64,000 nucleotides of DNA from Candidatus Nitrosopumilus sp. (lineage in GTDB: Archaea > Thermoproteota > Nitrososphaeria > Nitrososphaerales > Nitrosopumilaceae): contig JABSRD010000003.1 of the NCBI GenBank assembly GCA_013215285.1, positions 3,552 through 67,551 on the forward strand, in the 5' to 3' direction. The first letter of the stretch is position 1. Each line of letters begins with the position of its first letter. The translations under genes and the position numbers were made by a program. A model generated the notes under the pieces. That model had not been told where the DNA came from, ran no database searches, and was given only the letters and a program-made list of their open reading frames with translations. Shown piece after piece: positions 1 to 64,000 of this stretch.

Positions 1-624
1 GCCATACTTACTTCGTGCAGAAGCCCCTTTTGTTGGATGTATTGAATTTCCAAAACCATCACCATATGCTGAATAAAGAAGCATCGAGTATCCATGTTTT
101 AGTATTACATCATGTACTGGTCTAATAATTCCCTTGTATTCATCAGAGAGTGAACGCAAGTCTTCAGCAAGAGTTGGAGACAATAAAATATGTCCATCAT
201 CACCAAAGTCCATTACACGTCTTGCATAAATAATTCCAGGACCCCAAGTGTTTCTATTTCCAAGTAAATCATTTACAAGAAAGCAATTTCCACTGTGTAA
301 CCCTATTCTTACTCGTACAGTTTCACTTGGGATTTTTGACTTATTGTATTCAGCTAGTTTTGTATGAAGCTCAATTGCTAAAAGTAGGGGGAGCTCTGGT
401 CCCTGCATAAATCCAATACAGCAACCATCACCAGTCGGCAAAAGCAATAATGACTCTAGTGGAACTGATTGAAATGACTTGCAATCTTTGATGCATTTGT
501 TTAGAGTTTCAATTTTTTTTATCTGAGTTTTTGTAGACATTGTAGTGTCAGATAATCCAATAATGTCTACAAAGAAGAAGTTTGCATGAATTAGTTTTAG
601 TGATGCTGTAAAATCCATCATCAT
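1..624 (-). CDS. Class III nucleotide cyclase-like domain protein (partial, 3' end off window)
   Basis: The reading frame enters from the left edge and begins at a triple ATG ending at 624, giving 208 residues of an incomplete protein. The N-terminal half matches the class III adenylate/guanylate cyclase fold. A beta strand carries the first metal-binding Asp (D20 in VDIIGLSD). A second strand has PTGDG with the second Asp at D66. VRIGLHSG follows near residue 110, and then a WGPGIIYARRV segment at the place of the usual cyclase helix. There is no signal peptide or membrane segment in the visible part. Whether it cyclises ATP or GTP, or is a degenerate sensor domain, cannot be decided because the purine-selecting residues are not clear and the C-terminus is missing. 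It is divergent from the propeller genes to the right. Confidence 0.7.
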   Translation of the reverse strand, partial: MMMDFTASLKLIHANFFFVDIIGLSDTTMSTKTQIKKIETLNKCIKDCKSFQSVPLESLLLLPTGDGCCIGFMQGPELPLLLAIELHTKLAEYNKSKIPSETVRVRIGLHSGNCFLVNDLLGNRNTWGPGIIYARRVMDFGDDGHILLSPTLAEDLRSLSDEYKGIIRPVHDVILKHGYSMLLYSAYGDGFGNSIHPTKGASARSKYG

Positions 625-761
625 TAATCAGGTATTTTCTGACAAATAACACTTTTGATAAAAAAATGTAAAAAAATCAATTATTCATAAATTAATAAAA
701 AAAGTTTGGAATATTTTCATAAAATTGATCAGTTTTAAATAATATTTGAAATGATGAAATT

Positions 762-2068
762 ATGAAGTTGGGGCATGGGCAGAAAGTATCCGTACTAGGG
801 TTAGGAGTATTTTCAATACTGTTAGTACTATTCTTTAGTTTAGGGTTTGAATCCGAATCTGGTGTTTCATTAGGGGAATTAGAACAAAATCAATATTCTG
901 TAACTCCAGAAATTATTCCAATTACCGTAACAACTAGTACAATTTCTCCATTAACTGAAAAAGTATCTTCTGATACTCAAAGTGTAACTCCAAAAATTAT
1001 TGAACAAAATAATTATTTAGGATCTGGATTTGTTTTTCCATTTTTGCAAAAGTCTTTTGGTATAGTTTCAACTGATACAACTCTAAATTATGATGAATGG
1101 AGTATGGGAGGAGACTTTGATTCAGTTCCAATTCGAATGGATGAATCTGGTGGTATTTATGATGGTATGTTGTATATCGGAACTTTTGCACAACCAATAA
1201 TTCATAGATTTGATCCTACTACTGAAGAACTAACACCGTGGACTATACCACTTGGGTCTTACACAGGGGTCCTATTGAAATGGATGATGCAGGAAAAGTA
1301 TATTTTATTTCATACCACACTTCAGGTTCTGCTAATGCATTTTTTGGAGAGTTAGACCCATCTGATGATACAATTACACTTTGGGATCTTGGCAAGCACA
1401 TTACTGCATCTACAATAGCATTTGATGATGTAAATAATATAATTTATGCGGGTGCATCTGATGATTGGGAATTCTATTCTTTAGATGTTGATACTAATGA
1501 ATTCAAAACATGGTATAATCATCCGACTTGCGATAGTTGGTTTGGAGGCACATCGTATATTGCTGCTAGTGGACTTGTTTATGGAAATTCTAACAATTGG
1601 GCCGCTCTATGTACATTGAATCCTAGTAATAACGAAGTGAAACTTTACCAAACTGGCATATCATTTTCAAATACCCAAAGACATGATGTTGATTCTAGTG
1701 GAAATATTTTCGTTACTGATTCTAGTGTCAAAAAAATAGTTATGATTAATCCAACTGTTCCAGAGGCTACATCTTGGACATTATCACAAGGAGCTAGTTG
1801 GGAGATAAGAGTTGATCAAAATAATGACCCATGGATGGTTTCAAGGAATAATGCTGGTGGTGGGTCTGATGTCGGATTGGTAAGACTTGATGTTAGTACA
1901 AATGTTGTAACAGAGTGGGACCTTGATGTAATTCCTGAATTTGCAGGCCATCTGTATTTTCCAAATACTACAACTAGCCCAACTGGAGACATGTGGGCTG
2001 TAATGGAGAACTGGGGAGTCGGTTCAAATGATTCTATTGTACAATTTTGTGGAGACCCATGCACATGA
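762..2068 (+). pseudogene. Secreted Vgb-like beta-propeller protein, broken by one frameshift
   Basis: Two overlapping frames together encode one protein. The first frame (from ATG 762) gives a signal-anchor (residues about 10-28), a Ser/Thr-rich spacer and the first propeller blade up to about position 1258. The second frame carries the remaining blades from about 1262 to the stop at 2068. Joining them by a -1 shift gives about 435 residues, close to the 427 of the intact paralogue that follows. The two share GSGFVFPFLQKSFGI-like and NPSNN(E/D)V blocks. The break sits near ACACAGGGGTCC at 1260-1269, so a missing G or A would explain it. The family resembles virginiamycin B lyase/streptogramin-lyase propellers, but a lyase activity is not implied. 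It could be a sequencing error or a real lesion. Confidence 0.65.
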
Positions 2069-3348
2069 TTAAAAAAATTGGAATTCCAATTATATCAGCT
2101 GTAGTTATTTTTGCAATTGCAGCAACTATTGATTTTGATGATTCAGTAACTCTAGCTAATCTACCACAAAACATATACAGTGTAACTCCAGTTACTACTC
2201 CAATCAAAGTTACAACTCTAACTATAGAACCATCATTAATTCAAGTTGATGCAGAAACAAAAACTGCTGAAAAAACAATAATTGATAATTCTAGCTATTC
2301 TGGTGCAGGATTTGTCTTTCCATTTTTGCAAAAGTCTTTTGGAATTGATGTCAGCACTACAACTCTAACTGTTGATGATTGGGATTTGGGCTCAGACAGT
2401 ATTCTTCCTTCATCTGTTTGGGTAGATGAAACAGGTGGTGCAAATAATGGTAATGTGTATTATGGCACAGCGGCAGCAAATAATTTACGATCTCTTAATC
2501 CTGCTACTGATGTAGAAACTACTTGGGATATTGGTGGTACCGTCAACTACGTTAATGGTAATACCTCGGGAGAACCATTCTTTTTCATGGTAGATGGTAG
2601 TACAACTTATGTTGCAATATTAGATCCAATAAATGATGAATTAACGAAATGGAATGTTACTCCAAATATACATGGACATGAAAATGCCATAGATGATTCT
2701 GGTATAATTTACAGCATAGATAATGTCGTATCTACAATACATTCACTAAATCCTTCAAATAATGAGCTAAAAGTATGGGATGTACAATCAGTATGTCCAA
2801 AATCTGGCTTTGCATTTCACGGATTATCCTTTGATTCAACTACTGATTTGATCTATGCCAATCAACTAGAGGTAATTGAGCTTTGTGTACTAGACCCTAG
2901 CAATAATGACGTTACACTTTATGATACAGGATTAGATTTTGGAAGAACATGGCATAACGCAATAGGCCCAACTAATCCCGGACATGTCTATGTTGCAACA
3001 AACCTACACGGAGGTGGTGATGGACGTAAAGTAGTTCTAATTGATACAATAAACAATGAATCAACTGTTTGGGAATTAACTGGTCAACATGATGCATATA
3101 CTATTAACGTAGATTCTAATGGATTAGTATGGATTTACACAGTACGCGATTCTGTTGGTACAACATGGGAATCAGGACTTGTAATGCTAAATCCTGCAAC
3201 AAATTCTGTTACTGAATGGTCATTGGGTTATGATAGTGGTTTATCCTCTTACACTGAACTATACACCGCAGCAAATGGCGATGTCTGGGTGAATGTGTCA
3301 CATACTGCAAGTGGAACCAATGATCACTTGTTGCGATTTAGTGATTAG
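2065..3348 (+). CDS. Secreted Vgb-like beta-propeller protein
   Basis: I chose ATG 2065, which overlaps the stop of the upstream paralogue as ATGA; in-frame TTG 2047 and ATG 2059 are less likely. The 427-residue product has an N-terminal hydrophobic signal-anchor (IGIPIISAVVIFAIAA), a low-complexity stalk to about residue 75, then repeated strands with the pattern D/N-P-x-N/T-x-x-x-x-x-W. These repeats are typical of a six- or seven-bladed propeller of the Vgb/SMP-30 group. It probably works outside the membrane. The substrate is unknown. It is in tandem with a frameshifted copy of itself and 12 nt upstream of another secreted-protein gene, so the three may form a surface-protein operon. Confidence 0.75.
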   Translation: MIKKIGIPIISAVVIFAIAATIDFDDSVTLANLPQNIYSVTPVTTPIKVTTLTIEPSLIQVDAETKTAEKTIIDNSSYSGAGFVFPFLQKSFGIDVSTTTLTVDDWDLGSDSILPSSVWVDETGGANNGNVYYGTAAANNLRSLNPATDVETTWDIGGTVNYVNGNTSGEPFFFMVDGSTTYVAILDPINDELTKWNVTPNIHGHENAIDDSGIIYSIDNVVSTIHSLNPSNNELKVWDVQSVCPKSGFAFHGLSFDSTTDLIYANQLEVIELCVLDPSNNDVTLYDTGLDFGRTWHNAIGPTNPGHVYVATNLHGGGDGRKVVLIDTINNESTVWELTGQHDAYTINVDSNGLVWIYTVRDSVGTTWESGLVMLNPATNSVTEWSLGYDSGLSSYTELYTAANGDVWVNVSHTASGTNDHLLRFSD

Positions 3349-3360
3349 GTTACAAGTGAT

Positions 3361-4535
3361 ATGAGAAGATATGCCTTTCTCATAATGTCTGTGATATGTA
3401 TGTCATTAATTGGGGTAGTTTCTGCTGCGGACACTTTTATCATACCAACAATTTCGAATCTAAACATTACGCCAACCTCTAGTATTGCTTTACCAACTAT
3501 ACATTCTGGCACATCTTCTTCAACACCAACTACTAGTTCTGATATAGTTAGTCCATCATTAACTACTAAAACTCCTCAAACTCAATCGGCTCTTCCTGCA
3601 ATTAGTATACAGACACCAAGTGTAAATGTCTCATCTGATTTCATATTTCCAACTGAAAATACTCTAATTTCACATCAAAGTTTGCAGTTGGAGGAGTAAA
3701 GGTATTAGCACTTGCAGCTTTAACTGGTGGTGGTGGAAGTGGGTTTTCATTTATTTCAATCATTGATGGTTCAGGATATGTAATTAAAGAAGATGGATTT
3801 GGAGGAATACTAAACCCACCAAACCTTGATTCACTTGATGATTCACTCAGATTAGATTCTGGAGACAAGCTAGTGTTGTCATTTAATTTGTATGAGTATG
3901 GGGGGATCAATAATTTTGAACATGTAACATTATACCTTGATGAAACAGGAATTAGCAAACTCAGAGACAGTGATACTTTCATCAGATATGAACCACACAA
4001 ATCAGATCTAGTTCAAATATCTGATCTTGACGGTAAAATATCTTCAGTGAACTTTGAAATTGAAGAAATCGATGCACACACTTTTGTGTTAAATTTTGAA
4101 ATTAAATTTTCAAAATGGATAGGTGAATCAGATGTACTGTTACATGCATGGAATATGGATAGACGAGAACATGAGATATTTTATTCTGAAGTCTTTGAGG
4201 TAAACATACCAAGAGAAATTATACAAATTGATCCAGAGCCATTACCAGAATCAGAAATAGAATCACAAATTCATGTTCCTAATTGGATAAAATCAACTGC
4301 ACAGTGGTGGTCAACAGAAGAAATTACTGATGATGAATTTGTAAAGACTATAGAATTTTTAATCAGAGAAGAGATCATCAATATTTCAGAAACACAACCA
4401 GAGACTCAAAATAGTGATGAAATTCCAGAATGGGTAAAGAAAAATGCAGAATGGTGGGCAGATGGTTCAATTTCAAATAATGAATTTATTAATTCAATTA
4501 CCTATCTAATTGAAAAAAATATCATTAGAATTTAA
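3361..4535 (+). pseudogene. Secreted protein with two C-terminal WW-rich repeats, broken by one frameshift
   Basis: The first frame (ATG 3361) encodes a signal peptide ending near ...GVVSA-AD and a Ser/Thr/Pro-rich segment. It stops at 3699. The reading continues in the -1 frame from about 3663 (SNFTSKFAVGGVKV) through a glycine-rich hydrophobic stretch and a beta-rich domain to the stop at 4535, about 391 residues in all. The C-terminus holds two roughly 37-residue repeats: P-N/E-W-I/V-K-x-x-A-x-W-W, then a short acidic helix, then F-x-x-x-I-x-x-L-I. I know this repeat from secreted proteins of ammonia-oxidising archaea; its function is unknown. The break lies near GAAAATACTCTAA at 3655-3667. 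The shift has the same direction as the one in the propeller gene upstream. Confidence 0.65.
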
Positions 4536-4674
4536 AATCTGGAACCTTGTTAATTGTTACATGTATGACATTACTATCATCTGTACGGTTTGACCAAATT
4601 TAACAAGTATGAGCAAAAAATTCCAAATACGTTATATCTGTGAAGCTTAAATTGGGCGACTTGGGTGATTTGCT

Positions 4675-4751
4675 GGGATCGTGGTCTAGCTTGGTATGAT
4701 TCTGCGTTTGGGACGCAGAGGTCGCGAATTCAAATTTCGCCGATCCCACCA
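4675..4751 (+). tRNA. tRNA-Pro (anticodon TGG), CCA encoded
   Basis: The acceptor strands GGGATCG (4675-4681) and CGATCCC (4741-4747) pair fully. The anticodon arm is CTGCG-TTTGGGA-CGCAG, with TGG at loop positions 34-36. The T arm is GCGAA-TTCAAAT-TTCGC. A discriminator A is followed by an encoded CCA (4749-4751). There is no intron. TGG reads proline codons. Confidence 0.95.
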
Positions 4752-4893
4752 TGAATCATTATATTATTATCAAATTTGTTTTTAGTTTAGTTGCCGAGCA
4801 ATGAAGAAGAGTTAGAGTAATGACTTTGAATGAAGTAAACTAATGGCTCTGAGCTCCGGCACGTTTTTATCAATTCTATATGATTTTGATTCT

Positions 4894-5139
4894 ATGAAAT
4901 TTGAGAGACGTGATATAATTTTGATTGTGGGCCTTTTGCTTTTCATGGTTGGATTGACACCGTTTTCTGGATTTATTCTTGCACTAATTATTGTAATACT
5001 CATGTATTTTGGAATTAAATTCTATGTTGCAAATAGGCAGAGAATTATCAAAAAAGATGTGGGTGAGGGCATTTGTATGGAATGCGGCTCTAAAGTAATT
5101 GATAAAAAATGTCCTAATTGTGACTATTCTCAAGAATAA
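4894..5139 (+). CDS. Small membrane protein with C-terminal zinc ribbon
   Basis: I prefer ATG 4894 (MKFERRD) over the in-frame ATG 4843, because the 17 extra residues look like upstream sequence. The 81-residue product has two closely spaced hydrophobic segments (IILIVGLLLFMVGL and FILALIIVILMYFGI), then a basic linker and a cytosolic C-terminal CxxC...CxxC ribbon (CMECGSKVIDKKCPNC). It is likely an inner-face membrane protein with a zinc knuckle. A protein of similar layout lies at 29537-29722. No specific function is recognisable. Confidence 0.7.
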   Translation: MKFERRDIILIVGLLLFMVGLTPFSGFILALIIVILMYFGIKFYVANRQRIIKKDVGEGICMECGSKVIDKKCPNCDYSQE

Positions 5140-5277
5140 TTTCTACGTATGCCTTAATACTGAAAAATTAGGTTAATTTTTGATGGTTTTAAGATATATG
5201 ACTTTAACAACAAGCTCAACTTTTCCTCAATTCAATTCTAAAATGAGTCCTTTAGGCAACAAAAATAGGAAATCATA

Positions 5278-8200
5278 ATGAATTGGACACTATCTTTAGT
5301 ATTTTCTGTACTCTTACTTGTAGGTGTTTTAGGTCCTGTATATGCTCAAACAAATTTTGATAATGTTGTAATTAATGAAATAGATCTCAACCCACCTGGT
5401 GATGATTCTACATCCATTTCTGAATGGATTGAACTTTACAATCCAACTGATTCTGAAATTGATTTGAGTGGTTGGGAGATTGCATCAACTACTGTTCTAA
5501 AAAAATCTATGACAATTTCAGATGGAATAATAATTGGACCTGGACAATTCATTACATATCAATATCAAAGTGTATGGTTTACTGATGTTAATGAAATTGT
5601 TGAATTACGTAATGAAAATGGAATTGTAATTGATAAAACTCCTTTACTTTCTGATCTTGTAAATGATTTTACATCTTGGCAACGAATCTATGATGGCTAT
5701 GATTTAGATAATTCTAATGATTGGAAGTTTGTTGTATCTACTGCTGGTTCATCCAATGGAAAATTAATTGAAACACAAGGAACAAATCAAGTAACTGTTA
5801 CAATTTTATCTGAAAAACCCTCTTATCTTTTTGGAGAATTAGCAGTAATTCAAGGACATGTTTCTGAAGAAGTTTTTATTGTACAACCATTCTTCCAACC
5901 TGAATCAATTATTGTACATATTATCGGACCTAACTTTGACAAAACAGTAACTCTGTATCCTGATCTTAATCTAAATTATGAAACTACACTTAGCTTACAT
6001 CAAGTTCTTGGAATTGATGAAGGAACATATGATGTATCAGTTATTTATGCAGGTGCTGAAGCAAACACAAATTTTTCTGTAGGATTTGAATTAATTGAGC
6101 AAGAAATACAAGAATCTAGTTCACTAAGTCTGATCACTGATAAATCACAATATCTTCCAGGACAAACAGTTTCAATTACTGGCTTTGTTTCAGAAATTAT
6201 TCCACTTATGGGCATGAAATTCACTGTTACTGATTCAGGAGGTCAAATAATCTCTAGTGGGAACTTGTATCCTTCAAATGGTGAATTTTCAACTAGTGTT
6301 TTCCTAACTACTGTTAATCCTAGTTACGGTATTTATGAAATCATTGCTGAATATTTTGATAAATCTGTTTTGAGTACTTTTGAAGTGGTAGAAGATATCA
6401 AAGAATCTGTACCCATTTCACTTTGGACTGACAAAGATGTTTATGGTGTTGGAGACACTGTGAATATCACTGGAAGACTAAACAATCTTTGGGTTGCTTC
6501 ACTTGATTTAGAAATTATACAAACTACTAGTCTTTCCTTGGGTGTTGGTGATCATTCCGGTGGCGGCTCTGTTTTAAAAATTTTAGATTCTGTAAGACTT
6601 GATGGTGATGGTAAATTCCAATATTCATTTACCATCCCAATTAGTGATTCAAGATTGGGTGATTATTGGATTAAAATTAACAAAGATGTTGGTTCTGCAA
6701 CAAAAATTATCAAAGTAGTTGAAAATCCTGATATGTATGTTCTGAATACTGAACCTCTAGTTATTACTGCAAACAAACTTGTTTATGATTTTAATTTAGA
6801 TAATAATTTGATAATTAATGGACAAATCCTTAATCCTGTAATTCGTACTAGTTATGAAGTTCCTGTTGTGAAAATTACTATCTCTGATGTTAATGGGCGT
6901 CCCTTAGAAATAATTGGTTCAACTGATGCTGGAAAATTGTCAACTAGTGGTGTTTCAGTAGGCTATGACTTTACTGCAATCCCTGAATCAGGTGGAGCAT
7001 TTTCAATAAGTACCGATTTGAGTCGATTAATATTTTCTGAAGGAACTTATTTGATTGAGGCACAATATCAGGATCTTTTAGCTACCACATCATTTGAGAT
7101 TATTGATGATTTGAAAGATGGTGCTACAGTATCTATCGACAAGGAAGTTTATGGTTTAGGTGAGACTGTATATCTTACTGGAATTTTACCTACTAGTGAC
7201 AGGGCAGTTGATATTTCCTTAACAAGACCTGATGGAACTGTAGCAAATTCTGGTGCTCATATTGATGAACAACGTTTCTCATGGACGTGGGTTACTCCAA
7301 TCTCAGAAAAATATCAAAATATCAAGGTAGATGAAGATCAAAGAGATGTTACATCCTCTAATTTTGGACTATACAAAATCCACATATCTGCTTCCAGTTA
7401 TAGTACAAATCTCTTCTTCAAAGTTTCATCAGATCCTGAAAATGATTCAATCTCAACCATTCCAATTTTTGTCTCTACTGAAAAATCTCTCTACAAAGCT
7501 GGAGAAAAGCTAAAAGTTACTGGAACTGTTATTGTCCGTGAACAAGGAAGTGAGGGTCTTGTTGTCCCTGAACGTGTTTTGATTCAAGTAGTTGATGGAA
7601 CCTTCCCATTCAAAAAAATACATGAGTCTTCAGTCTATCCAAATCAAGGTGGTGAATTCTCAAGTCTCTTTGAATTACCTATTACAATATTTAGTGAAGG
7701 CCCATATACTGTAAAAGTACTTTACAATGGACTCAGAGATGCTGTAACATTTAGTGTGGCTAATGATTTTGTTTTTGGTATTGATGACCCACTCACTCTT
7801 TTGGTATCTACTGATAAATCTGAATACTATCCTGGAGATACAGTATTAGTATTTGGAAAACCAAATAAGTTAATCTATCTTGAAAAGTTTGATGTTAGTG
7901 TAATTCAAAAATCTGATACAGAGATTAATTGTGGTTCATTTATCTGTGGAATTAATACCGGCCCCATTATCTCTTATCAGCCAAGTCCTTCAGGATCTTT
8001 TACTCATGAATTTACTATCCCTAATTCAGTTTCATCTATTGGAAAATATGAAGTAACAGTTGATGCCGACTTTGAAACAAAATCTATTCAATTTAGTGTT
8101 CTTCCAACTCCAAAATTAGATACTATAATTGAAAAGCAAAACAGAATCCCTGAAACAGAAATTTCAATTTTCACTGAAGAAAAAATCATTCAAAATACAT

Positions 8201-8553
8201 CTGTATCTCCTAGAGTTCTTTCGGGGTCTCTAATTACACCATCAAGAGGTGATGAATCAAATGTTAATCTTAGAGTTTCTAGTGAATTGGGAATTTGTAT
8301 TATTGGCCCTAGTGCTGATTGTTTAGTAAGTGAATCTACTAGGAAGCCAGGCCAAATTTATGATGTTGTTGAAGTTGATGGACTTAGTCTTAATGTAAGA
8401 TATAGTGGCCCTGATGTACGCCTAGAAAAATTCAGCATTTTACCTGAATCATCAACCGCATTTTTACCTGATGTGAATTGGAATGTTGAGATACTCAAAG
8501 ATGAACAAGTTTCACGATTTTACTATAAAGTTACATACAAAACTTTAGAGTAA
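5278..8553 (+). CDS. Large secreted protein: lamin-tail domain plus about seven Ig-like repeats
   Basis: The 1091-residue product begins with a signal peptide ending at ...GPVYA-Q. An LTD (lamin-tail) domain follows at about residues 28-160 (VVINEIDLNP ... SEWIELYNPT ... LSGWEIAS). After this come about seven repeats of roughly 100 residues, each opening with a K-x-x-Y-x-x-G-x-x-V-x-I-x-G motif near residues 176, 283, 381, 497, 617, 728 and 843. A final unrelated domain contains two Cys residues (CIIGPSADC). No C-terminal membrane anchor is seen. LTD domains in prokaryotes occur on exported proteins, often with nuclease or phosphatase partners, but none is fused here. It is probably a cell-surface or S-layer-associated adhesin. 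The element-borne protein at 55852 has related Ig-like units. Confidence 0.8.
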   Translation: MNWTLSLVFSVLLLVGVLGPVYAQTNFDNVVINEIDLNPPGDDSTSISEWIELYNPTDSEIDLSGWEIASTTVLKKSMTISDGIIIGPGQFITYQYQSVWFTDVNEIVELRNENGIVIDKTPLLSDLVNDFTSWQRIYDGYDLDNSNDWKFVVSTAGSSNGKLIETQGTNQVTVTILSEKPSYLFGELAVIQGHVSEEVFIVQPFFQPESIIVHIIGPNFDKTVTLYPDLNLNYETTLSLHQVLGIDEGTYDVSVIYAGAEANTNFSVGFELIEQEIQESSSLSLITDKSQYLPGQTVSITGFVSEIIPLMGMKFTVTDSGGQIISSGNLYPSNGEFSTSVFLTTVNPSYGIYEIIAEYFDKSVLSTFEVVEDIKESVPISLWTDKDVYGVGDTVNITGRLNNLWVASLDLEIIQTTSLSLGVGDHSGGGSVLKILDSVRLDGDGKFQYSFTIPISDSRLGDYWIKINKDVGSATKIIKVVENPDMYVLNTEPLVITANKLVYDFNLDNNLIINGQILNPVIRTSYEVPVVKITISDVNGRPLEIIGSTDAGKLSTSGVSVGYDFTAIPESGGAFSISTDLSRLIFSEGTYLIEAQYQDLLATTSFEIIDDLKDGATVSIDKEVYGLGETVYLTGILPTSDRAVDISLTRPDGTVANSGAHIDEQRFSWTWVTPISEKYQNIKVDEDQRDVTSSNFGLYKIHISASSYSTNLFFKVSSDPENDSISTIPIFVSTEKSLYKAGEKLKVTGTVIVREQGSEGLVVPERVLIQVVDGTFPFKKIHESSVYPNQGGEFSSLFELPITIFSEGPYTVKVLYNGLRDAVTFSVANDFVFGIDDPLTLLVSTDKSEYYPGDTVLVFGKPNKLIYLEKFDVSVIQKSDTEINCGSFICGINTGPIISYQPSPSGSFTHEFTIPNSVSSIGKYEVTVDADFETKSIQFSVLPTPKLDTIIEKQNRIPETEISIFTEEKIIQNTSVSPRVLSGSLITPSRGDESNVNLRVSSELGICIIGPSADCLVSESTRKPGQIYDVVEVDGLSLNVRYSGPDVRLEKFSILPESSTAFLPDVNWNVEILKDEQVSRFYYKVTYKTLE

Positions 8554-8587
8554 ATTCAAAATACCATTCATTTTATGATTAATTGAA

Positions 8588-9079
8588 ATGAAGTTACAAG
8601 TTTTGATGTTTTATCAAGATGATCCAAAAAAATGCACAGCTGCAAAAATGGTGAAATTTAATCTTGCCAAAAGTATTAAAAAAATTGGAAATAAAGGATT
8701 GGTTTTGGATCCATTTTCTGAACAAATTCTATTACCTAAAGATAAATCATTAATCAATGCAATTGTTGGAATTGACTGTTCTTGGAATTTGACAGATCCT
8801 GTATTTTCTAAAAAATTTAATGGTATCAAAAGAAAACTTCCCCCATTACTTGCAGGAAACCCTGTAAATTATTCAAAACTAAATAAATTAACTACTGCTG
8901 AAGCGTTGGCTGGTGCATTATTTATTTTAGGATTTAAAGAACAATCTTTGGAACTACTTGATAAATTCAAGTGGGGACATACCTTCTATGATCTTAATCA
9001 GAATCTTTTAGATGAATATTCAAAACTTGAAAATGAGGGACAAGTAGAATTAATTCTAAAAGATTATGGGCTGTTATAA
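8588..9079 (+). CDS. tsr3: 16S rRNA aminocarboxypropyltransferase Tsr3 (DUF367)
   Basis: The 163-residue protein carries the signature blocks of the Tsr3/DUF367 family: DPKKCTAAKM, VLDPFSE, GIDCSWN, LPPLLAGNPVNYSKLNKLTTAEALAGA split over two strands and helices, and the C-terminal FKWGHTFYDLN. Tsr3 transfers the aminocarboxypropyl group of S-adenosylmethionine to a pseudouridine or its N1-methyl form in helix 31 of small-subunit rRNA, in the last steps of ribosome maturation. The length is slightly short but typical of archaea. It ends in a 16-nt convergent overlap with the binding-protein gene on the other strand. Confidence 0.88.
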   Translation: MKLQVLMFYQDDPKKCTAAKMVKFNLAKSIKKIGNKGLVLDPFSEQILLPKDKSLINAIVGIDCSWNLTDPVFSKKFNGIKRKLPPLLAGNPVNYSKLNKLTTAEALAGALFILGFKEQSLELLDKFKWGHTFYDLNQNLLDEYSKLENEGQVELILKDYGLL

Positions 9080-11532
9080 TATTTCATTTTCAAATAAATA
9101 ATTATTGCAACAACGATAATTATTGGTATTATAAAAAATTCATACCTGGTTTTGTTTTCTATAAATTCTACATTGCCTGATGAGCTACTTGGAAGTTCAG
9201 ATTTTATATTAGTTGCAATGAAACTTGATTCATAAAAGTCAGGTTTTAGAACTGACTCTGAAATTGCAAATATTTTGATATTATTTGCACCTGTTCCCAA
9301 CTCTTTTGTGATTTCTGCAGGTATGCTTATGACCATATTCCCTTCATTCAGTTTGAGAGTTTTTGATGCAATCATGTTCCCTTCACTATTAGTCAAAAAG
9401 TATCTGATAGAATCTGAATAATCCGCACCAACTATAATGTCTAATTTCTCACCTTTTTGAATAATATTTTTCATTTCCACTTTGGTGATGCGTGGAACTT
9501 CAGCTTTTTCAAATTCTGACCATTTCCCTACTGCAAATGGATATGAATCATCATTAAATGCTCTGACAGTAATTGTTCGTGATTCTGGAGAATATGATTC
9601 TAAATAAAATGGACCGTTACTTATCACTGCATGATTGTTTGACTCAATCCATTCTATTGATGACTCGTATCGATTTTGATAATATCCTTGACTTTGAATA
9701 TTTTCTAGTGAAATTGGAATAAAGTTACTATCTCTGTATTCTTGCAAATAACTTTTGATAATATTTGCATCATTTGGAATAATTAATGATAACCAGTTTA
9801 CATTTTTACTTGTAGCACCTGATCTTGAAAACGACACTTTACCATCTACTACTGCATCCTCCATTGCTGATGATATTTCCCAGGGTATTGAATTCCACAA
9901 AACTGCCCAATCTGCAATCTCACCTTCATCAAAATGCCAATAATCTACATACACTTCGATTGTATTTTCATCAATTGGATTTATTCCAATAATTGTTTGA
10001 ATCCTTTGAGCTGCTCTAGGAGTAAATTCAGTATCAAATGTTCTATCATTCTCATCAATTTGTGTTCCCCACTCTATTGTGAAATATAATGAATGCAAAA
10101 TATCATTCATGTCCATTTTCTGTCCATTATGCCAATTCCCAAACTCAAAATCAAATGTCACTTTACTTGTTGCAAGTGTATTTGGAGGACGAAGTTCCCA
10201 TTTTTGCAATGCTGGATTCCACATTTTTGCCTCTATTGGAATGGTGAGTTTATCATCTGGTCCTGCAGTTTCAACCTGCCACTTTGCTCTAACTGGAAAT
10301 GTTTCACCTGTAAATGGGTGTTTGAATACTGCAGGATCTGAAATAATTCCCCAAATATGTCTGCTATAAGTATCAGTTAACCCCATTACTGGATTCCATG
10401 CACCTTGATAGAGCTGTTTTACCCCAATTACAAACTCGTTACTATCACTTTTTGCATTAATGGGAGTAAATCTACTTGGAACACCTGCACCAAAATCATT
10501 TACTATACCGCTGACTTTTTCATTAGCAACATATTGATCAATTTTACTTGCCAAAAAAATTCTAACTGATTCATTTACTCCTTCAACAACTGCTTCTTGA
10601 ATTAACTGTGCTCTTTCTTCCACTGTTTTGAAATCACCTGTGTATATTTTTTGAGTGATTTCATCTAGTTTATCATTTTTATAATTCCAATATGTTGGGT
10701 CATTAAATCCTGGCATACTTGAAAACCATGGGGAATACATTTGTCCTAATCCTACAGAATCATACTTTACAAATGATGAACGACCCCATCCTTCAGTGTA
10801 CAAACTCCATTTCAATTCTGATGGGTCTGAACCATACACTACAACAAATGCTTTGTTAAGATCTCCAAAATCTTTTTTGATTGTGAATCCAATTCTTTGT
10901 AATTCAACTGCTAGAATTTCACCAATTGATTTTCTTACTGGATCATCACTTCTGATAAAAATTGTAATTTCTATTGGTTTTGAATCTATTTTCCATTTTT
11001 CGTCAATTTTAATTGCTCCTCTTTTTTTTAATTCTTCAGAAATTATTTTCTCAGCAAGCGTAGGATTGTATTTGAAACTAAATGTCTCTAATTGCTCAAT
11101 GATTGTTAGATATTCTGGATCAGATGGACTATAGTATGAAATGATTGGTGCACCATACCCACCCATTAACTCATTTACAATTAATTTCCTATCTACTAGA
11201 TAATTTAGAGCAAATCTGATTTCTTTGCTTGAAAATGGATTAAATTTTTCAGATTCTGCAGGATTTAAGAGAATGCTATATGACCCACCTGTTGAATCAA
11301 AAACCTGTAATCCTTCTCTTGCTTGATTACTTTCTAGTCTGTCTGATGAAATTCTATAATAATACACATCTAGATTTCCATTTCGAACTTCTTCTAATGC
11401 TGTATTCTCATCTAAATATTGAATAAATTTCACTGAATCAAAAAATGTGCTTTTCTCTGCAAATGATTCACTACTCATGATTGTCCCAATTGATAAAGCT
11501 AGTATGATAACTAGCAATTTTTTCATAATCAT
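9064..11532 (-). CDS. Membrane-anchored ABC transporter substrate-binding protein, family 5 (Opp/Dpp-like)
   Basis: The 822-residue protein has an N-terminal signal peptide (LLVIILALSIGTIMSSESFA) and a bacterial extracellular solute-binding family 5 fold. SSKEIRFALNYLVDR and the NGPFYLESYSP segment match the usual DppA/OppA blocks. A beta-sandwich region lies near residue 700. The protein ends in a single hydrophobic helix (FFIIPIIIVVAIIIYLKM) that would anchor it in the membrane, as is common for archaeal binding proteins. It is longer than bacterial DppA (about 500 residues) because of an insertion and the C-terminal anchor domain. The likely ligands are peptides, possibly nickel complexes. 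No permease genes are adjacent; an Opp-type ATPase gene lies at 38542-39507. Confidence 0.8.
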   Translation of the reverse strand: MIMKKLLVIILALSIGTIMSSESFAEKSTFFDSVKFIQYLDENTALEEVRNGNLDVYYYRISSDRLESNQAREGLQVFDSTGGSYSILLNPAESEKFNPFSSKEIRFALNYLVDRKLIVNELMGGYGAPIISYYSPSDPEYLTIIEQLETFSFKYNPTLAEKIISEELKKRGAIKIDEKWKIDSKPIEITIFIRSDDPVRKSIGEILAVELQRIGFTIKKDFGDLNKAFVVVYGSDPSELKWSLYTEGWGRSSFVKYDSVGLGQMYSPWFSSMPGFNDPTYWNYKNDKLDEITQKIYTGDFKTVEERAQLIQEAVVEGVNESVRIFLASKIDQYVANEKVSGIVNDFGAGVPSRFTPINAKSDSNEFVIGVKQLYQGAWNPVMGLTDTYSRHIWGIISDPAVFKHPFTGETFPVRAKWQVETAGPDDKLTIPIEAKMWNPALQKWELRPPNTLATSKVTFDFEFGNWHNGQKMDMNDILHSLYFTIEWGTQIDENDRTFDTEFTPRAAQRIQTIIGINPIDENTIEVYVDYWHFDEGEIADWAVLWNSIPWEISSAMEDAVVDGKVSFSRSGATSKNVNWLSLIIPNDANIIKSYLQEYRDSNFIPISLENIQSQGYYQNRYESSIEWIESNNHAVISNGPFYLESYSPESRTITVRAFNDDSYPFAVGKWSEFEKAEVPRITKVEMKNIIQKGEKLDIIVGADYSDSIRYFLTNSEGNMIASKTLKLNEGNMVISIPAEITKELGTGANNIKIFAISESVLKPDFYESSFIATNIKSELPSSSSGNVEFIENKTRYEFFIIPIIIVVAIIIYLKMKYYNSP

Positions 11533-11606
11533 AATTTCAGATGCTTGTAATAAAACTATATCATAATACCTTGAAGTTATTATCGCCTAAAACCTATATC
11601 TCCTAA

Positions 11607-12260
11607 ATGAATCAAAACATGCAGTTGAAAATTCATCCTAAAATGGTTGTTGGATTACGTGGAATTATTCTTGGTGGAATATCTGTTAATGATTTTTCTG
11701 CTGTTACAAAAATGAGTATCCCTGAATCTAAAATGATTTTAGATGAAATTATAAAAAATAACATTGGAATAAAACAAGATGATTCCTATCTTTTTGAAAA
11801 CGCTGATAAACTAAAAATTGCTATTGCACTGCTTGAAAAAGGCTTCCCTATAGATGAAATTTCAGTTATTTTGGATTGGAGAGATTTTGAAGGTTTGACT
11901 GCAGAAATTTTATCATCAAAAAATTTTGGCGTAATTAAAAATTTGATTATGACTAAACCTCGAATGGAAATTGACGTTGTAGGTATTAGATTGGGTGTTG
12001 CTATTTTGATTGATTGTAAACATTGGAAACGTTACAGTTCATCGTCATTGACAACTGTTGTCAAAAAACAAGTTGAACGAACAAAACAATATGTTGCAAA
12101 AACCCCTGGAGCAATTGCTGTACCTGTAATAGTTACATTATATCAAGACAAGATTAATTTCATAGAAAATGTGCCTATTGTACCAATTTTTCAATTCTCT
12201 TCATTTATTGATGAATTTTATGGAAATATGGATCAAATGAAAACTATAGGAACAAACTAG
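11607..12260 (+). CDS. Winged-helix protein with PD-(D/E)XK restriction-endonuclease-like domain
   Basis: The N-terminal 90 residues look like a helix-turn-helix or winged-helix module. Residues about 95-200 carry a PD-(D/E)XK nuclease core: an acidic helix residue (E100), then E-I-D at 121-123, and D136-C-K138 after a hydrophobic strand. This order matches Mrr/Holliday-junction-type nucleases. Nothing beside it resembles a methylase or other restriction partner, so a repair or recombination role is as likely as defence. It is convergent with DUF2070, overlapping by 17 nt. Confidence 0.7.
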   Translation: MNQNMQLKIHPKMVVGLRGIILGGISVNDFSAVTKMSIPESKMILDEIIKNNIGIKQDDSYLFENADKLKIAIALLEKGFPIDEISVILDWRDFEGLTAEILSSKNFGVIKNLIMTKPRMEIDVVGIRLGVAILIDCKHWKRYSSSSLTTVVKKQVERTKQYVAKTPGAIAVPVIVTLYQDKINFIENVPIVPIFQFSSFIDEFYGNMDQMKTIGTN

Positions 12261-13986
12261 ATATGAAAAATACCAGACATCCAATTACAAACACTTTGGT
12301 AATTTTCAAAGACTTGTCTAATGCTTTTGAATAATCTTCATAGATTTCTTTTCCCATTACTTTGACTTCTGTCTCATTTTCTAAAATCTCAAATTTTGCA
12401 GATTTTATAGTTACTTCTGATCTTTTTGCAATATCTAGAAACCAGTTTGATAATTTATCTGCACTTGTAATTAGTCCCAATTGATAGTATCCATTTCGAT
12501 TCCTTGGTTTAACTGAAGCATAATGTGTATCTGATGTACAAATTTCTAATAATTGATAATCTTTTTTTGAAAAATTTTCTATGATTTTCTCTCTTATCCC
12601 ATTTTCCATGTTGTTGGAATCTGCCCATCCCAGAAAATATTTTTTTTCATTAATTTTAAAACATACTATACCTAGACCACCCATTCCTAAATCCTCTGTC
12701 CACACATCCATGTTATCCGAGTTTGCATATCCGAATTCAATTGGAAAACTGTCTTTTGTTATTAGAGTGTCTAAACAAGATTTTGCAGCCTTTAACATGT
12801 CTTCTCCATCTTCTTTTGAAATTTCTTCCCCCATTGCATTGTGGGTATCTATTATCATTGGTTTTGAATAATTTCGATTTTTTGCATATTGATCAATTTC
12901 TGTTTTCATGTAACTTGGAATGTCCTCCATCCCGTGAGGTGATAATGACAAAAACAATAATGGGTTATTTCCAAAAAGTAGCCCTGTAACTCTTGCCTTA
13001 TTTATTTGAACAATTACTGGCTCTGTGCATTGCACGCCTTCTTCTTTGACTCTGCTGTTCTCTAAGTTCTTTAAATAATTCTCAACCTCATTTCTTGTTG
13101 GAAGGTTTAGTGCATGATCTGAAATGCTATGCATGACCATTGCAGATGATGATAAATTTTTGTAAATCAAATATGGTATATTGCTTCCCCCAACTGGATG
13201 ATATGGTCCCGGATGAATATCTGGCAATACCATTCGAAATTCTGTTTCACCGTTAGGTGTTGATAACTTTAATTGTGATGTAGTTACTTTGGTTTCACTT
13301 GAACGCTCCTCCATTAATTTTTCAGCATCATCAAAATCATTTCCTTGTGATGCAAGATATGCTTGAATTGTTTTGTGAGTACTTTTCATTCCTGGCTTAC
13401 CTGCTCTATCTGTAATGAATGACCATGCACTTGCAATAATTAGAAAAGATATGCCATATCCTAATCCTATAGGTTCACTAAGTATTGAAAACCACATGTC
13501 TTGTGGAATTAATACAAAATACATTGCTAATGGTTGTATGAAACAAATGGCCCATGCCTTTTTGAGACTTGCTCCTAATACTGTTGTGTAAATTCCAATT
13601 CTGAAACTAGCAAAAAGAAATACTCCAAAAGTGATGAAAAATAATTGTGTATCTTTTGATAAAACAACACTTGCAAGTATTCCCATCAAAATTGTAACTG
13701 TCCATAACATATTTCCAAAAAGTGATGAATGTAGTGATTTTGAATATTCTTTTTTCTTTGCAAATTTTGCATCTAGTAATTGTGATAAAACTAGAATTCC
13801 TAACACTGCAGGTATTCGATACCACACTTGCTCATAATCTCCAAGATACCCTAAATATGTTGCAAGAACCATTACGGTAACTACTACTAATGATACAATT
13901 AATGAAAAATATTTTGATGAAGGATTTACTAGAGTAAGGGAAAATCTATTGTGTATGTTTGAAACATCGTCTGATTCTTTTTCCAT
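12244..13986 (-). CDS. DUF2070 family membrane protein
   Basis: The 580-residue protein has about seven hydrophobic segments in its first 180 residues. A large soluble domain follows, with the family block DIHPGPYHPVGGSNIPY near residue 260, then SPHG and IDTHNAMGEE. A last hydrophobic helix closes the C-terminus (VFVIGCLVFFISSLFL). DUF2070 is an archaea-wide family of unknown function. The His- and Asp-rich soluble blocks suggest a metal-dependent hydrolase-like fold, which is an inference. It lies 7 nt downstream of the Sec61-beta gene on the same strand, so the two are likely co-transcribed. Confidence 0.85.
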   Translation of the reverse strand: MEKESDDVSNIHNRFSLTLVNPSSKYFSLIVSLVVVTVMVLATYLGYLGDYEQVWYRIPAVLGILVLSQLLDAKFAKKKEYSKSLHSSLFGNMLWTVTILMGILASVVLSKDTQLFFITFGVFLFASFRIGIYTTVLGASLKKAWAICFIQPLAMYFVLIPQDMWFSILSEPIGLGYGISFLIIASAWSFITDRAGKPGMKSTHKTIQAYLASQGNDFDDAEKLMEERSSETKVTTSQLKLSTPNGETEFRMVLPDIHPGPYHPVGGSNIPYLIYKNLSSSAMVMHSISDHALNLPTRNEVENYLKNLENSRVKEEGVQCTEPVIVQINKARVTGLLFGNNPLLFLSLSPHGMEDIPSYMKTEIDQYAKNRNYSKPMIIDTHNAMGEEISKEDGEDMLKAAKSCLDTLITKDSFPIEFGYANSDNMDVWTEDLGMGGLGIVCFKINEKKYFLGWADSNNMENGIREKIIENFSKKDYQLLEICTSDTHYASVKPRNRNGYYQLGLITSADKLSNWFLDIAKRSEVTIKSAKFEILENETEVKVMGKEIYEDYSKALDKSLKITKVFVIGCLVFFISSLFL

Positions 13987-13993
13987 TGTTTTA

Positions 13994-14161
13994 TCACGGA
14001 GATACTAAAAATATGTCAATTAACCATGAAACTACAATCAAACTCATTGGAACTGTCATTACGATTTTTGGGTCAACTTTGAATCCCTTGGTTTCATCTT
14101 CAAAGAATCTCATTAATCCTCCACTTGATGCTGGGAGCGGTGCTGATTTTTTAGTTGCCAT
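13994..14161 (-). CDS. secG: Preprotein translocase subunit Sec61-beta
   Basis: This 55-residue gene reads on the minus strand from ATG at 14161 to TGA at 13994. The product starts MATKKSAPLPASSGGLMRFF, continues with an EDETKGFKVDPK segment, and ends in one hydrophobic helix (IVMTVPMSLIVVSWLIDIFL). That is the exact layout of archaeal Sec61-beta: a Gly-rich cytosolic head with the G-L-x-R-F/Y block, then a single tail anchor. It is the small non-essential subunit of the SecYEG channel. It sits between TBP and DUF2070, and its length fits the family (50-60 residues). Confidence 0.9.
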   Translation of the reverse strand: MATKKSAPLPASSGGLMRFFEDETKGFKVDPKIVMTVPMSLIVVSWLIDIFLVSP

Positions 14162-14247
14162 TACAATTCGAAAACGAATATTTTAACATAAAAACTTTAT
14201 TCTAAGCAAAAATTTGACTCTAATACATGATTTTGATGATGTGTTAA

Positions 14248-14808
14248 CTAGTCGTATATCATCAATTCTTTTTCTTCAAGCAAACTATGAAGACTATTTA
14301 CTGAACGATACACATCTTTTTCAGTTTTAGCCCCTGTACAAACCAATTTACCTGATGCAAAAATTAGAATTACCGTTTTTGGATCAAGCATTCTATGAAT
14401 TAGTCCCGGGAATTGTTCTGGTTCATACATACTTCGAGGTAATGTTCTTGCAGCTTTTTCAAGATGTACTTTTCCTCCAAGATTTATTGATGATACGATA
14501 TTTTGAACTGTAACTATTGCATCTTTTTTAATTTTAATTCCTTCTTTTCGAAGTTTTTGTACTACTGTTTTTACTGCCTTTCGTGCCATGTCTTCTGATT
14601 TTGAACCAGTACAAACCATTTTTCCAGTACTGAAAAGTAGTGTAGCTGTTTTAGGGGCTTTAAGACGGAATACTGCTCCTGGAAATTGATCTGGATTGTA
14701 TTCCACACCTGGAAATTTATCTTGAATCTTGTATAGATCTAATTTTTGGTCTATTGTAGCTGATGCTACTACATTTACAATTTCAATTATAGGTTTAGTT
14801 ACTGGCAT
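14248..14808 (-). CDS. tbp: TATA-box-binding protein (TBP)
   Basis: The 186-residue protein consists of two imperfect direct repeats of about 90 residues, each with the TBP signature. Repeat 1 has VASATIDQKLDL, then FPGAVFRLK and STGKMVCTGSKS. Repeat 2 has SINLGGKVHLE, then FPGLIHRM and ASGKLVCTGAKT. It binds TATA elements and recruits TFB and RNA polymerase. The length is normal for archaea. It is the chromosomal partner that the two TFB-like proteins of the integrated element (54244 and 61893) would need. Confidence 0.97.
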   Translation of the reverse strand: MPVTKPIIEIVNVVASATIDQKLDLYKIQDKFPGVEYNPDQFPGAVFRLKAPKTATLLFSTGKMVCTGSKSEDMARKAVKTVVQKLRKEGIKIKKDAIVTVQNIVSSINLGGKVHLEKAARTLPRSMYEPEQFPGLIHRMLDPKTVILIFASGKLVCTGAKTEKDVYRSVNSLHSLLEEKELMIYD

Positions 14809-14887
14809 CTGTTATGGGGTGAAACAAACCTCATTTAAAGAAATTTAAAATCATTTTTTTGCTAAATATTGCCTTAAAAACTAATAA

Positions 14888-15223
14888 TCATGGATTTTTG
14901 TTTATTTTTTCCATTGTTTCTAATAATGAATTGATCGATTTTAGAATCTCTTGTTGTTTTTCATGATTTTTTTCCTGTTCTAGTTCTTTTGATAGAACTC
15001 TCATCTTCTTTTCTAAGATTTCTTTTAATGTTGATTTTGATTCTTGTTGAGGTATATTTTTTGGAATATCTTTTTTTTCAGGTTCTCGTCCACAACTAAT
15101 ACATAATGCATGCCCATCTTTCATCACTCTGACCCCTTTACAATATGGACAAGATTCACTAAGCAATGTTGCACCCTTTAACAACATTTCAGCAGCTTTT
15201 TTTGAAAGATCTTTTGACATCAC
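14888..15223 (-). CDS. Sjogren's/scleroderma autoantigen 1 (p27) family zinc protein
   Basis: The 111-residue protein has the family's N-terminal helix (KKAAEMLLKGATLLSESCP), followed by a zinc ribbon with C-P-Y-C and C-I-S-C pairs. The C-terminal half is a charged coiled coil. The family is widespread in archaea and also found in eukaryotes, where its biochemical role is unclear. The start could be either of the first two Met codons. It is on the same strand as, and upstream of, TBP, separated by 79 nt. Confidence 0.82.
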   Translation of the reverse strand: MMSKDLSKKAAEMLLKGATLLSESCPYCKGVRVMKDGHALCISCGREPEKKDIPKNIPQQESKSTLKEILEKKMRVLSKELEQEKNHEKQQEILKSINSLLETMEKINKNP

Positions 15224-15324
15224 TTTTCATAGATTTTCTATCTAAAAAATACAATTATTTTTAATCAGTAATTGACATCCAAACAAGGCTTAATAATGCG
15301 TACACTTGAATTCATTTCGAACGA

Positions 15325-15633
15325 ATGGCAGTAATTTGTAATACTTGTGGACTTCCAGAAGACTTGTGTGCTTGTGGTGAACTTGCCAAAGACAGTACTA
15401 AAATTATAATTCGATTAGAAACAAGACGATTTAAGAAAAAAGGTACAATGATTGAAGGCTTGGATCCTAAATTAAATAATTTGGAATCTGTTGCCAAGCA
15501 ACTCAAAAATAAATATGCTTGTGGCGGTACTGCAAAAGAAGGCTATGTCTTCTTACAAGGTGATCATAGAGATACTATCAAAGAGACTTTGATACATCTA
15601 GGATTTGCAGAAGATAGTATAGAATTACACTAG
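15325..15633 (+). CDS. sui1: Translation initiation factor aIF1 (SUI1 family)
   Basis: The 102-residue protein starts with a small CxxC...CxC zinc-like motif (CNTCGLPEDLCAC). The SUI1 domain follows: TKIIIRLETRRFKKKGTMIEG, then KQLKNKYACGGT, YVFLQGDHR and LIHLGF. aIF1 binds the small ribosomal subunit and enforces start-codon fidelity. Size and N-terminal motif fit archaeal aIF1/YciH-type proteins. The TTG start of the next gene lies 6 nt downstream, so the two are probably co-transcribed. Confidence 0.95.
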   Translation: MAVICNTCGLPEDLCACGELAKDSTKIIIRLETRRFKKKGTMIEGLDPKLNNLESVAKQLKNKYACGGTAKEGYVFLQGDHRDTIKETLIHLGFAEDSIELH

Positions 15634-15639
15634 AACAAA

Positions 15640-16629
15640 TTGCAAAATTCAAATAAAATTCTTCAAGCTTTTGGAATTCCATATTCTGCTTTACTATCTG
15701 TAATCTTTGGTTTATTTCTTGTTTCATTTCCAATTGGAATCTATGTTGTTTTTGAAAGTGAAATTGGAGGTGATATTAATTTTGAATATCCACTAACCCA
15801 TTTAGAAATATTTGATGGAACAGAATTGTATCAAGTACCATTTGATGTTAACATTGGTGATGCGTTTGTTATATTGTGGAGTTTTTATGCTGTACTTTTT
15901 GTGATTGCAACACTAGGTCCAAAATATGGGTTTTTGAAATCACTTTCGTCGATAATCTCTTTTGGGAAATATGATGATGAACCAAATTACATGATTGGTG
16001 TGATAAAATGGTTCTCTATTTTGATTTTTATTTCAATATTGATTAATTTTGTACAAGAGCAATTTGATATTGTAACTACTCCTCCATTTATTGAAAATAA
16101 TCTAACTCAATTTTTTTATGTTACTCTTGCTCCTTTATTGGAAGAATTTGGGTTTCGTCTGATCTTAATTGGACTTCCTTTATTTGCACTCTATTCAAAC
16201 AAATCTTCTGCAAAATACTTTATCAAATGTCTATGGAACCCTTCTAATCTAGATTTAAAAAATCCCCGGAAAGCCATCTTCCTAATTATTTTTGTTGGGA
16301 TTCTCTTTGGTTTTGCACATATTGCTTTTGGTGATTCTTGGAGTGAGGGTAAATTTGCTCAAGCTGCTATTAGTGGTATTATTTTAGGTTGGGCGTATAT
16401 TCGATATGGTTTTGTTGCAGCACTTTTGATTCATTGGGCTACGAATTATTTTGTATTTTCATATGCAAATTTTATTTCACAACTGAATCTTGTTTCAATT
16501 GATGATGCCTTTTCGCATTCATTAATGTCGTCCTTGGAATTATTGTTCTTAGTTTCAGGCGCGCTATCTATTATCATATTGTTTGTAAGTAGATTTTATT
16601 CCAAAAAAGTGCCTGATTTAGAGATCTAG
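15640..16629 (+). CDS. CPBP family intramembrane metalloprotease
   Basis: Starts at TTG 15640, 6 nt after aIF1. The 329-residue protein has about eight hydrophobic segments. It carries the CPBP/Rce1 active-site motifs in order: LLEEFGFRL (EExxxR), FGFAHIAFG (FxxxH) and HWATNYFVF (HxxxN). Homologues include Rce1 CAAX proteases and bacteriocin-immunity proteases. The substrate in archaea is unknown. Confidence 0.82.
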   Translation: MQNSNKILQAFGIPYSALLSVIFGLFLVSFPIGIYVVFESEIGGDINFEYPLTHLEIFDGTELYQVPFDVNIGDAFVILWSFYAVLFVIATLGPKYGFLKSLSSIISFGKYDDEPNYMIGVIKWFSILIFISILINFVQEQFDIVTTPPFIENNLTQFFYVTLAPLLEEFGFRLILIGLPLFALYSNKSSAKYFIKCLWNPSNLDLKNPRKAIFLIIFVGILFGFAHIAFGDSWSEGKFAQAAISGIILGWAYIRYGFVAALLIHWATNYFVFSYANFISQLNLVSIDDAFSHSLMSSLELLFLVSGALSIIILFVSRFYSKKVPDLEI

Positions 16630-16718
16630 TGAAACCTTCAAGCCTTTGTATCTATTTCTAATTGTAACCTCAGTTACCACTGCAGCTTCTACTACCACTC
16701 TGATATTATTTTCATAAC

Positions 16719-17360
16719 CTATTGGTTTGATTCTAGAATTTTTCTAATTTTTTCTGCAATCTGTGGTTTTTCGTTTTGCTCTAAAAGAAACTCCAAATCT
16801 TCATCATTGTCTACATCCCACATGATTCTTTTTACAAAAACCATTGCAACATTTAGTGTATGTTCTTTGGCAGTATTCATGTGAATTTTGTAACTGTCTT
16901 CATCATAGTGTGTCTTCATCAAATCTATTGGCATTCTTACTAGTGCATTTGTACCATCAAACCTTCTTGATGGTACGATGATTGCAAAATTTGGATGGGT
17001 CATATAGTTTAACATAAAATCAATATCTTGAGTTTTGATATATGGGATGTCTTGAGGAAATACAATTGAAACATGATAATTGTTTTCTAAAAGATATTTG
17101 TCTGCAAGTGCAACTGCATTATTGACACTTTCTTCTTTTTCATCAATTATAATGATGGCATTAAATTTTTTCCCAATTGCAATTGCTTTTTCTTCTTTTG
17201 TTACGATGATTATTTTTTCAATTTGTGGTGATATTGATATTACATATAAAATTTCTTCTAACATAACTTTACACAAATCTTCTTTTTGTTTTTGAGATAA
17301 ATCTAAACGAGTTTTTGCATTAGAAAAAGTCTTTACGGGTATAATTGCAGCTATTTTCAA
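16719..17360 (-). CDS. cofC: 2-phospho-L-lactate guanylyltransferase CofC
   Basis: The 213-residue nucleotidyltransferase begins IIPVKTFSNAKTRLD, the CofC version of the NTP-transferase glycine loop. It has FPQDIPYI for the metal-binding region and RRFDGTNAL for the donor site. CofC activates 2-phospholactate (or an analogue) with GTP to give the LPPG that CofD uses in coenzyme F420 assembly. It lies 1 nt downstream of cofD on the same strand, a clear operon. cofE is 27 kb away at 44548. Confidence 0.92.
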   Translation of the reverse strand: MKIAAIIPVKTFSNAKTRLDLSQKQKEDLCKVMLEEILYVISISPQIEKIIIVTKEEKAIAIGKKFNAIIIIDEKEESVNNAVALADKYLLENNYHVSIVFPQDIPYIKTQDIDFMLNYMTHPNFAIIVPSRRFDGTNALVRMPIDLMKTHYDEDSYKIHMNTAKEHTLNVAMVFVKRIMWDVDNDEDLEFLLEQNEKPQIAEKIRKILESNQ

Positions 17361-17361
17361 G

Positions 17362-18282
17362 TTATACGTGTATTTGTTTTAAAATGAAATTTGCTAATGC
17401 ATCTTCTGCTAATTTATTTTTCATGGTGATTTTTGTTTCAAAAACTTTCATATCCAATCCCTGAATTTTCTTTGCCAATACTTTGTCTTTTGTATCTACG
17501 ACAATATTGGAACATACATCTGAATACATTTTTGCCAATCCATATGAATTTGATTCTATTCCTGCTGCCTGCATGTATTTTGCAGCCGGACCGCTAATTG
17601 CATTATCTCCAATTAATGGACTAACTGCAACCACCTTTTTCTTCATTTTTGATAATTCTTTCTTTACTCCTTTAATTTGCAACATTGGTCCAATTGATGT
17701 GAGTGGGTTTCCTGGAGCTAAAATTACCATATCTGCATCATGTATTGCATTGATGGCTTCAGGGTTTGGACGAGCTTTGTCTGCTCCAATATATTGAATT
17801 CCTTCAATAGTATCTCTTCCTTTATGTTTAACCCAATATTCTTGTAAATGTAACTCTCCTTTGTTTGTAGTTATTCTAGTTTCAATAGTATTGTCGGTAA
17901 CTGGGATAATATTTGCAGTCACTGCAAATTTCTCACACATCCATTTTGTAATATCACTAAGATTTTTTCCATTTTTCAACATGTTTGTTCTAATCAAATG
18001 TGTTGCAGCATCTCTATCCCCAACTCCAAACCATGTGTCTTCACCAAAAACCTCCATTTGACGTAAAAAGTTGAATGTATCCTTTTTGATTCCCCAACCT
18101 CTTTCTTGATCAAGTAAATCTGCTAAACCATAAACAATTGTATCTATATCTGGACACACATAGAGCCCATAAAGCCAATAATTGTCTCCAACATTACAAA
18201 TTACATTGACTTTGTGTTCTTGAGCAACCAAACCTCGAACTAGCTTGACTGAACCTGTCCCTCCTGCTAATATTGTAATCAT
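17362..18282 (-). CDS. cofD: 2-phospho-L-lactate transferase CofD
   Basis: The 306-residue protein begins MITILAGGTGSVKLVRGL, the CofD nucleotide-binding opening. It continues with NVGDN, the YVCPDIDTIVYGL block, and WFGVGDRDAATHL, all diagnostic. VVAVSPLIGDNAISGPAAKY is also characteristic. CofD joins 7,8-didemethyl-8-hydroxy-5-deazariboflavin (Fo) to the activated phospholactate to give F420-0. It is the first gene of the cofD-cofC unit. Confidence 0.95.
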   Translation of the reverse strand: MITILAGGTGSVKLVRGLVAQEHKVNVICNVGDNYWLYGLYVCPDIDTIVYGLADLLDQERGWGIKKDTFNFLRQMEVFGEDTWFGVGDRDAATHLIRTNMLKNGKNLSDITKWMCEKFAVTANIIPVTDNTIETRITTNKGELHLQEYWVKHKGRDTIEGIQYIGADKARPNPEAINAIHDADMVILAPGNPLTSIGPMLQIKGVKKELSKMKKKVVAVSPLIGDNAISGPAAKYMQAAGIESNSYGLAKMYSDVCSNIVVDTKDKVLAKKIQGLDMKVFETKITMKNKLAEDALANFILKQIHV

Positions 18283-18396
18283 AACATTTTCACCTAAAAC
18301 TATAATGTTCTCATATGATACTCCATATTACTTTTTCAAAAAAACTCGATCTAATTTTTGGATAAGTTTATTACTTTAGTATTGTCGATTTTACAC

Positions 18397-19797
18397 GTGT
18401 CTAAAACATTAGTTTTGACAGTTTTACTTGCAGGCCTTGTTCTAATTAGTGCTAGTACTCCTGTATGGGCTGCTCAATTAGACGCAAGAATTAACCCAAA
18501 TGATGACACTTCACCATTTAAAATCAGTTATCTAAAAACAGTCTTTATTGAATATGCTGATGGTGGAAATCTGTTTGAAGCATTGCGTGGAAATGAATGG
18601 ACTGTAAGCGGTACTGCTGATTCATCAGATCCAGGCGTCCAAAAACTTATTGATGAACTAAATAAAACAATTCTTTCTGATGGTAGTCAAGCAAGAGTTT
18701 CTGATTTGAATGTCACTTATGATTTTCATCTTAAGGCAAGAAACATCAACACTTCTGTAGATTATCGAGTAATTTTAGAAGGTGACTTAACCAATTATAT
18801 TATTACAAAAGATTCTCAAAAAACTTTGATTGATTTGGGTTGGAGGGGACTTTCAGCTGATTCTGAAATTGTAATTGATGGTGTTGAAATTAATATTCCA
18901 ATAAATATTTTGAAAGCCCAAGAACCTGATGCTTATACTTTCTTTGCTGGAATTGATGCTGAAGATATTCTTTCTGTACCTCTCATTAATGCTGATTTTA
19001 TTTTACAACAACCTATGACCAACTGGCATTTTCTATTTGATCCAACTGGTGTCAGTGTAGATGCTGGAACCTTTGGTTTAGATGAAAGTATTTCTGGATT
19101 TGTAGTCTCCAGTTGGACAATGGGCGAAAGTAGTCTTAGAGAGGGAAGACAAGTTGAGAGAGTATTTGAAGCAGAGATAATGTCTGATCAGATTTATGTT
19201 GTTAGAAGTGTTCAATCAGCTGATGCAGCTTCTTTGTCAACTATTGGTTTTGGCGCATTAGATATTATTGATGGTGTTGAAATTGCAGGTGTATCTCCAA
19301 CTTCCCCCGAAGGATATGTTACAACTTCCACTGGTAAATTTCCCGTTACGATAATGTATGGTATGGCTGGAATGGCAGCTCTTGGAGGTATTGGATTTTT
19401 CATTTACAGTAGTCGTTCACTCAAAAATGTAACACAGGGCCAACAAGGAATTGATCCTAGTAGATTGATAGGTTACCAAACTAGTGCATCTGCAGGTGGT
19501 TATCAAACTAATAGAGGTGAGGCCCAATTGCGAGATGACTCTGATTATCAAAAAACTCGAAGTGTTTATGATGACACTCAACAACAAAGTTTACCATCTA
19601 CACAAGTTGAAACTACGCCACAAACTCCGCCTCCACAAACATCAACCCCTACCATGGTAGATCAAGCATGTGGCTGTGAAGCAGATAGTGGCGATCCTGA
19701 TTATGCATGTGACTGTGCAATGCAAGGAGCGTGTATATGCAGCGCAGATTGCAAATGTAATACCGACGTTTGTAAAGAAGCTGTCTCACAATTGTAA
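18397..19797 (+). CDS. Secreted, tail-anchored protein with Cys-rich cytosolic end
   Basis: I favour GTG 18397 (SKTLVLTVLLAGLVLIS...), which gives a clean signal peptide ending ...PVWA-AQ. TTG 18358 is an in-frame alternative. A soluble region of about 320 residues follows, then one membrane helix (VTIMYGMAGMAALGGIGFFIY) and a Gln/Thr/Pro-rich tail. The last 40 residues contain twelve Cys, mostly in C-x-C or C-xx-C spacing (ACGCEADSG, CDCAM, ACICSADCKC). Such a cluster could hold zinc, copper or iron-sulfur. I do not recognise the ectodomain. It is divergent from cofD. Confidence 0.75.
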   Translation: MSKTLVLTVLLAGLVLISASTPVWAAQLDARINPNDDTSPFKISYLKTVFIEYADGGNLFEALRGNEWTVSGTADSSDPGVQKLIDELNKTILSDGSQARVSDLNVTYDFHLKARNINTSVDYRVILEGDLTNYIITKDSQKTLIDLGWRGLSADSEIVIDGVEINIPINILKAQEPDAYTFFAGIDAEDILSVPLINADFILQQPMTNWHFLFDPTGVSVDAGTFGLDESISGFVVSSWTMGESSLREGRQVERVFEAEIMSDQIYVVRSVQSADAASLSTIGFGALDIIDGVEIAGVSPTSPEGYVTTSTGKFPVTIMYGMAGMAALGGIGFFIYSSRSLKNVTQGQQGIDPSRLIGYQTSASAGGYQTNRGEAQLRDDSDYQKTRSVYDDTQQQSLPSTQVETTPQTPPPQTSTPTMVDQACGCEADSGDPDYACDCAMQGACICSADCKCNTDVCKEAVSQL

Positions 19798-19830
19798 GTC
19801 TATAGTTAATTACAATCTTATTATTTATTT

Positions 19831-19842
19831 TAAAAAAAAAAA
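19831..19842 (-). terminator. Oligo-T terminator after RNase P RNA
   Basis: A run of about eleven A on the plus strand gives an oligo-U tract directly after the P1 helix of RNase P RNA. Archaeal RNA polymerase terminates at such U-runs. It may also serve the convergent gene ending at 19797 less well, since that strand shows poly-A. Confidence 0.5.
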
Positions 19843-19844
19843 TT

Positions 19845-20128
19845 ATGTGTGCTGGGAGTAACCCTCCTTCTGTTTTCACGATATTTCGCTTTGCAGCCTA
19901 CCTGAACCTAGTACAGGAACTTTGAGTTCTGTTTGGCCTTGCTCCATGTGGGACGGCTTTTTTCATTCCTTTTATGGAAACCTCAGGTTTTGCCATCATT
20001 GTGCGCCATATTGGATTTTTTTTTGCTCCGTTGCCAACCATCTCTGATTATCTATCTCCAGATCACATTTCCTGTATGGAGGGAGGAGTTTCCTCTGCCG
20101 TAGCAGCGTGTCGTGCTCCAGCTCACAT
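19845..20128 (-). ncRNA. rnpB: RNase P RNA
   Basis: On the minus strand, the ends pair as P1: ATGTGAGCTGG (5', ending at 20128) with CCAGCACACAT (3', at 19845), one mismatch. Conserved region I reads GAGGAAACTCCTCCC at 20081-20095. The P4-closing region near the 3' end reads ACAGAAGGAGGGTTA (about 19859-19873), matching the archaeal consensus ACAGAAnnnGGcUUA. The length of 284 nt is normal for type A archaeal RNase P RNA. A run of T on the RNA strand (19832-19842) right after P1 is a likely terminator. It processes the 5' ends of pre-tRNAs. Confidence 0.88.
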
Positions 20129-20159
20129 ACTTTTGATATTCTTTTATTGCATTTGAGTA

Positions 20160-20789
20160 TTACTTTTCAGGTTTTGTACCTGTAATGAACAAAGTCCCAA
20201 ATTCTCTTTTCCATTTTTTTCTATTCTTCAAATCTTTAACATGTTTAGTTTTTACTTCAAACCCTGCATTAAAAAATAACTGTCTCCATTCCTTTTTTGA
20301 ATGAAGATGCATCTGTATTTTCATAATTCCTGCCCATCTTGCAGTTGCTTTGTTATCTGTGTAAAAATCTGTTCCACAAAATAATTGCCCTCCTGGTTTT
20401 AACAATTTGTAAATTTTTTGCAGTGCTATCTCTATAGAATCTGCATAATAAAGTGACTCCATTGAAAAAACAAAATCAAACTTTCCCCTATACTTCCAGG
20501 ATTCTATATCTGTATGGATGAATTCCTCTTTGATCTTATTTGTTTTTTTACTGGCCTGCTCAATCATTTTTTTACTTTTGTCAATTCCTATTGCTTTTTT
20601 ACAATTATCATTTTTAGAAATTTTTTTGACAACCCAGCCGTTTCCACAACCTACATCTAAAAATGTAAATGGTTTATCAAATGGCATGGATTCTAAAAAT
20701 TTTGAAACATTTTTTCCATGTTCTATTTCCATTAATTCAGCCCTACCATTTTGTGCCCATTTATCGAATGTTTTTCTAATTTGGTCCAT
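20160..20789 (-). CDS. Class I SAM-dependent methyltransferase
   Basis: The 209-residue protein has a Rossmann methyltransferase core: motif I FLDVGCGNGWV at about residues 43-53, motif II acidic end IGIDKS, FVFSMESLYYAD for motif IV/post-I, and LLKPGGQLFCGTDF for motif V/VI. This is a Methyltransf_11/25 type with no fused domain. The C-terminal EFGTLFITGTKPEK is typical of small-molecule or quinone-type methylases, but no substrate can be assigned. It lies just downstream of RNase P RNA on the same strand. Confidence 0.8.
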   Translation of the reverse strand: MDQIRKTFDKWAQNGRAELMEIEHGKNVSKFLESMPFDKPFTFLDVGCGNGWVVKKISKNDNCKKAIGIDKSKKMIEQASKKTNKIKEEFIHTDIESWKYRGKFDFVFSMESLYYADSIEIALQKIYKLLKPGGQLFCGTDFYTDNKATARWAGIMKIQMHLHSKKEWRQLFFNAGFEVKTKHVKDLKNRKKWKREFGTLFITGTKPEK

Positions 20790-20887
20790 TTTTTATCATA
20801 TCCAACATTTCATCTTACTAATCTTTGATATGAATAACTTCTACGTGCTGCTTATATTCATTTTTCATTAATTTAATTTGAATAAAC

Positions 20888-21100
20888 TTGCCTGATGAAT
20901 CATGTCGAAATTGTGGAGGAACGTTAATTGAAAATTCAAAATGCTTCAAATGTATGAAATCCACTACCATGATTTGTAAAATGTGTGCGCTTTCTACAAT
21001 TCAGCAGTTTCATTCAGTTTGTATGTATCATACAACTTACCATGCCAATACTGTGTCAAAAGTCAAGTCAAGTAACTACCCCGTAGTTGTGATGGCTTGA
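20888..21100 (+). CDS. Small zinc-finger protein
   Basis: A 70-residue open frame from TTG 20888. It contains CRNCGG, CFKCMK and CKMC pairs plus CMYHTTYH, enough for two zinc sites. It lies between divergent and convergent neighbours with no operon partner. No known family is recognised. The TTG start is inferred because no ATG precedes the first Cys pair. Confidence 0.55.
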   Translation: MPDESCRNCGGTLIENSKCFKCMKSTTMICKMCALSTIQQFHSVCMYHTTYHANTVSKVKSSNYPVVVMA

Positions 21101-21117
21101 TTTTTAATGTAAAATAA

Positions 21118-22332
21118 TTATTTTTTTCCTTTTACTAAATTGAATAGTTGTCTTACCGCAAGTTTTGGATGATGTGCTGCCAATTTGATCATATTAGATA
21201 GACCAAAATCAGCTTTTATGAAATCAATAAATTCTTCAGACGTTAATTCTTTGATTATATCCAACTCTTTATCCCATTCCTCATCTGATAGACTAATCCA
21301 TCTATCTTGAACTTTACCTGCAGATTTAATTTTTGATTCTATTTCTTTTTTCCAATTTGCCTCATATGGATAAAGCGCACTTTCATCTGTTTTACCAGAT
21401 TTTACAGCATCTGATACTACCTTTCCTGCTACTCTACCAAATCTAATTGCATATCTTATTCCTTCTAATACAAGTGGATTTGCTTGCCCTGCTGAATCTC
21501 CAACTAGTATCAAATTATTAAAAACTGTTTTTCTTGATAGCCCATCATTTGGGATTAACCCATAATGGAATTCAATTGGTGTTATCTTTCCTAGTTTTTT
21601 TATTGGTCCTAATTTTGCATCCATAATTTCTTTGAGTCTTTGTGTAGGGTCTACATTTGATTCTGGTTTTCCTACACCTACTCCAATTCGTGCCATATTA
21701 TTTCCTAAAGGAAAAATCCATGCATATCCTGCAGGTGAGTATTGCTGCCCCACCATTAACCACCATGTTTCAGAGTCTATGTTTTCTACTTTAACTTCGT
21801 ATTCGGCACCTGCTCCAAATCTTTCCCATTGTGTAACAAACCCCATAGCTTTACAAACTGTTGAAGAAAACCCACTTGCATCAATTACTACTTTGGAATG
21901 AAATGTTATTTTTCCATTTGGCCCAACACCACTTACTCCGACAATATCGTCTTCATCATTTTTAATTACATCATTAATGTTAATTTTAACAAAAATATCG
22001 GCACCTGCTTTTTTTGCTTCATTTGCAAGCCATCTGTATGTTTTTCTAACATCTAAAACTGCGGCTTTTGGAATTGCACCCTTTATACTGATCTCATTAT
22101 TTGGAGAGCAAAATGAAAAATTTTTGATTGGATTGAAACAATCCACTGGAATCCCAAATTCTTTGATACTTTGAATCCAGGTCACACCACTGGTTCTTAC
22201 TGTTTCTGCAATTGAATTTTCTTTTTCAAGTAATGCTACTTTAATTCCATTTTTTGCAGCAGTAAATGCTGCAGATGAACCAGCTGGACCTCCACCTACA
22301 ACGACTAAATCATAATGATATTCCTCTGACAA
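21118..22332 (-). CDS. Geranylgeranyl reductase family flavoprotein
   Basis: The 404-residue protein opens with the FAD dinucleotide-binding fold VVVGGGPAGSSAAFTAA. It has the internal GGR blocks SGVTWIQSIKEFGIP and YAWIFPLGNNMARIGVGV, and the second FAD contact LILVGDSAGQANPLVLEGIRYA. In archaea this family hydrogenates the geranylgeranyl chains of membrane lipids (digeranylgeranylglycerophospholipid reductase). Paralogues reduce menaquinone or chlorophyll side chains, so the exact substrate is not certain. Confidence 0.85.
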   Translation of the reverse strand: MSEEYHYDLVVVGGGPAGSSAAFTAAKNGIKVALLEKENSIAETVRTSGVTWIQSIKEFGIPVDCFNPIKNFSFCSPNNEISIKGAIPKAAVLDVRKTYRWLANEAKKAGADIFVKININDVIKNDEDDIVGVSGVGPNGKITFHSKVVIDASGFSSTVCKAMGFVTQWERFGAGAEYEVKVENIDSETWWLMVGQQYSPAGYAWIFPLGNNMARIGVGVGKPESNVDPTQRLKEIMDAKLGPIKKLGKITPIEFHYGLIPNDGLSRKTVFNNLILVGDSAGQANPLVLEGIRYAIRFGRVAGKVVSDAVKSGKTDESALYPYEANWKKEIESKIKSAGKVQDRWISLSDEEWDKELDIIKELTSEEFIDFIKADFGLSNMIKLAAHHPKLAVRQLFNLVKGKK

Positions 22333-22382
22333 TTAACTTGAATCAATATTAGCTAGGATATAATTTTGAGGTATGTGAAAAA

Positions 22383-22610
22383 TTATTTTTTTAAAATAGC
22401 ACTACCAGCTGTGTCATTTTCTCTTTCTGAATCAAAAGTCTCCATGTGTGCAAGATCTCTATGCATGTAACTATGAGTTTCACCAACAGTTTTTCTACAG
22501 AATTTTGAATGAATTGTTTCCTCTATCTTTAATGTAGTTTCATTTTCATGAAATAGGCGTTTTCCACAGTCAGGACATATGATTTCAGGCATGAGATCAG
22601 TTCGTATCAA
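22383..22610 (-). CDS. Small conserved zinc-knuckle protein
   Basis: A 75-residue frame; the start may be the internal Met of MPEIICPDCGKRLF (22592). It has C-P-D-C near the N-terminus and a lone Cys further on (KFCRKT), plus several His (HSYMHRDLAHM). This pattern suggests an incomplete or atypical zinc site. It is upstream of, and on the same strand as, the geranylgeranyl reductase gene, 50 nt away. No function is recognisable. Confidence 0.6.
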   Translation of the reverse strand: MIRTDLMPEIICPDCGKRLFHENETTLKIEETIHSKFCRKTVGETHSYMHRDLAHMETFDSERENDTAGSAILKK

Positions 22611-22702
22611 ATCTATTTAGATGTTTCAGGTTATTTTTTGTAGATTAAATCTAATGTATTCATGAACCTAAACTTTAGATGTTTATGAATTTCTAATTTA
22701 TT

Positions 22703-22828
22703 GTGGATGAATCTCAAATAACTTCTTTTGTTATGTGGTCTATAGTTACTGGAATTATTATGTTAGTTACTGGATTAAGTTATCGTTTATACCTGAAGAA
22801 AAAAAGGAATACAATTCCTTTATCTTGA
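22703..22828 (+). CDS. 41-residue single-span membrane microprotein
   Basis: Reads from GTG 22703 to TGA 22828. The product is a short acidic N-terminus (DESQ), one hydrophobic helix (FVMWSIVTGIIMLVTGLSYRLY) and a strongly basic C-terminus (KKKRN), which predicts an N-out, C-in topology. It is too short for routine calling. Charge distribution and clean membrane helix are the only support. Confidence 0.5.
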   Translation: MDESQITSFVMWSIVTGIIMLVTGLSYRLYLKKKRNTIPLS

Positions 22829-22871
22829 GAAAATAAAACTAACAAAACATATGTAATTTCTTACAAAAATA

Positions 22872-23633
22872 TTATCCTTCTGAAGCTGTTTTACCACCAT
22901 CTACATTTAGAATGGTTCCTGTAACCCAATTTGCTTCATCTGACGCTAAATACAATGCAGCATTTGCAACATCTATTGGTTCACCTATTCGTGCAAGTGG
23001 TAATCTTTCTTCTAGAATCTTTCTTGCTTGAGGATCATCAAGGTATGGTTTAATCATTCCTGAATTAATAATTCCTGGATTTACACAATTACATCTGATG
23101 TTTTGTCGTGCATATTCTACAGCAATTGATTTTGTGAACATCGAAATTGCAGCCTTTGTAGAAGAATATACGGCCAAGTGAACTCTTGGTATTGCTCTTT
23201 CACTTGAAATTGAACCAATATTTACAATTGCACCACTTTTTACATCTGACATTTTTGTAAGAACTGCTTTTGTCATATGAAATACTCCAAACAAGTTAAT
23301 GTCAATTAATTTTTTAATTTCTGAATCTTTCATTTCATGAAAATGTACTGGATCATTAATTGCTCCTGCATTATTGATTAGAATATCTATTTTACCATAT
23401 GTATCCATAATTTGATTTACGGCCTGTAATACTTGTGATTCATCAGTTAAATCACATGAAATTGATGCAGTCATTTCTTCATTACCTATTTCTTTTCTAG
23501 CAGTTTCTAATTTTTTGAGATCTCTTGCAACTAGGATAACTTTTGCCCCTTCATCTATGAATCTCTTCACAATTTCTCTGCCTATGTCACTTGATGCACC
23601 TGTAACAATGGTCACTTTATCACTTAATCTCAT
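22872..23633 (-). CDS. Short-chain dehydrogenase/reductase (FabG-like)
   Basis: The 253-residue protein has the classical SDR motifs: cofactor loop TGASSDIG (residues 12-19), NNAGA, catalytic Ser in IGSISSE, and Y-x-x-x-K in [17 protein letters not shown] follows, and [12 protein letters not shown] stands near the end. It probably reduces or oxidises a hydroxy/keto group with NAD(P). FabG-like architecture does not define the substrate. It is downstream of a beta-hydroxyacid dehydrogenase on the same strand, 56 nt apart. Confidence 0.87.
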
Positions 23634-23689
23634 AATCTTCTCTAATTATCATAACTTATAGAATTTTTGTTTTGTGATATTCATAAATT

Positions 23690-24568
23690 TTAATCAGATT
23701 CATTAATTTTTTTGATGTATTCTATGATTCCTGTGTAATCTATTTCTCCAAATCCCTCCTTGATGGCGTTTTCATACACTTCTTCAGCTTTTTTTATCAT
23801 TGGTAGTTCAATCCCTAAAGATTTTGCAGTATTTGTTATGGTGCTGATATCTTTTTTTAAGTTGGCAAGTGTGAATGTTGCATCATATTTACCCTCTATC
23901 ATCTTGTAAGCCTTTTTTTCACTCATTCCAGTTTTGAAATATGTGGAGTTTAAAATTTCAAGAAAAATCTTTGGGTCCACGTTGGCATTTTTTACAAGAG
24001 TGATACCTTCAGATAATGCAAGTGCGAGCATGGTTATTTGTAGATTCATGGCAAGTTTTACTGTGTGAGCAATTCCTTTTTCACCTAGAAAAAATACTTT
24101 GTTTGCAATACTATCAAAGACATTTTTACAATACTCAAAACTTTTTTTATTTCCTGATACCATCATGACTAATTCTCCAGTTATGGCAACATTTGGTCCT
24201 CCCATTACTGGTATGTCTAGTTTATTGACATTATATTTTTGAAACTCTTCCCAAATATTTTTGGATTCTGATGGACCAATTGTACTCATGTCTGCAACAA
24301 TTAATTTTTCATATTTTCCATCTATGATTCCTTTTTCTCCAAAAGAAACTTCTCTTACTGCATTTGCATCTTTTACTATTATGATTACTATATCTGAATT
24401 TTCTGCAACTTCTTTTGGTGATGTTACAATTTTGGCCCCCTTTCTCTTTACCTCTTCAGCTTTTTCTCTTGTTCTATTGTATACTGTTACTTTAAAATCT
24501 AAATCTAGTAAATGTAATGCCACTGCATTTCCAAGCATCCCAAGTCCAATAATTCCTACCTTGATCAT
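23690..24568 (-). CDS. Beta-hydroxyacid dehydrogenase (3-hydroxyisobutyrate dehydrogenase family)
   Basis: The 292-residue protein has the N-terminal NAD-binding loop GIIGLGMLGNAVA and the family substrate block DIPVMGGPNVAITGELVMMVSG. Its catalytic-helix region is KLAMNLQITMLALALSEG, with K in the expected place, and it has the family's all-helical C-terminal domain. Members reduce 3-hydroxyisobutyrate, tartronate semialdehyde, succinic semialdehyde or similar. The substrate here is not decided. Confidence 0.85.
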   Translation of the reverse strand: MIKVGIIGLGMLGNAVALHLLDLDFKVTVYNRTREKAEEVKRKGAKIVTSPKEVAENSDIVIIIVKDANAVREVSFGEKGIIDGKYEKLIVADMSTIGPSESKNIWEEFQKYNVNKLDIPVMGGPNVAITGELVMMVSGNKKSFEYCKNVFDSIANKVFFLGEKGIAHTVKLAMNLQITMLALALSEGITLVKNANVDPKIFLEILNSTYFKTGMSEKKAYKMIEGKYDATFTLANLKKDISTITNTAKSLGIELPMIKKAEEVYENAIKEGFGEIDYTGIIEYIKKINESD

Positions 24569-24595
24569 GTTTTCTTATTTCCTTTTATTCTAACT

Positions 24596-24982
24596 TTAAT
24601 GACGTTCTTCATTTTGAATTTCCCATTGACTGTTTCCAAATCTTGATGTCACAAGTTCCAACTGCCCTATTGTTTTATCTCCTTTTTTGACTTTTACATA
24701 ATCTATCTTTTTCATTTTATAGATTTTGTCTTTTGGTTTGTAACCTCCTTCAATCACTTTAACCTTGAATCTTTTACTTGCTTTAATGATTAATTTCCTT
24801 GCAATTTGGATGTCTCCAATCCATGAAAACATTTCAAAATCTCCAAAATTCACTGTAGAAATTTTATAATCATATAATCTTGCTTCAAATTTCATTTTTT
24901 GAGATTTTGACTGTTTATTGATCCATACAATAACTTCTTCCCCATGATTAACTTCAACCCCAAATGTTTCTGAACTTCCCAT
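24596..24982 (-). CDS. Conserved hypothetical protein, basic beta-rich
   Basis: A 128-residue protein without signal peptide, membrane helix or Cys. It is rich in Lys and in alternating hydrophobic residues, giving a predicted mostly beta fold (EEVIVWINKQ, KVKVIEGGYK, DYVKVKKGDK). The ATG (MGSSETFGVEV) lies 84 nt from the divergent zinc-finger gene. It sits 27 nt upstream of the dehydrogenase gene and is likely co-transcribed. I do not recognise the family. Confidence 0.6.
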   Translation of the reverse strand: MGSSETFGVEVNHGEEVIVWINKQSKSQKMKFEARLYDYKISTVNFGDFEMFSWIGDIQIARKLIIKASKRFKVKVIEGGYKPKDKIYKMKKIDYVKVKKGDKTIGQLELVTSRFGNSQWEIQNEERH

Positions 24983-25065
24983 CTATCAAAATTTACAATT
25001 TTGAAGCATAATAATCATTTTCACACAATTGTTAAACTAAAATATTGATTTGAACTTGAAATTTT

Positions 25066-25434
25066 ATGCTTACTGTTGACTTCACTGATGTTTTATCGAT
25101 AAAAAATGAATTAGTTGTTTATGTGTCTGATGCGGTGGCAGCTATTCCTACTCTAAAACAGCACCAATTTACTTTATCCACATTAGATGATGAGATAATT
25201 GATATTGCAATAGTTATCACTGCAATCAAAAAATTTTTGGATTCTATTGGTGAGGGAAATAATTTTGCTGTAATATCAAATAATGACTCAATTAATATCA
25301 AATCCATTTCTGGTACCGTTATTGAACGAACTACTACTACTACTCAACAAGAAATGTTTTCATGCACACATTGTGGATTTGTAACTAGGTATGAAGTTGA
25401 ACTAAATGTTCATATGAGAATACACTATCTTTAA
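25066..25434 (+). CDS. Protein with C-terminal C2H2 zinc finger
   Basis: The 122-residue protein has an N-terminal alpha/beta part of about 90 residues (ending in the KSISGTVIERT region). A single C2H2 finger occupies the last 26 residues: C-x2-C (CTHC), F, then H-x3-H (HMRIH). Single C2H2 fingers are unusually common in ammonia-oxidising archaea. Several are present in this window (25758, 47576, 49990, 60786). A DNA- or protein-binding role is plausible. The N-terminal part is not recognised. Confidence 0.65.
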   Translation: MLTVDFTDVLSIKNELVVYVSDAVAAIPTLKQHQFTLSTLDDEIIDIAIVITAIKKFLDSIGEGNNFAVISNNDSINIKSISGTVIERTTTTTQQEMFSCTHCGFVTRYEVELNVHMRIHYL

Positions 25435-25757
25435 TTTTTTTTAAATATTCTAAAGTTTGAATTTGTTTTAATTTCTGAAATATCTGTTGTTAATGAAAAA
25501 TTATGGTGAGAAATTGTTTTTTTGATATTCTAAAATATAATTTCGTGCTACTTGATATGTTTTGAAATTTTTTCCAATTTTATCTATTTTTACCTTTTTT
25601 CCAAAAACATCATAAATAATTATTCTATACTAATTTAGTTTTATATGATATTTAATATCACAATATTCCTAAAATGATTACAAAAAATACTACTATTATT
25701 TTGTTTAAAATTTTTTCACATTTTGATTTTTAACAGGATCTTTATAAGCAATAATTC
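25435..25757. other. Intergenic, no gene seen
   Basis: This 323-nt stretch is extremely AT-rich with several homopolymer runs, including T-rich tracts just after the upstream stop that could terminate transcription. I see no open frame with coding character on either strand and no RNA fold. Its right end holds the promoter of the next gene. Confidence 0.5.
25741..25750 (+). promoter_or_regulatory. TATA box for the C2H2 gene
   Basis: The sequence CTTTATAAGC lies about 25 nt before the second ATG (25770) of the following gene and just upstream of the first (25758). A TATA box at this distance implies a leaderless or near-leaderless mRNA starting at MEKYSK. Confidence 0.45.
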
Positions 25758-25976
25758 ATGATCATAACTATGGAAAAATATTCAAAAAATAATGTCACTA
25801 AAGTTTATTGTACTAGATGTGATTTAGTTTTTGAATCTAGAGCAAAATTTGAAAAGCATCTTGAAAAACATTATCAAATATCCCTTGTGAGGTATGTCCT
25901 ATCGATACTGTCTTATCCAAATTTGCAAGTTTGTTTAAAAGAAAATCTTCACGTAATTTGGAATAAGTTTTTTTAA
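25758..25976 (+). CDS. Small C2H2 zinc-finger protein
   Basis: A 72-residue protein; the second ATG at 25770 (MEKYSKNN) may be the true start given the TATA spacing. It holds one finger: C-x2-C (CTRC), F, and H-x3-H (HLEKH). A hydrophobic C-terminal stretch follows (LVRYVLSILSYP). It probably acts as a small nucleic-acid or protein adaptor. No family is known to me. Confidence 0.6.
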   Translation: MIITMEKYSKNNVTKVYCTRCDLVFESRAKFEKHLEKHYQISLVRYVLSILSYPNLQVCLKENLHVIWNKFF

Positions 25977-25998
25977 CCTATCCTAACTATTTTGAATC

Positions 25999-26658
25999 AT
26001 GAACAAAAATGGTGTAATAATAGGCGTAATTGCTGTTGCAATTATTGCTGGAATTGCTGTATTTTCTTCACCTTCATCTGAAACTGTAAATCTTGACATG
26101 GGTAGAACTCATGGAACTATCTCAACTGCTATGGGATCCCCAATTTTGGGTAATCCTTCAGCACCAATTACTATTGTTGAATTTGGTGATTATCAATGTC
26201 ATCAATGCTATAATTGGTTTCATAACACAAAGCCTGCAATAACTAAAGAATACATTGAAACTGGAAAAGCAAACCTTGTTTTTGTTGATTTGGCATTTTT
26301 AGGACTTGATTCCCCAATAGCTGCTCAAGCATCATACTGTGCTGAAGATCAAGAGATGTATTGGGAATACCATGACATACTTTACAATTATCAAGGATCA
26401 AAAATTGATGATGGTTGGGCAAATACTGAACGATTAAAAGCATTTGCTGAAAATCTTGGACTTGATATGGACCTCTTTGAAAGCTGCTTGGATTCTGGAA
26501 AATATTCTAAACGTGTCCAATTTAATACTCAACAAGCAAAAGAATATGGAGTGCGAGGAACTCCTGGATTCTTTATTGTGGGCCCTGATGGTCAACAACA
26601 ACTTAGTGGGGCACAACCATTTTCTGTGTTTAAACAAATAATGGATTCAATGATTTAG
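25999..26658 (+). CDS. Membrane-anchored DsbA-family thiol oxidoreductase
   Basis: The 219-residue protein has an N-terminal signal-anchor (VIIGVIAVAIIAGIAVF) followed by a thioredoxin-fold domain of the DsbA/DSBA type. The active site is C67-H-Q-C70 in GDYQCHQC. An alpha-helical insertion follows (SYCAEDQEMYWEYHDILY), and the cis-Pro loop reads RGTPGFF. It would act outside the membrane in disulfide formation or isomerisation. The neighbouring gene starts on the next base and may encode its membrane partner. Confidence 0.88.
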   Translation: MNKNGVIIGVIAVAIIAGIAVFSSPSSETVNLDMGRTHGTISTAMGSPILGNPSAPITIVEFGDYQCHQCYNWFHNTKPAITKEYIETGKANLVFVDLAFLGLDSPIAAQASYCAEDQEMYWEYHDILYNYQGSKIDDGWANTERLKAFAENLGLDMDLFESCLDSGKYSKRVQFNTQQAKEYGVRGTPGFFIVGPDGQQQLSGAQPFSVFKQIMDSMI

Positions 26659-27138
26659 ATGGTACAAACAATCAAACTTGTATTTTCTAATTCCAAATAC
26701 GTGATTTTAGCAATTGGTATTTTTGTTCCAATGTTGATTGGGTTATTGATATTATCTGAGTATATTTTTCTAGAACCATACATTGTAAGTCATATTCCAT
26801 CTGGAAGTGAATTGGGATTTGTACTTATTGTAATACTTTCAGCATTATCTGCATTGGTGATTCCGATGAATATTTTTAGAATAAACATTCTCAAAAGTTC
26901 AAAACAAAAAATGGGTGGGGGTATTTTTGGTTCAATCATTGGTGCTGCTGCTGGTGCGTGTAGTTGTGGTCCTGTGGGATTTGCAGTAATCTCTACATTT
27001 GGTTCTGTGGGTACAACTGCAACAGCATTTTTGACAAATTATGAGATTCCTATTAGATCTCTTGCTATAGCAATTCTAGTAATTACTTATTTTACAACTG
27101 TAAAATCCCTTAAAATTGAATGTAACATTAATTCATAA
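26659..27138 (+). CDS. Four-helix membrane protein coupled to the DsbA-like gene
   Basis: The ATG at 26659 directly follows the upstream stop, so the two are translationally coupled. The 159-residue protein has four hydrophobic helices and a conserved-looking small-residue segment, GAAAGACSCGPVGFAV, with a C-x-C pair at a membrane edge. Four helices plus a Cys pair beside a DsbA-like protein suggest a DsbB/VKOR-like reoxidation partner. However, the sequence is not recognisably VKOR, and only two Cys lie in that loop plus one near the C-terminus. Confidence 0.65.
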   Translation: MVQTIKLVFSNSKYVILAIGIFVPMLIGLLILSEYIFLEPYIVSHIPSGSELGFVLIVILSALSALVIPMNIFRINILKSSKQKMGGGIFGSIIGAAAGACSCGPVGFAVISTFGSVGTTATAFLTNYEIPIRSLAIAILVITYFTTVKSLKIECNINS

Positions 27139-27187
27139 TCTTAATGCATAAGAAATTATCACTTAGGCAAATTTTTACGACCTTAGA

Positions 27188-27295
27188 ATGTATCTTACAG
27201 TCATTTTACTGATTATTGTGACAGTCATGTATATTCCAATCAGACCCAGTAGACGAGATCCAGATGCTGATGAATTGGAAGATGCAGATGATTAG
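27188..27295 (+). CDS. 35-residue single-span acidic-tail microprotein
   Basis: ATG 27188 to TAG 27295 encodes a hydrophobic helix (MYLTVILLIIVTVMYIPI), a short basic turn (RPSRR) and an acidic tail (DPDADELEDADD). The pattern fits an N-out tail-in microprotein. It lies between the DsbA-like pair and the exosortase-like gene on the same strand. No known family. Confidence 0.55.
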   Translation: MYLTVILLIIVTVMYIPIRPSRRDPDADELEDADD

Positions 27296-27380
27296 TGCTT
27301 TTTCTATTTTAACCATTAATTGATGAATTTCCAAATCTTGAAAAGTTGAGATATTTATTTACCATTTTCTTAGTTTTTAC

Positions 27381-28331
27381 ATGATAAAGAATTGGAATCT
27401 CATAGCTGGAATTTCAATAATTTCTAGCCCAATTCTTTTTTCAATGATTGCATTTCCCGAATCTATAGCTTGGAGTTGGAATGAGGGACGTGGAGGGTAT
27501 TTTTTTGCACTTGTTTTTGTTGTAGCAGAACTTGTTGGTCTTAGAATCGTTATTTCAAAGAAACGATTACTAGCAGTAATACCTATGGCATTATTTGTTA
27601 TTTTATATTTAATTTCATTAGAGTATGGATTGAGGGACTACATTATTGAATCTGCAGAACAATTTGATGTCCAATTAATTTATTCCTGGACTTGGATGTG
27701 GGACTTTATTGTGATGGCAATTTTCATTGTTGTTGCATTAACTGTTTTTTTTGGAAAAAGATGGATTCGAATTGCTCCTGCTGGACCAATCTTTCTTACT
27801 GGAACTGCAATAATTCTTTCACTTGATGCATTTTTCCCATATGATACCCTTGGTCCGCTACAATACATCGTTCCTTATTTTATTCAAGCGAATGTTTGGT
27901 TAGTTACAGTACTTGATCTTGGAACTGCAGTAGCTAGAGACAATGTAATGTTTTTGCGTGGTGACCATGGCTCAATAGCATTACAGGTGTTTTGGCCATC
28001 AGCTGGTGTTCACAGTATAATCATTTTCTCTTTAGTAATTGGCGCATTCATGTTAAAGATGAATATTCCGCGAAAAAGAAAAACTGTATATTTTATTTTA
28101 GGAATTATTGGCACCATAATTGTTAATTTAATTCGTATTTTCTCATTGTCTTGGTATGCACTAAAAGTCACAACTGATCCTGTAGCCTGGGAGGAATATC
28201 ACAAAATTGCAGGTGAAATAATGTTTTTGCCATGGCTATTTGCATTTATTTTTGCTGTAATCTTGATAGAAACAAGACGTCTCAAGAAATTAGAATCTGA
28301 GGGACAACCTCCGCCTAGAAATAACTCGTAA
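27381..28331 (+). CDS. Exosortase/archaeosortase-like protein (thaumarchaeosortase type)
   Basis: The 316-residue protein has eight or so membrane helices. The exosortase active-site triad region is recognisable: WPSAGVHS at residues 205-212, NLIR with R252, and YHKIAGE with H274. In most exo/archaeosortases the first site is Cys (CxG); here Ser207 occupies it. I recall that the thaumarchaeal branch shares this Ser, but cannot confirm it. The family cleaves C-terminal sorting signals and transfers the protein to a glycolipid or lipid. It overlaps the polymerase gene on the opposite strand by 17 nt. No clear cognate sorting signal is seen in this window. Confidence 0.75.
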   Translation: MIKNWNLIAGISIISSPILFSMIAFPESIAWSWNEGRGGYFFALVFVVAELVGLRIVISKKRLLAVIPMALFVILYLISLEYGLRDYIIESAEQFDVQLIYSWTWMWDFIVMAIFIVVALTVFFGKRWIRIAPAGPIFLTGTAIILSLDAFFPYDTLGPLQYIVPYFIQANVWLVTVLDLGTAVARDNVMFLRGDHGSIALQVFWPSAGVHSIIIFSLVIGAFMLKMNIPRKRKTVYFILGIIGTIIVNLIRIFSLSWYALKVTTDPVAWEEYHKIAGEIMFLPWLFAFIFAVILIETRRLKKLESEGQPPPRNNS

Positions 28332-29409
28332 TGTTGTTTTGTCCTTTAATGCCTGATAGTTCTGAAACCTTTACTCCCAATCTTCTAATTGTATTTGTTT
28401 GATTTTTCAGAGCTTCTTTTAGTAATTGATCTACATTTCTTTTTAATTCTTCTAAACTTGATGTAGGATTTTTTAGCATTTTTGACTTTGATTTGTTTGA
28501 TAAATCTGATTGAACTATGTGTATTCCAATTGATTTGAACCTTTTATTATTTTTCATTATAATTTCATGTACTTCTTTGCATAATTCGTTAATATTTTCA
28601 GATAAAAATTGATAATCTTTAGAATCTTTTTTCAATGTCATGATTTTACTATATTGTATTCTTTCTTCCTTTTCTTTCACTGGTTCATTATGAATACCTC
28701 TAACTGCATTGTAAATGTAAGTTCCACTTTTCCTTCCAAATTCTTTATTCAAAGTAAAGATATCTATTTTTTTTAATTCTTGTATTGTTTCTATATTCAT
28801 CTCTGAAAACTTTTCTTCAGTTTTCCCTCCAATGCCTGGTATCACTCTAATTTTTAATTGATCTAAAAACACTTCAATTTTTTCAGGAGATACTACTGTT
28901 AATCCATCTGGTTTTTGAAAGTTTGATGCTATTTTTGAAATTAATTTATTTGATGAAATCCCTATGGAGCAACTGAGCTTTATTTTATCTCTAATTGAAT
29001 TTTTTATTTGTTGTGCAAGATGACTTGCTTTTAGAAAATCACCGTCGATTCTTTTTGTTACATCTAAATATGCTTCATCTCTTCCAACGTATTCAAAAAT
29101 ATCTGCACTTTTTTTCATAATCTCCATAGCTTTTTCAGATATTTCTGAATAGAAATCAAAATCAACTGGAAGAAATACTGCATCTTTTCTTTCAGATAAT
29201 CTCTTTTTTGCAAATGATATTGGTATCCCTGATTTTACTCCGTATTTCCTTGCAGTATAGTTTGCAGTAGCAATTGCACCACTGTCTCCGCCTCTATCTG
29301 AAAAAACACAAACACAAACTGGTTTTGATTTTAATTCAGGTGATCTCACTTCTTCACATTGTGCATAAAAATAATCAAAATCTATGTGGAAAACTACTCT
29401 TGTTTCCAA
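28315..29409 (-). CDS. dpo4: Y-family DNA polymerase IV (Dpo4/Dbh-like) with PIP box
   Basis: The 364-residue protein opens HIDFDYFYAQCEE (catalytic D10). It has the dNTP-binding ATANYTARKYGVKSGIP segment, VGRDEAYLDVT with the catalytic Asp/Glu pair, SIGISSNKLISKIAS, and HhH regions (VIPGIGGKTEEKF). A little-finger domain follows. The last eight residues, QNNITSYF, fit the PCNA-interacting peptide consensus Q-x-x-I/L-x-x-F/Y-F. It is a translesion polymerase recruited to PCNA. Length is normal. Confidence 0.93.
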   Translation of the reverse strand: METRVVFHIDFDYFYAQCEEVRSPELKSKPVCVCVFSDRGGDSGAIATANYTARKYGVKSGIPISFAKKRLSERKDAVFLPVDFDFYSEISEKAMEIMKKSADIFEYVGRDEAYLDVTKRIDGDFLKASHLAQQIKNSIRDKIKLSCSIGISSNKLISKIASNFQKPDGLTVVSPEKIEVFLDQLKIRVIPGIGGKTEEKFSEMNIETIQELKKIDIFTLNKEFGRKSGTYIYNAVRGIHNEPVKEKEERIQYSKIMTLKKDSKDYQFLSENINELCKEVHEIIMKNNKRFKSIGIHIVQSDLSNKSKSKMLKNPTSSLEELKRNVDQLLKEALKNQTNTIRRLGVKVSELSGIKGQNNITSYF

Positions 29410-29536
29410 TATTTTTCTAGATTATTTTGATTATTACTGTATTGTGTATTCATCTAGACATCTACGAAAAGCAATGCATGTTCAATTTTTATTAGATTAT
29501 TGAATTAAGATACAAAGATCAACTGATGGACCTGAA

Positions 29537-29722
29537 TTAAACCCCAAATGATTGAGATCCTTTTTCACATTTTGGGCATGCTAATCCATTTGTTTTAATT
29601 CCACACTTTTTACAATGTATGTCCATTCCAACCACTTCACGTGATGGTGTTTTGAATGCCTTAATGATTAGAACTGCTACTATTAGAACGCCTACCGCAA
29701 TTCCTATCAGTACCAGAACCAT
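29537..29722 (-). CDS. Small membrane zinc-ribbon protein
   Basis: The 61-residue protein is one N-terminal membrane helix (VLVLIGIAVGVLIVAVLIIKAF) followed by a CxxC...CxxC ribbon (CKKCGIKTNGLACPKC). It shares its layout with the protein at 4894-5139, so they may belong to one family of membrane-tethered zinc ribbons. Function unknown. Confidence 0.65.
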   Translation of the reverse strand: MVLVLIGIAVGVLIVAVLIIKAFKTPSREVVGMDIHCKKCGIKTNGLACPKCEKGSQSFGV

Positions 29723-29755
29723 ACTGTATTAAAGCCCACAGATCTATAATATTCA

Positions 29756-30556
29756 TTGTCTAGAACTCAAAATGAAATTAAATCAAGCTCACAAACTATG
29801 CATGACCACTTTTCAATTATTGCCTCAAAATATCAAAGTGTAAGAACACTTGACACAGAACACATCTTACACATAAAACATAGACTAGATGAAAAAACTA
29901 ACATCAACATGGCTGACATTGGTTGCGGTGATGGACGATATTCTCTAGAGTTTCTAAAAACCTTTGATGACTCATTTTACATTCATTGTGTGGATTATAA
30001 TGAAAATATGCTAAAATCATTAGATGGTAATTTTGCAGAGCAAAACATTACAAATTTTTGTACAAGACAAGGTGATGCAAATCGACTACCATTAGATAAC
30101 AAATCCATAGATTGCATTGTTACCTTTAATGCAATACACCATTTTGATGTTCCAAAGTTTTTGTCAGAATCACTAAGATCCCTCAAATCTGATGGACGTA
30201 TATTCATCTATACAAGACTACGAAATCAAAATGCTAGAAGTGTATGGGGTAAGCATTTCCCATTATTTACAGAATTGGAGAACCGTTTGTATGAGTTGGA
30301 TGAATTAAAATCACACATTCATAATGCAGATATGAACATTCACTCCACTAAAACATTTGAATATTCTAGAACTTCTAGTTTGGATAGACTGATTCATCAA
30401 GCTCAAAATAAACACTATTCCACATTTGATCTTTATGATGAAAAAACTTTTGATGAATCTTTAGATATATTCCAACAAAACATCAAGAATAATTTTGATG
30501 ATTTAGAGAAAATACAATGGACTGATGAGAATATCTTAATAGAAATTAAAAATTAA
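29756..30556 (+). CDS. Class I SAM-dependent methyltransferase
   Basis: Starts at TTG 29756; ATG 29798 (MHDHFSIIASKY) is the alternative. It has motif I ADIGCGDGRYSLEF, VDYNENM for motif II, and GDANRLPLDNKSIDCIVTFNAIHHFD for motifs III-IV. SLKSDGRIFIYTR gives motif V. It is a Methyltransf_11 type with an added C-terminal helical region (DLYDEKTFDESLDIFQQN). No substrate can be assigned. It is divergent from the small zinc-ribbon gene. Confidence 0.8.
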   Translation: MSRTQNEIKSSSQTMHDHFSIIASKYQSVRTLDTEHILHIKHRLDEKTNINMADIGCGDGRYSLEFLKTFDDSFYIHCVDYNENMLKSLDGNFAEQNITNFCTRQGDANRLPLDNKSIDCIVTFNAIHHFDVPKFLSESLRSLKSDGRIFIYTRLRNQNARSVWGKHFPLFTELENRLYELDELKSHIHNADMNIHSTKTFEYSRTSSLDRLIHQAQNKHYSTFDLYDEKTFDESLDIFQQNIKNNFDDLEKIQWTDENILIEIKN

Positions 30557-30709
30557 TTCTAGAAACATTATCCCTATTCTTAATTACGTCAAAAATATTG
30601 CCTATTTTGGTATGATTTCATATGGCATTGAATCTCGAATTAATGAGAAAAAAATACTGACGAAAAATGATTATGATCCATCTAAATACTGAACCCGATC
30701 ATTGTTTTC

Positions 30710-30955
30710 ATGGATTATCCTGTATCTATAGATGAAAATGGTGTGAATTTAAAGCCTGAAAAAATGGAAAAAGAAAAACTCTATCACTGTATATTCAAAA
30801 ATAAAGTGATTTTAGTTTTCAAGGACTCTCAAGATTTCTTAAATTGTTATGAGATTGAAGAAGAAGATCTAGTTAACCAAGTTAAGAATTCTAATGGTGA
30901 TGAACTTGAAAAATTACTTGAAGACTATATTCAAGGTAAAAACCTCAAAAATTAA
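30710..30955 (+). CDS. Conserved hypothetical acidic protein
   Basis: An 81-residue soluble protein with many Glu and Lys and one Cys pair split across the middle (HCIFKN, LNCYEIEEED). Secondary structure looks like two beta strands followed by helices. It lies 41 nt upstream of the Alba gene on the same strand and may share its transcript. No family is recognised. Confidence 0.55.
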   Translation: MDYPVSIDENGVNLKPEKMEKEKLYHCIFKNKVILVFKDSQDFLNCYEIEEEDLVNQVKNSNGDELEKLLEDYIQGKNLKN

Positions 30956-30996
30956 ATAAAAGCGAATAAAGAATTTGGTATAACAGGAATTTAAAA

Positions 30997-31407
30997 TTGA
31001 GCGACCCTAAAAAATCAAAAGACGCAGAAGACATCTTATCTGAATTTGACTCTCGATCTAAACCTGAACCAACACCTGACCCTGAACCAACACCAGAACC
31101 AACTTCAACTGTAACTTCAGATTCTACAAAATCAGAAGACCGTGATGTTATTTTTGTTGGCACAAAACCAATTATGAATTATGTTTCTGCAACATTAACA
31201 CAACTTTCTACAAGACAAACAGTTACCATTAAAGCTAGAGGAAAAAGAATCACTCAGGCAGTTGATGTTTCACAAATGATTGTTAAACGAATGGATTCTG
31301 TGGGGTATGTTATTAGCGATGTAAGAATTTCCTCTGATTCTCTTACCTCTCAAGATGGGAAACAACGTAATGTTTCTACAATGGAAATTGATATTTCAAA
31401 AGATTAA
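30997..31407 (+). CDS. albA: Chromatin protein Alba with disordered N-terminal extension
   Basis: TTG start at 30997. Residues 1-50 are disordered and contain a Pro/Glu/Thr/Asp repeat (PTPDPEPTPEPT). The Alba domain follows: VIFVGTKPIMNYVSATLTQL, VTIKARGKRITQAVDVSQM and the beta-hairpin ending VSTMEIDIS. Alba is a dimeric DNA- and RNA-binding protein of archaeal chromatin. The usual Alba is about 90-100 residues and starts near its beta-1 strand, so the extension is unusual and could affect filament formation or binding. Confidence 0.9.
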   Translation: MSDPKKSKDAEDILSEFDSRSKPEPTPDPEPTPEPTSTVTSDSTKSEDRDVIFVGTKPIMNYVSATLTQLSTRQTVTIKARGKRITQAVDVSQMIVKRMDSVGYVISDVRISSDSLTSQDGKQRNVSTMEIDISKD

Positions 31408-31627
31408 TTTTAAAAATTTAGTTCTTGTTGGAATTTTCTTTTTAATTATTATAATATTAATTGTATTTTCTAATGACTCTTGTGGAATACGTCATATGTT
31501 GATTTTGAATGAAATAACCTCTTATGAAAAATCACTTGAACCTGAATTTTGTGAAATGATTGTTGAGAAAATTGATTTATTTAACGATGAGTGTAAACCT
31601 CAAATTGAAATTTTAGATTGTGGATAA
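31370..31627 (+). CDS. Small exported or membrane-anchored Cys-containing protein
   Basis: The frame is open from 31355, but the first part overlaps the end of Alba; ATG 31370 (MFLQWKLIFQKINFKN) is a reasonable start. One hydrophobic helix (LVLVGIFFLIIIILIVF) is followed by about 45 extracytoplasmic residues with four Cys (DSCGIRH, EFCEM, ECKPQ, LDCG), consistent with two disulfides. It overlaps Alba by 38 nt and LysE convergently by 28 nt. Function unknown. Confidence 0.55.
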   Translation: MFLQWKLIFQKINFKNLVLVGIFFLIIIILIVFSNDSCGIRHMLILNEITSYEKSLEPEFCEMIVEKIDLFNDECKPQIEILDCG

Positions 31628-32244
31628 GCCATTACGTCTATCAAAAATGTAATACCAAAATAAACTAACATTAAACTCAATCCTATCATCAATATCTTAT
31701 AATTTCTGTTAGAAAGAATTTTTGAATTCTTTGATGCGAGAAATGAAACCATTCCTAACCATGCAAAATCCATCCAAATATGAAGTATGAATACAATAAA
31801 AATTCCTGCAAAAGCCCACATTAGCATTGCATCTGAAATTAGTTTGAATCCTATACTTAACCACCAAATTATGAAAAATGGATTTAATGCACTTAACAAA
31901 ATCCCTGTAACTATTGGACCTTGTTTTGGATTAAATGATGTGAGTTCTTTTTTTAGAAATATCGTTTTAATTTGCATTGCAGCAAAAACAAACAATGTAA
32001 TTGCTCCAAAAATAGATATTATGATTCTAAATTCTGGAAATGACTCCAAAGAAAAAACTCCTATTCCTAATAAAATCACTAATGGTAACTCTACAATTGT
32101 ATGACCAATAGCTATTTTCAAACCTGCTTTTGTACCTTCTTTTAATCCATATGCTACATTTGCTGCAAAAAGCGGTCCTGGTGCCATGACTCCGGATGCT
32201 GAAATTACTATCACTAATATTGCAAATTCAAAGATCTGAATCAT
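31600..32244 (-). CDS. LysE family amino-acid exporter
   Basis: The 214-residue protein has six hydrophobic helices and the LysE opening SGVMAPGPLFAANVAYGLKEG. GHTIVELPLVILLGIGV and NPFFIIWWLSIG follow, both typical. It probably exports amino acids or related small solutes; specificity is unknown. Confidence 0.87.
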   Translation of the reverse strand: MIQIFEFAILVIVISASGVMAPGPLFAANVAYGLKEGTKAGLKIAIGHTIVELPLVILLGIGVFSLESFPEFRIIISIFGAITLFVFAAMQIKTIFLKKELTSFNPKQGPIVTGILLSALNPFFIIWWLSIGFKLISDAMLMWAFAGIFIVFILHIWMDFAWLGMVSFLASKNSKILSNRNYKILMIGLSLMLVYFGITFLIDVMAYPQSKISI

Positions 32245-32444
32245 TATGTTATTACATTATTGTTTTTTCAATTGTGAAATAAACATAATTAAAATTTTTA
32301 TTTACACATAGAGTCTTTAAGATACTTTGATGTCTTTATCTTGTTTTATTACTATTTTCGATTTTTGTAGTGATTAAATATGAAATATGTCTCTTGGAAT
32401 TAATTTTGACATTATCATACATAATTTCATACTTGATTTGAAAT

Positions 32445-33386
32445 CTAATTCTTTAATTTTGAAATAAGTGCTGCATAGATGAATGGAAGTATGGTAGTCA
32501 CTTCTGCGTGAAGTGTTGCTTGCATTGCCTTTTGTGTAACTTTTCCCCATGAAATTGCTTCTTTAACTAATGCACCACTAAGACTACCATCAAATTCTTG
32601 TGCAGTTGTAATGTAAAATGCATAATCTAACCCTTCCCTGTATTGATTCCACCATAATGTGTGATGCTTTGAAATTCCACCCCCAATCATGAACGCCCCA
32701 GATTTTTTAGCTTTGAAAATTAACCCTGAAAGAAGATTTGCATCTCCAATTATGTTTAGTTTAAAATCATGATGTTTTTGTGTAAATAACCAAATTTGAC
32801 TTCCTACTGCCCCATCCATAATTCCTGGAACAACAATACTAATGTCATTTTTGTTTGCCCAAAATAGAAATGAATCGTCACCCAAATGTTTTCCAATCAT
32901 TTTACATATTTCCACAGTTGTCATTTCCCTCACTCCATTTTGATACTCTTCTTCCAAAAATGACTGCATCTTTTCTTCGATGAGTGGACCGTAACTATCC
33001 ATAGGCACCAATATGTTACCTAATCTGTGGATGTTTTGATTTGCCAATTCACTATCGTCCATTGAAAAAGAACCTTCTTTGTACTGTGAAAAATGTCTAG
33101 CAATGTCATGATCTAATGCACCACACGTTGTAATGCCGACATCAAACCATTTGTTTTTGATCATATTTTTGATAATCCCTCTTAACCCTGTTGAAACAAT
33201 GGCTCCTACAAATGACACAAATTTAAGACACTGTTCATCTGAAATCATTTTTGTTAAAATATCTAATCCGTCTGATAAATTTACTGATTCAAATCCTCCT
33301 GATTGAGACAACTCTTCAAATATTTTTTCTATTGAAGTGTTTGAATCAATTTCTATATCTTTGACTGGACGACCTGGTTCAATCAT
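32445..33386 (-). CDS. dys: Deoxyhypusine synthase
   Basis: The 313-residue protein has the DHS blocks LTKMISDEQCLKFVSFVGAIVSTGLRGI, VGITTCGALDHDIAR, NRLGN-like HRLGNILVP, and the C-terminal active site SGALVKEAISWGKVTQKA, with the catalytic Lys in SWGKV. It uses NAD and spermidine to modify the lysine of translation factor aIF5A. Size is normal for archaea (about 310-340 residues). Confidence 0.94.
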   Translation of the reverse strand: MIEPGRPVKDIEIDSNTSIEKIFEELSQSGGFESVNLSDGLDILTKMISDEQCLKFVSFVGAIVSTGLRGIIKNMIKNKWFDVGITTCGALDHDIARHFSQYKEGSFSMDDSELANQNIHRLGNILVPMDSYGPLIEEKMQSFLEEEYQNGVREMTTVEICKMIGKHLGDDSFLFWANKNDISIVVPGIMDGAVGSQIWLFTQKHHDFKLNIIGDANLLSGLIFKAKKSGAFMIGGGISKHHTLWWNQYREGLDYAFYITTAQEFDGSLSGALVKEAISWGKVTQKAMQATLHAEVTTILPFIYAALISKLKN

Positions 33387-33487
33387 ATTTTATTAGTTGA
33401 TCTCAAGTATAAAATACTGCCTTAGTTGAACTATTTTTTTAATTGTTAAACAAAGCTATAAACCTACTCAACCACACCAATTCACGA

Positions 33488-34582
33488 ATGATAGGTAAAA
33501 TTAATGTTGGTTTAGTAGGTATTGGTAATTGTTTTTCTGGGTTAATCGAAGGAATTGAATACTATAGAAAAAACCCTTCACAAGAAGTTACTGGAATTAT
33601 TCATGAGAACTTAGCTGGATATGGAATTCATGATATTAATTTTGTTTGTGGATTTGATGTTGCTGAAAATAAAGTTGGCAAGTTACTTAATGATGCAATT
33701 TATGAATCTCCTAACATGGTTGATTGGATTCCAAAAGATGAGATGCCAAAAACTGACGCCAAAGTCTACGAAAGTCCTATTTTAGATGGTGTAGGTTATT
33801 GGGTAGAAAGTAAAATCAATCCAATCAAAAATCCTAAAAGCATTGAACAAATTACTGAAGAAGTAAAAAAAGTAATCAAAGATTTAGATGTTCAAGTTAT
33901 TGTATCATATTTACCAGTAGGTTCTGATAAAGTAACTGAGTATTGGGCACAGATTTGTCTAGATACAAACACTGCATTTGTAAATTGTATACCTTCTTTC
34001 ATTGCTTCAGATGAAAAATGGGCAAAAAAGTTTGAAGAAAAGAATATCCCTTGTATTGGTGATGACATAAAGGGTCAAGTTGGTGCAACAATTGTTCATA
34101 GAACTTTAGCAAAATTATGTAGTGATCGAGGAACAAAAATTGAAAGAACATATCAAATCAATGTTGGAGGCAATACTGACTTTCTTAACATGAAAGAACA
34201 AGATAGATTGGTTTCAAAGAGAATATCCAAAACTGAAAGTGTACAAAGTCAATTAAAAGAAAGACTGGCTGATGATCAAATTTATGTTGGTCCTTCAGAC
34301 TTTATTCCATTTTTAGGAAATACAAAACTAATGTTTATGAGAATTGAGGGCCGTCAATGGGCAAATATTCCTTACAACATGGAAGTTCGTTTAGAAGTTG
34401 ATGACAAAGCAAATTCTGCTGGAATTGTAGTTGATGCGATAAGACTAGCAAAAATTGCCCTTGATAGAGGAGTTGGTGGACCGATAAAACCTGCAAGTGC
34501 TTATTTGATGAAACATCCAATAGAACAAACTTCTGATATTGAAGCAAAAACTGCGTGTGAAAAGTTTGTTGCTGGCGATTAA
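33488..34582 (+). CDS. ino1: Inositol-1-phosphate synthase
   Basis: ATG 33488 (MIGKINVGLVGIGNCFSG) gives a 364-residue protein whose NAD loop GLVGIGNC is at the very N-terminus; the longer TTG form from 33443 is less likely. Family blocks seen are YWVESKINPI, VVSYLPVGSDKVTEYWA, NCIPSFIAS, the catalytic region DDIKGQVGATIVHR and NVGGNTDFLN. The enzyme turns glucose-6-phosphate into myo-inositol-1-phosphate for archaeal lipid headgroups. Confidence 0.93.
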   Translation: MIGKINVGLVGIGNCFSGLIEGIEYYRKNPSQEVTGIIHENLAGYGIHDINFVCGFDVAENKVGKLLNDAIYESPNMVDWIPKDEMPKTDAKVYESPILDGVGYWVESKINPIKNPKSIEQITEEVKKVIKDLDVQVIVSYLPVGSDKVTEYWAQICLDTNTAFVNCIPSFIASDEKWAKKFEEKNIPCIGDDIKGQVGATIVHRTLAKLCSDRGTKIERTYQINVGGNTDFLNMKEQDRLVSKRISKTESVQSQLKERLADDQIYVGPSDFIPFLGNTKLMFMRIEGRQWANIPYNMEVRLEVDDKANSAGIVVDAIRLAKIALDRGVGGPIKPASAYLMKHPIEQTSDIEAKTACEKFVAGD

Positions 34583-35020
34583 TTAATAAAATTTATTAGA
34601 ATCTGAAAACCTGCTTTTTTGACTCTCTTCATATTTATCTAATTTGAATTCTTTTGTGATTTCTCCCTCTACTTAATTTGGTGATTTTTGTAGTGACTAT
34701 TTTGTCATTGACATTCTCCAAGTTGGGATGATCTGAAAGGAACTTTTTATCCTTTGACAAATTCACATCTACTAAAAATTTCATACGTTATGATACATGT
34801 GCGTGGTATTTGTGATTTTAATTAATGAATTTTGAAATTAATACAATAACCTTCATCATATTTTTGCACTATCATATCATTCGTAATGGTGGAGGAATTA
34901 AAATAGTGCTAGGCATAATCACTCATGATCTTCAAATGACTAAACTTGCAAAAACATTACAGTTTAGTCAACTAAACTTGTTAACCATCGATTATCCTAC
35001 ATACCGAGAAAACATCATCA
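34583..35020. other. Gap between ino1 and smc
   Basis: The 438-nt gap holds the small minus-strand frame at 34635-34784. An in-frame plus-strand stretch (34825-35034) overlaps the SMC start and does not look like a protein. The SMC promoter must lie in its right part, but I see no clear TATA box. Confidence 0.4.
34635..34784 (-). CDS. 49-residue open frame, possible remnant
   Basis: ATG 34784 to TAA 34635 encodes MKFLVDVNLSKDKKFLSDH followed by a Lys/Asn-rich tail. The opening resembles the N-terminal strand of PIN-like (DUF5615-type) proteins, which start M-K-F-L-V/I-D-x-N-L. If related, only the first fifth is left, so it would be a remnant. It is the only coding-like signal in the 438-nt gap between ino1 and smc. 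Confidence 0.3.
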   Translation of the reverse strand: MKFLVDVNLSKDKKFLSDHPNLENVNDKIVTTKITKLSRGRNHKRIQIR

Positions 35021-38000
35021 TTGGTTCATATTAAAAAAGTTGAAATTTACGGTTTCAAATCATTTGGATTTAAAAATACCACAGTTCAATTCGAACCTGG
35101 TTTAATATCGATCTCAGGACCTAATGGTTCTGGTAAGAGTAACATCTTAGATGCAATTATTTTTGCATTAGGTGAAAATAGACCAAAAATAATGAGGGTT
35201 GATAAATTACGATCACTAATTCATGATATTGAAGGTAATCGACATGGATCAAGAATGGCAAGATCTAGTGTACACTTTGATAATTCAGATAGAAAAATAG
35301 CAATTGATTCTGATGTCGTTGAAATTACAAGAGAATTAGATGAACAAGGAGACAACACATACTATCTTAACAAAAAGAAAACAAATCGAAGTCATATTCT
35401 TGATTTACTTGATATGGCAAATGCAGGTTTAGGTGCATTAAATGTAGTTCAACAAGGAACAGTTACTAGAATTTCAGAATATACTTCAGAAGAAAAGCGA
35501 CAAAGAATTGAGGATTTAATTGGCCTATCTTCTTTTGATGAAAAAAAGTCAGAGGCTTTGAAGCAACTAGATGAGGCTGATAGACGATTAGAAATTGCCT
35601 TGGCAAAAATGGGTGAAATCAAAAAAAGAATTGATGAACTTGAAGAAGAAAGAAATCAAAAATTACGTCATGATATTTTGGAACGTGAATTAAATAGATA
35701 CAAAGCAATATCTGCTGCCAATAAAATGAAGACAGTTTCAATTCAAAAAGACTCTAAAGAATCTAATTTACACGCAATTAGTGCAGAAATTACAACTTTT
35801 GATAATGAAAGAGGTGTTTTACGAACAGAGATTGGTGTACTTGACACTGAAAAATCAAAATTAATGTCAGAAGCTAATGATTACAATCAATCAAAATCTT
35901 CACTTGATTTGGAAATAAGTTCTGCAATGGAACAATATGAAATTCATAATAGTGCAATTTCTGCATCAAAGAAAAGATTAGAACAAATTCATAACAGAAT
36001 TCCTGAAATCAAAACTGAATTAGAAGAAATAGGCACTGCTCGAAGTGACATGGATATCAAAATTTTACACATGAAGGAATCACTTGAAGAAACAAATGCC
36101 AAAACAAATCAAATTAACAAAGATTTAGAAATTGTTGATTCTGAACGACATAAAATTTTAACAGAACAATCAGAAGCTGCATCTAAAAAATCTGAAATTG
36201 ATAATAAAATTAAAACTCTTACTAGCCAACTCAATGATGTAAAACTTAAACTTTCAAAAGTTATACATGAACAGGAAGAATCTGAAACAAAAGTTAAAAT
36301 AAATTCTACAAAATTTTATAATTTACAACAAGATATTACAAAATTATCTGGGTATCAAACTCAAATAGAATCTTTGACAAAAAATCACGATGCAACTGTG
36401 TGTGAATTAAAATCAAGAATCACAAAATTACAAACAAGGAAATCTAAGATAAATAATGATATGGAAGAATTGGGATTAATTTTAGAAAAGTCAAGTAAAG
36501 CTGCAACTCAATATGAATCAAAAATTAAAACAGTTAAGGGATTTATGCATGAAGATTATACTGTTGCAAAATTAAAAGAAGATGCCGATAAACTTGGTAT
36601 TGAAGGATTAGTTTATGAAATGATTTCATGGGATAAACAATACGAACGTTCTGTTCTAGCTGTAAGTTCTGATTGGATTAAAGCAATTGTTGTAAAAGAT
36701 TTTGCAACATTACTCGGAATTGCAGAATTTGCTAGAAGTAAAAAACTTCCAAAACTAAGAATCATCCCTCTTGATGCAATACCTAAGTTTAAACTAAATT
36801 TACCTAAACAATCTGGAGTTGTGGGAGTTCTTGCTGATTATGTTACTTGTGATACTGCCTATTCTGCACTCAAAACCTTCCTGTTTGGAAATATTGTGCT
36901 TACAAACTCTCGAGAAACTGCCTATAATGTGTCTCAATTAGGTTACAAAGCAGTAACACTTGATGGTGAGTTCTTTGAGGCTAACGGTGGAACTGTAGTA
37001 ATTGATATTAATTCAAAGATTTCAAAACTCACAAAATTAATTTCTATGAGCAGTGATATCGATGGGTTATTCCAATCTATTGGGATCATCAAAAAATATA
37101 TGCTAAAGAAAAAATATTCTTTAAAAAAATTAGATGATTCAATCCAATCTTATACTCAACGTCTCTCTATTTCAGAGAAATCTCTTGTTTCAGCAAATGA
37201 GAACCAATCTAATCTAAAATCCAGAATTTTATCTGCAACAAATATGAAAGAACAATTAACAAAAAGAATTTCTGAATTAACTTCTAGACATTTGAATATT
37301 AAATCTGAAATAACTGTTAATGAATCTCATATTGTATCTCTCAATGAACGTATCCTAATTGTTGAAGAAAATTATGCTAGTGGGGAACAAACCCGTATTG
37401 CAACAGAAATATCTAAAATAAATATAAAGAAAACAGAAATTGAAAAATTATACACTACAATTATGAATGAATATCGTGATAAATCTTCCCAATTAACTAC
37501 ACTACAAACACAAGATACTCGAGAACAATCCCAATCCAATAGACTTTGTGATGAAGAATCTTCTTTGAACTTAGAACATCAAGAAATAGAAACAAAGATT
37601 CAAGAGTTAGAAAAACAAAAAGAATCAAAAAATCTGATTCTTGTAAATTTGAGAGAAAAAGAACAAGAACTTATTGCAACATCAGGTTCATCTATTGGGG
37701 AATTAAAAGAATTTGATGATAAATTAAAGATTTTATCTGAAAAAGATAAAGATTTAACAAAACAAATTAACACATTAGAACGTCAATCTGATTCTTTGAA
37801 TCGTGATTTAGGTGATTTGATAGAAATTGAATCTAAATTACAGCAAGTTTTGACTGCATTTGGATTTAAGAAAGACATGGAAACATTTAATGTTGAATTT
37901 GTTGTTCAGGGGTTGACTAGTGAATTAAATTCCCTTAATGCATTAAATGCAAAGGCACCTGAAATATACCTTGAAGTTTCCTATGGCTATCGTTCAATGT

Positions 38001-38545
38001 CTACAAGAAAGAATTCTCTTGAGGAAGAACGAAATTCAATTGTAAAATTCATTGAAAGTGTTGAAAAAGACAAACGACAAACATTCTTGGATGCATTTGA
38101 TACGGTAGATAAAGAAATTCGTTTAATATTCAATAAAATGACTGGAGGAACTGCTTGGTTAGAATTACAAAATGAAGATGATATATTTTCTTCTGGCATT
38201 TCTTATTTGATTCAATTCCAAAATAAACCTAAGAGAGAATCAACATCAATTAGTGGTGGCGAAAAAACATTAGCTGCAATTGTATTTGTTCTTGCACTTC
38301 AAAAATTAGAACCATCACCATTTTACTTATTTGATGAGGTAGATGCACACCTTGATGCACCTAATGCTGAAAAACTTGCAAATATTTTAGAAGAAAGATC
38401 TAAAGAAAGTCAGTTCATAATGGTATCATTGAAAGACTCTGTTGTACAAAAAGCAAAATTGATCTATGGTGTTTTCCCAAAAAATGGTGTTTCTCATGTA
38501 GTAATTTACAAAGACAAACGAATGCCTTCTGTTAGAATCTCTTAA
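35021..38545 (+). CDS. smc: Chromosome segregation ATPase SMC
   Basis: The 1174-residue protein (TTG start at 35021) has the full SMC layout. Walker A GPNGSGKS lies at residues 33-40, then a long coiled coil (about 170-490). A hinge (about 500-640) carries GLVYEMISW and the gly-rich VTLDGEFFEANGG. The second coiled coil runs to about 1000. The C-terminal ABC signature SISGGEKTLAAI and Walker B PFYLFDEVDAHLD follow. It compacts and separates chromosomes, normally with ScpA/ScpB, which are not in this window. The last 4 nt overlap the convergent ABC gene. Confidence 0.96.
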   Translation: MVHIKKVEIYGFKSFGFKNTTVQFEPGLISISGPNGSGKSNILDAIIFALGENRPKIMRVDKLRSLIHDIEGNRHGSRMARSSVHFDNSDRKIAIDSDVVEITRELDEQGDNTYYLNKKKTNRSHILDLLDMANAGLGALNVVQQGTVTRISEYTSEEKRQRIEDLIGLSSFDEKKSEALKQLDEADRRLEIALAKMGEIKKRIDELEEERNQKLRHDILERELNRYKAISAANKMKTVSIQKDSKESNLHAISAEITTFDNERGVLRTEIGVLDTEKSKLMSEANDYNQSKSSLDLEISSAMEQYEIHNSAISASKKRLEQIHNRIPEIKTELEEIGTARSDMDIKILHMKESLEETNAKTNQINKDLEIVDSERHKILTEQSEAASKKSEIDNKIKTLTSQLNDVKLKLSKVIHEQEESETKVKINSTKFYNLQQDITKLSGYQTQIESLTKNHDATVCELKSRITKLQTRKSKINNDMEELGLILEKSSKAATQYESKIKTVKGFMHEDYTVAKLKEDADKLGIEGLVYEMISWDKQYERSVLAVSSDWIKAIVVKDFATLLGIAEFARSKKLPKLRIIPLDAIPKFKLNLPKQSGVVGVLADYVTCDTAYSALKTFLFGNIVLTNSRETAYNVSQLGYKAVTLDGEFFEANGGTVVIDINSKISKLTKLISMSSDIDGLFQSIGIIKKYMLKKKYSLKKLDDSIQSYTQRLSISEKSLVSANENQSNLKSRILSATNMKEQLTKRISELTSRHLNIKSEITVNESHIVSLNERILIVEENYASGEQTRIATEISKINIKKTEIEKLYTTIMNEYRDKSSQLTTLQTQDTREQSQSNRLCDEESSLNLEHQEIETKIQELEKQKESKNLILVNLREKEQELIATSGSSIGELKEFDDKLKILSEKDKDLTKQINTLERQSDSLNRDLGDLIEIESKLQQVLTAFGFKKDMETFNVEFVVQGLTSELNSLNALNAKAPEIYLEVSYGYRSMSTRKNSLEEERNSIVKFIESVEKDKRQTFLDAFDTVDKEIRLIFNKMTGGTAWLELQNEDDIFSSGISYLIQFQNKPKRESTSISGGEKTLAAIVFVLALQKLEPSPFYLFDEVDAHLDAPNAEKLANILEERSKESQFIMVSLKDSVVQKAKLIYGVFPKNGVSHVVIYKDKRMPSVRIS

Positions 38546-39507
38546 TCTAATTCAATATGACATGCAGAGAGATGCTTATCTCCAACAGTTTCTAATTTAG
38601 GTTCAATTTTGCATTTTTCAATTACATATGGACATTTTGCCCTGAATCTGCATCCTTGATACACATCAACATCTGTTGGTTCATTAATTCTAATTTTTTT
38701 AACCTTGTGTAGATTTTCTGGATCTGGTTCTGAAATTGCATCAATTAGTGCCTGTGTGTAAGGATGTTTTGGATTCACCAATACTTGATTTATTGGCCCC
38801 ATTTCAACAATTTTACCCATATACAAAATCCCTATTCTTTGACCAAAATATCTCGCTGTTGCCAAATCATGAGTAATGTAGATGAATGAAATATTGTATT
38901 TTTTCTGTAATTCTGTCATCAATTCAAGCATTTCAGCTCTAATTGATACATCAAGCATTGAAACTGGTTCATCTGCTAGGATTATTTTTGGTTTTAATGT
39001 TAGTGCTCTTGCCAACACCACTCTTTGTCTTTGTCCACCTGACAACATGTGAGGATATTTTTTTATAATTTCTTCAGCTGGTTCTAACTTTACTTCATGT
39101 AAAACCTCGATTACTCTTTTCAATCGATCTTTTTTATTTCCAATGTTGTGAATTTCAAGAGGCTCTGAAACAATTCCCTCAATTCGCATTCTGGGATTAA
39201 TCGAATCATATGGATCTTGATGAATCATTTGACAATTCATTCTAATTCTTTCTAAATTTTTTGCTTCATTATTAATTTCATGATTTTCAAAAATAATTTT
39301 TCCTGAATCTGCTTCAATTGATTTCAAAATTAATTTTGCAATAGTTGATTTTCCTGAACCTGATTCTCCAGCTAACACAAAAACTTCCCCTTTATCTAGA
39401 AAAAATGAAACATCATCTACTGCTTTAACGGTAGTTGATATGGAACCGAATATTCTTTTTTTTGTAAAATATTTTTTTAAATGTTCTACTTTGAGTATTT
39501 CATTCAC
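38542..39507 (-). CDS. Oligopeptide-type ABC transporter ATPase (OppF/DppF)
   Basis: The 321-residue ATPase has Walker A GESGSGKST, Q-loop HQDPYDS, signature LSGGQRQRV, Walker B IILADEPVSMLD and the switch His in ITHDL. The C-terminal oligo_HPY zinc-like patch is GCRFRAKCPYVIEKC. This tail is specific for the Opp/Dpp class. Partner permease and OppD genes are not adjacent. The binding protein at 9064 may belong to the same system. Confidence 0.9.
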   Translation of the reverse strand: MNEILKVEHLKKYFTKKRIFGSISTTVKAVDDVSFFLDKGEVFVLAGESGSGKSTIAKLILKSIEADSGKIIFENHEINNEAKNLERIRMNCQMIHQDPYDSINPRMRIEGIVSEPLEIHNIGNKKDRLKRVIEVLHEVKLEPAEEIIKKYPHMLSGGQRQRVVLARALTLKPKIILADEPVSMLDVSIRAEMLELMTELQKKYNISFIYITHDLATARYFGQRIGILYMGKIVEMGPINQVLVNPKHPYTQALIDAISEPDPENLHKVKKIRINEPTDVDVYQGCRFRAKCPYVIEKCKIEPKLETVGDKHLSACHIELD

Positions 39508-39602
39508 TTATTATTCATGAATAAAGAAGTATATCAAGAAATATGATTTGTGCGTATAAATTGGAAGAAAACATTTATGTCCAATTATGGTGATTTTAAT
39601 AC

Positions 39603-40625
39603 TTGAGTGACACTATTCAAAAAAATCACGATTATAAAAAATTTGTAATTGATTCGAAACTTCAATATTTTAAACCACACGCTACAAAAATTGAAAAAAC
39701 ATTTGCTGAAGAGATATATTTTAGTCTTGGACAAGATTCAAAATTTATTGATCCTAAATTCTTTTATGATAAAAAAGGCTCAGAATTATTTGAAAAAATA
39801 TGTTCTTTACCCGAATATTATCCTACACGAACTGAAATTTCAATATTAAAGAAAATGCATGATGAATTATCCTCTTACATTGATGACGATTTTAGATTAG
39901 TTGAACTTGGAAGTGGAACATCTGTAAAAACTAGGCTCATTTTTGATATTTTTACAAAACTACAAGATACAATAGAGTATTTCCCTATAGATATCTCTGA
40001 TATTCTTACTGAAAGTTCGGAACAACTACTTCAAGATTATGATAATTTGTTCATTACTGGAATTGTAGACACATATGATGGAGGTTTGGAATTTCTTAAA
40101 ACATATGACGACAAAAAAAACCTAATCATTTTTTTAGGTTCTAGTTACGGTAATTTCTTCACAAATGATGGATTTGCTTTTTTAAAGAAAATAAACTCCA
40201 CAATGAAATCTGGCGATTTATTTTTGATTGGATTAGATCTTGTAAAAGATAAACAAATTTTGGAATCCGCATATAATGATTCACAAGGAATTACTGCAGA
40301 ATTTAATCTCAATACTCTTTCTAGAATTAATAATGAACTTGATGCAGATTTTGATTTAAAAAATTTTGAACACTTTGCAATTTACAATGAAGACAAACAA
40401 AGAATTGAAATGTATCTAAAATCTCTTGTAAAACAATCTGTGATTATCTCAAAATCTAATCTTTTATTAAATTTAGAAAAAGATGAATTAATTCATACTG
40501 AACATTCACATAAATTTAGATTAACACAAATTGATGAACTTCTTAATGGTGCTGGGTTTGAAATTAAACATACATGGTTAGATGACAACAAACATTTTTC
40601 ATTAACTTTGGCATCAAAAAATTAA
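39603..40625 (+). CDS. egtD: L-histidine N-alpha-methyltransferase EgtD
   Basis: TTG start at 39603. The 340-residue protein has the EgtD blocks YFYDKKGSELFEKICSLPEYYPTRTE (split over strand and helix), LVELGSGTSVKTR as SAM motif I, PIDISD, and IIFLGSSYGNF. EgtD adds three methyl groups to the histidine amino group, giving hercynine, the first step of ergothioneine synthesis. It is convergent with egtB, with a 4-nt overlap of the stops. Confidence 0.93.
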   Translation: MSDTIQKNHDYKKFVIDSKLQYFKPHATKIEKTFAEEIYFSLGQDSKFIDPKFFYDKKGSELFEKICSLPEYYPTRTEISILKKMHDELSSYIDDDFRLVELGSGTSVKTRLIFDIFTKLQDTIEYFPIDISDILTESSEQLLQDYDNLFITGIVDTYDGGLEFLKTYDDKKNLIIFLGSSYGNFFTNDGFAFLKKINSTMKSGDLFLIGLDLVKDKQILESAYNDSQGITAEFNLNTLSRINNELDADFDLKNFEHFAIYNEDKQRIEMYLKSLVKQSVIISKSNLLLNLEKDELIHTEHSHKFRLTQIDELLNGAGFEIKHTWLDDNKHFSLTLASKN

Positions 40626-41932
40626 ACATCTTCTGCACATCTAAAACCTGAAAATAACCATCTTTCATCTAGCCTAAAGAAATTTCTATAACTTCCCCTG
40701 ATAGACATTCTAGGAGTGCCAAATGAACCTCCTCTCAAGACTTTTTGATTTGTAAACCATTTGTCATTATATTCATTAAAATCTGATTTGAATCCTGGAT
40801 ATCCTGTAAATTCTGATGCTGTCCATTCCCAAACATCTCCAATCATTTGTTGACATCCTGATGGACTTACACCCTCTGGAAATGCTCCAATTTCTGAACA
40901 TCCCCAGTAATATGACTCCAACAAATTACATTTTTCATTTGATGGATTCTCATTCCCCCATGGAAATGTTGTCTTCTCTTGTTTTTCCTCATTCCAACAT
41001 GAAGCTTTTTCCCATTCAGCTTCTGTTGGTAGTCTTTTTCCAGCCCATTTGCAATATGCATCAGCTTCATAGTAACTAACATGACACACTGGTTCATTTG
41101 GATTGATTTTTCTAATTCCTAAAAAGTTTCTTACATTCCATTCCCCTTCATTTTTTTCCCAATACATTGGGGATTTCCATTTATTTTTTTTAACTTTCTC
41201 CCAACCATCTGATAACCAGTATTTGTATGTCTCATATCCACCGTCTTCAATAAATTCTAAGTATTGTTGATTTGTTATTGGAAAAATATCTATTTTATAA
41301 TCATTAAGGTACACTTTATGTTCCGGTAGTTCTATATCATAACAATAGTCTTTTCCATTGTACCCCATTGTATATAATCCTCCTTTAACTTGAGTTGATT
41401 TTTTCTCAACATTATTTTGTTTTGGAATTTCATTTTTTTTAACAGGTCTATATTGTTCTGCAAGTAGATGTTGAAAATCATATACAAGAAGTTCTTGGTG
41501 TTGGCATTCATGGTGAAACCCAATTGTAATTAGTTTGATTATATTTTCATTCAAAACTTGAGATTCGATAAAATTCTCCATTCTTTGACTAATTGTATTG
41601 AAATATTGAAAAATTTGATCAACTGTAGGTCTTGAAACAATTCCACGTAACCCTTTATCATGTGGAATTCCAAATTGTTGATAATAGGAATTAAGATATT
41701 CTGAAAATTCTTTTGAATAAAATTCATAATTTTTATCCAATTTACTCATAATTGCTTCGTAAATCCAACTAACATGACCTATGTGCCATTTTGGAGGACT
41801 CATAAAAAATGCTGTTTGAACAACAAAATCATCTTTTTCTAAAGTTTTTACAAGTTCGAGTGTTCTTTTTCTGGTTTCTCTAAATTGAGCAAGTAATGGT
41901 TTGTTTTGTTTTAACTCTAAATTTGAAGTCAA
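40622..41932 (-). CDS. egtB: Ergothioneine biosynthesis sulfoxide synthase EgtB
   Basis: The 436-residue protein has an N-terminal DinB-like iron-binding part (HIGHVSWIYEAIM; GFHHECQHQELLVYD, with the His of the non-heme iron site). The C-terminal FGE-sulfatase-type domain has LPTEAEWEKASCW, GDVWEWTASEF and VLRGGSF ... RNFFR ... FSGFRCAED. EgtB couples hercynine to a thiol (gamma-glutamylcysteine or cysteine) with oxygen. No gene for the later C-S lyase step is nearby. Confidence 0.93.
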   Translation of the reverse strand: MTSNLELKQNKPLLAQFRETRKRTLELVKTLEKDDFVVQTAFFMSPPKWHIGHVSWIYEAIMSKLDKNYEFYSKEFSEYLNSYYQQFGIPHDKGLRGIVSRPTVDQIFQYFNTISQRMENFIESQVLNENIIKLITIGFHHECQHQELLVYDFQHLLAEQYRPVKKNEIPKQNNVEKKSTQVKGGLYTMGYNGKDYCYDIELPEHKVYLNDYKIDIFPITNQQYLEFIEDGGYETYKYWLSDGWEKVKKNKWKSPMYWEKNEGEWNVRNFLGIRKINPNEPVCHVSYYEADAYCKWAGKRLPTEAEWEKASCWNEEKQEKTTFPWGNENPSNEKCNLLESYYWGCSEIGAFPEGVSPSGCQQMIGDVWEWTASEFTGYPGFKSDFNEYNDKWFTNQKVLRGGSFGTPRMSIRGSYRNFFRLDERWLFSGFRCAEDV

Positions 41933-41976
41933 TTATGGAAAATTATATTTTTTTGACTATTATATTTGTGGTTGAT

Positions 41977-43419
41977 TTAGTATCCTCTTGCAAAAATTGG
42001 AATTGAGATGCTTTGTTCTTGGCAATACATGCATTTTTTATTTATATTTTCACAACCAAATGGGATGACTCTGATGTCTGCACCTGTTTCTTCCTTGATC
42101 TTCTCTTCACATTCTAATTTCCCACACCACGGTGCACAAAAGAATCCACCATCTTCAATTTTTGATTTGAATTCTGAATAATCTGAAATACTTGTGGTGT
42201 TGTCTTTGGCCTGATCTTTCGCTTTTTTCAGCATTTCTACCTGAATTTCATCTAAAATTTCTCCAATTTTACCAATTTCAGAAAAACTTAAACTTGATTT
42301 TTCACGATTGTGTCTTTTTGCTATAACCATACTTTGTTTTTCTATATCTTTAGGACCTATTTCAATTCGTAAAGGGACCCCTTTTAATTCCCAATCATTG
42401 AATTTGTACCCTGGTGATAATTCATTTCTGTCATCTACGTGAACTCTAATTTCTTTTGATTCTAGGTTTTTTCTAATTTCATCTACTTTAGGTAATACTT
42501 TGTCTTTACCTTCATCATTTTTGTATATTGGCACAATTACCACTTGCATTGGTGCCACCTTAGGTGGTAATACTAGACCTTTATCATCACCATGAGTCAT
42601 AATCATTGCTCCGATTAATCTCCAAGAAACCCCCCATGAAGTTTGCCATGCAAAATGTTCTACATTATCTTTATCTGCAAATTTCACCTCAAATGGTTTT
42701 GAAAAATTTTGTCCTAGAAAATGTGATGTACCCATTTGCAATGCTTTTCCATCTGGCATGATTGACTCCATTGTAGTTGTATATTCTGCACCCACAAATT
42801 TTTCTTTCTCACTTTTCTTTCCTGTTACTATTGGTATTGCTAATTCATCCTCTACAGTTTTTTTATAAATTTCCAATATTATCATCACTTCTTTTTCAGC
42901 CTCTTCTTGAGTTGCATGAACTGTGTGACCTTCTTGCCACAAAAATTCAGATGTTCTAAGAAATGGTTTGGTTGCTTTAATTTCTGCTCTTAGTGCCGTA
43001 TTCCAAAAATTCATTTTTAACGGTAAATCTCTCCAACTTTGAATCCATTTGGAATACATTGTATACGCTAATGTTTCAGACGTTGGCCGCAACGCAAGTT
43101 TCTCACCTATTTTATTATCTCCTGAATGTGTTACCCAAAATACTTCTGGATTAAATCCTGCAAAATGCTTCTCTTCTTTTCCTAATAATGATTCTGGAAT
43201 TAATATGGGTAGAAACCCATTCCTAATCCCATTTTTTGCAAATTTTTTATCAAATGTACTTCTTAATGATTCCCAAATAGAATATCCGTCAGGTCTCAGA
43301 ACAATTAGACCCTTAACTGGGGCATAATCTGCAAGTTTAGCTTTTAGAACTACTTGGGTATACCATTCACTAAAATCACTGTTTTTTGAAACTGTAATTC
43401 CTGATTCTTCTTTTCCCAA
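41977..43419 (-). CDS. proS: Prolyl-tRNA synthetase
   Basis: The 480-residue protein is the short archaeal/eukaryotic-type ProRS. Motif 1 lies in the GLIVLRPDGYSIWESL region. Motif 2 is LRAEIKATKPFLRTSEFLWQEGHT split over two strands. Motif 3 lies in the SWGVSWRLIGAMIMTHGD region. The anticodon-binding domain and the C-terminal zinc-binding domain follow (CAPWC ... CEEKI ... CEN ... CMYC). It charges tRNA-Pro, such as the one at 4675. Confidence 0.95.
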   Translation of the reverse strand: MGKEESGITVSKNSDFSEWYTQVVLKAKLADYAPVKGLIVLRPDGYSIWESLRSTFDKKFAKNGIRNGFLPILIPESLLGKEEKHFAGFNPEVFWVTHSGDNKIGEKLALRPTSETLAYTMYSKWIQSWRDLPLKMNFWNTALRAEIKATKPFLRTSEFLWQEGHTVHATQEEAEKEVMIILEIYKKTVEDELAIPIVTGKKSEKEKFVGAEYTTTMESIMPDGKALQMGTSHFLGQNFSKPFEVKFADKDNVEHFAWQTSWGVSWRLIGAMIMTHGDDKGLVLPPKVAPMQVVIVPIYKNDEGKDKVLPKVDEIRKNLESKEIRVHVDDRNELSPGYKFNDWELKGVPLRIEIGPKDIEKQSMVIAKRHNREKSSLSFSEIGKIGEILDEIQVEMLKKAKDQAKDNTTSISDYSEFKSKIEDGGFFCAPWCGKLECEEKIKEETGADIRVIPFGCENINKKCMYCQEQSISIPIFARGY

Positions 43420-43475
43420 ACTAGAATTCCAAGAAATAATTTAACTAATGAGCCTTTCGTGAGAAATTTTTATGT

Positions 43476-43760
43476 TTAAAGTTTGTCTCCTTTACAGAGA
43501 ACTTTACCCATTACCCTACTTTGAAAATTGGGACATACAAAACACTGTATAAACTGAATGTCTTCTTTTAAAACTGGGCATTCTACAAATTCTTGTTTCA
43601 TTCTTTTGAGCATTTTTGGACTAACCCCTTTTAATTTCAATTTCCCTTTCTCATCCATCATTCCTGATTTTTTCATTTCGGCTTTGACTTCGTCTGAGAG
43701 TTTATGTCTCCCTTCTCTCTCTTTAATTTCTACTTCGAATTTGTGTTCCAATTCACCCAT
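43476..43760 (-). CDS. Conserved hypothetical Cys-containing protein
   Basis: A 94-residue basic protein with a helical N-terminus (KFEVEIKEREGRHKLSDEVK) and four Cys toward the end (VECPVLKEDIQ, QCFVCPNF, VLCKGD). They could form a zinc or iron-sulfur site. It lies upstream of ProRS on the same strand with a 56-nt gap. No family is recognised. Confidence 0.65.
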   Translation of the reverse strand: MGELEHKFEVEIKEREGRHKLSDEVKAEMKKSGMMDEKGKLKLKGVSPKMLKRMKQEFVECPVLKEDIQFIQCFVCPNFQSRVMGKVLCKGDKL

Positions 43761-43844
43761 AATTCAATCATAACAATCCTTGATTTATTACTAGCGTTTT
43801 TTGATCTCAAAAAAGTTTAAACTTTAATATAATTAGGATTTTTT

Positions 43845-44513
43845 TTGCAGATTAGAAATCCGTTGTTAGCAATTTTTGATGTTGAAGGTGTTTTGTATGA
43901 TGAAGAATTCCTTCCATTACTTGCAGAGAAATTAAACAAAGAAGATGAAATTTGGGAAATTACCAAACAAGGAATTCAAGGTAAAATTAACTGGGAAGAT
44001 GGATTACGAACTAGAGTTAAAGCACTTGCAGGTTTAGATGAAAAAATTTGTCAAGAAGTAGCTAACTCATTACCAATTATGACTGGTGCAAAAGAAGCCT
44101 GTAGAGTATTGAAAGCCGCTGGTTGGAAACTCATGGCTGTATCTGGTGGATTTACAATTATGATGGAAAGATTACAAAAAGAACTAGACTTGGATTATGT
44201 TTATTGTAATGAATTGATTTTCAAAGATGGAAAATTAGATGGTGTAAAAATTAATGTTGATTCTGATAAATCTAAAAGTGCTAAAATTAAAATTGAGGAA
44301 TGGGGTGAACCGAAAGAAAATATAATTTGTGTAGTTGATGGTGCAAATGATATAAAATTATTTGATATTTGTGGTTTAGGAATTGCTTATAGAGCACAAG
44401 ATATAGTCAAGGATTTAGCAACTACTACATTAGAAGAAAAAGATCTTTCAAAGATTTTAGATATTATTAATAAACACTATAAACTAGATTTAGAAACTAT
44501 ACCATCAGCATAA
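43845..44513 (+). CDS. HAD-IB phosphatase (SerB-like)
   Basis: TTG start at 43845. The 222-residue protein has a phosphoserine-phosphatase-like HAD fold: nucleophile loop FDVEGVLY, motif II VSGGFTIM, motif III Lys in KSKSAKI and motif IV VVDGANDIKLFD. The usual D-x-D of HAD phosphatases reads D-V-E here; the change from Asp to Glu at the acid/base position is conservative but notable. It may be phosphoserine phosphatase or a related enzyme. Confidence 0.8.
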   Translation: MQIRNPLLAIFDVEGVLYDEEFLPLLAEKLNKEDEIWEITKQGIQGKINWEDGLRTRVKALAGLDEKICQEVANSLPIMTGAKEACRVLKAAGWKLMAVSGGFTIMMERLQKELDLDYVYCNELIFKDGKLDGVKINVDSDKSKSAKIKIEEWGEPKENIICVVDGANDIKLFDICGLGIAYRAQDIVKDLATTTLEEKDLSKILDIINKHYKLDLETIPSA

Positions 44514-44547
44514 ACAATTTTGTAGTCCATTTTTTTAGATATTGTAA

Positions 44548-45273
44548 TTGCAAATCATTCCTATCTACATTGAAAAAGAGATTCAACCCTCTGATGACCT
44601 CACTGAATTAATTTTAGCATCTACTGATCTATGTGATGGCGACATACTTGTTGTGGCACAAAAAATTATCTCAAAGCAAGAAGGTCGAATTGTTGATTTA
44701 TCTACTGTAACACCTTCATTGTTAGCTGAAGGTATTGGTTCTCAATATCGGAAAGATCCTAGAATTGTAGAATTAATTTTATCTGAAACTAAACGAATAG
44801 TTAGAATGAAAAATGAAATACTCATTGTTGAAACTCATAGCGGATTCATTTGTGCAAATGCTGGTATAGATGAAAGTAATGTGAAATCTGGACATGCTAC
44901 TTTACTTCCAATTAATTCAGATATATCTGCACAAACAATCAGATACAAAATCTTGGAACAAACTAACAAAAATGTTGCAGTGATTATTGCTGATACCTTT
45001 GGTCGTCCTTTTAGGATGGGACAAACTAACTGTGCAATTGGAATATCTGGATTGAATCCTATTTTAGATTATGCTGGAACTAAGGATTCTTTTGAAAGAA
45101 TTTTACGCATTACTGAAATTGCAATTGCAGATGAATTCTCTGCAGCCGCAGAATTGGTGATGGGAAAAGCATTGAAATGCCCTGTAGCAATAATTCGAGA
45201 TTATTCTTTTAATATTGAAGAACATGTAATTGATGAATTAATTCGCCCAGACAATGAAGATCTTTTCAAATAA
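44548..45273 (+). CDS. cofE: Coenzyme F420:L-glutamate ligase CofE
   Basis: TTG start at 44548. The 241-residue protein matches CofE: DLCDGDILVVAQKIISKQEGR, ETHSGFICANAGIDESN, LLPINSDISA, IIADTFGRPFRMGQTN and AAAELVMGKALKCPVAIIRDY. It adds glutamates to F420-0 using GTP. It is the last chromosomal gene before the integrated element. It is 27 kb from cofC/cofD. Confidence 0.94.
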   Translation: MQIIPIYIEKEIQPSDDLTELILASTDLCDGDILVVAQKIISKQEGRIVDLSTVTPSLLAEGIGSQYRKDPRIVELILSETKRIVRMKNEILIVETHSGFICANAGIDESNVKSGHATLLPINSDISAQTIRYKILEQTNKNVAVIIADTFGRPFRMGQTNCAIGISGLNPILDYAGTKDSFERILRITEIAIADEFSAAAELVMGKALKCPVAIIRDYSFNIEEHVIDELIRPDNEDLFK

Positions 45274-45385
45274 TTTTTAATCATACTTCAAACCCCCTTC
45301 GAAAAAAAGTAGGACAAGCTAAACTCAAATAGATTTCTAAGCTTCGTATTATGTAGCTTTAATACTATTCAATTCTAGCCTATCT

Positions 45386-46516
45386 ATGATTCCTAGATCT
45401 ATACTACTTTTTGAAAATAGCATCAAAACTAAAGCAACCAGAAAATTGTATAATTATGCACTAAAGAAATTCATTGAATATTACAAGTTAAAATCCATTG
45501 AATCAATACTGGAAATTCCAGACAAAAAATTACAGGAAATGCTAGAAGATTATTTGTTTTACTTTAAAGCTAAAAATCTCAAAACACCAACAATCAGATC
45601 TTATTTTTCTGCTATAGAATTATTGTGCATAGTAAATGACAAGAACGGAATTAATTTTAAGAAAATTCACAAAATGTTTCCTCCTAATGTAAAAAAGGCT
45701 GGAAGGGATTCTTACTCTACTAACGATGTTCAAGAAATGCTGAACCATGCTAAAGAACTTAGAACCCTGGTAATTCTTCATATTCTTGCATCTACTGGAA
45801 TGAGAGTAGGTGCATTACCTGAACTCAAACTAAGAGACCTCTTGGACATGCCAAACGAATGTATGGCATTACACATCTATGAAGATTCTGATGAGGAATA
45901 TTGGGGATTCCTAACGCCAGAAGCATCTAAAATTGTTAAAGAATACCTAGATAAACGAGTCAAAGATGGAGAAACATCAGATTCATCCAATCCGCTAATT
46001 AGAGAAAGATACAGTATTGGAATTGCAAAACCACGTCACATATCTCAACCAAATATCCGAGTGATTATTCATAGATTATTGAAAATCACCCCATTAACCA
46101 GAACAAAAGAAGGAAATAGATTTTCTATAATGGAGGCACACGGAATGAGAAAAAGATTCAACACAATTCTAAAACTCAATAAGGATATTTCACCAGCTTC
46201 AACTGAGAAATTAATGGGACATAAAATTAATTTAGATAGTGTATATTTCACTCCTACTCGTGAAGAACTCTTTGATGAATTTAAAAAAGCAATACCTGAA
46301 TTAACTGTTGACAATTCAACGAGAAAACAATTCGAGCTAGACAAAGTAACAAAAGAAAAATCAGATTTAGAAAATGTAAATCTAGTTTTGAAACAAACGA
46401 TAATCGAAAAAGATGAAATCGCCAAAAAATACCGTGATGTAATGATTCAGCCTATCACTGATGATACAATTAATGAAAAAATTGAGTATTTCCTAAAAAA
46501 ACGCAAAGAACTCTAA
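45386..46516 (+). CDS. Tyrosine recombinase/integrase
   Basis: The 376-residue protein has a SAM-like N-terminal domain (about 1-100) and a catalytic domain with the full tyrosine-recombinase set: R140 in STGMRVGAL, H252-x-x-R255 in AHGMRKRF, H279 in LMGHK, and the nucleophile Y287 in DSVYFTP. A predicted coiled-coil tail (about 305-345) follows. It probably integrates and excises the element. It starts 112 nt after cofE, marking the left end of the element. Confidence 0.93.
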   Translation: MIPRSILLFENSIKTKATRKLYNYALKKFIEYYKLKSIESILEIPDKKLQEMLEDYLFYFKAKNLKTPTIRSYFSAIELLCIVNDKNGINFKKIHKMFPPNVKKAGRDSYSTNDVQEMLNHAKELRTLVILHILASTGMRVGALPELKLRDLLDMPNECMALHIYEDSDEEYWGFLTPEASKIVKEYLDKRVKDGETSDSSNPLIRERYSIGIAKPRHISQPNIRVIIHRLLKITPLTRTKEGNRFSIMEAHGMRKRFNTILKLNKDISPASTEKLMGHKINLDSVYFTPTREELFDEFKKAIPELTVDNSTRKQFELDKVTKEKSDLENVNLVLKQTIIEKDEIAKKYRDVMIQPITDDTINEKIEYFLKKRKEL

Positions 46517-46550
46517 CAAATTATTCACTACGTTATTTTAAAAATAATCA

Positions 46551-46682
46551 TCAATCTAATTTCTTTTGTTTAATGTTGTTTAACAAATCTGAAACAATCT
46601 TTTTTGCAATCAAACAAATAATGTCTGGGGATATCTCATCAAGAACTAAAACCAAAGAAATGTGAGACAGGAAAAAAGACAA
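46551..46682 (-). CDS. 43-residue hydrophobic-Leu/Ile rich small protein
   Basis: A minus-strand frame from TTG 46682 to TGA 46551 encodes MSFFLSHISLVLVLDEISPD, then ICLIAKKIVSDLLNNIKQKKLD. The amphipathic and charged pattern looks coding, unlike most of this gap. It is convergent with the integrase. The start codon is uncertain. Function unknown. Confidence 0.35.
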   Translation of the reverse strand: MSFFLSHISLVLVLDEISPDIICLIAKKIVSDLLNNIKQKKLD

Positions 46683-46741
46683 ACCCCTTCACAGATTTTG
46701 ATTTTTCACAATTTAGATTTTGATTATCATCTGACTAAACG

Positions 46742-47125
46742 TTAATCATACGGTGAATGAAAACCCCTCTTTTTTAGAATCTTTACAACATCTTTTAATT
46801 CCCACATGTACTTTACATGCACACAACTCTCAGATTCACAATAATCACAAAATCCCTTTTTGAATTCATCTCTTAGAAATATAGTTACAATATCTCCCAT
46901 TTTCCCAATCTTATTGTCTAGTATTCTGACTTTATCATCATAGGTATTTTGATGAGAAAATCTTTTACTTTCTAATTTATTTATTAAATCTCGTATTGCA
47001 GTATCTACAAATTGATTTGGGTTTGTTAATCCACTTTTTTTACCAACATCTGATTCAATGGTTTTTTTAATTTCTTTCATCAAATTAATTCGTATATTTG
47101 CAGTAGTCCAATTCTCTTTTACCAT
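46742..47125 (-). CDS. RHH-type regulator with Cys-rich C-terminus
   Basis: The N-terminal half (WTTANIRINLMKEIKKTIESDVG ... NPNQFVDTAIRDLINKLE) fits a ribbon-helix-helix DNA-binding domain and is clearly homologous to the 54-residue protein encoded divergently at 47245. The second half adds about 60 residues with Cys/His (CDYCESESCVHVKY). It is likely a repressor or antitoxin-like factor. Half-sites TACCATA sit on its start codon. Confidence 0.72.
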   Translation of the reverse strand: MVKENWTTANIRINLMKEIKKTIESDVGKKSGLTNPNQFVDTAIRDLINKLESKRFSHQNTYDDKVRILDNKIGKMGDIVTIFLRDEFKKGFCDYCESESCVHVKYMWELKDVVKILKKRGFHSPYD

Positions 47126-47210
47126 ATTGTATTATTACCATATATTTTAATAAAAAACTATGTTTGTTTACTCAATCCTACATGTCAATTTACGGTAATA
47201 TTACACGAAA

Positions 47211-47220
47211 TATTTAAATA
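47211..47220 (+). promoter_or_regulatory. TATA box for the RHH operon
   Basis: TATTTAAATA sits 25 nt before the ATG at 47245. At that spacing transcription would begin at or near the start codon, giving a leaderless mRNA. Confidence 0.6.
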
Positions 47221-47226
47221 ACCTTA

Positions 47227-47246
47227 ATACGGTAAATATACCGTAT
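47227..47246. promoter_or_regulatory. Palindromic operator overlapping the RHH start codon
   Basis: TACGGTA-AATA-TACCGTA is a perfect inverted repeat (47228-47245), with one more A:T pair outside. It lies between the TATA box and the ATG and includes the first base of the start codon. An RHH dimer bound here would block transcription initiation. Another TACGGTA half-site is at 47191. TACCATA half-sites at 47120 and 47136 flank the divergent gene's start. Confidence 0.65.
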
Positions 47247-47409
47247 GGCAACCTATGGGTGGACTTCAACACAAATTCGAGATAGTCTGGCTGAAAAAAT
47301 TAAACTGTTAATTAAAAACAAAGTTGATGCAAGCATTACCAATTCAACACAATTCATCGATTTAGCTGTAAGAGACTTAATCTCAAAATTAGAGGCTTCT
47401 AAAAAATGA
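47245..47409 (+). CDS. Ribbon-helix-helix regulator (54 residues)
   Basis: ATG 47245 to TGA 47409. The product is a minimal RHH protein: beta strand GWTSTQIRDSL, helix AEKIKLLIKNKV, turn and second helix NSTQFIDLAVRDLISKLEA. It is paralogous to the N-terminal half of the divergent protein (46742-47125), sharing the pattern WT-I-x-x-L-x-x-x-I and QF-x-D-x-A-x-RDLI-x-KLE. It is probably autoregulatory through the palindrome on its promoter. It overlaps the next gene by ATGA. Confidence 0.75.
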   Translation: MATYGWTSTQIRDSLAEKIKLLIKNKVDASITNSTQFIDLAVRDLISKLEASKK

Positions 47410-47579
47410 GTCTCATTTTCAAAGGATGCTCACATGATGATGCAGTTTTCCTAGTCGTTTACAAATCAAATCAGATTCAAGAACTGGTTTGCAAATCATG
47501 TTTTGAGGATCCAAATCTTGTGAATAAGTCACACATTCTTCACGTTTACAATTTCAACACTGGTGAAATAATAAGATGA
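47406..47579 (+). CDS. Small Cys/His protein in the RHH operon
   Basis: ATG 47406 overlaps the upstream TGA. The 57-residue product has C8-x-H and a second C-x-x-C (VCKSCFED), so a zinc knuckle with an early Cys/His pair is possible. It overlaps the next gene by ATGA. Function unknown. Confidence 0.6.
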   Translation: MSLIFKGCSHDDAVFLVVYKSNQIQELVCKSCFEDPNLVNKSHILHVYNFNTGEIIR

Positions 47580-47716
47580 ATCATTTTAACTGTAAGTTTT
47601 GTGGAACCGTCTGCAAAAATCTACTAGAACATTTAAAAAAATATCACAAGTCTCATATTGAACCATTTCCAAAAACAGAATCTAAAGCATCAAAATATTT
47701 CAGGAGCAGAAAGTAA
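47576..47716 (+). CDS. Small C2H2 zinc-finger protein
   Basis: ATG 47576 lies in an ATGA overlap. The 46-residue protein is essentially one finger: C-x2-C (CKFC), then H-x4-H (HLKKYH), with a basic tail. It is coupled to the next gene by TAATG (47714-47718). Confidence 0.6.
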   Translation: MNHFNCKFCGTVCKNLLEHLKKYHKSHIEPFPKTESKASKYFRSRK

Positions 47717-48024
47717 TGTACACTGAACTATCTTTTGAATCCTTGAAAATTATTTCAGATAATCTTACACTAAGAAATGAAGAGAAATTAAAAAATAAAC
47801 TAGATAATTTCCTTGCAACAAAATATGATGACTACTATGTGTATGGCAGAAAACTATCTGAGGAGCAAACAATAGAGATCACCACACATGAATTAGAATC
47901 AATCATTGCATCTACTGACAGAGTGGATATATCATCAGCATTTGATGATTTACACAGCATATACAAAAATGCCATTGCAACCTCTCAAAATTCGATTTTT
48001 CTGTATGGGAGGAATAGAATATGA
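47716..48024 (+). CDS. Hypothetical protein of the small-gene operon
   Basis: A 102-residue soluble protein, rich in acidic residues and Tyr, mostly helical, without Cys or membrane segments. It begins TAATG-coupled to the zinc-finger gene and overlaps the next gene by 4 nt. No family is recognised. Confidence 0.6.
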   Translation: MYTELSFESLKIISDNLTLRNEEKLKNKLDNFLATKYDDYYVYGRKLSEEQTIEITTHELESIIASTDRVDISSAFDDLHSIYKNAIATSQNSIFLYGRNRI

Positions 48025-48479
48025 CTGGAACATCCACTGGTGCAAGAATCGACAATTGTATCATTAGTTGTCTAAAACTGCATGAGACAACCCCCAAAGA
48101 TCTCCTAAATCATGCCCAAAATAGCATATCTGATGCAGAAATCACAATTGATGGAATCAATGCTAGACTTGTATTTTTACATGAGGAAGGACAGATATCC
48201 CCATCTGAGATTTTAGGAAAATTCACATGGAAAATTGGTGGGGAACCAACAGTCGCAAACAAAGTGTGGAAAATAATTGTATCACTTGCAAAGTTAGAAT
48301 GTCATATTGAAAAAATCATTTACACCATAAGAAAACAAAATCCAGAAATCACGCCATATCAAATAAGAGATTCTGTTGGAATTTTACAAAAAAGTGGAAT
48401 AATACATTCAGATGAAAATGAAATTGTAATTGTATCCAATATAGAAAAATCATTCATTCAAAGGAGGATGAACTCATGA
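48021..48479 (+). CDS. Hypothetical protein with possible winged-helix fold
   Basis: The 152-residue protein has two helical segments that look like HTH units (EEGQISPSEILGKFTWKIGG; PEITPYQIRDSVGILQKSGIIHSDENEIVIV). The second reads like a winged helix, ending in a beta hairpin. It could be a small DNA-binding protein. It overlaps both neighbours by 4 nt in the operon. Confidence 0.55.
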   Translation: MTGTSTGARIDNCIISCLKLHETTPKDLLNHAQNSISDAEITIDGINARLVFLHEEGQISPSEILGKFTWKIGGEPTVANKVWKIIVSLAKLECHIEKIIYTIRKQNPEITPYQIRDSVGILQKSGIIHSDENEIVIVSNIEKSFIQRRMNS

Positions 48480-48904
48480 ATCTAAGATGGATATCAAAAG
48501 ATAGTGGTACATGTCACATCTACATAGGTGTAGAAAGCTTATGCAAGTCTGAAAATATTGTAAAACCATTTGCAAAAAAATATTCCTGTAGAAACACCCA
48601 AGACTGTGATGTATGCAAAGGCATAGTACGTTCAGATCAACATAAAAAAATCAAAATAATAATCGCAAGATACAATGTCAAGACGGAACACTTCCATAAA
48701 AAATGGGGTATCTTTCCTGTTGATGCTTTACTAAATTTATTGACATTACAAGATACAATTTTGGAGGACATCCAGGAATTATCTGCAAATGACTTTGGAG
48801 GAATTGAACCTGTAGATGTTTTAGCTGATGCAATTACATCAAAAAAAGTATGCTGTGATGATGGTGGAATTATTTGTTCAGTTAGTGGAGGGAAAATTTT
48901 ATGA
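48476..48904 (+). CDS. Hypothetical Cys-rich protein
   Basis: The 142-residue protein has Cys at CHIY, LCKSE, YSCRNTQDCDVCKG and VCCDDGGIIC, a pattern that suggests a zinc or disulfide domain in the first third and a second metal site near the end. It is linked by 4-nt overlaps on both sides. Unknown family. Confidence 0.55.
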   Translation: MNLRWISKDSGTCHIYIGVESLCKSENIVKPFAKKYSCRNTQDCDVCKGIVRSDQHKKIKIIIARYNVKTEHFHKKWGIFPVDALLNLLTLQDTILEDIQELSANDFGGIEPVDVLADAITSKKVCCDDGGIICSVSGGKIL

Positions 48905-49428
48905 TCAACTGTGTATTGGAAGTGATTCCTCCTGCAAGATGTATCAGTTCTGATACGCAGTTGGTGTGTGGCGGATTGGTGGGGAGCCATCACCATATTT
49001 TAGGTGTAAAAGCCATATTTTCACAAATTTCATCACTTGTATATTTCGCTAATTGTTTCATACAGTGCCGTCAAAGTACTGGTGCCGGGAAACCGATCAT
49101 CCAGCACTGTATCCTTTTCTATCTGAAACTGGTAGGATTTTTAGAAAACCTACGAACAAGTAACACATGCAGTCAAGGAATCATACATACCGAAAAGAAT
49201 GTGAGAAATAATCATGAGTATCTGACAAAAATCAATGAAAGTGATGAAAATTTCCAATGTTCAGATCAGTACAGTATGGTAGAATCTGACATGTTCTATA
49301 ACGCAAATAACTTCAATGACGTAAAAAAACGTAAAACGACTTTAAACTCTCAGGGAGAGAATACATTTTTTAAAAATGATTTTGGGAATTACAAAAGTTC
49401 TCTTCCTGCAATGCCCTATTTTTTTTAA
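48901..49428 (+). CDS. Hypothetical protein with unusual codon and base use
   Basis: The frame is open for 175 codons and overlaps the previous gene by ATGA, so it is probably translated. However, its first 85 codons use many codons that are rare nearby (CTG, CGT, GGG, CCG, TGC, CAG, ATC), and the encoded peptide is rich in Cys, His and Ser. The DNA here also contains several hairpins (see the separate entry). The C-terminal part is Asn/Ser-rich and looks disordered. This could be a recently acquired gene, or a structured RNA locus that happens to be open. Confidence 0.4.
   Translation: MINCVLEVIPPARCISSDTQLVCGGLVGSHHHILGVKAIFSQISSLVYFANCFIQCRQSTGAGKPIIQHCILFYLKLVGFLENLRTSNTCSQGIIHTEKNVRNNHEYLTKINESDENFQCSDQYSMVESDMFYNANNFNDVKKRKTTLNSQGENTFFKNDFGNYKSSLPAMPYFF
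49061..49111 (+). other. Nested hairpin, candidate structured RNA
   Basis: TACAGTGC (49061-49068) pairs with GCACTGTA (49104-49111). Inside, CTGG (49079-49082) can pair with CCAG (49101-49104, sharing one G). CGG-GAAA-CCG (49086-49095) forms a GNRA-loop hairpin. Two further hairpins lie upstream, GTATCA-GTTC-TGATAC at 48941-48956 and TGGTG/CACCA at 48977-48995. I do not recognise a known ribozyme or riboswitch. Confidence 0.3.
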
Positions 49429-49442
49429 ATTAATAAAATAAA

Positions 49443-49685
49443 ATGAAACTTTCATACAAAATCCATATTCATCGATACCCTGATGATAAAAAAAGGAAAA
49501 ACCAAACAATGATAATTACTGGATGGAAAACTGACAAATCAAAATATGCAGAAAATCAATTTGAATTTTGTTGTGATGGAATTAAAAAAGCAGTAGATTA
49601 TGGATATATAATAATTACAACAAACAAGAATAACTTTCAACATATCAAATATGAAGAAAGAAAAGAAAAATTCAAAGACCTGTAA
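49443..49685 (+). CDS. Hypothetical basic protein
   Basis: An 80-residue, Lys-rich soluble protein, alternating beta (KIHIHRYP, TMIITGW, YIIITTN) and helix. No Cys motif beyond CCDGIKKA. It is the first gene after the small gap at 49429-49442. It overlaps the next (frameshifted) gene. Confidence 0.5.
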   Translation: MKLSYKIHIHRYPDDKKRKNQTMIITGWKTDKSKYAENQFEFCCDGIKKAVDYGYIIITTNKNNFQHIKYEERKEKFKDL

Positions 49686-49903
49686 TTTGTCTAAGAACAT
49701 TTGATGAATCAAGCGGATATGATGGAGATGAATCAATTGATGAATGGAATCTGCCTATCACACATTGTCCATTTTGTGCTACAAAAATAATTGTTGAATG
49801 TGTGGAGAAAAAGAAGATTATTCATACTTGTAAAAAAGTCAAAAAAACCTATGAATCCTGTGAAGATCAAATAGAAGAAGAAATCATAATGAGTAAAAAC
49901 TAA
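49651..49903 (+). pseudogene. Zinc-binding protein, frameshifted or with non-standard start
   Basis: The frame ending at 49903 clearly encodes protein: an acidic stretch (DESSGYDGDESIDEWN), then CPFC, then VECVEKK and HTCKKVKKTYESC. No ATG, GTG or TTG is available in that frame. A good ATG exists at 49651 in the neighbouring frame (MKKEKKNSK), just before an A-rich run at 49660-49670. A +1 shift there would join them into about 84 residues. This is the third apparent frame break in the window. Confidence 0.45.
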
Positions 49904-49909
49904 ACTAAA

Positions 49910-49993
49910 TTGAGTAAAAAAGAAAATTGCTCACCCAACTGTTGGTGCAAGAAGAAAAAATCAGATGATAAGAGTAATGATTTCAAAAAATGA
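49910..49993 (+). CDS. 27-residue Cys/Lys-rich small protein
   Basis: TTG 49910 to TGA 49993 encodes MSKKENCSPNCWCKKKKSDD and a short tail. It contains C-x3-C-x-C. The following gene starts inside its stop (ATGA), which is the main support that it is translated. Confidence 0.35.
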   Translation: MSKKENCSPNCWCKKKKSDDKSNDFKK

Positions 49994-50118
49994 TAAACTG
50001 TGAAATTTGTCCAAAAGAATTCATCTATACAGAAAATGGATTGGCAGAAATGATGTTCCATGTAATCGTAATTCATGGTAGTTTGATCAACGACCCAATA
50101 ATAGAAATAGAATATTGA
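49990..50118 (+). CDS. 42-residue C2H2 zinc-finger protein
   Basis: ATG 49990 in an ATGA overlap. The product is one finger, C-x2-C (CEIC), then H...IVIH, with an acidic end. It overlaps the TTG start of the HerA-like gene by 4 nt, so it is likely translationally coupled to it. Confidence 0.55.
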   Translation: MINCEICPKEFIYTENGLAEMMFHVIVIHGSLINDPIIEIEY

Positions 50119-51947
50119 TAATAAAAAAAGACGAAATACTTATCGGTCATGAAGTTGATACTGGATATCCAGTAACTACGACAGTTAATGATATTCGTCA
50201 AAACAAAATATTACTTGAGGGAGATTCGGGTTCTGGAAAAAGTCACCTGAATACAGTACTCATTGAAGGTACTGACAAAAAGGCTCAAAGACTAATTATC
50301 GATATTGAAGGTGAATACTTCCCATTAAAGAATAATTTTGAATTTTTACTAATTGGTAAATCTACTGACGAGGTTAAAGTCGATATTGAACTCAACATCA
50401 ATGATGTCTATGTTGAAAAACTTGCAATCAAATTAATTGAAAGTAGTGCAGACACAATTATCGATTTATCGGAATATCCGATTGAAGCCCCTCATTTTGT
50501 TTCAATACTTTTCAAAGCACTGCTAAAACATGCCAAAAAAATGAAGATACAGCTATTGATCTGCATAGATGAGGCTCATGTTTTTGCACCTGAAAAGGGA
50601 ACAGGTAGTGAAGAATCTCTGAAAGCAGTAATTGAGATGGTGAAAAGAGGGCGTAAACGAGGAATCGGAGTAATGTGTGCAACGCAAGCTATGGCTGATT
50701 TTAGTAAAAATGTAGTAAGACAACTCCGAACCAGATTCATTGGAAATTGCACATTGGAAAGTGATGTAAAATCTGCAGCAAGGGTTTTAGGATTTGACAA
50801 AATCAGAGAAAAAGAATTATCAGAATTAGGTGAAGACCATTACTTTTTTGTCGTAGGAAAGGCAATCAAAGTAAACGGTAAAAAACCAAACCATATGTTA
50901 AAAATCAAAGCAATACCCACAAAGACGAAACTGCATGACTTTGAATTCAATAAATCCATTACAAAAATCAAAGAGATTAATCCAAATGCAATCAAACTGA
51001 TCAAAGAAGAATTTTCAGACATTCCACAGTTAATTGATACCGAACTTACAAAACATGAAATATTGGAAAAAGAAAATATTGATTACAAAAAATTAGTGCA
51101 AGAACAAAGAGTTAAAATAATTCAGTTAGAAAAAGTAAAACCAACACATACCACATATGACCCTAAAGAACTCATTAGACAATACCAAAAAGGTTACAGT
51201 GAAGCAATCATAGAATTCAAACCAAAATTAGAAAAACAAATCAATGAACTAAAAGCAAAGTTGAGAGCATTCAAACCAATAATTAACAGACTTTGTAATA
51301 TTGGAAAAGAATTATTAGATTATGATGAAATGATTCCAGAAATTGACAGAATTTTAGAAATTAAAACAGATGAGATCAAACCAATAAAACAAACTCCAAT
51401 TATTTTCGAACCAAAGGAAATCAAACAAGTAACTAATACAATCCAAACAGAACCAGTAAGTGTTGATGGAGTCGAATTGACTGGTCCTGAAACAAAGATT
51501 TTGATTGCAGTTGTTCAAAGACCAGATCATACAGGTTCAAGAAATCAGATATCATTAATGTCAGGTTATTCTATCAAAAGTTCTGGCTTTACAAATCCAT
51601 TAGGGCATTTGAGAAAACTGGGATTAATCACTTATGGATCAAATACACTGACTGCAACAGATAACGGTATAGCGGTATTAGGTGATTACACCCCATTACC
51701 AATTGATTCAGAAACCATCTGTAATTATTGGGTGAGTAAAGTCTCAGGACCAGAAAGCAAAATATTACGACCCATCATAGATGCATATGACAATACAATT
51801 TCAAGAGAAGATTGTGCGCAAAAAGCAGGATATTCGGTAACTAGTTCTGGCTTTACAAATCCATTAGGACATTTGAGAAAATTGGGATTAATTGAATATG
51901 TGGGAAGAGAACTCAAGGCAACAAAAGAACTATTTCCAGATTATTAG
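50115..51947 (+). CDS. HerA/FtsK-like ATPase with coiled coil and duplicated winged-helix domains
   Basis: TTG start at 50115. The 610-residue protein has a HerA-type ATPase core. Walker A GDSGSGKS is at residues 36-43, and the Walker B region LLICIDEAHVFAP is near residue 150. KRGRKRGIGVMCATQ follows, then the arginine-rich RQLRTRFIGN. A coiled coil occupies about residues 310-420. The C-terminus has two winged-helix units (about 450-520 and 540-610) that repeat S-x-x-S-G-F-T-N-P-L-G-H-L-R-K-L-G-L-I. HerA normally pairs with the NurA nuclease; no NurA is present. The added DNA-binding domains suggest a DNA translocase for partition or transfer. The next genes (RHH, acidic protein, ParB-like fusion) are closely linked. 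Confidence 0.82.
   Translation: MIIKKDEILIGHEVDTGYPVTTTVNDIRQNKILLEGDSGSGKSHLNTVLIEGTDKKAQRLIIDIEGEYFPLKNNFEFLLIGKSTDEVKVDIELNINDVYVEKLAIKLIESSADTIIDLSEYPIEAPHFVSILFKALLKHAKKMKIQLLICIDEAHVFAPEKGTGSEESLKAVIEMVKRGRKRGIGVMCATQAMADFSKNVVRQLRTRFIGNCTLESDVKSAARVLGFDKIREKELSELGEDHYFFVVGKAIKVNGKKPNHMLKIKAIPTKTKLHDFEFNKSITKIKEINPNAIKLIKEEFSDIPQLIDTELTKHEILEKENIDYKKLVQEQRVKIIQLEKVKPTHTTYDPKELIRQYQKGYSEAIIEFKPKLEKQINELKAKLRAFKPIINRLCNIGKELLDYDEMIPEIDRILEIKTDEIKPIKQTPIIFEPKEIKQVTNTIQTEPVSVDGVELTGPETKILIAVVQRPDHTGSRNQISLMSGYSIKSSGFTNPLGHLRKLGLITYGSNTLTATDNGIAVLGDYTPLPIDSETICNYWVSKVSGPESKILRPIIDAYDNTISREDCAQKAGYSVTSSGFTNPLGHLRKLGLIEYVGRELKATKELFPDY
51579..51628 (+). repeat. Internal 50-nt direct repeat, copy 1
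   Basis: Nearly identical (48 of 50 positions) to 51843-51892. Both encode the same part of the two winged-helix units of the HerA-like protein. Such high DNA identity points to a recent duplication or ongoing conversion. Confidence 0.8.
51843..51892 (+). repeat. Internal 50-nt direct repeat, copy 2
   Basis: Second copy of the repeat at 51579-51628; the two differ at two positions (G/A and C/T). The copies are 264 nt apart, start to start, a multiple of three, so recombination between them would remove 88 codons in frame. Confidence 0.8.
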
Positions 51948-51949
51948 AT

Positions 51950-52312
51950 ATGGTAGAATGGATCACATTTAGACTTCCGAAAGAATTGAATCAAGAATTA
52001 GAATCATTTGTTGGTACTGAACAAGCTAAGAAAATGCGAGTGATGAATAAAACTCAATTATTAATTAAAATTTCACGAGATTTTCTTGGAAGAAAATCTA
52101 AATCAGTAATGGGTAAAAAACAATTTACCATAATTGACTATACTTTAGAACAGTATTTTGAAGAAAAGAAACGTGATGAGAATATCATCAAGACTTTAGA
52201 AAAAATGAGTTCTGTTATGAGTAAATTTGAAAAGAAAATAATTCTTGATGATTCAGAAATCAGAACCCTCAAAAGAAAAGTAAAGCAGTTGAAGAGAAAA
52301 CTATTAAAATAA
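51950..52312 (+). CDS. RHH-like protein with coiled-coil tail
   Basis: The 120-residue protein starts WITFRLPKELNQELESFVG, an RHH-type beta strand and helix, then a middle helix (KTQLLIKISRDFLGR). The last 50 residues are a charged coiled coil ending in Lys/Arg (RTLKRKVKQLKRKLLK). It starts 2 nt after the HerA-like gene and is likely co-translated. It may be a DNA-binding adaptor of the ATPase, for example a centromere-binding factor. Confidence 0.62.
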   Translation: MVEWITFRLPKELNQELESFVGTEQAKKMRVMNKTQLLIKISRDFLGRKSKSVMGKKQFTIIDYTLEQYFEEKKRDENIIKTLEKMSSVMSKFEKKIILDDSEIRTLKRKVKQLKRKLLK

Positions 52313-52314
52313 AA

Positions 52315-52626
52315 ATGATACAACAACAAGATCCAATTATTCTATTTCCAGGAGTAGAAATTTTACCAACACTTACGATGCAGTACACTAAAGAATATCT
52401 GAATCGATATTGCACCATTGATGTGTTGGGAGATACACTTTATGTCAAAAAACTAGGAAATGACAAAACAACATATGCAATTGACTTTGTTTCTGGTGAA
52501 ATTTCAAAGATTAGGAAAATCAAAGATGAGACTGGGCATAATCTTGATGATGGACCTATCTTTGAGAATGATGATAATGATTCCGAATCTGCAGATGATG
52601 ACGATATTGATTATAATGATCTCTAA
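52315..52626 (+). CDS. Hypothetical protein with acidic C-terminal tail
   Basis: A 103-residue protein with a beta-rich first part and a C-terminal tail of 25 residues dominated by Asp, Glu and Asn. Such tails imitate DNA or bind basic proteins. It starts 2 nt after the RHH gene, so it belongs to the same operon. Unknown family. Confidence 0.55.
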   Translation: MIQQQDPIILFPGVEILPTLTMQYTKEYLNRYCTIDVLGDTLYVKKLGNDKTTYAIDFVSGEISKIRKIKDETGHNLDDGPIFENDDNDSESADDDDIDYNDL

Positions 52627-52649
52627 ATAATTAAAAAGAAAAATAAATT

Positions 52650-54053
52650 TTGCAAATTCAAACTTTACACAAATCAAAAATCAAGATATCTAAAAAATAT
52701 CAAAATGCAGTAGCTAGACAAACAAAAGATGAAAGAAAAACAATGCAAGAAAGCATAATCAAACATGGAATCAGGAAAGAACTGGAAATTAGTAAATTAA
52801 CAGGACTACTAGTTGATGGTCAAGAACGATATGAGGTAGGATTAACTGCAAACATTGAAGAGTTTCCAATAGTTTACAAGGATTTTGATTCAGAACTTGC
52901 AGAATTTCAATATGTAATTGACAATTCTAGATGTAGAAGGAATCTCACTACCTGGTGGATTGGAAAATTAAACCGACTCAATTTAGAACTAGAAAAAAAA
53001 TTGGCAAAGCAAAGACAGCAATTAGGAAAAACACCCACAGATAATCTAAAGCATGAAAATACAGAAAACACCAAAAATAATCATACCTCTGTGCAAATTT
53101 GCACAAAGGGTGCAAAAATCGAAAATGGAAGATCTAGTGAATTGGCAACTAAAGGTTCAGGAATAAGTGCAAGAACTCAGGATACAGTTTCACGAATCAT
53201 AGAATATGGTGACAAAGATCTCATAAAGAAATTAGATGATGGTGAACTTACCACTCACAAAGCTGAAACAATAATAATTCAAAAAGAAATTGAAAAAACC
53301 CCCATCCTTCCATTACCCATAGGAAAATTCACAGACATTGTTGAAGATCCAGGATGGCTCTTTGCAAACAAGAATATCGGTGGATCTGGAAAATCAGGAG
53401 CAGGTATGAAATATCGAGTGTTACCAACAAAAGATATTGCAAAAATACCTGTAGAAAGTATTGCCGCAGATAACGCAGTAAATTACATGTGGACTACAAA
53501 CTCACATCTGGTTACAGGATCAATGTTGATGAGTGAGTATATTGCAATACTAGAACAACAAAAATTTGAAATAAAAATAAAAAATCTCACAGATAAAGAA
53601 AAAATCAAAGAAATCCAAAATGTATTTTGTGAAAGAGTGTTAGCAATATCAGATATGCTTGGAAAAATCAAAGTACAAAGTGATGCGTTATCAGTAATTA
53701 ACTGTCATGGATTCACTCCAAAATACATCATCACTTGGGAGAAAAAAGAAAAAGAAGGATGGGGGGGATATGGCTTTAACAATGTCACAGAGCACTTGCT
53801 AATTGGAATTAGAGGCAAGATCAAACCATTTGGACTGCAAGAAAAAACAATTGTAAAATCAAAATATGTCCCAAGAACACATTCTAGAAAACCTGAAGAG
53901 ATGTGGGAGTTAATTGAAAAATGTGTTGGAATAACAAGAGGGAATCATAGAAAGTTGGAGATGAATTGTCGCACACCACGAAAAGGATGGTTGCCTCAGG
54001 GTGATGCAATTACTGAAAAAGATATAAAAAAATGGCAGAAATTTGGGAGTTAA
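52650..54053 (+). CDS. ParB-like domain fused to MT-A70 family adenine methyltransferase
   Basis: TTG start at 52650. Residues 1-100 are a ParB/Srx-like fold with the box GLLVDGQERYEVG (52-64). A region resembling the ParB HTH lies at about 165-210 (STARTQ-like ISARTQDTVSRII). From about residue 222 an MT-A70-type methylase begins: IVEDPGWLF with the catalytic-region motif reading D233-P-G-W236, then VNYMWTTNSHL, FTPKYIITWEKKEKEGWGGYGFN, HLLIGIRGK, and the C-terminal VPRTHSRKPEEMWELIE and EMNCRTPRKGW. MT-A70 enzymes usually have DPPW; here the second Pro is Gly. It may methylate adenine in DNA or be an inactive reader. Confidence 0.75.
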   Translation: MQIQTLHKSKIKISKKYQNAVARQTKDERKTMQESIIKHGIRKELEISKLTGLLVDGQERYEVGLTANIEEFPIVYKDFDSELAEFQYVIDNSRCRRNLTTWWIGKLNRLNLELEKKLAKQRQQLGKTPTDNLKHENTENTKNNHTSVQICTKGAKIENGRSSELATKGSGISARTQDTVSRIIEYGDKDLIKKLDDGELTTHKAETIIIQKEIEKTPILPLPIGKFTDIVEDPGWLFANKNIGGSGKSGAGMKYRVLPTKDIAKIPVESIAADNAVNYMWTTNSHLVTGSMLMSEYIAILEQQKFEIKIKNLTDKEKIKEIQNVFCERVLAISDMLGKIKVQSDALSVINCHGFTPKYIITWEKKEKEGWGGYGFNNVTEHLLIGIRGKIKPFGLQEKTIVKSKYVPRTHSRKPEEMWELIEKCVGITRGNHRKLEMNCRTPRKGWLPQGDAITEKDIKKWQKFGS

Positions 54054-54056
54054 AAA

Positions 54057-54254
54057 TTGAGTGAACTAACTTTTGAAGATGGAGTGTGGGCCGTAATTGA
54101 GAATTTTTATGGTTATGATTTCAATATTGAAATGATAATTAAAGAATTTAAAATAACTAAAGAACAAGCAATACAATATTCTAAGAAAACAGGGTTTAGA
54201 CCTGAAATTATCAATGAGATTAATGAAAAAGTTTGGTGTACTAATGCTAGTTAA
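54057..54254 (+). CDS. Hypothetical helix-rich small protein
   Basis: TTG start at 54057. The 65-residue product ends in a frame that overlaps the TFB start by 11 nt. It reads EDGVWAVIENFYGYDF, then NIEMIIKEFKITKEQAIQYSKKTG, which resembles an HTH recognition pair. Function is unknown. Confidence 0.5.
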   Translation: MSELTFEDGVWAVIENFYGYDFNIEMIIKEFKITKEQAIQYSKKTGFRPEIINEINEKVWCTNAS

Positions 54255-55413
54255 CCCAGAAAATACCTGTCTTAGATGTAAAGGGCCCATAATATTTGAT
54301 GAAATAGTTGGAGAAAAATTCTGTACTAGTTGTGGATTTGTTCAGGAATCACAAATCATAGATTATTCCAACAAAGACTCAATCTCAAAAGACGTGCTAA
54401 AAAAGAGATCACAAGAACATCATATCGTAACAAATTCCAATATACATGATGGTAATATGGGGTCAGTCATTATTTCACCAAACATAGACTATTCAGGCAA
54501 AAAACTCACGTTTCAACAAAAAAATTTCTCAACAAACATAAAAAAATGGGAAAAAAGAAATCGAGTAATCACAAGTAATGAAAGAAGACTAGTTACCTAT
54601 TTTCAAAAAGTACATCATCTAAAAGACCTATTGAGATTATCAGATACGTTTGTGAGCAAACTTTTTTTCATAATTCGACATGCAGAAAAGGCAAGGGTAC
54701 TGGAAAGTAAAAAGGTAGACATTGCAATAGTGGTGTTAATTCACATCGCAGGAAAGATGATAAATCAGCCAATACCATACACCAAACTAAAAAAATTATT
54801 TGAATTTAACAGCAGAAAATTTAACGAATACAACAATGAAATAATGTATTATCTAAAAATTGATTCTAAAGCCATCATAACTAAAGTGGAATTTGTGTTT
54901 GAAAAGTTTTGTAATGATTTGGGTATTTCACCAAAATTCAGAAAACATGGTCGCGAAATTATCGCTTATTGTAGAAAAAATGACATTTGTATGCAAAAAA
55001 CAAATGCAGTGATTGCAGCATCAGTGATTCATGTGGTTTTCATGCATTGTATGTACCAACATAATGATGTAAATGAGGTCAACCTTGAGCGAATCACAAA
55101 GGTCACAGGTGTTTCAGAGGGAAGTATATTGAGTAGTGCTAGGAAGATCAGACCGATAATAATACATCTAGGCATTACAGGAATCACAAAAGAAGATGTT
55201 ATAATTTCTAAAACAACAAAATCACAAAACAATCAGAACACATGTCCACACTGTTTAAGCAGAATGATCAAAGCATCAGGGGAGGGATATGATACATTGA
55301 ATGAAGAACATGTAAAATATATTCTTGGAAGAATATGTAAAAAATGCAAGAAAATTTTTATTAATCCAAAATTTAAAGAATATTCTTTTATTGTGAGTTC
55401 AATAGGCTGCTAA
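54244..55413 (+). CDS. Element-encoded TFB-like transcription factor with extra C-terminal zinc ribbon
   Basis: ATG 54244 (MLVNPENTCLRC) is preferred over the longer form. The 389-residue protein has an N-terminal zinc ribbon (C9, C12, C27, C30), a B-reader-like GSVI, two cyclin-like repeats (about 100-290) and an unusual C-terminal second ribbon (CPHC ... CKKC, about 335-380). TFB recruits RNA polymerase at TATA promoters together with TBP, and the chromosomal TBP lies at 14248. An element TFB could redirect host polymerase to element promoters. The extra ribbon is not usual for TFB. Confidence 0.82.
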   Translation: MLVNPENTCLRCKGPIIFDEIVGEKFCTSCGFVQESQIIDYSNKDSISKDVLKKRSQEHHIVTNSNIHDGNMGSVIISPNIDYSGKKLTFQQKNFSTNIKKWEKRNRVITSNERRLVTYFQKVHHLKDLLRLSDTFVSKLFFIIRHAEKARVLESKKVDIAIVVLIHIAGKMINQPIPYTKLKKLFEFNSRKFNEYNNEIMYYLKIDSKAIITKVEFVFEKFCNDLGISPKFRKHGREIIAYCRKNDICMQKTNAVIAASVIHVVFMHCMYQHNDVNEVNLERITKVTGVSEGSILSSARKIRPIIIHLGITGITKEDVIISKTTKSQNNQNTCPHCLSRMIKASGEGYDTLNEEHVKYILGRICKKCKKIFINPKFKEYSFIVSSIGC

Positions 55414-55498
55414 ACTAGATCAAGTAAAATAAAAATCAAACACTACGGAACCAATTAAAAAAAATCTTAGAATGAAAAAAGAAAACAAGAATTAGAAA

Positions 55499-55783
55499 TT
55501 GTATCCTGATCAAATAATCATAATCAAATCATTCATGCCAAAGTTTGATTGCATTCAAAATCATATCATTCGATTTGTAAGGGAGTATAGATTACCTGGT
55601 GTTGAAAACAAAATCTGTTGTGGTGGGACCCATAACATGAAAATTGGGGATGCTGTATATGTGTACAATGGAGAACCATTTGGATTACAAAGTGTGTATT
55701 GTTCTGATATGAAATGTTTCTTGGAAAATTTAGATGAATTATCTGTCATAAAATTTCTGGAATCTGTAAAAAAGAAAAAATGA
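55499..55783 (+). CDS. Small Cys-containing hypothetical protein
   Basis: TTG start at 55499, or ATG 55535. The product has a Cys pair near its start (DCIQNHI) and CCGGTHNM further on, then YCSDMKCF. Cys and His spacing suggest a metal site of four or more ligands. No family is recognised. Confidence 0.5.
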   Translation: MYPDQIIIIKSFMPKFDCIQNHIIRFVREYRLPGVENKICCGGTHNMKIGDAVYVYNGEPFGLQSVYCSDMKCFLENLDELSVIKFLESVKKKK

Positions 55784-55851
55784 TATACACTCAATCGATC
55801 TACAAACAATTATTTCACATAATACTTAATGATACTTTATAGGAACTAAAA

Positions 55852-57450
55852 ATGAATTTTATTTCAAATATGGATCATAAAATAAACAAAAATCTTGTTT
55901 TGATTGTTACTTTAGTTGCAATCATAATGATATCCATTGGCAACATTTCAGATATTGTAGCACAAGAAAATCCAGTCATTATAGTAACCCTTGACTCTAA
56001 AAATTACAATACAGGTCAAATATTGAATATTCAAGGTAGTGTATTGGATGTAAAAATGCCTGTAATCGCATTGACCATCCATGATCCTGACGGTAAAACC
56101 CTTCAAGCAAGTAATCTGGATATCACAAATAATACATTTGTAAAAACGATACCACTTGATTCCCCATTTTATGATAAATCGGGACAATATACCATAAAAC
56201 TATCCTATGGGAAAATAGTTCAAGAAATATTCTTTGAGATTATTGGAGTTGAAAATAATGATAATAAGGATACATCACAAAAAGACTCTGCAAAAACAGA
56301 GTCAGAAAACAGTGTCACCGCTGTAGAGATAACATCACTGGTATCTGCAAGTACAACATACTATGATGGGGACACAGTCATTATTTCAGGAACAGTGTCA
56401 TCTACTGTTAACCCAACTGTATTGATTGGAATACATGATCCATTTGGCTCTCCTGCTGGATTTTATTTTGGAATGATAAATGATGATAAATTTACAATAT
56501 CATTCATGGTAAAGTCTGGTGTAAATTTCAAGGCTGATGGAACATATTACGCCAAGGCACATTATGGCGAGTCCGAAAAGATAGTTGAATTTGATTTCTC
56601 AAAGAAAACACCAATGAAACAAGAAGAACAATTTGATGAAGAACAATCTACAAAAAATGAACAGACAAACATGTCTGATACTAATAATAACATTGATGCA
56701 AAAACAGAGCCAAGACAAACTGACAATGAAAATACATCTGAGATAAAACCTGAGAGTAAACCTAGAATTATTTCACAACCAAAACAAGAGACAACATCTG
56801 AATCACGAAACACAGACAAAAATCTTACAGTTGAGGATCTGGAACTAGGAATTATGCTTAATGAAATAAATCTAAAATGTGATACGGAGAAACTAAAAGA
56901 TCTCACTACATACTATGATGGAATGGGTCCAAGTCTATCACAATTGTGTAAATATTCAGATGCAATCCAATATTACCTAGATGATTTAACAAATAATTCA
57001 AAAGATGTTGATGCACTGACAAATTTGGGTTCAGCATTTTTCCATTTGGGATATTACTCTGATTCACTAAGGGAATATGACACGGCATTATCCATATCGC
57101 CAAATCACATATCTGCACTAAACAACAAGGCAAATTTGCTTTCAAAAACTGGCATGAATGAGGATGCAATGGAATTATACATCAAAGCATTAGAGTTGAG
57201 TCCCACAAATACAATAATTAAAAGAAATATGTTGATTGTTCAATTAACCATACAATCTCAAATTAATGACGAAATTACAGTGATTAATCAAACAACTGTA
57301 AATGATATTGATTCTGTAATAATCCCTCAAGATGTAGGTACAAAAAATAGTACTTTATACAAACAAAGTGATGATGATTCTGTTTCAGTTGGAAATATTT
57401 TCTCAGACATCATATCTGCAATATCATCATTTTTCAATCCTAGTGATTGA
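55852..57450 (+). CDS. Surface protein: two Ig-like repeats plus TPR domain
   Basis: The 532-residue protein has a signal-anchor (NLVLIVTLVAIIMISIG). Two Ig-like units follow with the motif K-x-Y-x-x-G-x-x-x-x-I-x-G (residues about 45-130 and 160-240), related to those of the 5278 gene. A Glu/Gln/Thr-rich linker comes next (about 245-330), then TPR-like helices (DALTNLGSAFFHLGYYSDSLREYD; NNKANLLSKTGMNEDAMELYIKALELSP), and a tail with no anchor. It is likely exported and could be a host-interaction or adhesion factor. Confidence 0.72.
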   Translation: MNFISNMDHKINKNLVLIVTLVAIIMISIGNISDIVAQENPVIIVTLDSKNYNTGQILNIQGSVLDVKMPVIALTIHDPDGKTLQASNLDITNNTFVKTIPLDSPFYDKSGQYTIKLSYGKIVQEIFFEIIGVENNDNKDTSQKDSAKTESENSVTAVEITSLVSASTTYYDGDTVIISGTVSSTVNPTVLIGIHDPFGSPAGFYFGMINDDKFTISFMVKSGVNFKADGTYYAKAHYGESEKIVEFDFSKKTPMKQEEQFDEEQSTKNEQTNMSDTNNNIDAKTEPRQTDNENTSEIKPESKPRIISQPKQETTSESRNTDKNLTVEDLELGIMLNEINLKCDTEKLKDLTTYYDGMGPSLSQLCKYSDAIQYYLDDLTNNSKDVDALTNLGSAFFHLGYYSDSLREYDTALSISPNHISALNNKANLLSKTGMNEDAMELYIKALELSPTNTIIKRNMLIVQLTIQSQINDEITVINQTTVNDIDSVIIPQDVGTKNSTLYKQSDDDSVSVGNIFSDIISAISSFFNPSD

Positions 57451-57475
57451 TCAACAAAACTAGAATAATCCCAGA

Positions 57476-57628
57476 TTGAGAATTCTACAAAGAATTTGTC
57501 GTGAATGTGGTGAAATCATACCTAAAATTCATGTCAATACCATGATCAATCAAGGAAATTTCATCATTACAGGTGTGGCTCGATACTGTACACAAGGACA
57601 TCTTCAACCCTGTGATTTTATCGATTAG
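57476..57628 (+). CDS. 50-residue zinc-knuckle protein
   Basis: TTG 57476 to TAG 57628 encodes a small protein with CRECG near the start and YCTQGH ... PCDF at the end, three to four metal ligands in total. It lies 2 nt before the MCM start and is likely co-translated with it. Unknown function. Confidence 0.5.
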   Translation: MRILQRICRECGEIIPKIHVNTMINQGNFIITGVARYCTQGHLQPCDFID

Positions 57629-57630
57629 TT

Positions 57631-59715
57631 GTGACTGAAAAAACCACCTACACCGACTCTGCTTTGTCTGACAAAATAAAGGATTTTCTAAAATCCTTCA
57701 AAGATAAGATGGGACAATATTCCTATATAGAAACAATTGATCAAATGATGTCTCAAAACAAGACATTCTTGGTTATAGATTATGCCGATTTGGCACAACA
57801 ATCAGACTTGGAGGAAATATTCCACAAGGAACCTGATTTAATGTTAGAAGTTTTTGCAAGGGCAATAAAAGAAACTCTACAAACAAGATATCCTGATTAT
57901 GCTGAATCAATTAAGGATGAAATTAATGTACGAATTATAAACTACCCATTAAAGAAAACCGTAAGACAAATCAATTCAAAATCATCAGGCAAGTTCATTT
58001 CAATCAAAGCTATGTTGATCAGAATGTCACCTGTAGAATCAATTCCAACTGTTGCAGTGTATGTATGTCCTGATGGACACCCAACAAAACTTACTGCAAA
58101 AAGAAATTTCAACATTGGAATTCCAATTGTATGTAATAATCCAAACTGCAAACACCGAGATTTTGAATTATACCAAAAAGGATCTACATTTGAAGACTAT
58201 CAAATTTTACAATTACAAGAACTTCCAAGTGAGTTACCACCAGGAAAACTACCAAAAACATTGGGTGTTTTTGTACATGGTAGTTTGGTAGATTCTGCAA
58301 GGATGGGGGATACTGTAGAGATTACAGGTATTGTTCGAGCAGAATTATCAAATATCATAAAGTTAGGAAAGCCAGTTCAAACATATCGTCACAGACTGTA
58401 TGCGAATAACATTGTACGTCTATCAAATGACAATGATTTGGGTGGGAAAATAGATGACAGAAATATCCAAATGATTAATTCAATTAAAAATATTTCAGAA
58501 GATGATGCAACTGAATTAATTGTAAACTCTTTTGCAACACACATTCAAGGCCATAAACTAATCAAAGAGGCATTAATTCTCACCATGATAGGTTCTGATG
58601 CTCAAATTTTAGATGATGGGACAAGGGTAAGGGGTGATATCAACATATTTCTTGTAGGTGATCCAGGTACTGCAAAAAGTGAGATGGGAAAAGCAGTATT
58701 TCGAGTTGCACCAAAGGCTTTCTACGCATCAGGTAGAGGGTCTACAGGTGCAGGACTGACAGCAGCCACAATTCAGGATAAAACCACAGGTGCTTACATG
58801 TTGGAACCTGGTATCACGGTACTAGCTGATGAGGGATTGGCAATCATTGATGAATTCGATAAAATGAAACCAGAGGATAGAAGTGCATTACATGAAGTAA
58901 TGGAACAACAAACAGTTAGTATTGCAAAAGGTGGAATCACTGCAACTCTTAATGCAAGGGCATCAATAATCGCCATTGCAAATCCGTCATTTGGAAGATA
59001 TGATCCTTTCAAAAACCTCACAGAAAATATTCCATCAATTCCAATCCCACTACTTACACGATTTGATATGATATTTGTAGTGCGAGACATTCCAGAAAAA
59101 TCAAAAGATGAAAAAATTGCAAGACATATGATATCAACTCATAAAACCACAAAAACAGTTCGTATCAAAAAATCATTTGATCATGAAATATTTGTAAAGT
59201 ATCTAAGATTTGCAAAACAGAAAAAAATTAAACTATCAAAAGAAGCTGAAGAAAAAATTATTCAATATTATTTGAAGATGAGAAGTTCCACTGATGAGGA
59301 TTCAGGCTATACCATTACTCCAAGACAATTAGAAGGACTAGTCAGACTTACTACTGCAAGGGCAAAGTTTCTACTAAAAGATATGGCTGATGAGAATGAT
59401 GCAGACCGAGCAATTCACATCATGGATGAAATGTTTCACAGTTCTGGAGTAGATGTCAATACAGGTAAAGTAGACTTGGGAGTGTTGCAAGGAAAACCAA
59501 AAAGCCAAGTATCACAAATGAATTTGTTTCAGGATTTAATGAAGTCATTAGAACAAGATTCACATTCAGGAGTTCCAGACAAGGAAATCATTTCAGAGAT
59601 GGAAAAGACTGGAAAATGGGATGAACCACAAGCAAAAGATTTTTTCAAGAAAATGTTACGTGAAAGTATTCTTTTTGAGATAAGACCTGGCAGATATTCA
59701 TGGGTTTCACAATAA
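57631..59715 (+). CDS. mcm: MCM replicative helicase
   Basis: GTG start at 57631. The 694-residue protein has an N-terminal domain with a zinc site (CPDGH ... CNNPNCKH) and the AAA+ core: Walker A GDPGTAKS, Walker B LAIIDEFDKM, sensor IIAIANPSFGR and the Arg finger region PLLTRFDM. A C-terminal winged helix follows. Length and order match archaeal MCM. It is an element copy of the replicative helicase; archaeal plasmids and integrated elements often carry one. The adjacent iterons make it a likely partner at the element origin. Confidence 0.93.
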   Translation: MTEKTTYTDSALSDKIKDFLKSFKDKMGQYSYIETIDQMMSQNKTFLVIDYADLAQQSDLEEIFHKEPDLMLEVFARAIKETLQTRYPDYAESIKDEINVRIINYPLKKTVRQINSKSSGKFISIKAMLIRMSPVESIPTVAVYVCPDGHPTKLTAKRNFNIGIPIVCNNPNCKHRDFELYQKGSTFEDYQILQLQELPSELPPGKLPKTLGVFVHGSLVDSARMGDTVEITGIVRAELSNIIKLGKPVQTYRHRLYANNIVRLSNDNDLGGKIDDRNIQMINSIKNISEDDATELIVNSFATHIQGHKLIKEALILTMIGSDAQILDDGTRVRGDINIFLVGDPGTAKSEMGKAVFRVAPKAFYASGRGSTGAGLTAATIQDKTTGAYMLEPGITVLADEGLAIIDEFDKMKPEDRSALHEVMEQQTVSIAKGGITATLNARASIIAIANPSFGRYDPFKNLTENIPSIPIPLLTRFDMIFVVRDIPEKSKDEKIARHMISTHKTTKTVRIKKSFDHEIFVKYLRFAKQKKIKLSKEAEEKIIQYYLKMRSSTDEDSGYTITPRQLEGLVRLTTARAKFLLKDMADENDADRAIHIMDEMFHSSGVDVNTGKVDLGVLQGKPKSQVSQMNLFQDLMKSLEQDSHSGVPDKEIISEMEKTGKWDEPQAKDFFKKMLRESILFEIRPGRYSWVSQ

Positions 59716-59719
59716 ATTC

Positions 59720-59887
59720 ATGCCAAGAAAAATAAAAAAAGTTTCACTAAACACTGGAATTAGTTCAAAGACTATGATCAAATTTATAAAATTCGTAAAG
59801 AAACAGCATCATGGAGTCATCAAAGGACCAATGTCATTTGAAACCGAACGAGCAATACTGTTACTTCTTGCAATCTATGATGTTTGA
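59720..59887 (+). CDS. Small RHH-like protein beside the origin
   Basis: ATG 59720 to TGA 59887 encodes 55 residues: KVSLNTGISSKTMIKFIKF, then HHGVIKGPMSFETERAIL. The IKGP motif and the preceding helix match the protein encoded at 60322 on the other side of the repeats. It has an N-terminal basic patch (PRKIKK). It could be an origin- or partition-site binding factor. Confidence 0.55.
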   Translation: MPRKIKKVSLNTGISSKTMIKFIKFVKKQHHGVIKGPMSFETERAILLLLAIYDV

Positions 59888-60321
59888 TCGCATGTCGGAT
59901 AACGTTAGTAGGCACACATATGCTTGCATGTTGTTTGCATGCAGTCCCCACACATATGGGAATTTTATTTCACACTTAGGCACAAATCTACCTCATTTTT
60001 GACTCTTTTCTATCTAAAAACCTGTATTGTATGCTGGATAACGTTACCTAACGTTAGCTGGTGTTATCCTACATGTAATTGTGTTATGTTATGTCGTATA
60101 GTGTTATTCTACATGAAAATAGACGATCGCTAGTCATGAGTAATAAAATAATTTTTAATCAAAAATTTATTGCATACAAACAACATACATGCAAACCCAT
60201 ACGTGCTAACGTTATCCGACATGGAATGTCATATCATACAGTATAACACCATACAACATGAAATGTCTGTGTCAAATAACACCCGATAACATCTTCTAAC
60301 GTTATCCTACATGGAATAATT
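59888..60321. repeat. Iteron-like region, candidate replication origin
   Basis: The 434-nt gap has no coding frame but holds repeats of CTAACGTTATCC(G/T)ACATG. Perfect copies in opposite orientation are at 59891-59908 and 60206-60223; a near-copy is at 60296-60313. Partial copies lie at 60031-60046, 60048-60057 (the palindrome CTAACGTTAG), 60061-60075 and 60091-60115. The core AACGTT occurs at 59901, 60040, 60050, 60208 and 60298. The outer pair extends as an imperfect inverted repeat of about 50 nt (59891-59943 and 60171-60223). An AT-rich stretch (about 60139-60175) between them fits an unwinding element. MCM lies immediately upstream. Confidence 0.65.
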
Positions 60322-60768
60322 TTGAAGAAAAAAAGAATTTCAACTGAAGTATCTGAGAATACAAAAACTCAATGGGATGATTTTATGTTATCAAAACATG
60401 GAACCATCAAGGGACCATATGGCCCTGAATTAGAATTGGCAATGAAAAATCACATGAAAAACTATGTTCAAGTTAGTGTTGATGATTCAATTCAATATGG
60501 TAAAAGTACCATGGAGTCCCTCAAATCTATCTGTTTTGGACTTCGTGAATTACCTTCATTCCCAATGATTCAACCAATTACCCTGACAACTATAATTAAA
60601 AAATATACGCAGATAAAAGATGTTAGAACAATTAAAAAATATAAGAAAATTATTTTGTCATATTCAAAACAAGAGAAACTTGAAAATCAAACGTTTCCAC
60701 AATTAAACGTAGAAGGATTTTGTGTTTATGTTGAAAAACTCACACAAGAAAAATTTGTAAATGTTTAA
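60322..60768 (+). CDS. RHH-like protein with IKGP motif
   Basis: TTG start at 60322, 9 nt after an iteron copy that would therefore cover its promoter. The 148-residue protein has an N-terminal RHH-like unit (KKKRISTEVSENTKTQWDDFMLSKHGTIKGPYGPELELAMKNH, described in parts) and a C-terminal helical domain (TIIKKYTQIKDVRTIKKYKK). I see this as a candidate iteron-binding replication or control protein. It is the longer relative of the 59720 gene. Confidence 0.6.
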   Translation: MKKKRISTEVSENTKTQWDDFMLSKHGTIKGPYGPELELAMKNHMKNYVQVSVDDSIQYGKSTMESLKSICFGLRELPSFPMIQPITLTTIIKKYTQIKDVRTIKKYKKIILSYSKQEKLENQTFPQLNVEGFCVYVEKLTQEKFVNV

Positions 60769-60785
60769 AATTCCTCAATAATAAA

Positions 60786-61235
60786 ATGAAAATTCTTCAG
60801 GTTCCAATATTATTTTGCTTTAGATGTAAAAAATCATTTACTCCACGTATTGACAATGCTGAGGAATGTGTGATTATTCCAAAGGCGTGTCCTAATCATA
60901 AATGCCGTTCCCAAACTTGGAATATTCCAGATTCAGAACTTGAAATTATAAAATTAAAACAAAGACAGAATTTGTTGTTAGGTCCTGGATGTCGTACTGG
61001 AATGAGGAAATCTGTGCCTGTATTAGACAAATACAAGCCTAAAAAGAAAGAAAAAAAGCCACTAATCATCTGTCAAGAATGTGAGATATTTTATCATGAT
61101 GAAGAATCTTTGAAACGACATCAACACAGAAGGCATCATGGGATGTGCAATAATTGTCATTCAAGCAACGTGTATGTTATGAAAAGAGATGGTATGAATA
61201 TCTGTAAGACTTGTTTTGAATCAAAAAATAATTGA
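60786..61235 (+). CDS. Multi-zinc-finger protein
   Basis: The 149-residue protein has three separate Cys/His sites: CFRCKK with further Cys at CVII, CPNHKC; a C2H2 finger CQECEIFYHDEESLKRHQHRRHH; and a ribbon CNNCHSSN ... CKTC. A basic linker joins the first to the second. It probably binds nucleic acid. The element carries several such proteins. Confidence 0.65.
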   Translation: MKILQVPILFCFRCKKSFTPRIDNAEECVIIPKACPNHKCRSQTWNIPDSELEIIKLKQRQNLLLGPGCRTGMRKSVPVLDKYKPKKKEKKPLIICQECEIFYHDEESLKRHQHRRHHGMCNNCHSSNVYVMKRDGMNICKTCFESKNN

Positions 61236-61261
61236 TCAAAAATAATAATATTTAGATCAAT

Positions 61262-61519
61262 ATGATATACCAAACACTAGATATAACACAATTAACTCAA
61301 AAATTAATCATGGTGTGTAAGGGAATTTGTTACAAATACAAGGCAAAAAAACCATTAATGACAAGCAGATATGCTTCAGGACAAAAACGCTGTTCTAACT
61401 GTGAACTTTTTGTAAATTGGGACGGTACTAACTGTCCTTGTTGTGGAATTATTTTAAGGACTAACCCCAGAGGAACCCAAGACAGACAAAGATTGTTGCT
61501 AGTAAAACAACAAAGATAA
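61262..61519 (+). CDS. Small zinc-ribbon protein (CKGIC-YASGQKRC type)
   Basis: The 85-residue protein contains VCKGICYKYKAKKP, RYASGQKRCSNCELFVNWDG and CPCCGIILRTNPRG, forming two Cys pairs in a ribbon plus an early CxxxC. I recall the same block in many small proteins of ammonia-oxidising archaea, chromosomal and mobile. Its role is unknown. ATG 61310 is an alternative start. Confidence 0.65.
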   Translation: MIYQTLDITQLTQKLIMVCKGICYKYKAKKPLMTSRYASGQKRCSNCELFVNWDGTNCPCCGIILRTNPRGTQDRQRLLLVKQQR

Positions 61520-61579
61520 TTTATTTTTACAAAATTTTTGATACTATTTCGGACATTTTTTGATTATTTTTAATTAAAA

Positions 61580-61762
61580 ATGAGTAGAGGTTCAAGACCG
61601 TTTGTAGTAACTGCAAATATTTTAGCTCAATTAAAAAATGCCGACATATGTTATTGCAGTGGCTGTAACGTAGAATTTAAAATTGCAGATTCTGTTGTTT
61701 CAAACAGTACTGGAAAAAAGAGATATCATTATCTTTGTGCAATCACGTTAAAAATTGCATAA
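61580..61762 (+). CDS. 60-residue Cys-containing hypothetical protein
   Basis: ATG 61580. The product has CYCSGC in the middle and a YHYLC near the end, a probable zinc site. The rest is short and unremarkable. Unknown function. Confidence 0.5.
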   Translation: MSRGSRPFVVTANILAQLKNADICYCSGCNVEFKIADSVVSNSTGKKRYHYLCAITLKIA

Positions 61763-61803
61763 TTATTAAAAAATAACAAAATATTGTATCACAAAAAAAT
61801 AGG

Positions 61804-61814
61804 GGGTATAAATA
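61804..61814 (+). promoter_or_regulatory. TATA box for the second TFB-like gene
   Basis: GGTATAAATAC lies about 80 nt before ATG 61893. The transcript would have a leader of about 50 nt. That leader contains a 13-codon open frame (61851-61892) in the same frame as, and directly before, the start codon. Confidence 0.45.
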
Positions 61815-61892
61815 CACCTGAAAAAACGTGCCCAAAAACGAGTAAAAATAATGCCACAGTGTTATCAACCAAACCTATTCAAGAAGAATTGA

Positions 61893-62612
61893 ATGCAACT
61901 ACTTAGCCCTATTTTTTGTAAACATCCACTCTCGGATGAAATCACATATGAAGATGGTGAAGTTATTTGTGGGCATTGTGGATTTGTAAAAGGTAGATTA
62001 GTTACTGATTCACCAAACTCTGAATCAAGAACAACTTTGTTTTTGGATGTTGAAATTGGCGGCAAACCAAATAATTCACTTGTTGCAAATAGATACATTC
62101 ACTTTAATTCTGTAGAATTATCATTAATCTCTAATCTTTGTCAAGCGTTGGGAATGCCTAAATTTTTGAGTAGGGATATTTGGTTTTGGTATCAAAAAAT
62201 AAAATTAAACCTTAAGATGACTAAAGCCAAAGTAATAGTCTTAGTTTTTTATCAACTTTGTAGGTATAATAAAATTCCAATAAATGAAAATGAATTGCTA
62301 AGTAAAGTCAAATTTTATCTTGATGTAAAACATGTTCACACATCACTAAATGTAATTGCTGAGGCAAACAGATTTTTAAATGAGAAAAATGAATTAATTG
62401 TAGAAAAAATAGGATTTACAAATCTTACATCACACAATGCCAATTTTTTATTATATTCAAAAATCAAGTCACTTCATGACGAATATCCACAACAAATTAT
62501 CACGATAGTCGAAAAGATAGCTAAGGAACAACTATTGACGTTAAGTGGAACTGACGAGGAAATTGCAAAAACAGCATTCAAACTTGCAAAAAAAAGGTGT
62601 GGATTATGTTGA
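61893..62612 (+). CDS. Reduced TFB-like protein
   Basis: The 239-residue protein has a degenerate N-terminal zinc ribbon (C9, H11, C26, C29: ICGHCGFV) and a cyclin-like helical region with the NLCQALGMPKFL block typical of TFB. It is shorter than TFB (about 300 residues), with little beyond the second cyclin fold. The ribbon lacks one normal Cys. It may be a variant or inhibitory TFB of the element. It overlaps the next gene. Confidence 0.65.
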   Translation: MQLLSPIFCKHPLSDEITYEDGEVICGHCGFVKGRLVTDSPNSESRTTLFLDVEIGGKPNNSLVANRYIHFNSVELSLISNLCQALGMPKFLSRDIWFWYQKIKLNLKMTKAKVIVLVFYQLCRYNKIPINENELLSKVKFYLDVKHVHTSLNVIAEANRFLNEKNELIVEKIGFTNLTSHNANFLLYSKIKSLHDEYPQQIITIVEKIAKEQLLTLSGTDEEIAKTAFKLAKKRCGLC

Positions 62613-63343
62613 GTATGAATAATACCACACCATTAGAAAAAGTCCATATTCATAAAGTGAATGTTGTTGTAAAAATCAAAAAACAGATTGTTCTATATGA
62701 GGAAATTGCAAAAACAGCTCCTAAAACACTACCCGTTATACAACTTGGAAGAATCTCAGACAAACTCTTTGTGCTGTCAAACTTTGATGTGTATTATGGA
62801 GTGAAACAATATGGTCTAAAATCAATTGAATGTGAGATTTTTGATTTCAAAAATGATGTGGAATTTATAATTGAGCATGTCAAACTAAACAAAAACCCCA
62901 TTGGGTTCAACCCTTTGTTACTGTACGGTGTTTTGGATTATCTGGAATCGCAGAAAATTCCAAAATCTCAGGCATTGGGACTGCTCCAAATCCACAAGAC
63001 TACAAACAACAAGCTACTTGATTTGGAATTACATCCTAAAGTAATAGAGTCATTATGCAGTCTTCATAATCATCTTGCTGAGAAATTACTAAATTTCACA
63101 ATTCCATATTATATCGCTGAATTAATATCCAAATGCAAACCAATTGAACAAATCAATGCCGCAGGTAGAATTACAACTTTGATAAAATCTAGCAACATAA
63201 CTGAGCTTAAATTTGCATGGCCTTCTGTTGAAGAAATTGAAATCTTATTGTCAAATCCCATATTTCGTGAAGAGTCCAAAAATTCTGTAATAGTTGAGGT
63301 TACAAACGTTGTATCCCCCCCCAAAAATAAAGAAAATGACTGA
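62606..63343 (+). CDS. ParB-like protein
   Basis: ATG 62606 (MLSMNNTTP) is chosen over upstream GTG 62597. The 245-residue protein has a ParB/Spo0J-like first domain (PVIQLGRISDKLFVLSNFDVYYGVKQYGL...) in which the usual DGxxR box is changed to a less canonical form. A helical second half follows (LDLELHPKVIESLCSLHNHLAEKLL). A role in partition is possible. It overlaps the upstream TFB-like gene by 7 nt and the next gene by 8 nt. Confidence 0.5.
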   Translation: MLSMNNTTPLEKVHIHKVNVVVKIKKQIVLYEEIAKTAPKTLPVIQLGRISDKLFVLSNFDVYYGVKQYGLKSIECEIFDFKNDVEFIIEHVKLNKNPIGFNPLLLYGVLDYLESQKIPKSQALGLLQIHKTTNNKLLDLELHPKVIESLCSLHNHLAEKLLNFTIPYYIAELISKCKPIEQINAAGRITTLIKSSNITELKFAWPSVEEIEILLSNPIFREESKNSVIVEVTNVVSPPKNKEND

Positions 63344-63644
63344 GCATATAGTTGAGGAACAAAAAAATATCATCATTATTCCTGGTGATGGGAAAGATCA
63401 TCCATCATATGTAGTCAATAAAAAAACTGAAGGTGTCTCAATAGTTGATGAAACTAGTAATATAATTAAAATTCAAGAAACACCATCTCGTAAAATATTT
63501 TCATTATCTAGTAAGGCAGTAGAGCAACTAAGTTTGGAGGATGATTCAGTCAATGTAAAGATGAAGTATTTTTCAAACAGTGAAACTATAATCAAATATC
63601 TTCAAAGAAATCCAAACATCAAAGGTGTCTTAATTCACAAATGA
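63336..63644 (+). CDS. Hypothetical protein
   Basis: ATG 63336 (MTEHIVEEQKN) gives 102 residues. A small beta-rich domain (IIIIPGDGKDHPSYVV) is followed by a charged middle and a helix (EQLSLEDDSVNVKMKYF). It overlaps both neighbours, consistent with one operon. No family is recognised. Confidence 0.5.
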   Translation: MTEHIVEEQKNIIIIPGDGKDHPSYVVNKKTEGVSIVDETSNIIKIQETPSRKIFSLSSKAVEQLSLEDDSVNVKMKYFSNSETIIKYLQRNPNIKGVLIHK

Positions 63645-64000
63645 ACATCACAAACGAAACTAGGATAAAAATTAGAAAAATATCATTGTTTGATTTTAGA
63701 CTTTCTGAAAATAATATCCGATACAACACACTAAAAAAATTATTTTTTAATGATACCTTAGATCTTGACAAAAAATCAATTTTATTTTTACAAGATAGAT
63801 CTCTTATAGATGAAAATAATTCCCCTACTCCATTTGGATTGGCTTTGATTATTTCACATGAATTTCAAATAACATTACAATCTATTTTGTTATTGTCTAG
63901 AATTTACAACTATCAAAAGATTGCAGGTCCAGAATCTATATTTCCTAGACCCACTTTGACTAAAGATTTTGGTAATCTTGCTAATGGAGAGGCTGTTCGT
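63641..64000 (+). CDS. Hypothetical protein (partial, 3' end off window)
   Basis: ATG 63641 overlaps the previous stop as ATGA. The first 120 residues are visible: a basic start (RIKIRKISLFDFRLSENNIR), then a mixed hydrophobic/charged stretch (LALIISHEFQITLQSILLLSRIYNY). A domain cannot be assigned. It continues past the right edge. Confidence 0.5.
   Translation, partial: MNITNETRIKIRKISLFDFRLSENNIRYNTLKKLFFNDTLDLDKKSILFLQDRSLIDENNSPTPFGLALIISHEFQITLQSILLLSRIYNYQKIAGPESIFPRPTLTKDFGNLANGEAVR

Follow-up and report, generated by a model that had tools for sequence, protein, structure and literature searches.

Iteron origins beside a helicase gene are known from bacterial mobile elements. In SaPI and SCCmec, the iterons lie directly downstream of the helicase gene and are bound by the helicase itself (PMC7581432), and these helicase-iteron origins are the nearest precedent studied in detail for the locus described here. 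In archaea, a 2026 preprint proposed that viral MCM proteins have a recognition domain of their own and described an RHH-like protein that replaces mcm at the same locus (PMC12934983). Among thaumarchaeal mobile elements, the integrative and conjugative elements (ICEs) have been defined by marks that include TFIIB-like, VirB6, TadC and prepilin-peptidase genes (Krupovic et al. 2019, PMC6563490). It is unsettled how origins are marked and opened in mobile elements that have an MCM and lack Orc1/Cdc6. Our search, which was confined to the open-access literature (subscription papers being outside its scope), found no description of an RHH-iteron origin beside the mcm gene of an archaeal element. 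Here, we analyze an array of short repeats that adjoins the mcm gene of a thaumarchaeal element and compare it with the surroundings of mcm in other elements.

Host contig and mobile element

The window, that is, the whole stretch of 64,000 nt that was analyzed, covers positions 3552-67551 of an 89,093-nt contig (C19) belonging to a genome of 1.66 Mb that is 99% complete, and we infer that the host is an ammonia-oxidising archaeon of the Nitrosopumilaceae type. The part of the contig that begins with the integrase at 45386 and runs to the right resembles a mobile element (Table 1). Candidate ICE marks comprise the integrase and TFIIB-like matches, a HerA-like ATPase, and a TadC-like protein near the contig end with a weak T2SSF match; VirB4 and VirD4 were not identified among the genes, the right end lies outside the contig, and from this gene content we regard the element as ICE-like. 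Among the element proteins scanned with Pfam, there was no match to Orc1/Cdc6, primpol, Rep, relaxase, ParA or TubZ. Because the right end lies outside the contig, an Orc1 gene or another origin could be located beyond it. A duplicated end of the F420-ligase gene was considered as the attachment site and rejected, since the second copy was not found.

The nearest relative element, in genome G150, is 62% identical in one membrane protein, and its contig ends just before the corresponding region. The polytopic membrane protein of the element has matches in 34 of the 250 family genomes; a second, partial copy, 66-67% identical, is present on contig C6 of the same genome (L113:2088-2765) and belongs to either a related element or a remnant. 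Plasmid and phage records contained no DNA related to the element region. The HerA-like gene contains a 50-nt direct repeat, 96% identical, at window positions 51579-51892 (C19:55130-55443), which reflects the duplication of a segment near the C terminus of the protein. To the right of the window, at C19:74019-78314 (L010:14020-18315), two inverted 83-nt copies, 98.8% identical, lie on either side of a tRNA-Arg gene and of genes for a HaeIII-type restriction enzyme, a D12-class adenine methyltransferase and an IS240-type DDE transposase; the whole may be a composite transposon with a restriction-modification system as cargo. Nearby (L010:10753-13950; C19:70752-73949), an XPB-like helicase matching the PbeA models (PADLOC) adjoins a DUF790 protein.

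Table 1. Features of the element and of the repeat array, in window coordinates
Feature	Position	Strand	Remarks
Tyrosine recombinase (Phage_integrase)	45386..46516	+	left side of element
HerA/DUF87-type ATPase of element	50115..51947	+	
MT-A70 methyltransferase with weak N-terminal ParB-like match	52650..54053	+	ParB_N E = 0.15 only
TFIIB-like protein	54214..55413	+	mark of thaumarchaeal ICEs (PMC6563490)
Element mcm	57631..59715	+	694 aa; MCM_N, OB, P-loop and lid domains
55-aa RHH-like protein	59720..59887	+	HGVIKGP sequence pattern; no Pfam match
Left arm of 68-nt imperfect inverted repeat	59876..59943		75% complementary
Noncoding gap with repeat array, proposed element origin	59888..60321		434 nt
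Site 1	59891..59916	-	exact 18-nt unit; strong half 12/12
Site 2	60030..60055	-	GGATAACGTTA half, 10/12
Site 3	60050..60075	+	GTGTTATCCTACATG half, 12/12
Site 4	60090..60115	+	both halves recognisable, 8/12 and 11/12
AT-rich stretch, candidate unwinding element	60140..60179		88% AT (element mean 68%); between sites 4 and 5
Right arm of 68-nt imperfect inverted repeat	60171..60238		75% complementary
Site 5	60198..60223	+	exact 18-nt unit at 60206-60223; within right arm of inverted repeat
Site 6	60235..60260		both halves weak, 9/12 and 8/12
Site 7	60288..60313	+	exact 18-nt unit at 60296-60313; ends 8 nt before start of 148-aa gene
148-aa protein, candidate repeat-binding initiator/repressor	60322..60768	+	N-terminal RHH-like pattern (HGTIKGP); C-terminal winged-helix-like model

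Repeat array beside the element mcm

The gap that holds the array is the second largest intergenic gap in the listed part of the element; mcm and the gene for a 55-aa RHH-like protein lie on its left and the gene for a 148-aa protein on its right. As the first-pass annotation had reported, an 18-nt unit, CTAACGTTATCC(G/T)ACATG, is present in three copies and in both orientations, and all three (59891-59908 on the minus strand, 60206-60223 and 60296-60313 on the plus strand) proved to be exact. A fourth copy, at 60058-60075, has 3 mismatches, and at up to 3 mismatches only 0.04 matches would be expected by chance in the whole window. The five AACGTT cores previously noted in the gap were all located (59901, 60040, 60050, 60208 and 60298); the 64-kb window has 12 such cores in total. 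The longest exact repeat within the 434 nt measures 18 nt, compared with a maximum of 13 in 500 shuffles, and one 16-mer has 4 near-copies in the gap versus at most 2 in 100 shuffles.

Further degenerate sites, which had been missed, bring the total in the gap to seven 26-bp sites, each agreeing in at least 17 of 24 positions with a dyad-like consensus, CATGTNGGATAACGTTATCCNACATG; in the rest of the 89-kb contig two sites reach this level, with 0.5 expected in a mononucleotide shuffle of the contig, although this score is only descriptive because the consensus was derived from those very sites, and the statistics are carried by the exact 18-mers. Most of the seven sites combine one near-perfect half with a degenerate one, sites 4 and 6 being those in which both halves are recognisable. 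Their orientation is mixed, and the spacings between their centres (139, 20, 40, 108, 37 and 53 nt) are not all whole helical turns.

The array was also said to be bounded by an extended inverted repeat joining its outermost copies around an AT-rich stretch. The stretch was found between sites 4 and 5, and an extended imperfect inverted repeat does exist; however, it pairs the first exact copy with the second-last, and the truly outermost pair (59891/60293) is 21 nt long only, with 90% complementarity. GC skew, suggested earlier as a check for an origin, gave no signal at the gap: the curve rises near-steadily over the element, because its genes are co-oriented, with no inflection at 59888-60321.

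Element MCM and flanking small proteins

The MCM encoded next to the array is full-length and distinct from that of the host. Over its full length it shares ~54% identity with the family's chromosomal MCMs, among them that of the host at C1:395614, and it is complete and of host-MCM length, with neither an N-terminal extension nor an added DNA-binding domain. Judging from this comparison, the gene appears to be an mcm of host type that was captured and has no further domains. The 55-aa gene starts 4 nt past mcm and would be part of the mcm operon.

The first-pass annotation had described the array as flanked by two RHH-like proteins with an IKGP motif and had placed one repeat 9 nt before the start of the second. 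The motif, in the form HGxIKGP, is indeed common to both proteins, and site 7 adjoins the start of the 148-aa gene, the distance to its TTG start codon at 60322 being 8 nt. Neither protein has a Pfam match, and in the AlphaFold2 model of the 148-aa protein the N-terminal half has a pLDDT of about 40-60, with two helices in place and no strand; RHH is therefore a sequence-pattern call for both, joined by a low-confidence N-terminal model. The C-terminal 85 residues, modelled at a mean confidence of ~80-94, consist of helices followed by a wing of two strands and a final helix, which is a predicted winged-helix-like arrangement. The best Foldseek matches of the model include the winged-helix protein AspA of pNOB8 (E = 0.19) and, lower, TubR; none is significant.

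Relatives of the 148-aa protein, at 20-24% identity, are encoded in other thaumarchaeal elements, several of them near integrases. In the loci of relatives that were inspected (L019, L090, L091 and L180-L182), no comparable array was found, and a further G150 contig has a fragmentary 60322-like stretch, also without such an array. Thus, this protein family does not depend on the presence of an array, and the 60322-type protein may have been recruited to the array here or may be a regulator. IMG/VR contained no close relatives of either this protein or the element mcm.

Arrays beside mcm in other elements

A search for the literal 18-nt unit gave one match, with 1 mismatch, in 249 related genomes and 3 single matches in viral contigs, compatible with chance. 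None of the 249 genomes has the unit beside mcm, an absence that the first-pass annotation had itself named as one of two observations that would speak against its proposal. By these sequence searches, the repeat in its literal form is confined to the present element.

The surroundings of mcm were compared for the presence of arrays of any sequence. The comparison set consisted of 250 family genomes, in which the loci of other element-type MCMs, 25-30% identical to the window MCM, were inspected; a profile scan of the genome contigs with the element MCM alignment returned 74 chromosomal-type loci, used as controls, and three known element contigs. Four loci, L083 (G131), L085 (G047), and L086 and L087 (both G188), with MCMs 25-28% identical to that of the window and 30-51% identical to that of L087, have 9-nt units (about GGTCANATA) in inverted arrays immediately on the 3' side of mcm. 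These arrays start within ~100 nt of mcm and consist of tandem 9-nt units, a short spacer and units in the opposite orientation (GGTCAGATA/TATCTGACC type). The 9-nt units of L083 and L087 are followed by another array, made up of AACAC-type repeats, and then by a gene for a putative RHH protein with a weak Pfam RHH_1 match, under the curated cut-off (E = 0.0024 and 0.013). The order mcm, array, RHH-like gene is common to the window, L083 and L087, whereas the repeat sequences differ. The two G188 loci are different mcm-bearing elements located ~49 kb apart on a single contig (C20), each with a 9-nt inverted array past mcm. Of other loci, L088 has a 19-nt tandem pair ahead of a small gene and mcm, and L084 has a weaker repeat cluster upstream of mcm; no repeat cluster was found beside the mcm genes of L089 and MFTV1.

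Repeat content was scored on 8-mers in the 600-nt flanks of mcm, with a threshold of 4.5. Scores of at least 4.5 in the 3' flank were obtained for 4/8 element mcm loci versus 2/102 chromosomal ones (2/73 and 0/29; Fisher p = 0.0002), a p value that is optimistic and uncorrected for kinship: some species may be present in both control sets, and one MCM clade accounts for four of the eight element loci, so that the comparison amounts to about three or four independent cases. For L085 and L086, the choice of k-mer decides whether the threshold is passed, and L086 falls under it even though its array is visible.

In 20 mcm-bearing elements, among them haloviruses, Methanocaldococcus plasmids and pTN3, repeat clusters occupied 6.3% of sequence windows within 600 nt of mcm versus 1.6% elsewhere. 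The clearest analogue in this set is plasmid pFS01, with six copies of ACAGATAAG in both orientations ~0.2-0.4 kb upstream of the HTH gene that precedes mcm. The signal near mcm of BJ1 and Humcor1 is weak in detail, and that of HFTV1 corresponds to a 7-nt tandem repeat directly ahead of a possible mcm start. Very strong repeat clusters were also observed at L164:7321-7980 (an IMG/VR contig) and at L089:2701-3540 (G020), at distances of 1.5 and 5 kb from mcm, respectively.

Proposed function of the array

The recurrence of arrays with mcm, while their sequence changes, favours an iteron-type origin with a separate recognition protein: the pattern would fit an origin whose recognition protein co-diverges with its sites, which a plain operator need not do. 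The array is far above chance and confined to the gap, and the element encodes a complete second MCM with no Orc1/Cdc6 or Rep-type match among the proteins scanned, a gene content that likewise points to an origin of this kind. On balance, we lean towards the reading that the gap is an iteron-type origin at which a separate small DNA-binding protein takes the place of Orc1/Cdc6 in recognition. The earlier proposal of an iteron-controlled origin is supported in part: the adjoining gene is a separate, complete element mcm, the products encoded on either side resemble small DNA-binding proteins, and mcm-side arrays recur in other elements but are rare at chromosomal mcm genes. It is weakened by the unconserved literal repeat, by the 60322 relatives that lack an array in the loci inspected, by the tentative RHH assignment and by a GC skew that gives no signal.

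RHH proteins are typical autorepressors, and the sites could be nothing but operators through which two RHH-type repressors control 60322 and downstream genes, with no role in replication. The position of site 7, 8 nt from the 60322 start, agrees with this, as does the location of the 60322-protein relatives beside integrases in other elements, where a master regulator would be expected. However, seven sites are spread over 430 nt, six of them at least 60 nt from the sole start codon, an array next to mcm is retained in distantly related elements though its sequence changes, and the relatives of the 60322 protein have none in the loci inspected. We consider an operator cluster alone unlikely.

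Less likely still is an origin recognised directly by the element MCM, as by SaPI Rep or SCCmec Cch2, with the RHH-like proteins as bystander regulators. The iterons directly downstream of the SCC/SaPI helicase genes (PMC7581432) and the origin-recognition domain proposed for Thermococcales viral MCMs (PMC12934983) provide precedents, but the window MCM has the length and domains of a host MCM, with no N-terminal extension, and a 26-bp dyad-like site would better suit a dimeric binding protein. The third alternative concerns segregation. Many centromere-binding proteins are RHH proteins, and the non-significant top structure matches include the centromere-binding AspA of pNOB8, and TubR. Nevertheless, although thaumarchaeal ICEs have ParB-like genes near TFIIB (PMC6563490) and genes of MT-A70/ParB-like and TFIIB-like type occur in the window, a parS-like partition site bound by the winged-helix/RHH protein is improbable, given that no ParA or TubZ NTPase was found among the element proteins scanned and that the arrays of other elements adjoin mcm.

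Under the preferred reading of the gap as an iteron-type origin, it would be used when the element is excised or self-replicating. The 148-aa protein, with its putative RHH and winged-helix parts, would bind the seven half-palindromic sites on either side of the AT-rich stretch, perhaps together with the 55-aa RHH-like protein from the mcm operon. The occupied array would strain the DNA and melt the stretch at 60140-60179, where the element MCM would be recruited, probably as two hexamers, and the remaining replication steps would be left to the primase and polymerases of the host. With site 7 at the start of its gene, the 148-aa protein might also limit its own synthesis and hence the copy number.

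More tentatively, and with greater doubt than for the window itself, thaumarchaeal mobile elements might share a modular, Orc1/Cdc6-independent mode of initiation, in which an MCM is combined with a small RHH (or RHH plus winged-helix) protein. This protein would recognise an inverted iteron array, located next to mcm and diverging fast in sequence, and would load the helicase, with array and protein changing in step and the layout staying constant. Because the element joins an MCM without an added DNA-binding domain to an adjoining array and small proteins, in a layout also seen in distant elements, it offers a small and concrete system for testing whether origin recognition or helicase loading falls to a separate protein. 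Replicating vectors for ammonia-oxidising archaea might also be developed from this locus.

Comparison with known systems

Archaeal chromosomal origins of the ORB/Orc1-Cdc6 type differ from the window in that no orc1/cdc6 gene adjoins its repeats, as judged from the element proteins scanned with Pfam. The window resembles bacterial iteron plasmids in its multiple short predicted binding sites, its AT-rich stretch and its adjoining candidate initiator gene; however, by Pfam the candidate initiator of the window is no Rep-type protein, and bacterial iteron origins consist mostly of direct repeats in register, whereas the window repeats occur in both orientations and in no single register. With the SaPI rep-ori and the SCCmec Cch2 origin (PMC7581432), the window shares an array downstream of the helicase gene of a mobile element, as a proposed or shown origin; the array of the window starts 172 nt past the mcm stop, with the 55-aa gene in between. 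The SaPI and SCCmec systems are bacterial, and their helicase binds the iterons through its C-terminal domain, whereas the window has an ordinary archaeal MCM and small RHH/winged-helix-like proteins flanking the array.

Among archaeal systems, the integrated thaumarchaeal elements NitGar-E6, NitEve-E3 and ThaMY3-E2 likewise have their own MCM (PMC6563490), but they are cryptic integrated elements for which no origin was described, whereas the window element is ICE-like, a class for which the same study does not mention MCM. Methanocaldococcus plasmid pFS01 has a comparable array of short repeats, likewise of mixed orientation, close to mcm and to a small HTH gene, although in another archaeal phylum, with another repeat and with the array upstream. 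Finally, the MCM modules of Thermococcales viruses lack Orc1/Cdc6, as do the element proteins scanned in the window, and an RHH-like protein can take the place of mcm at the same locus (PMC12934983); for those viruses recognition is proposed to reside in an N-terminal extension of the MCM, whereas in the window it would be the task of separate proteins.
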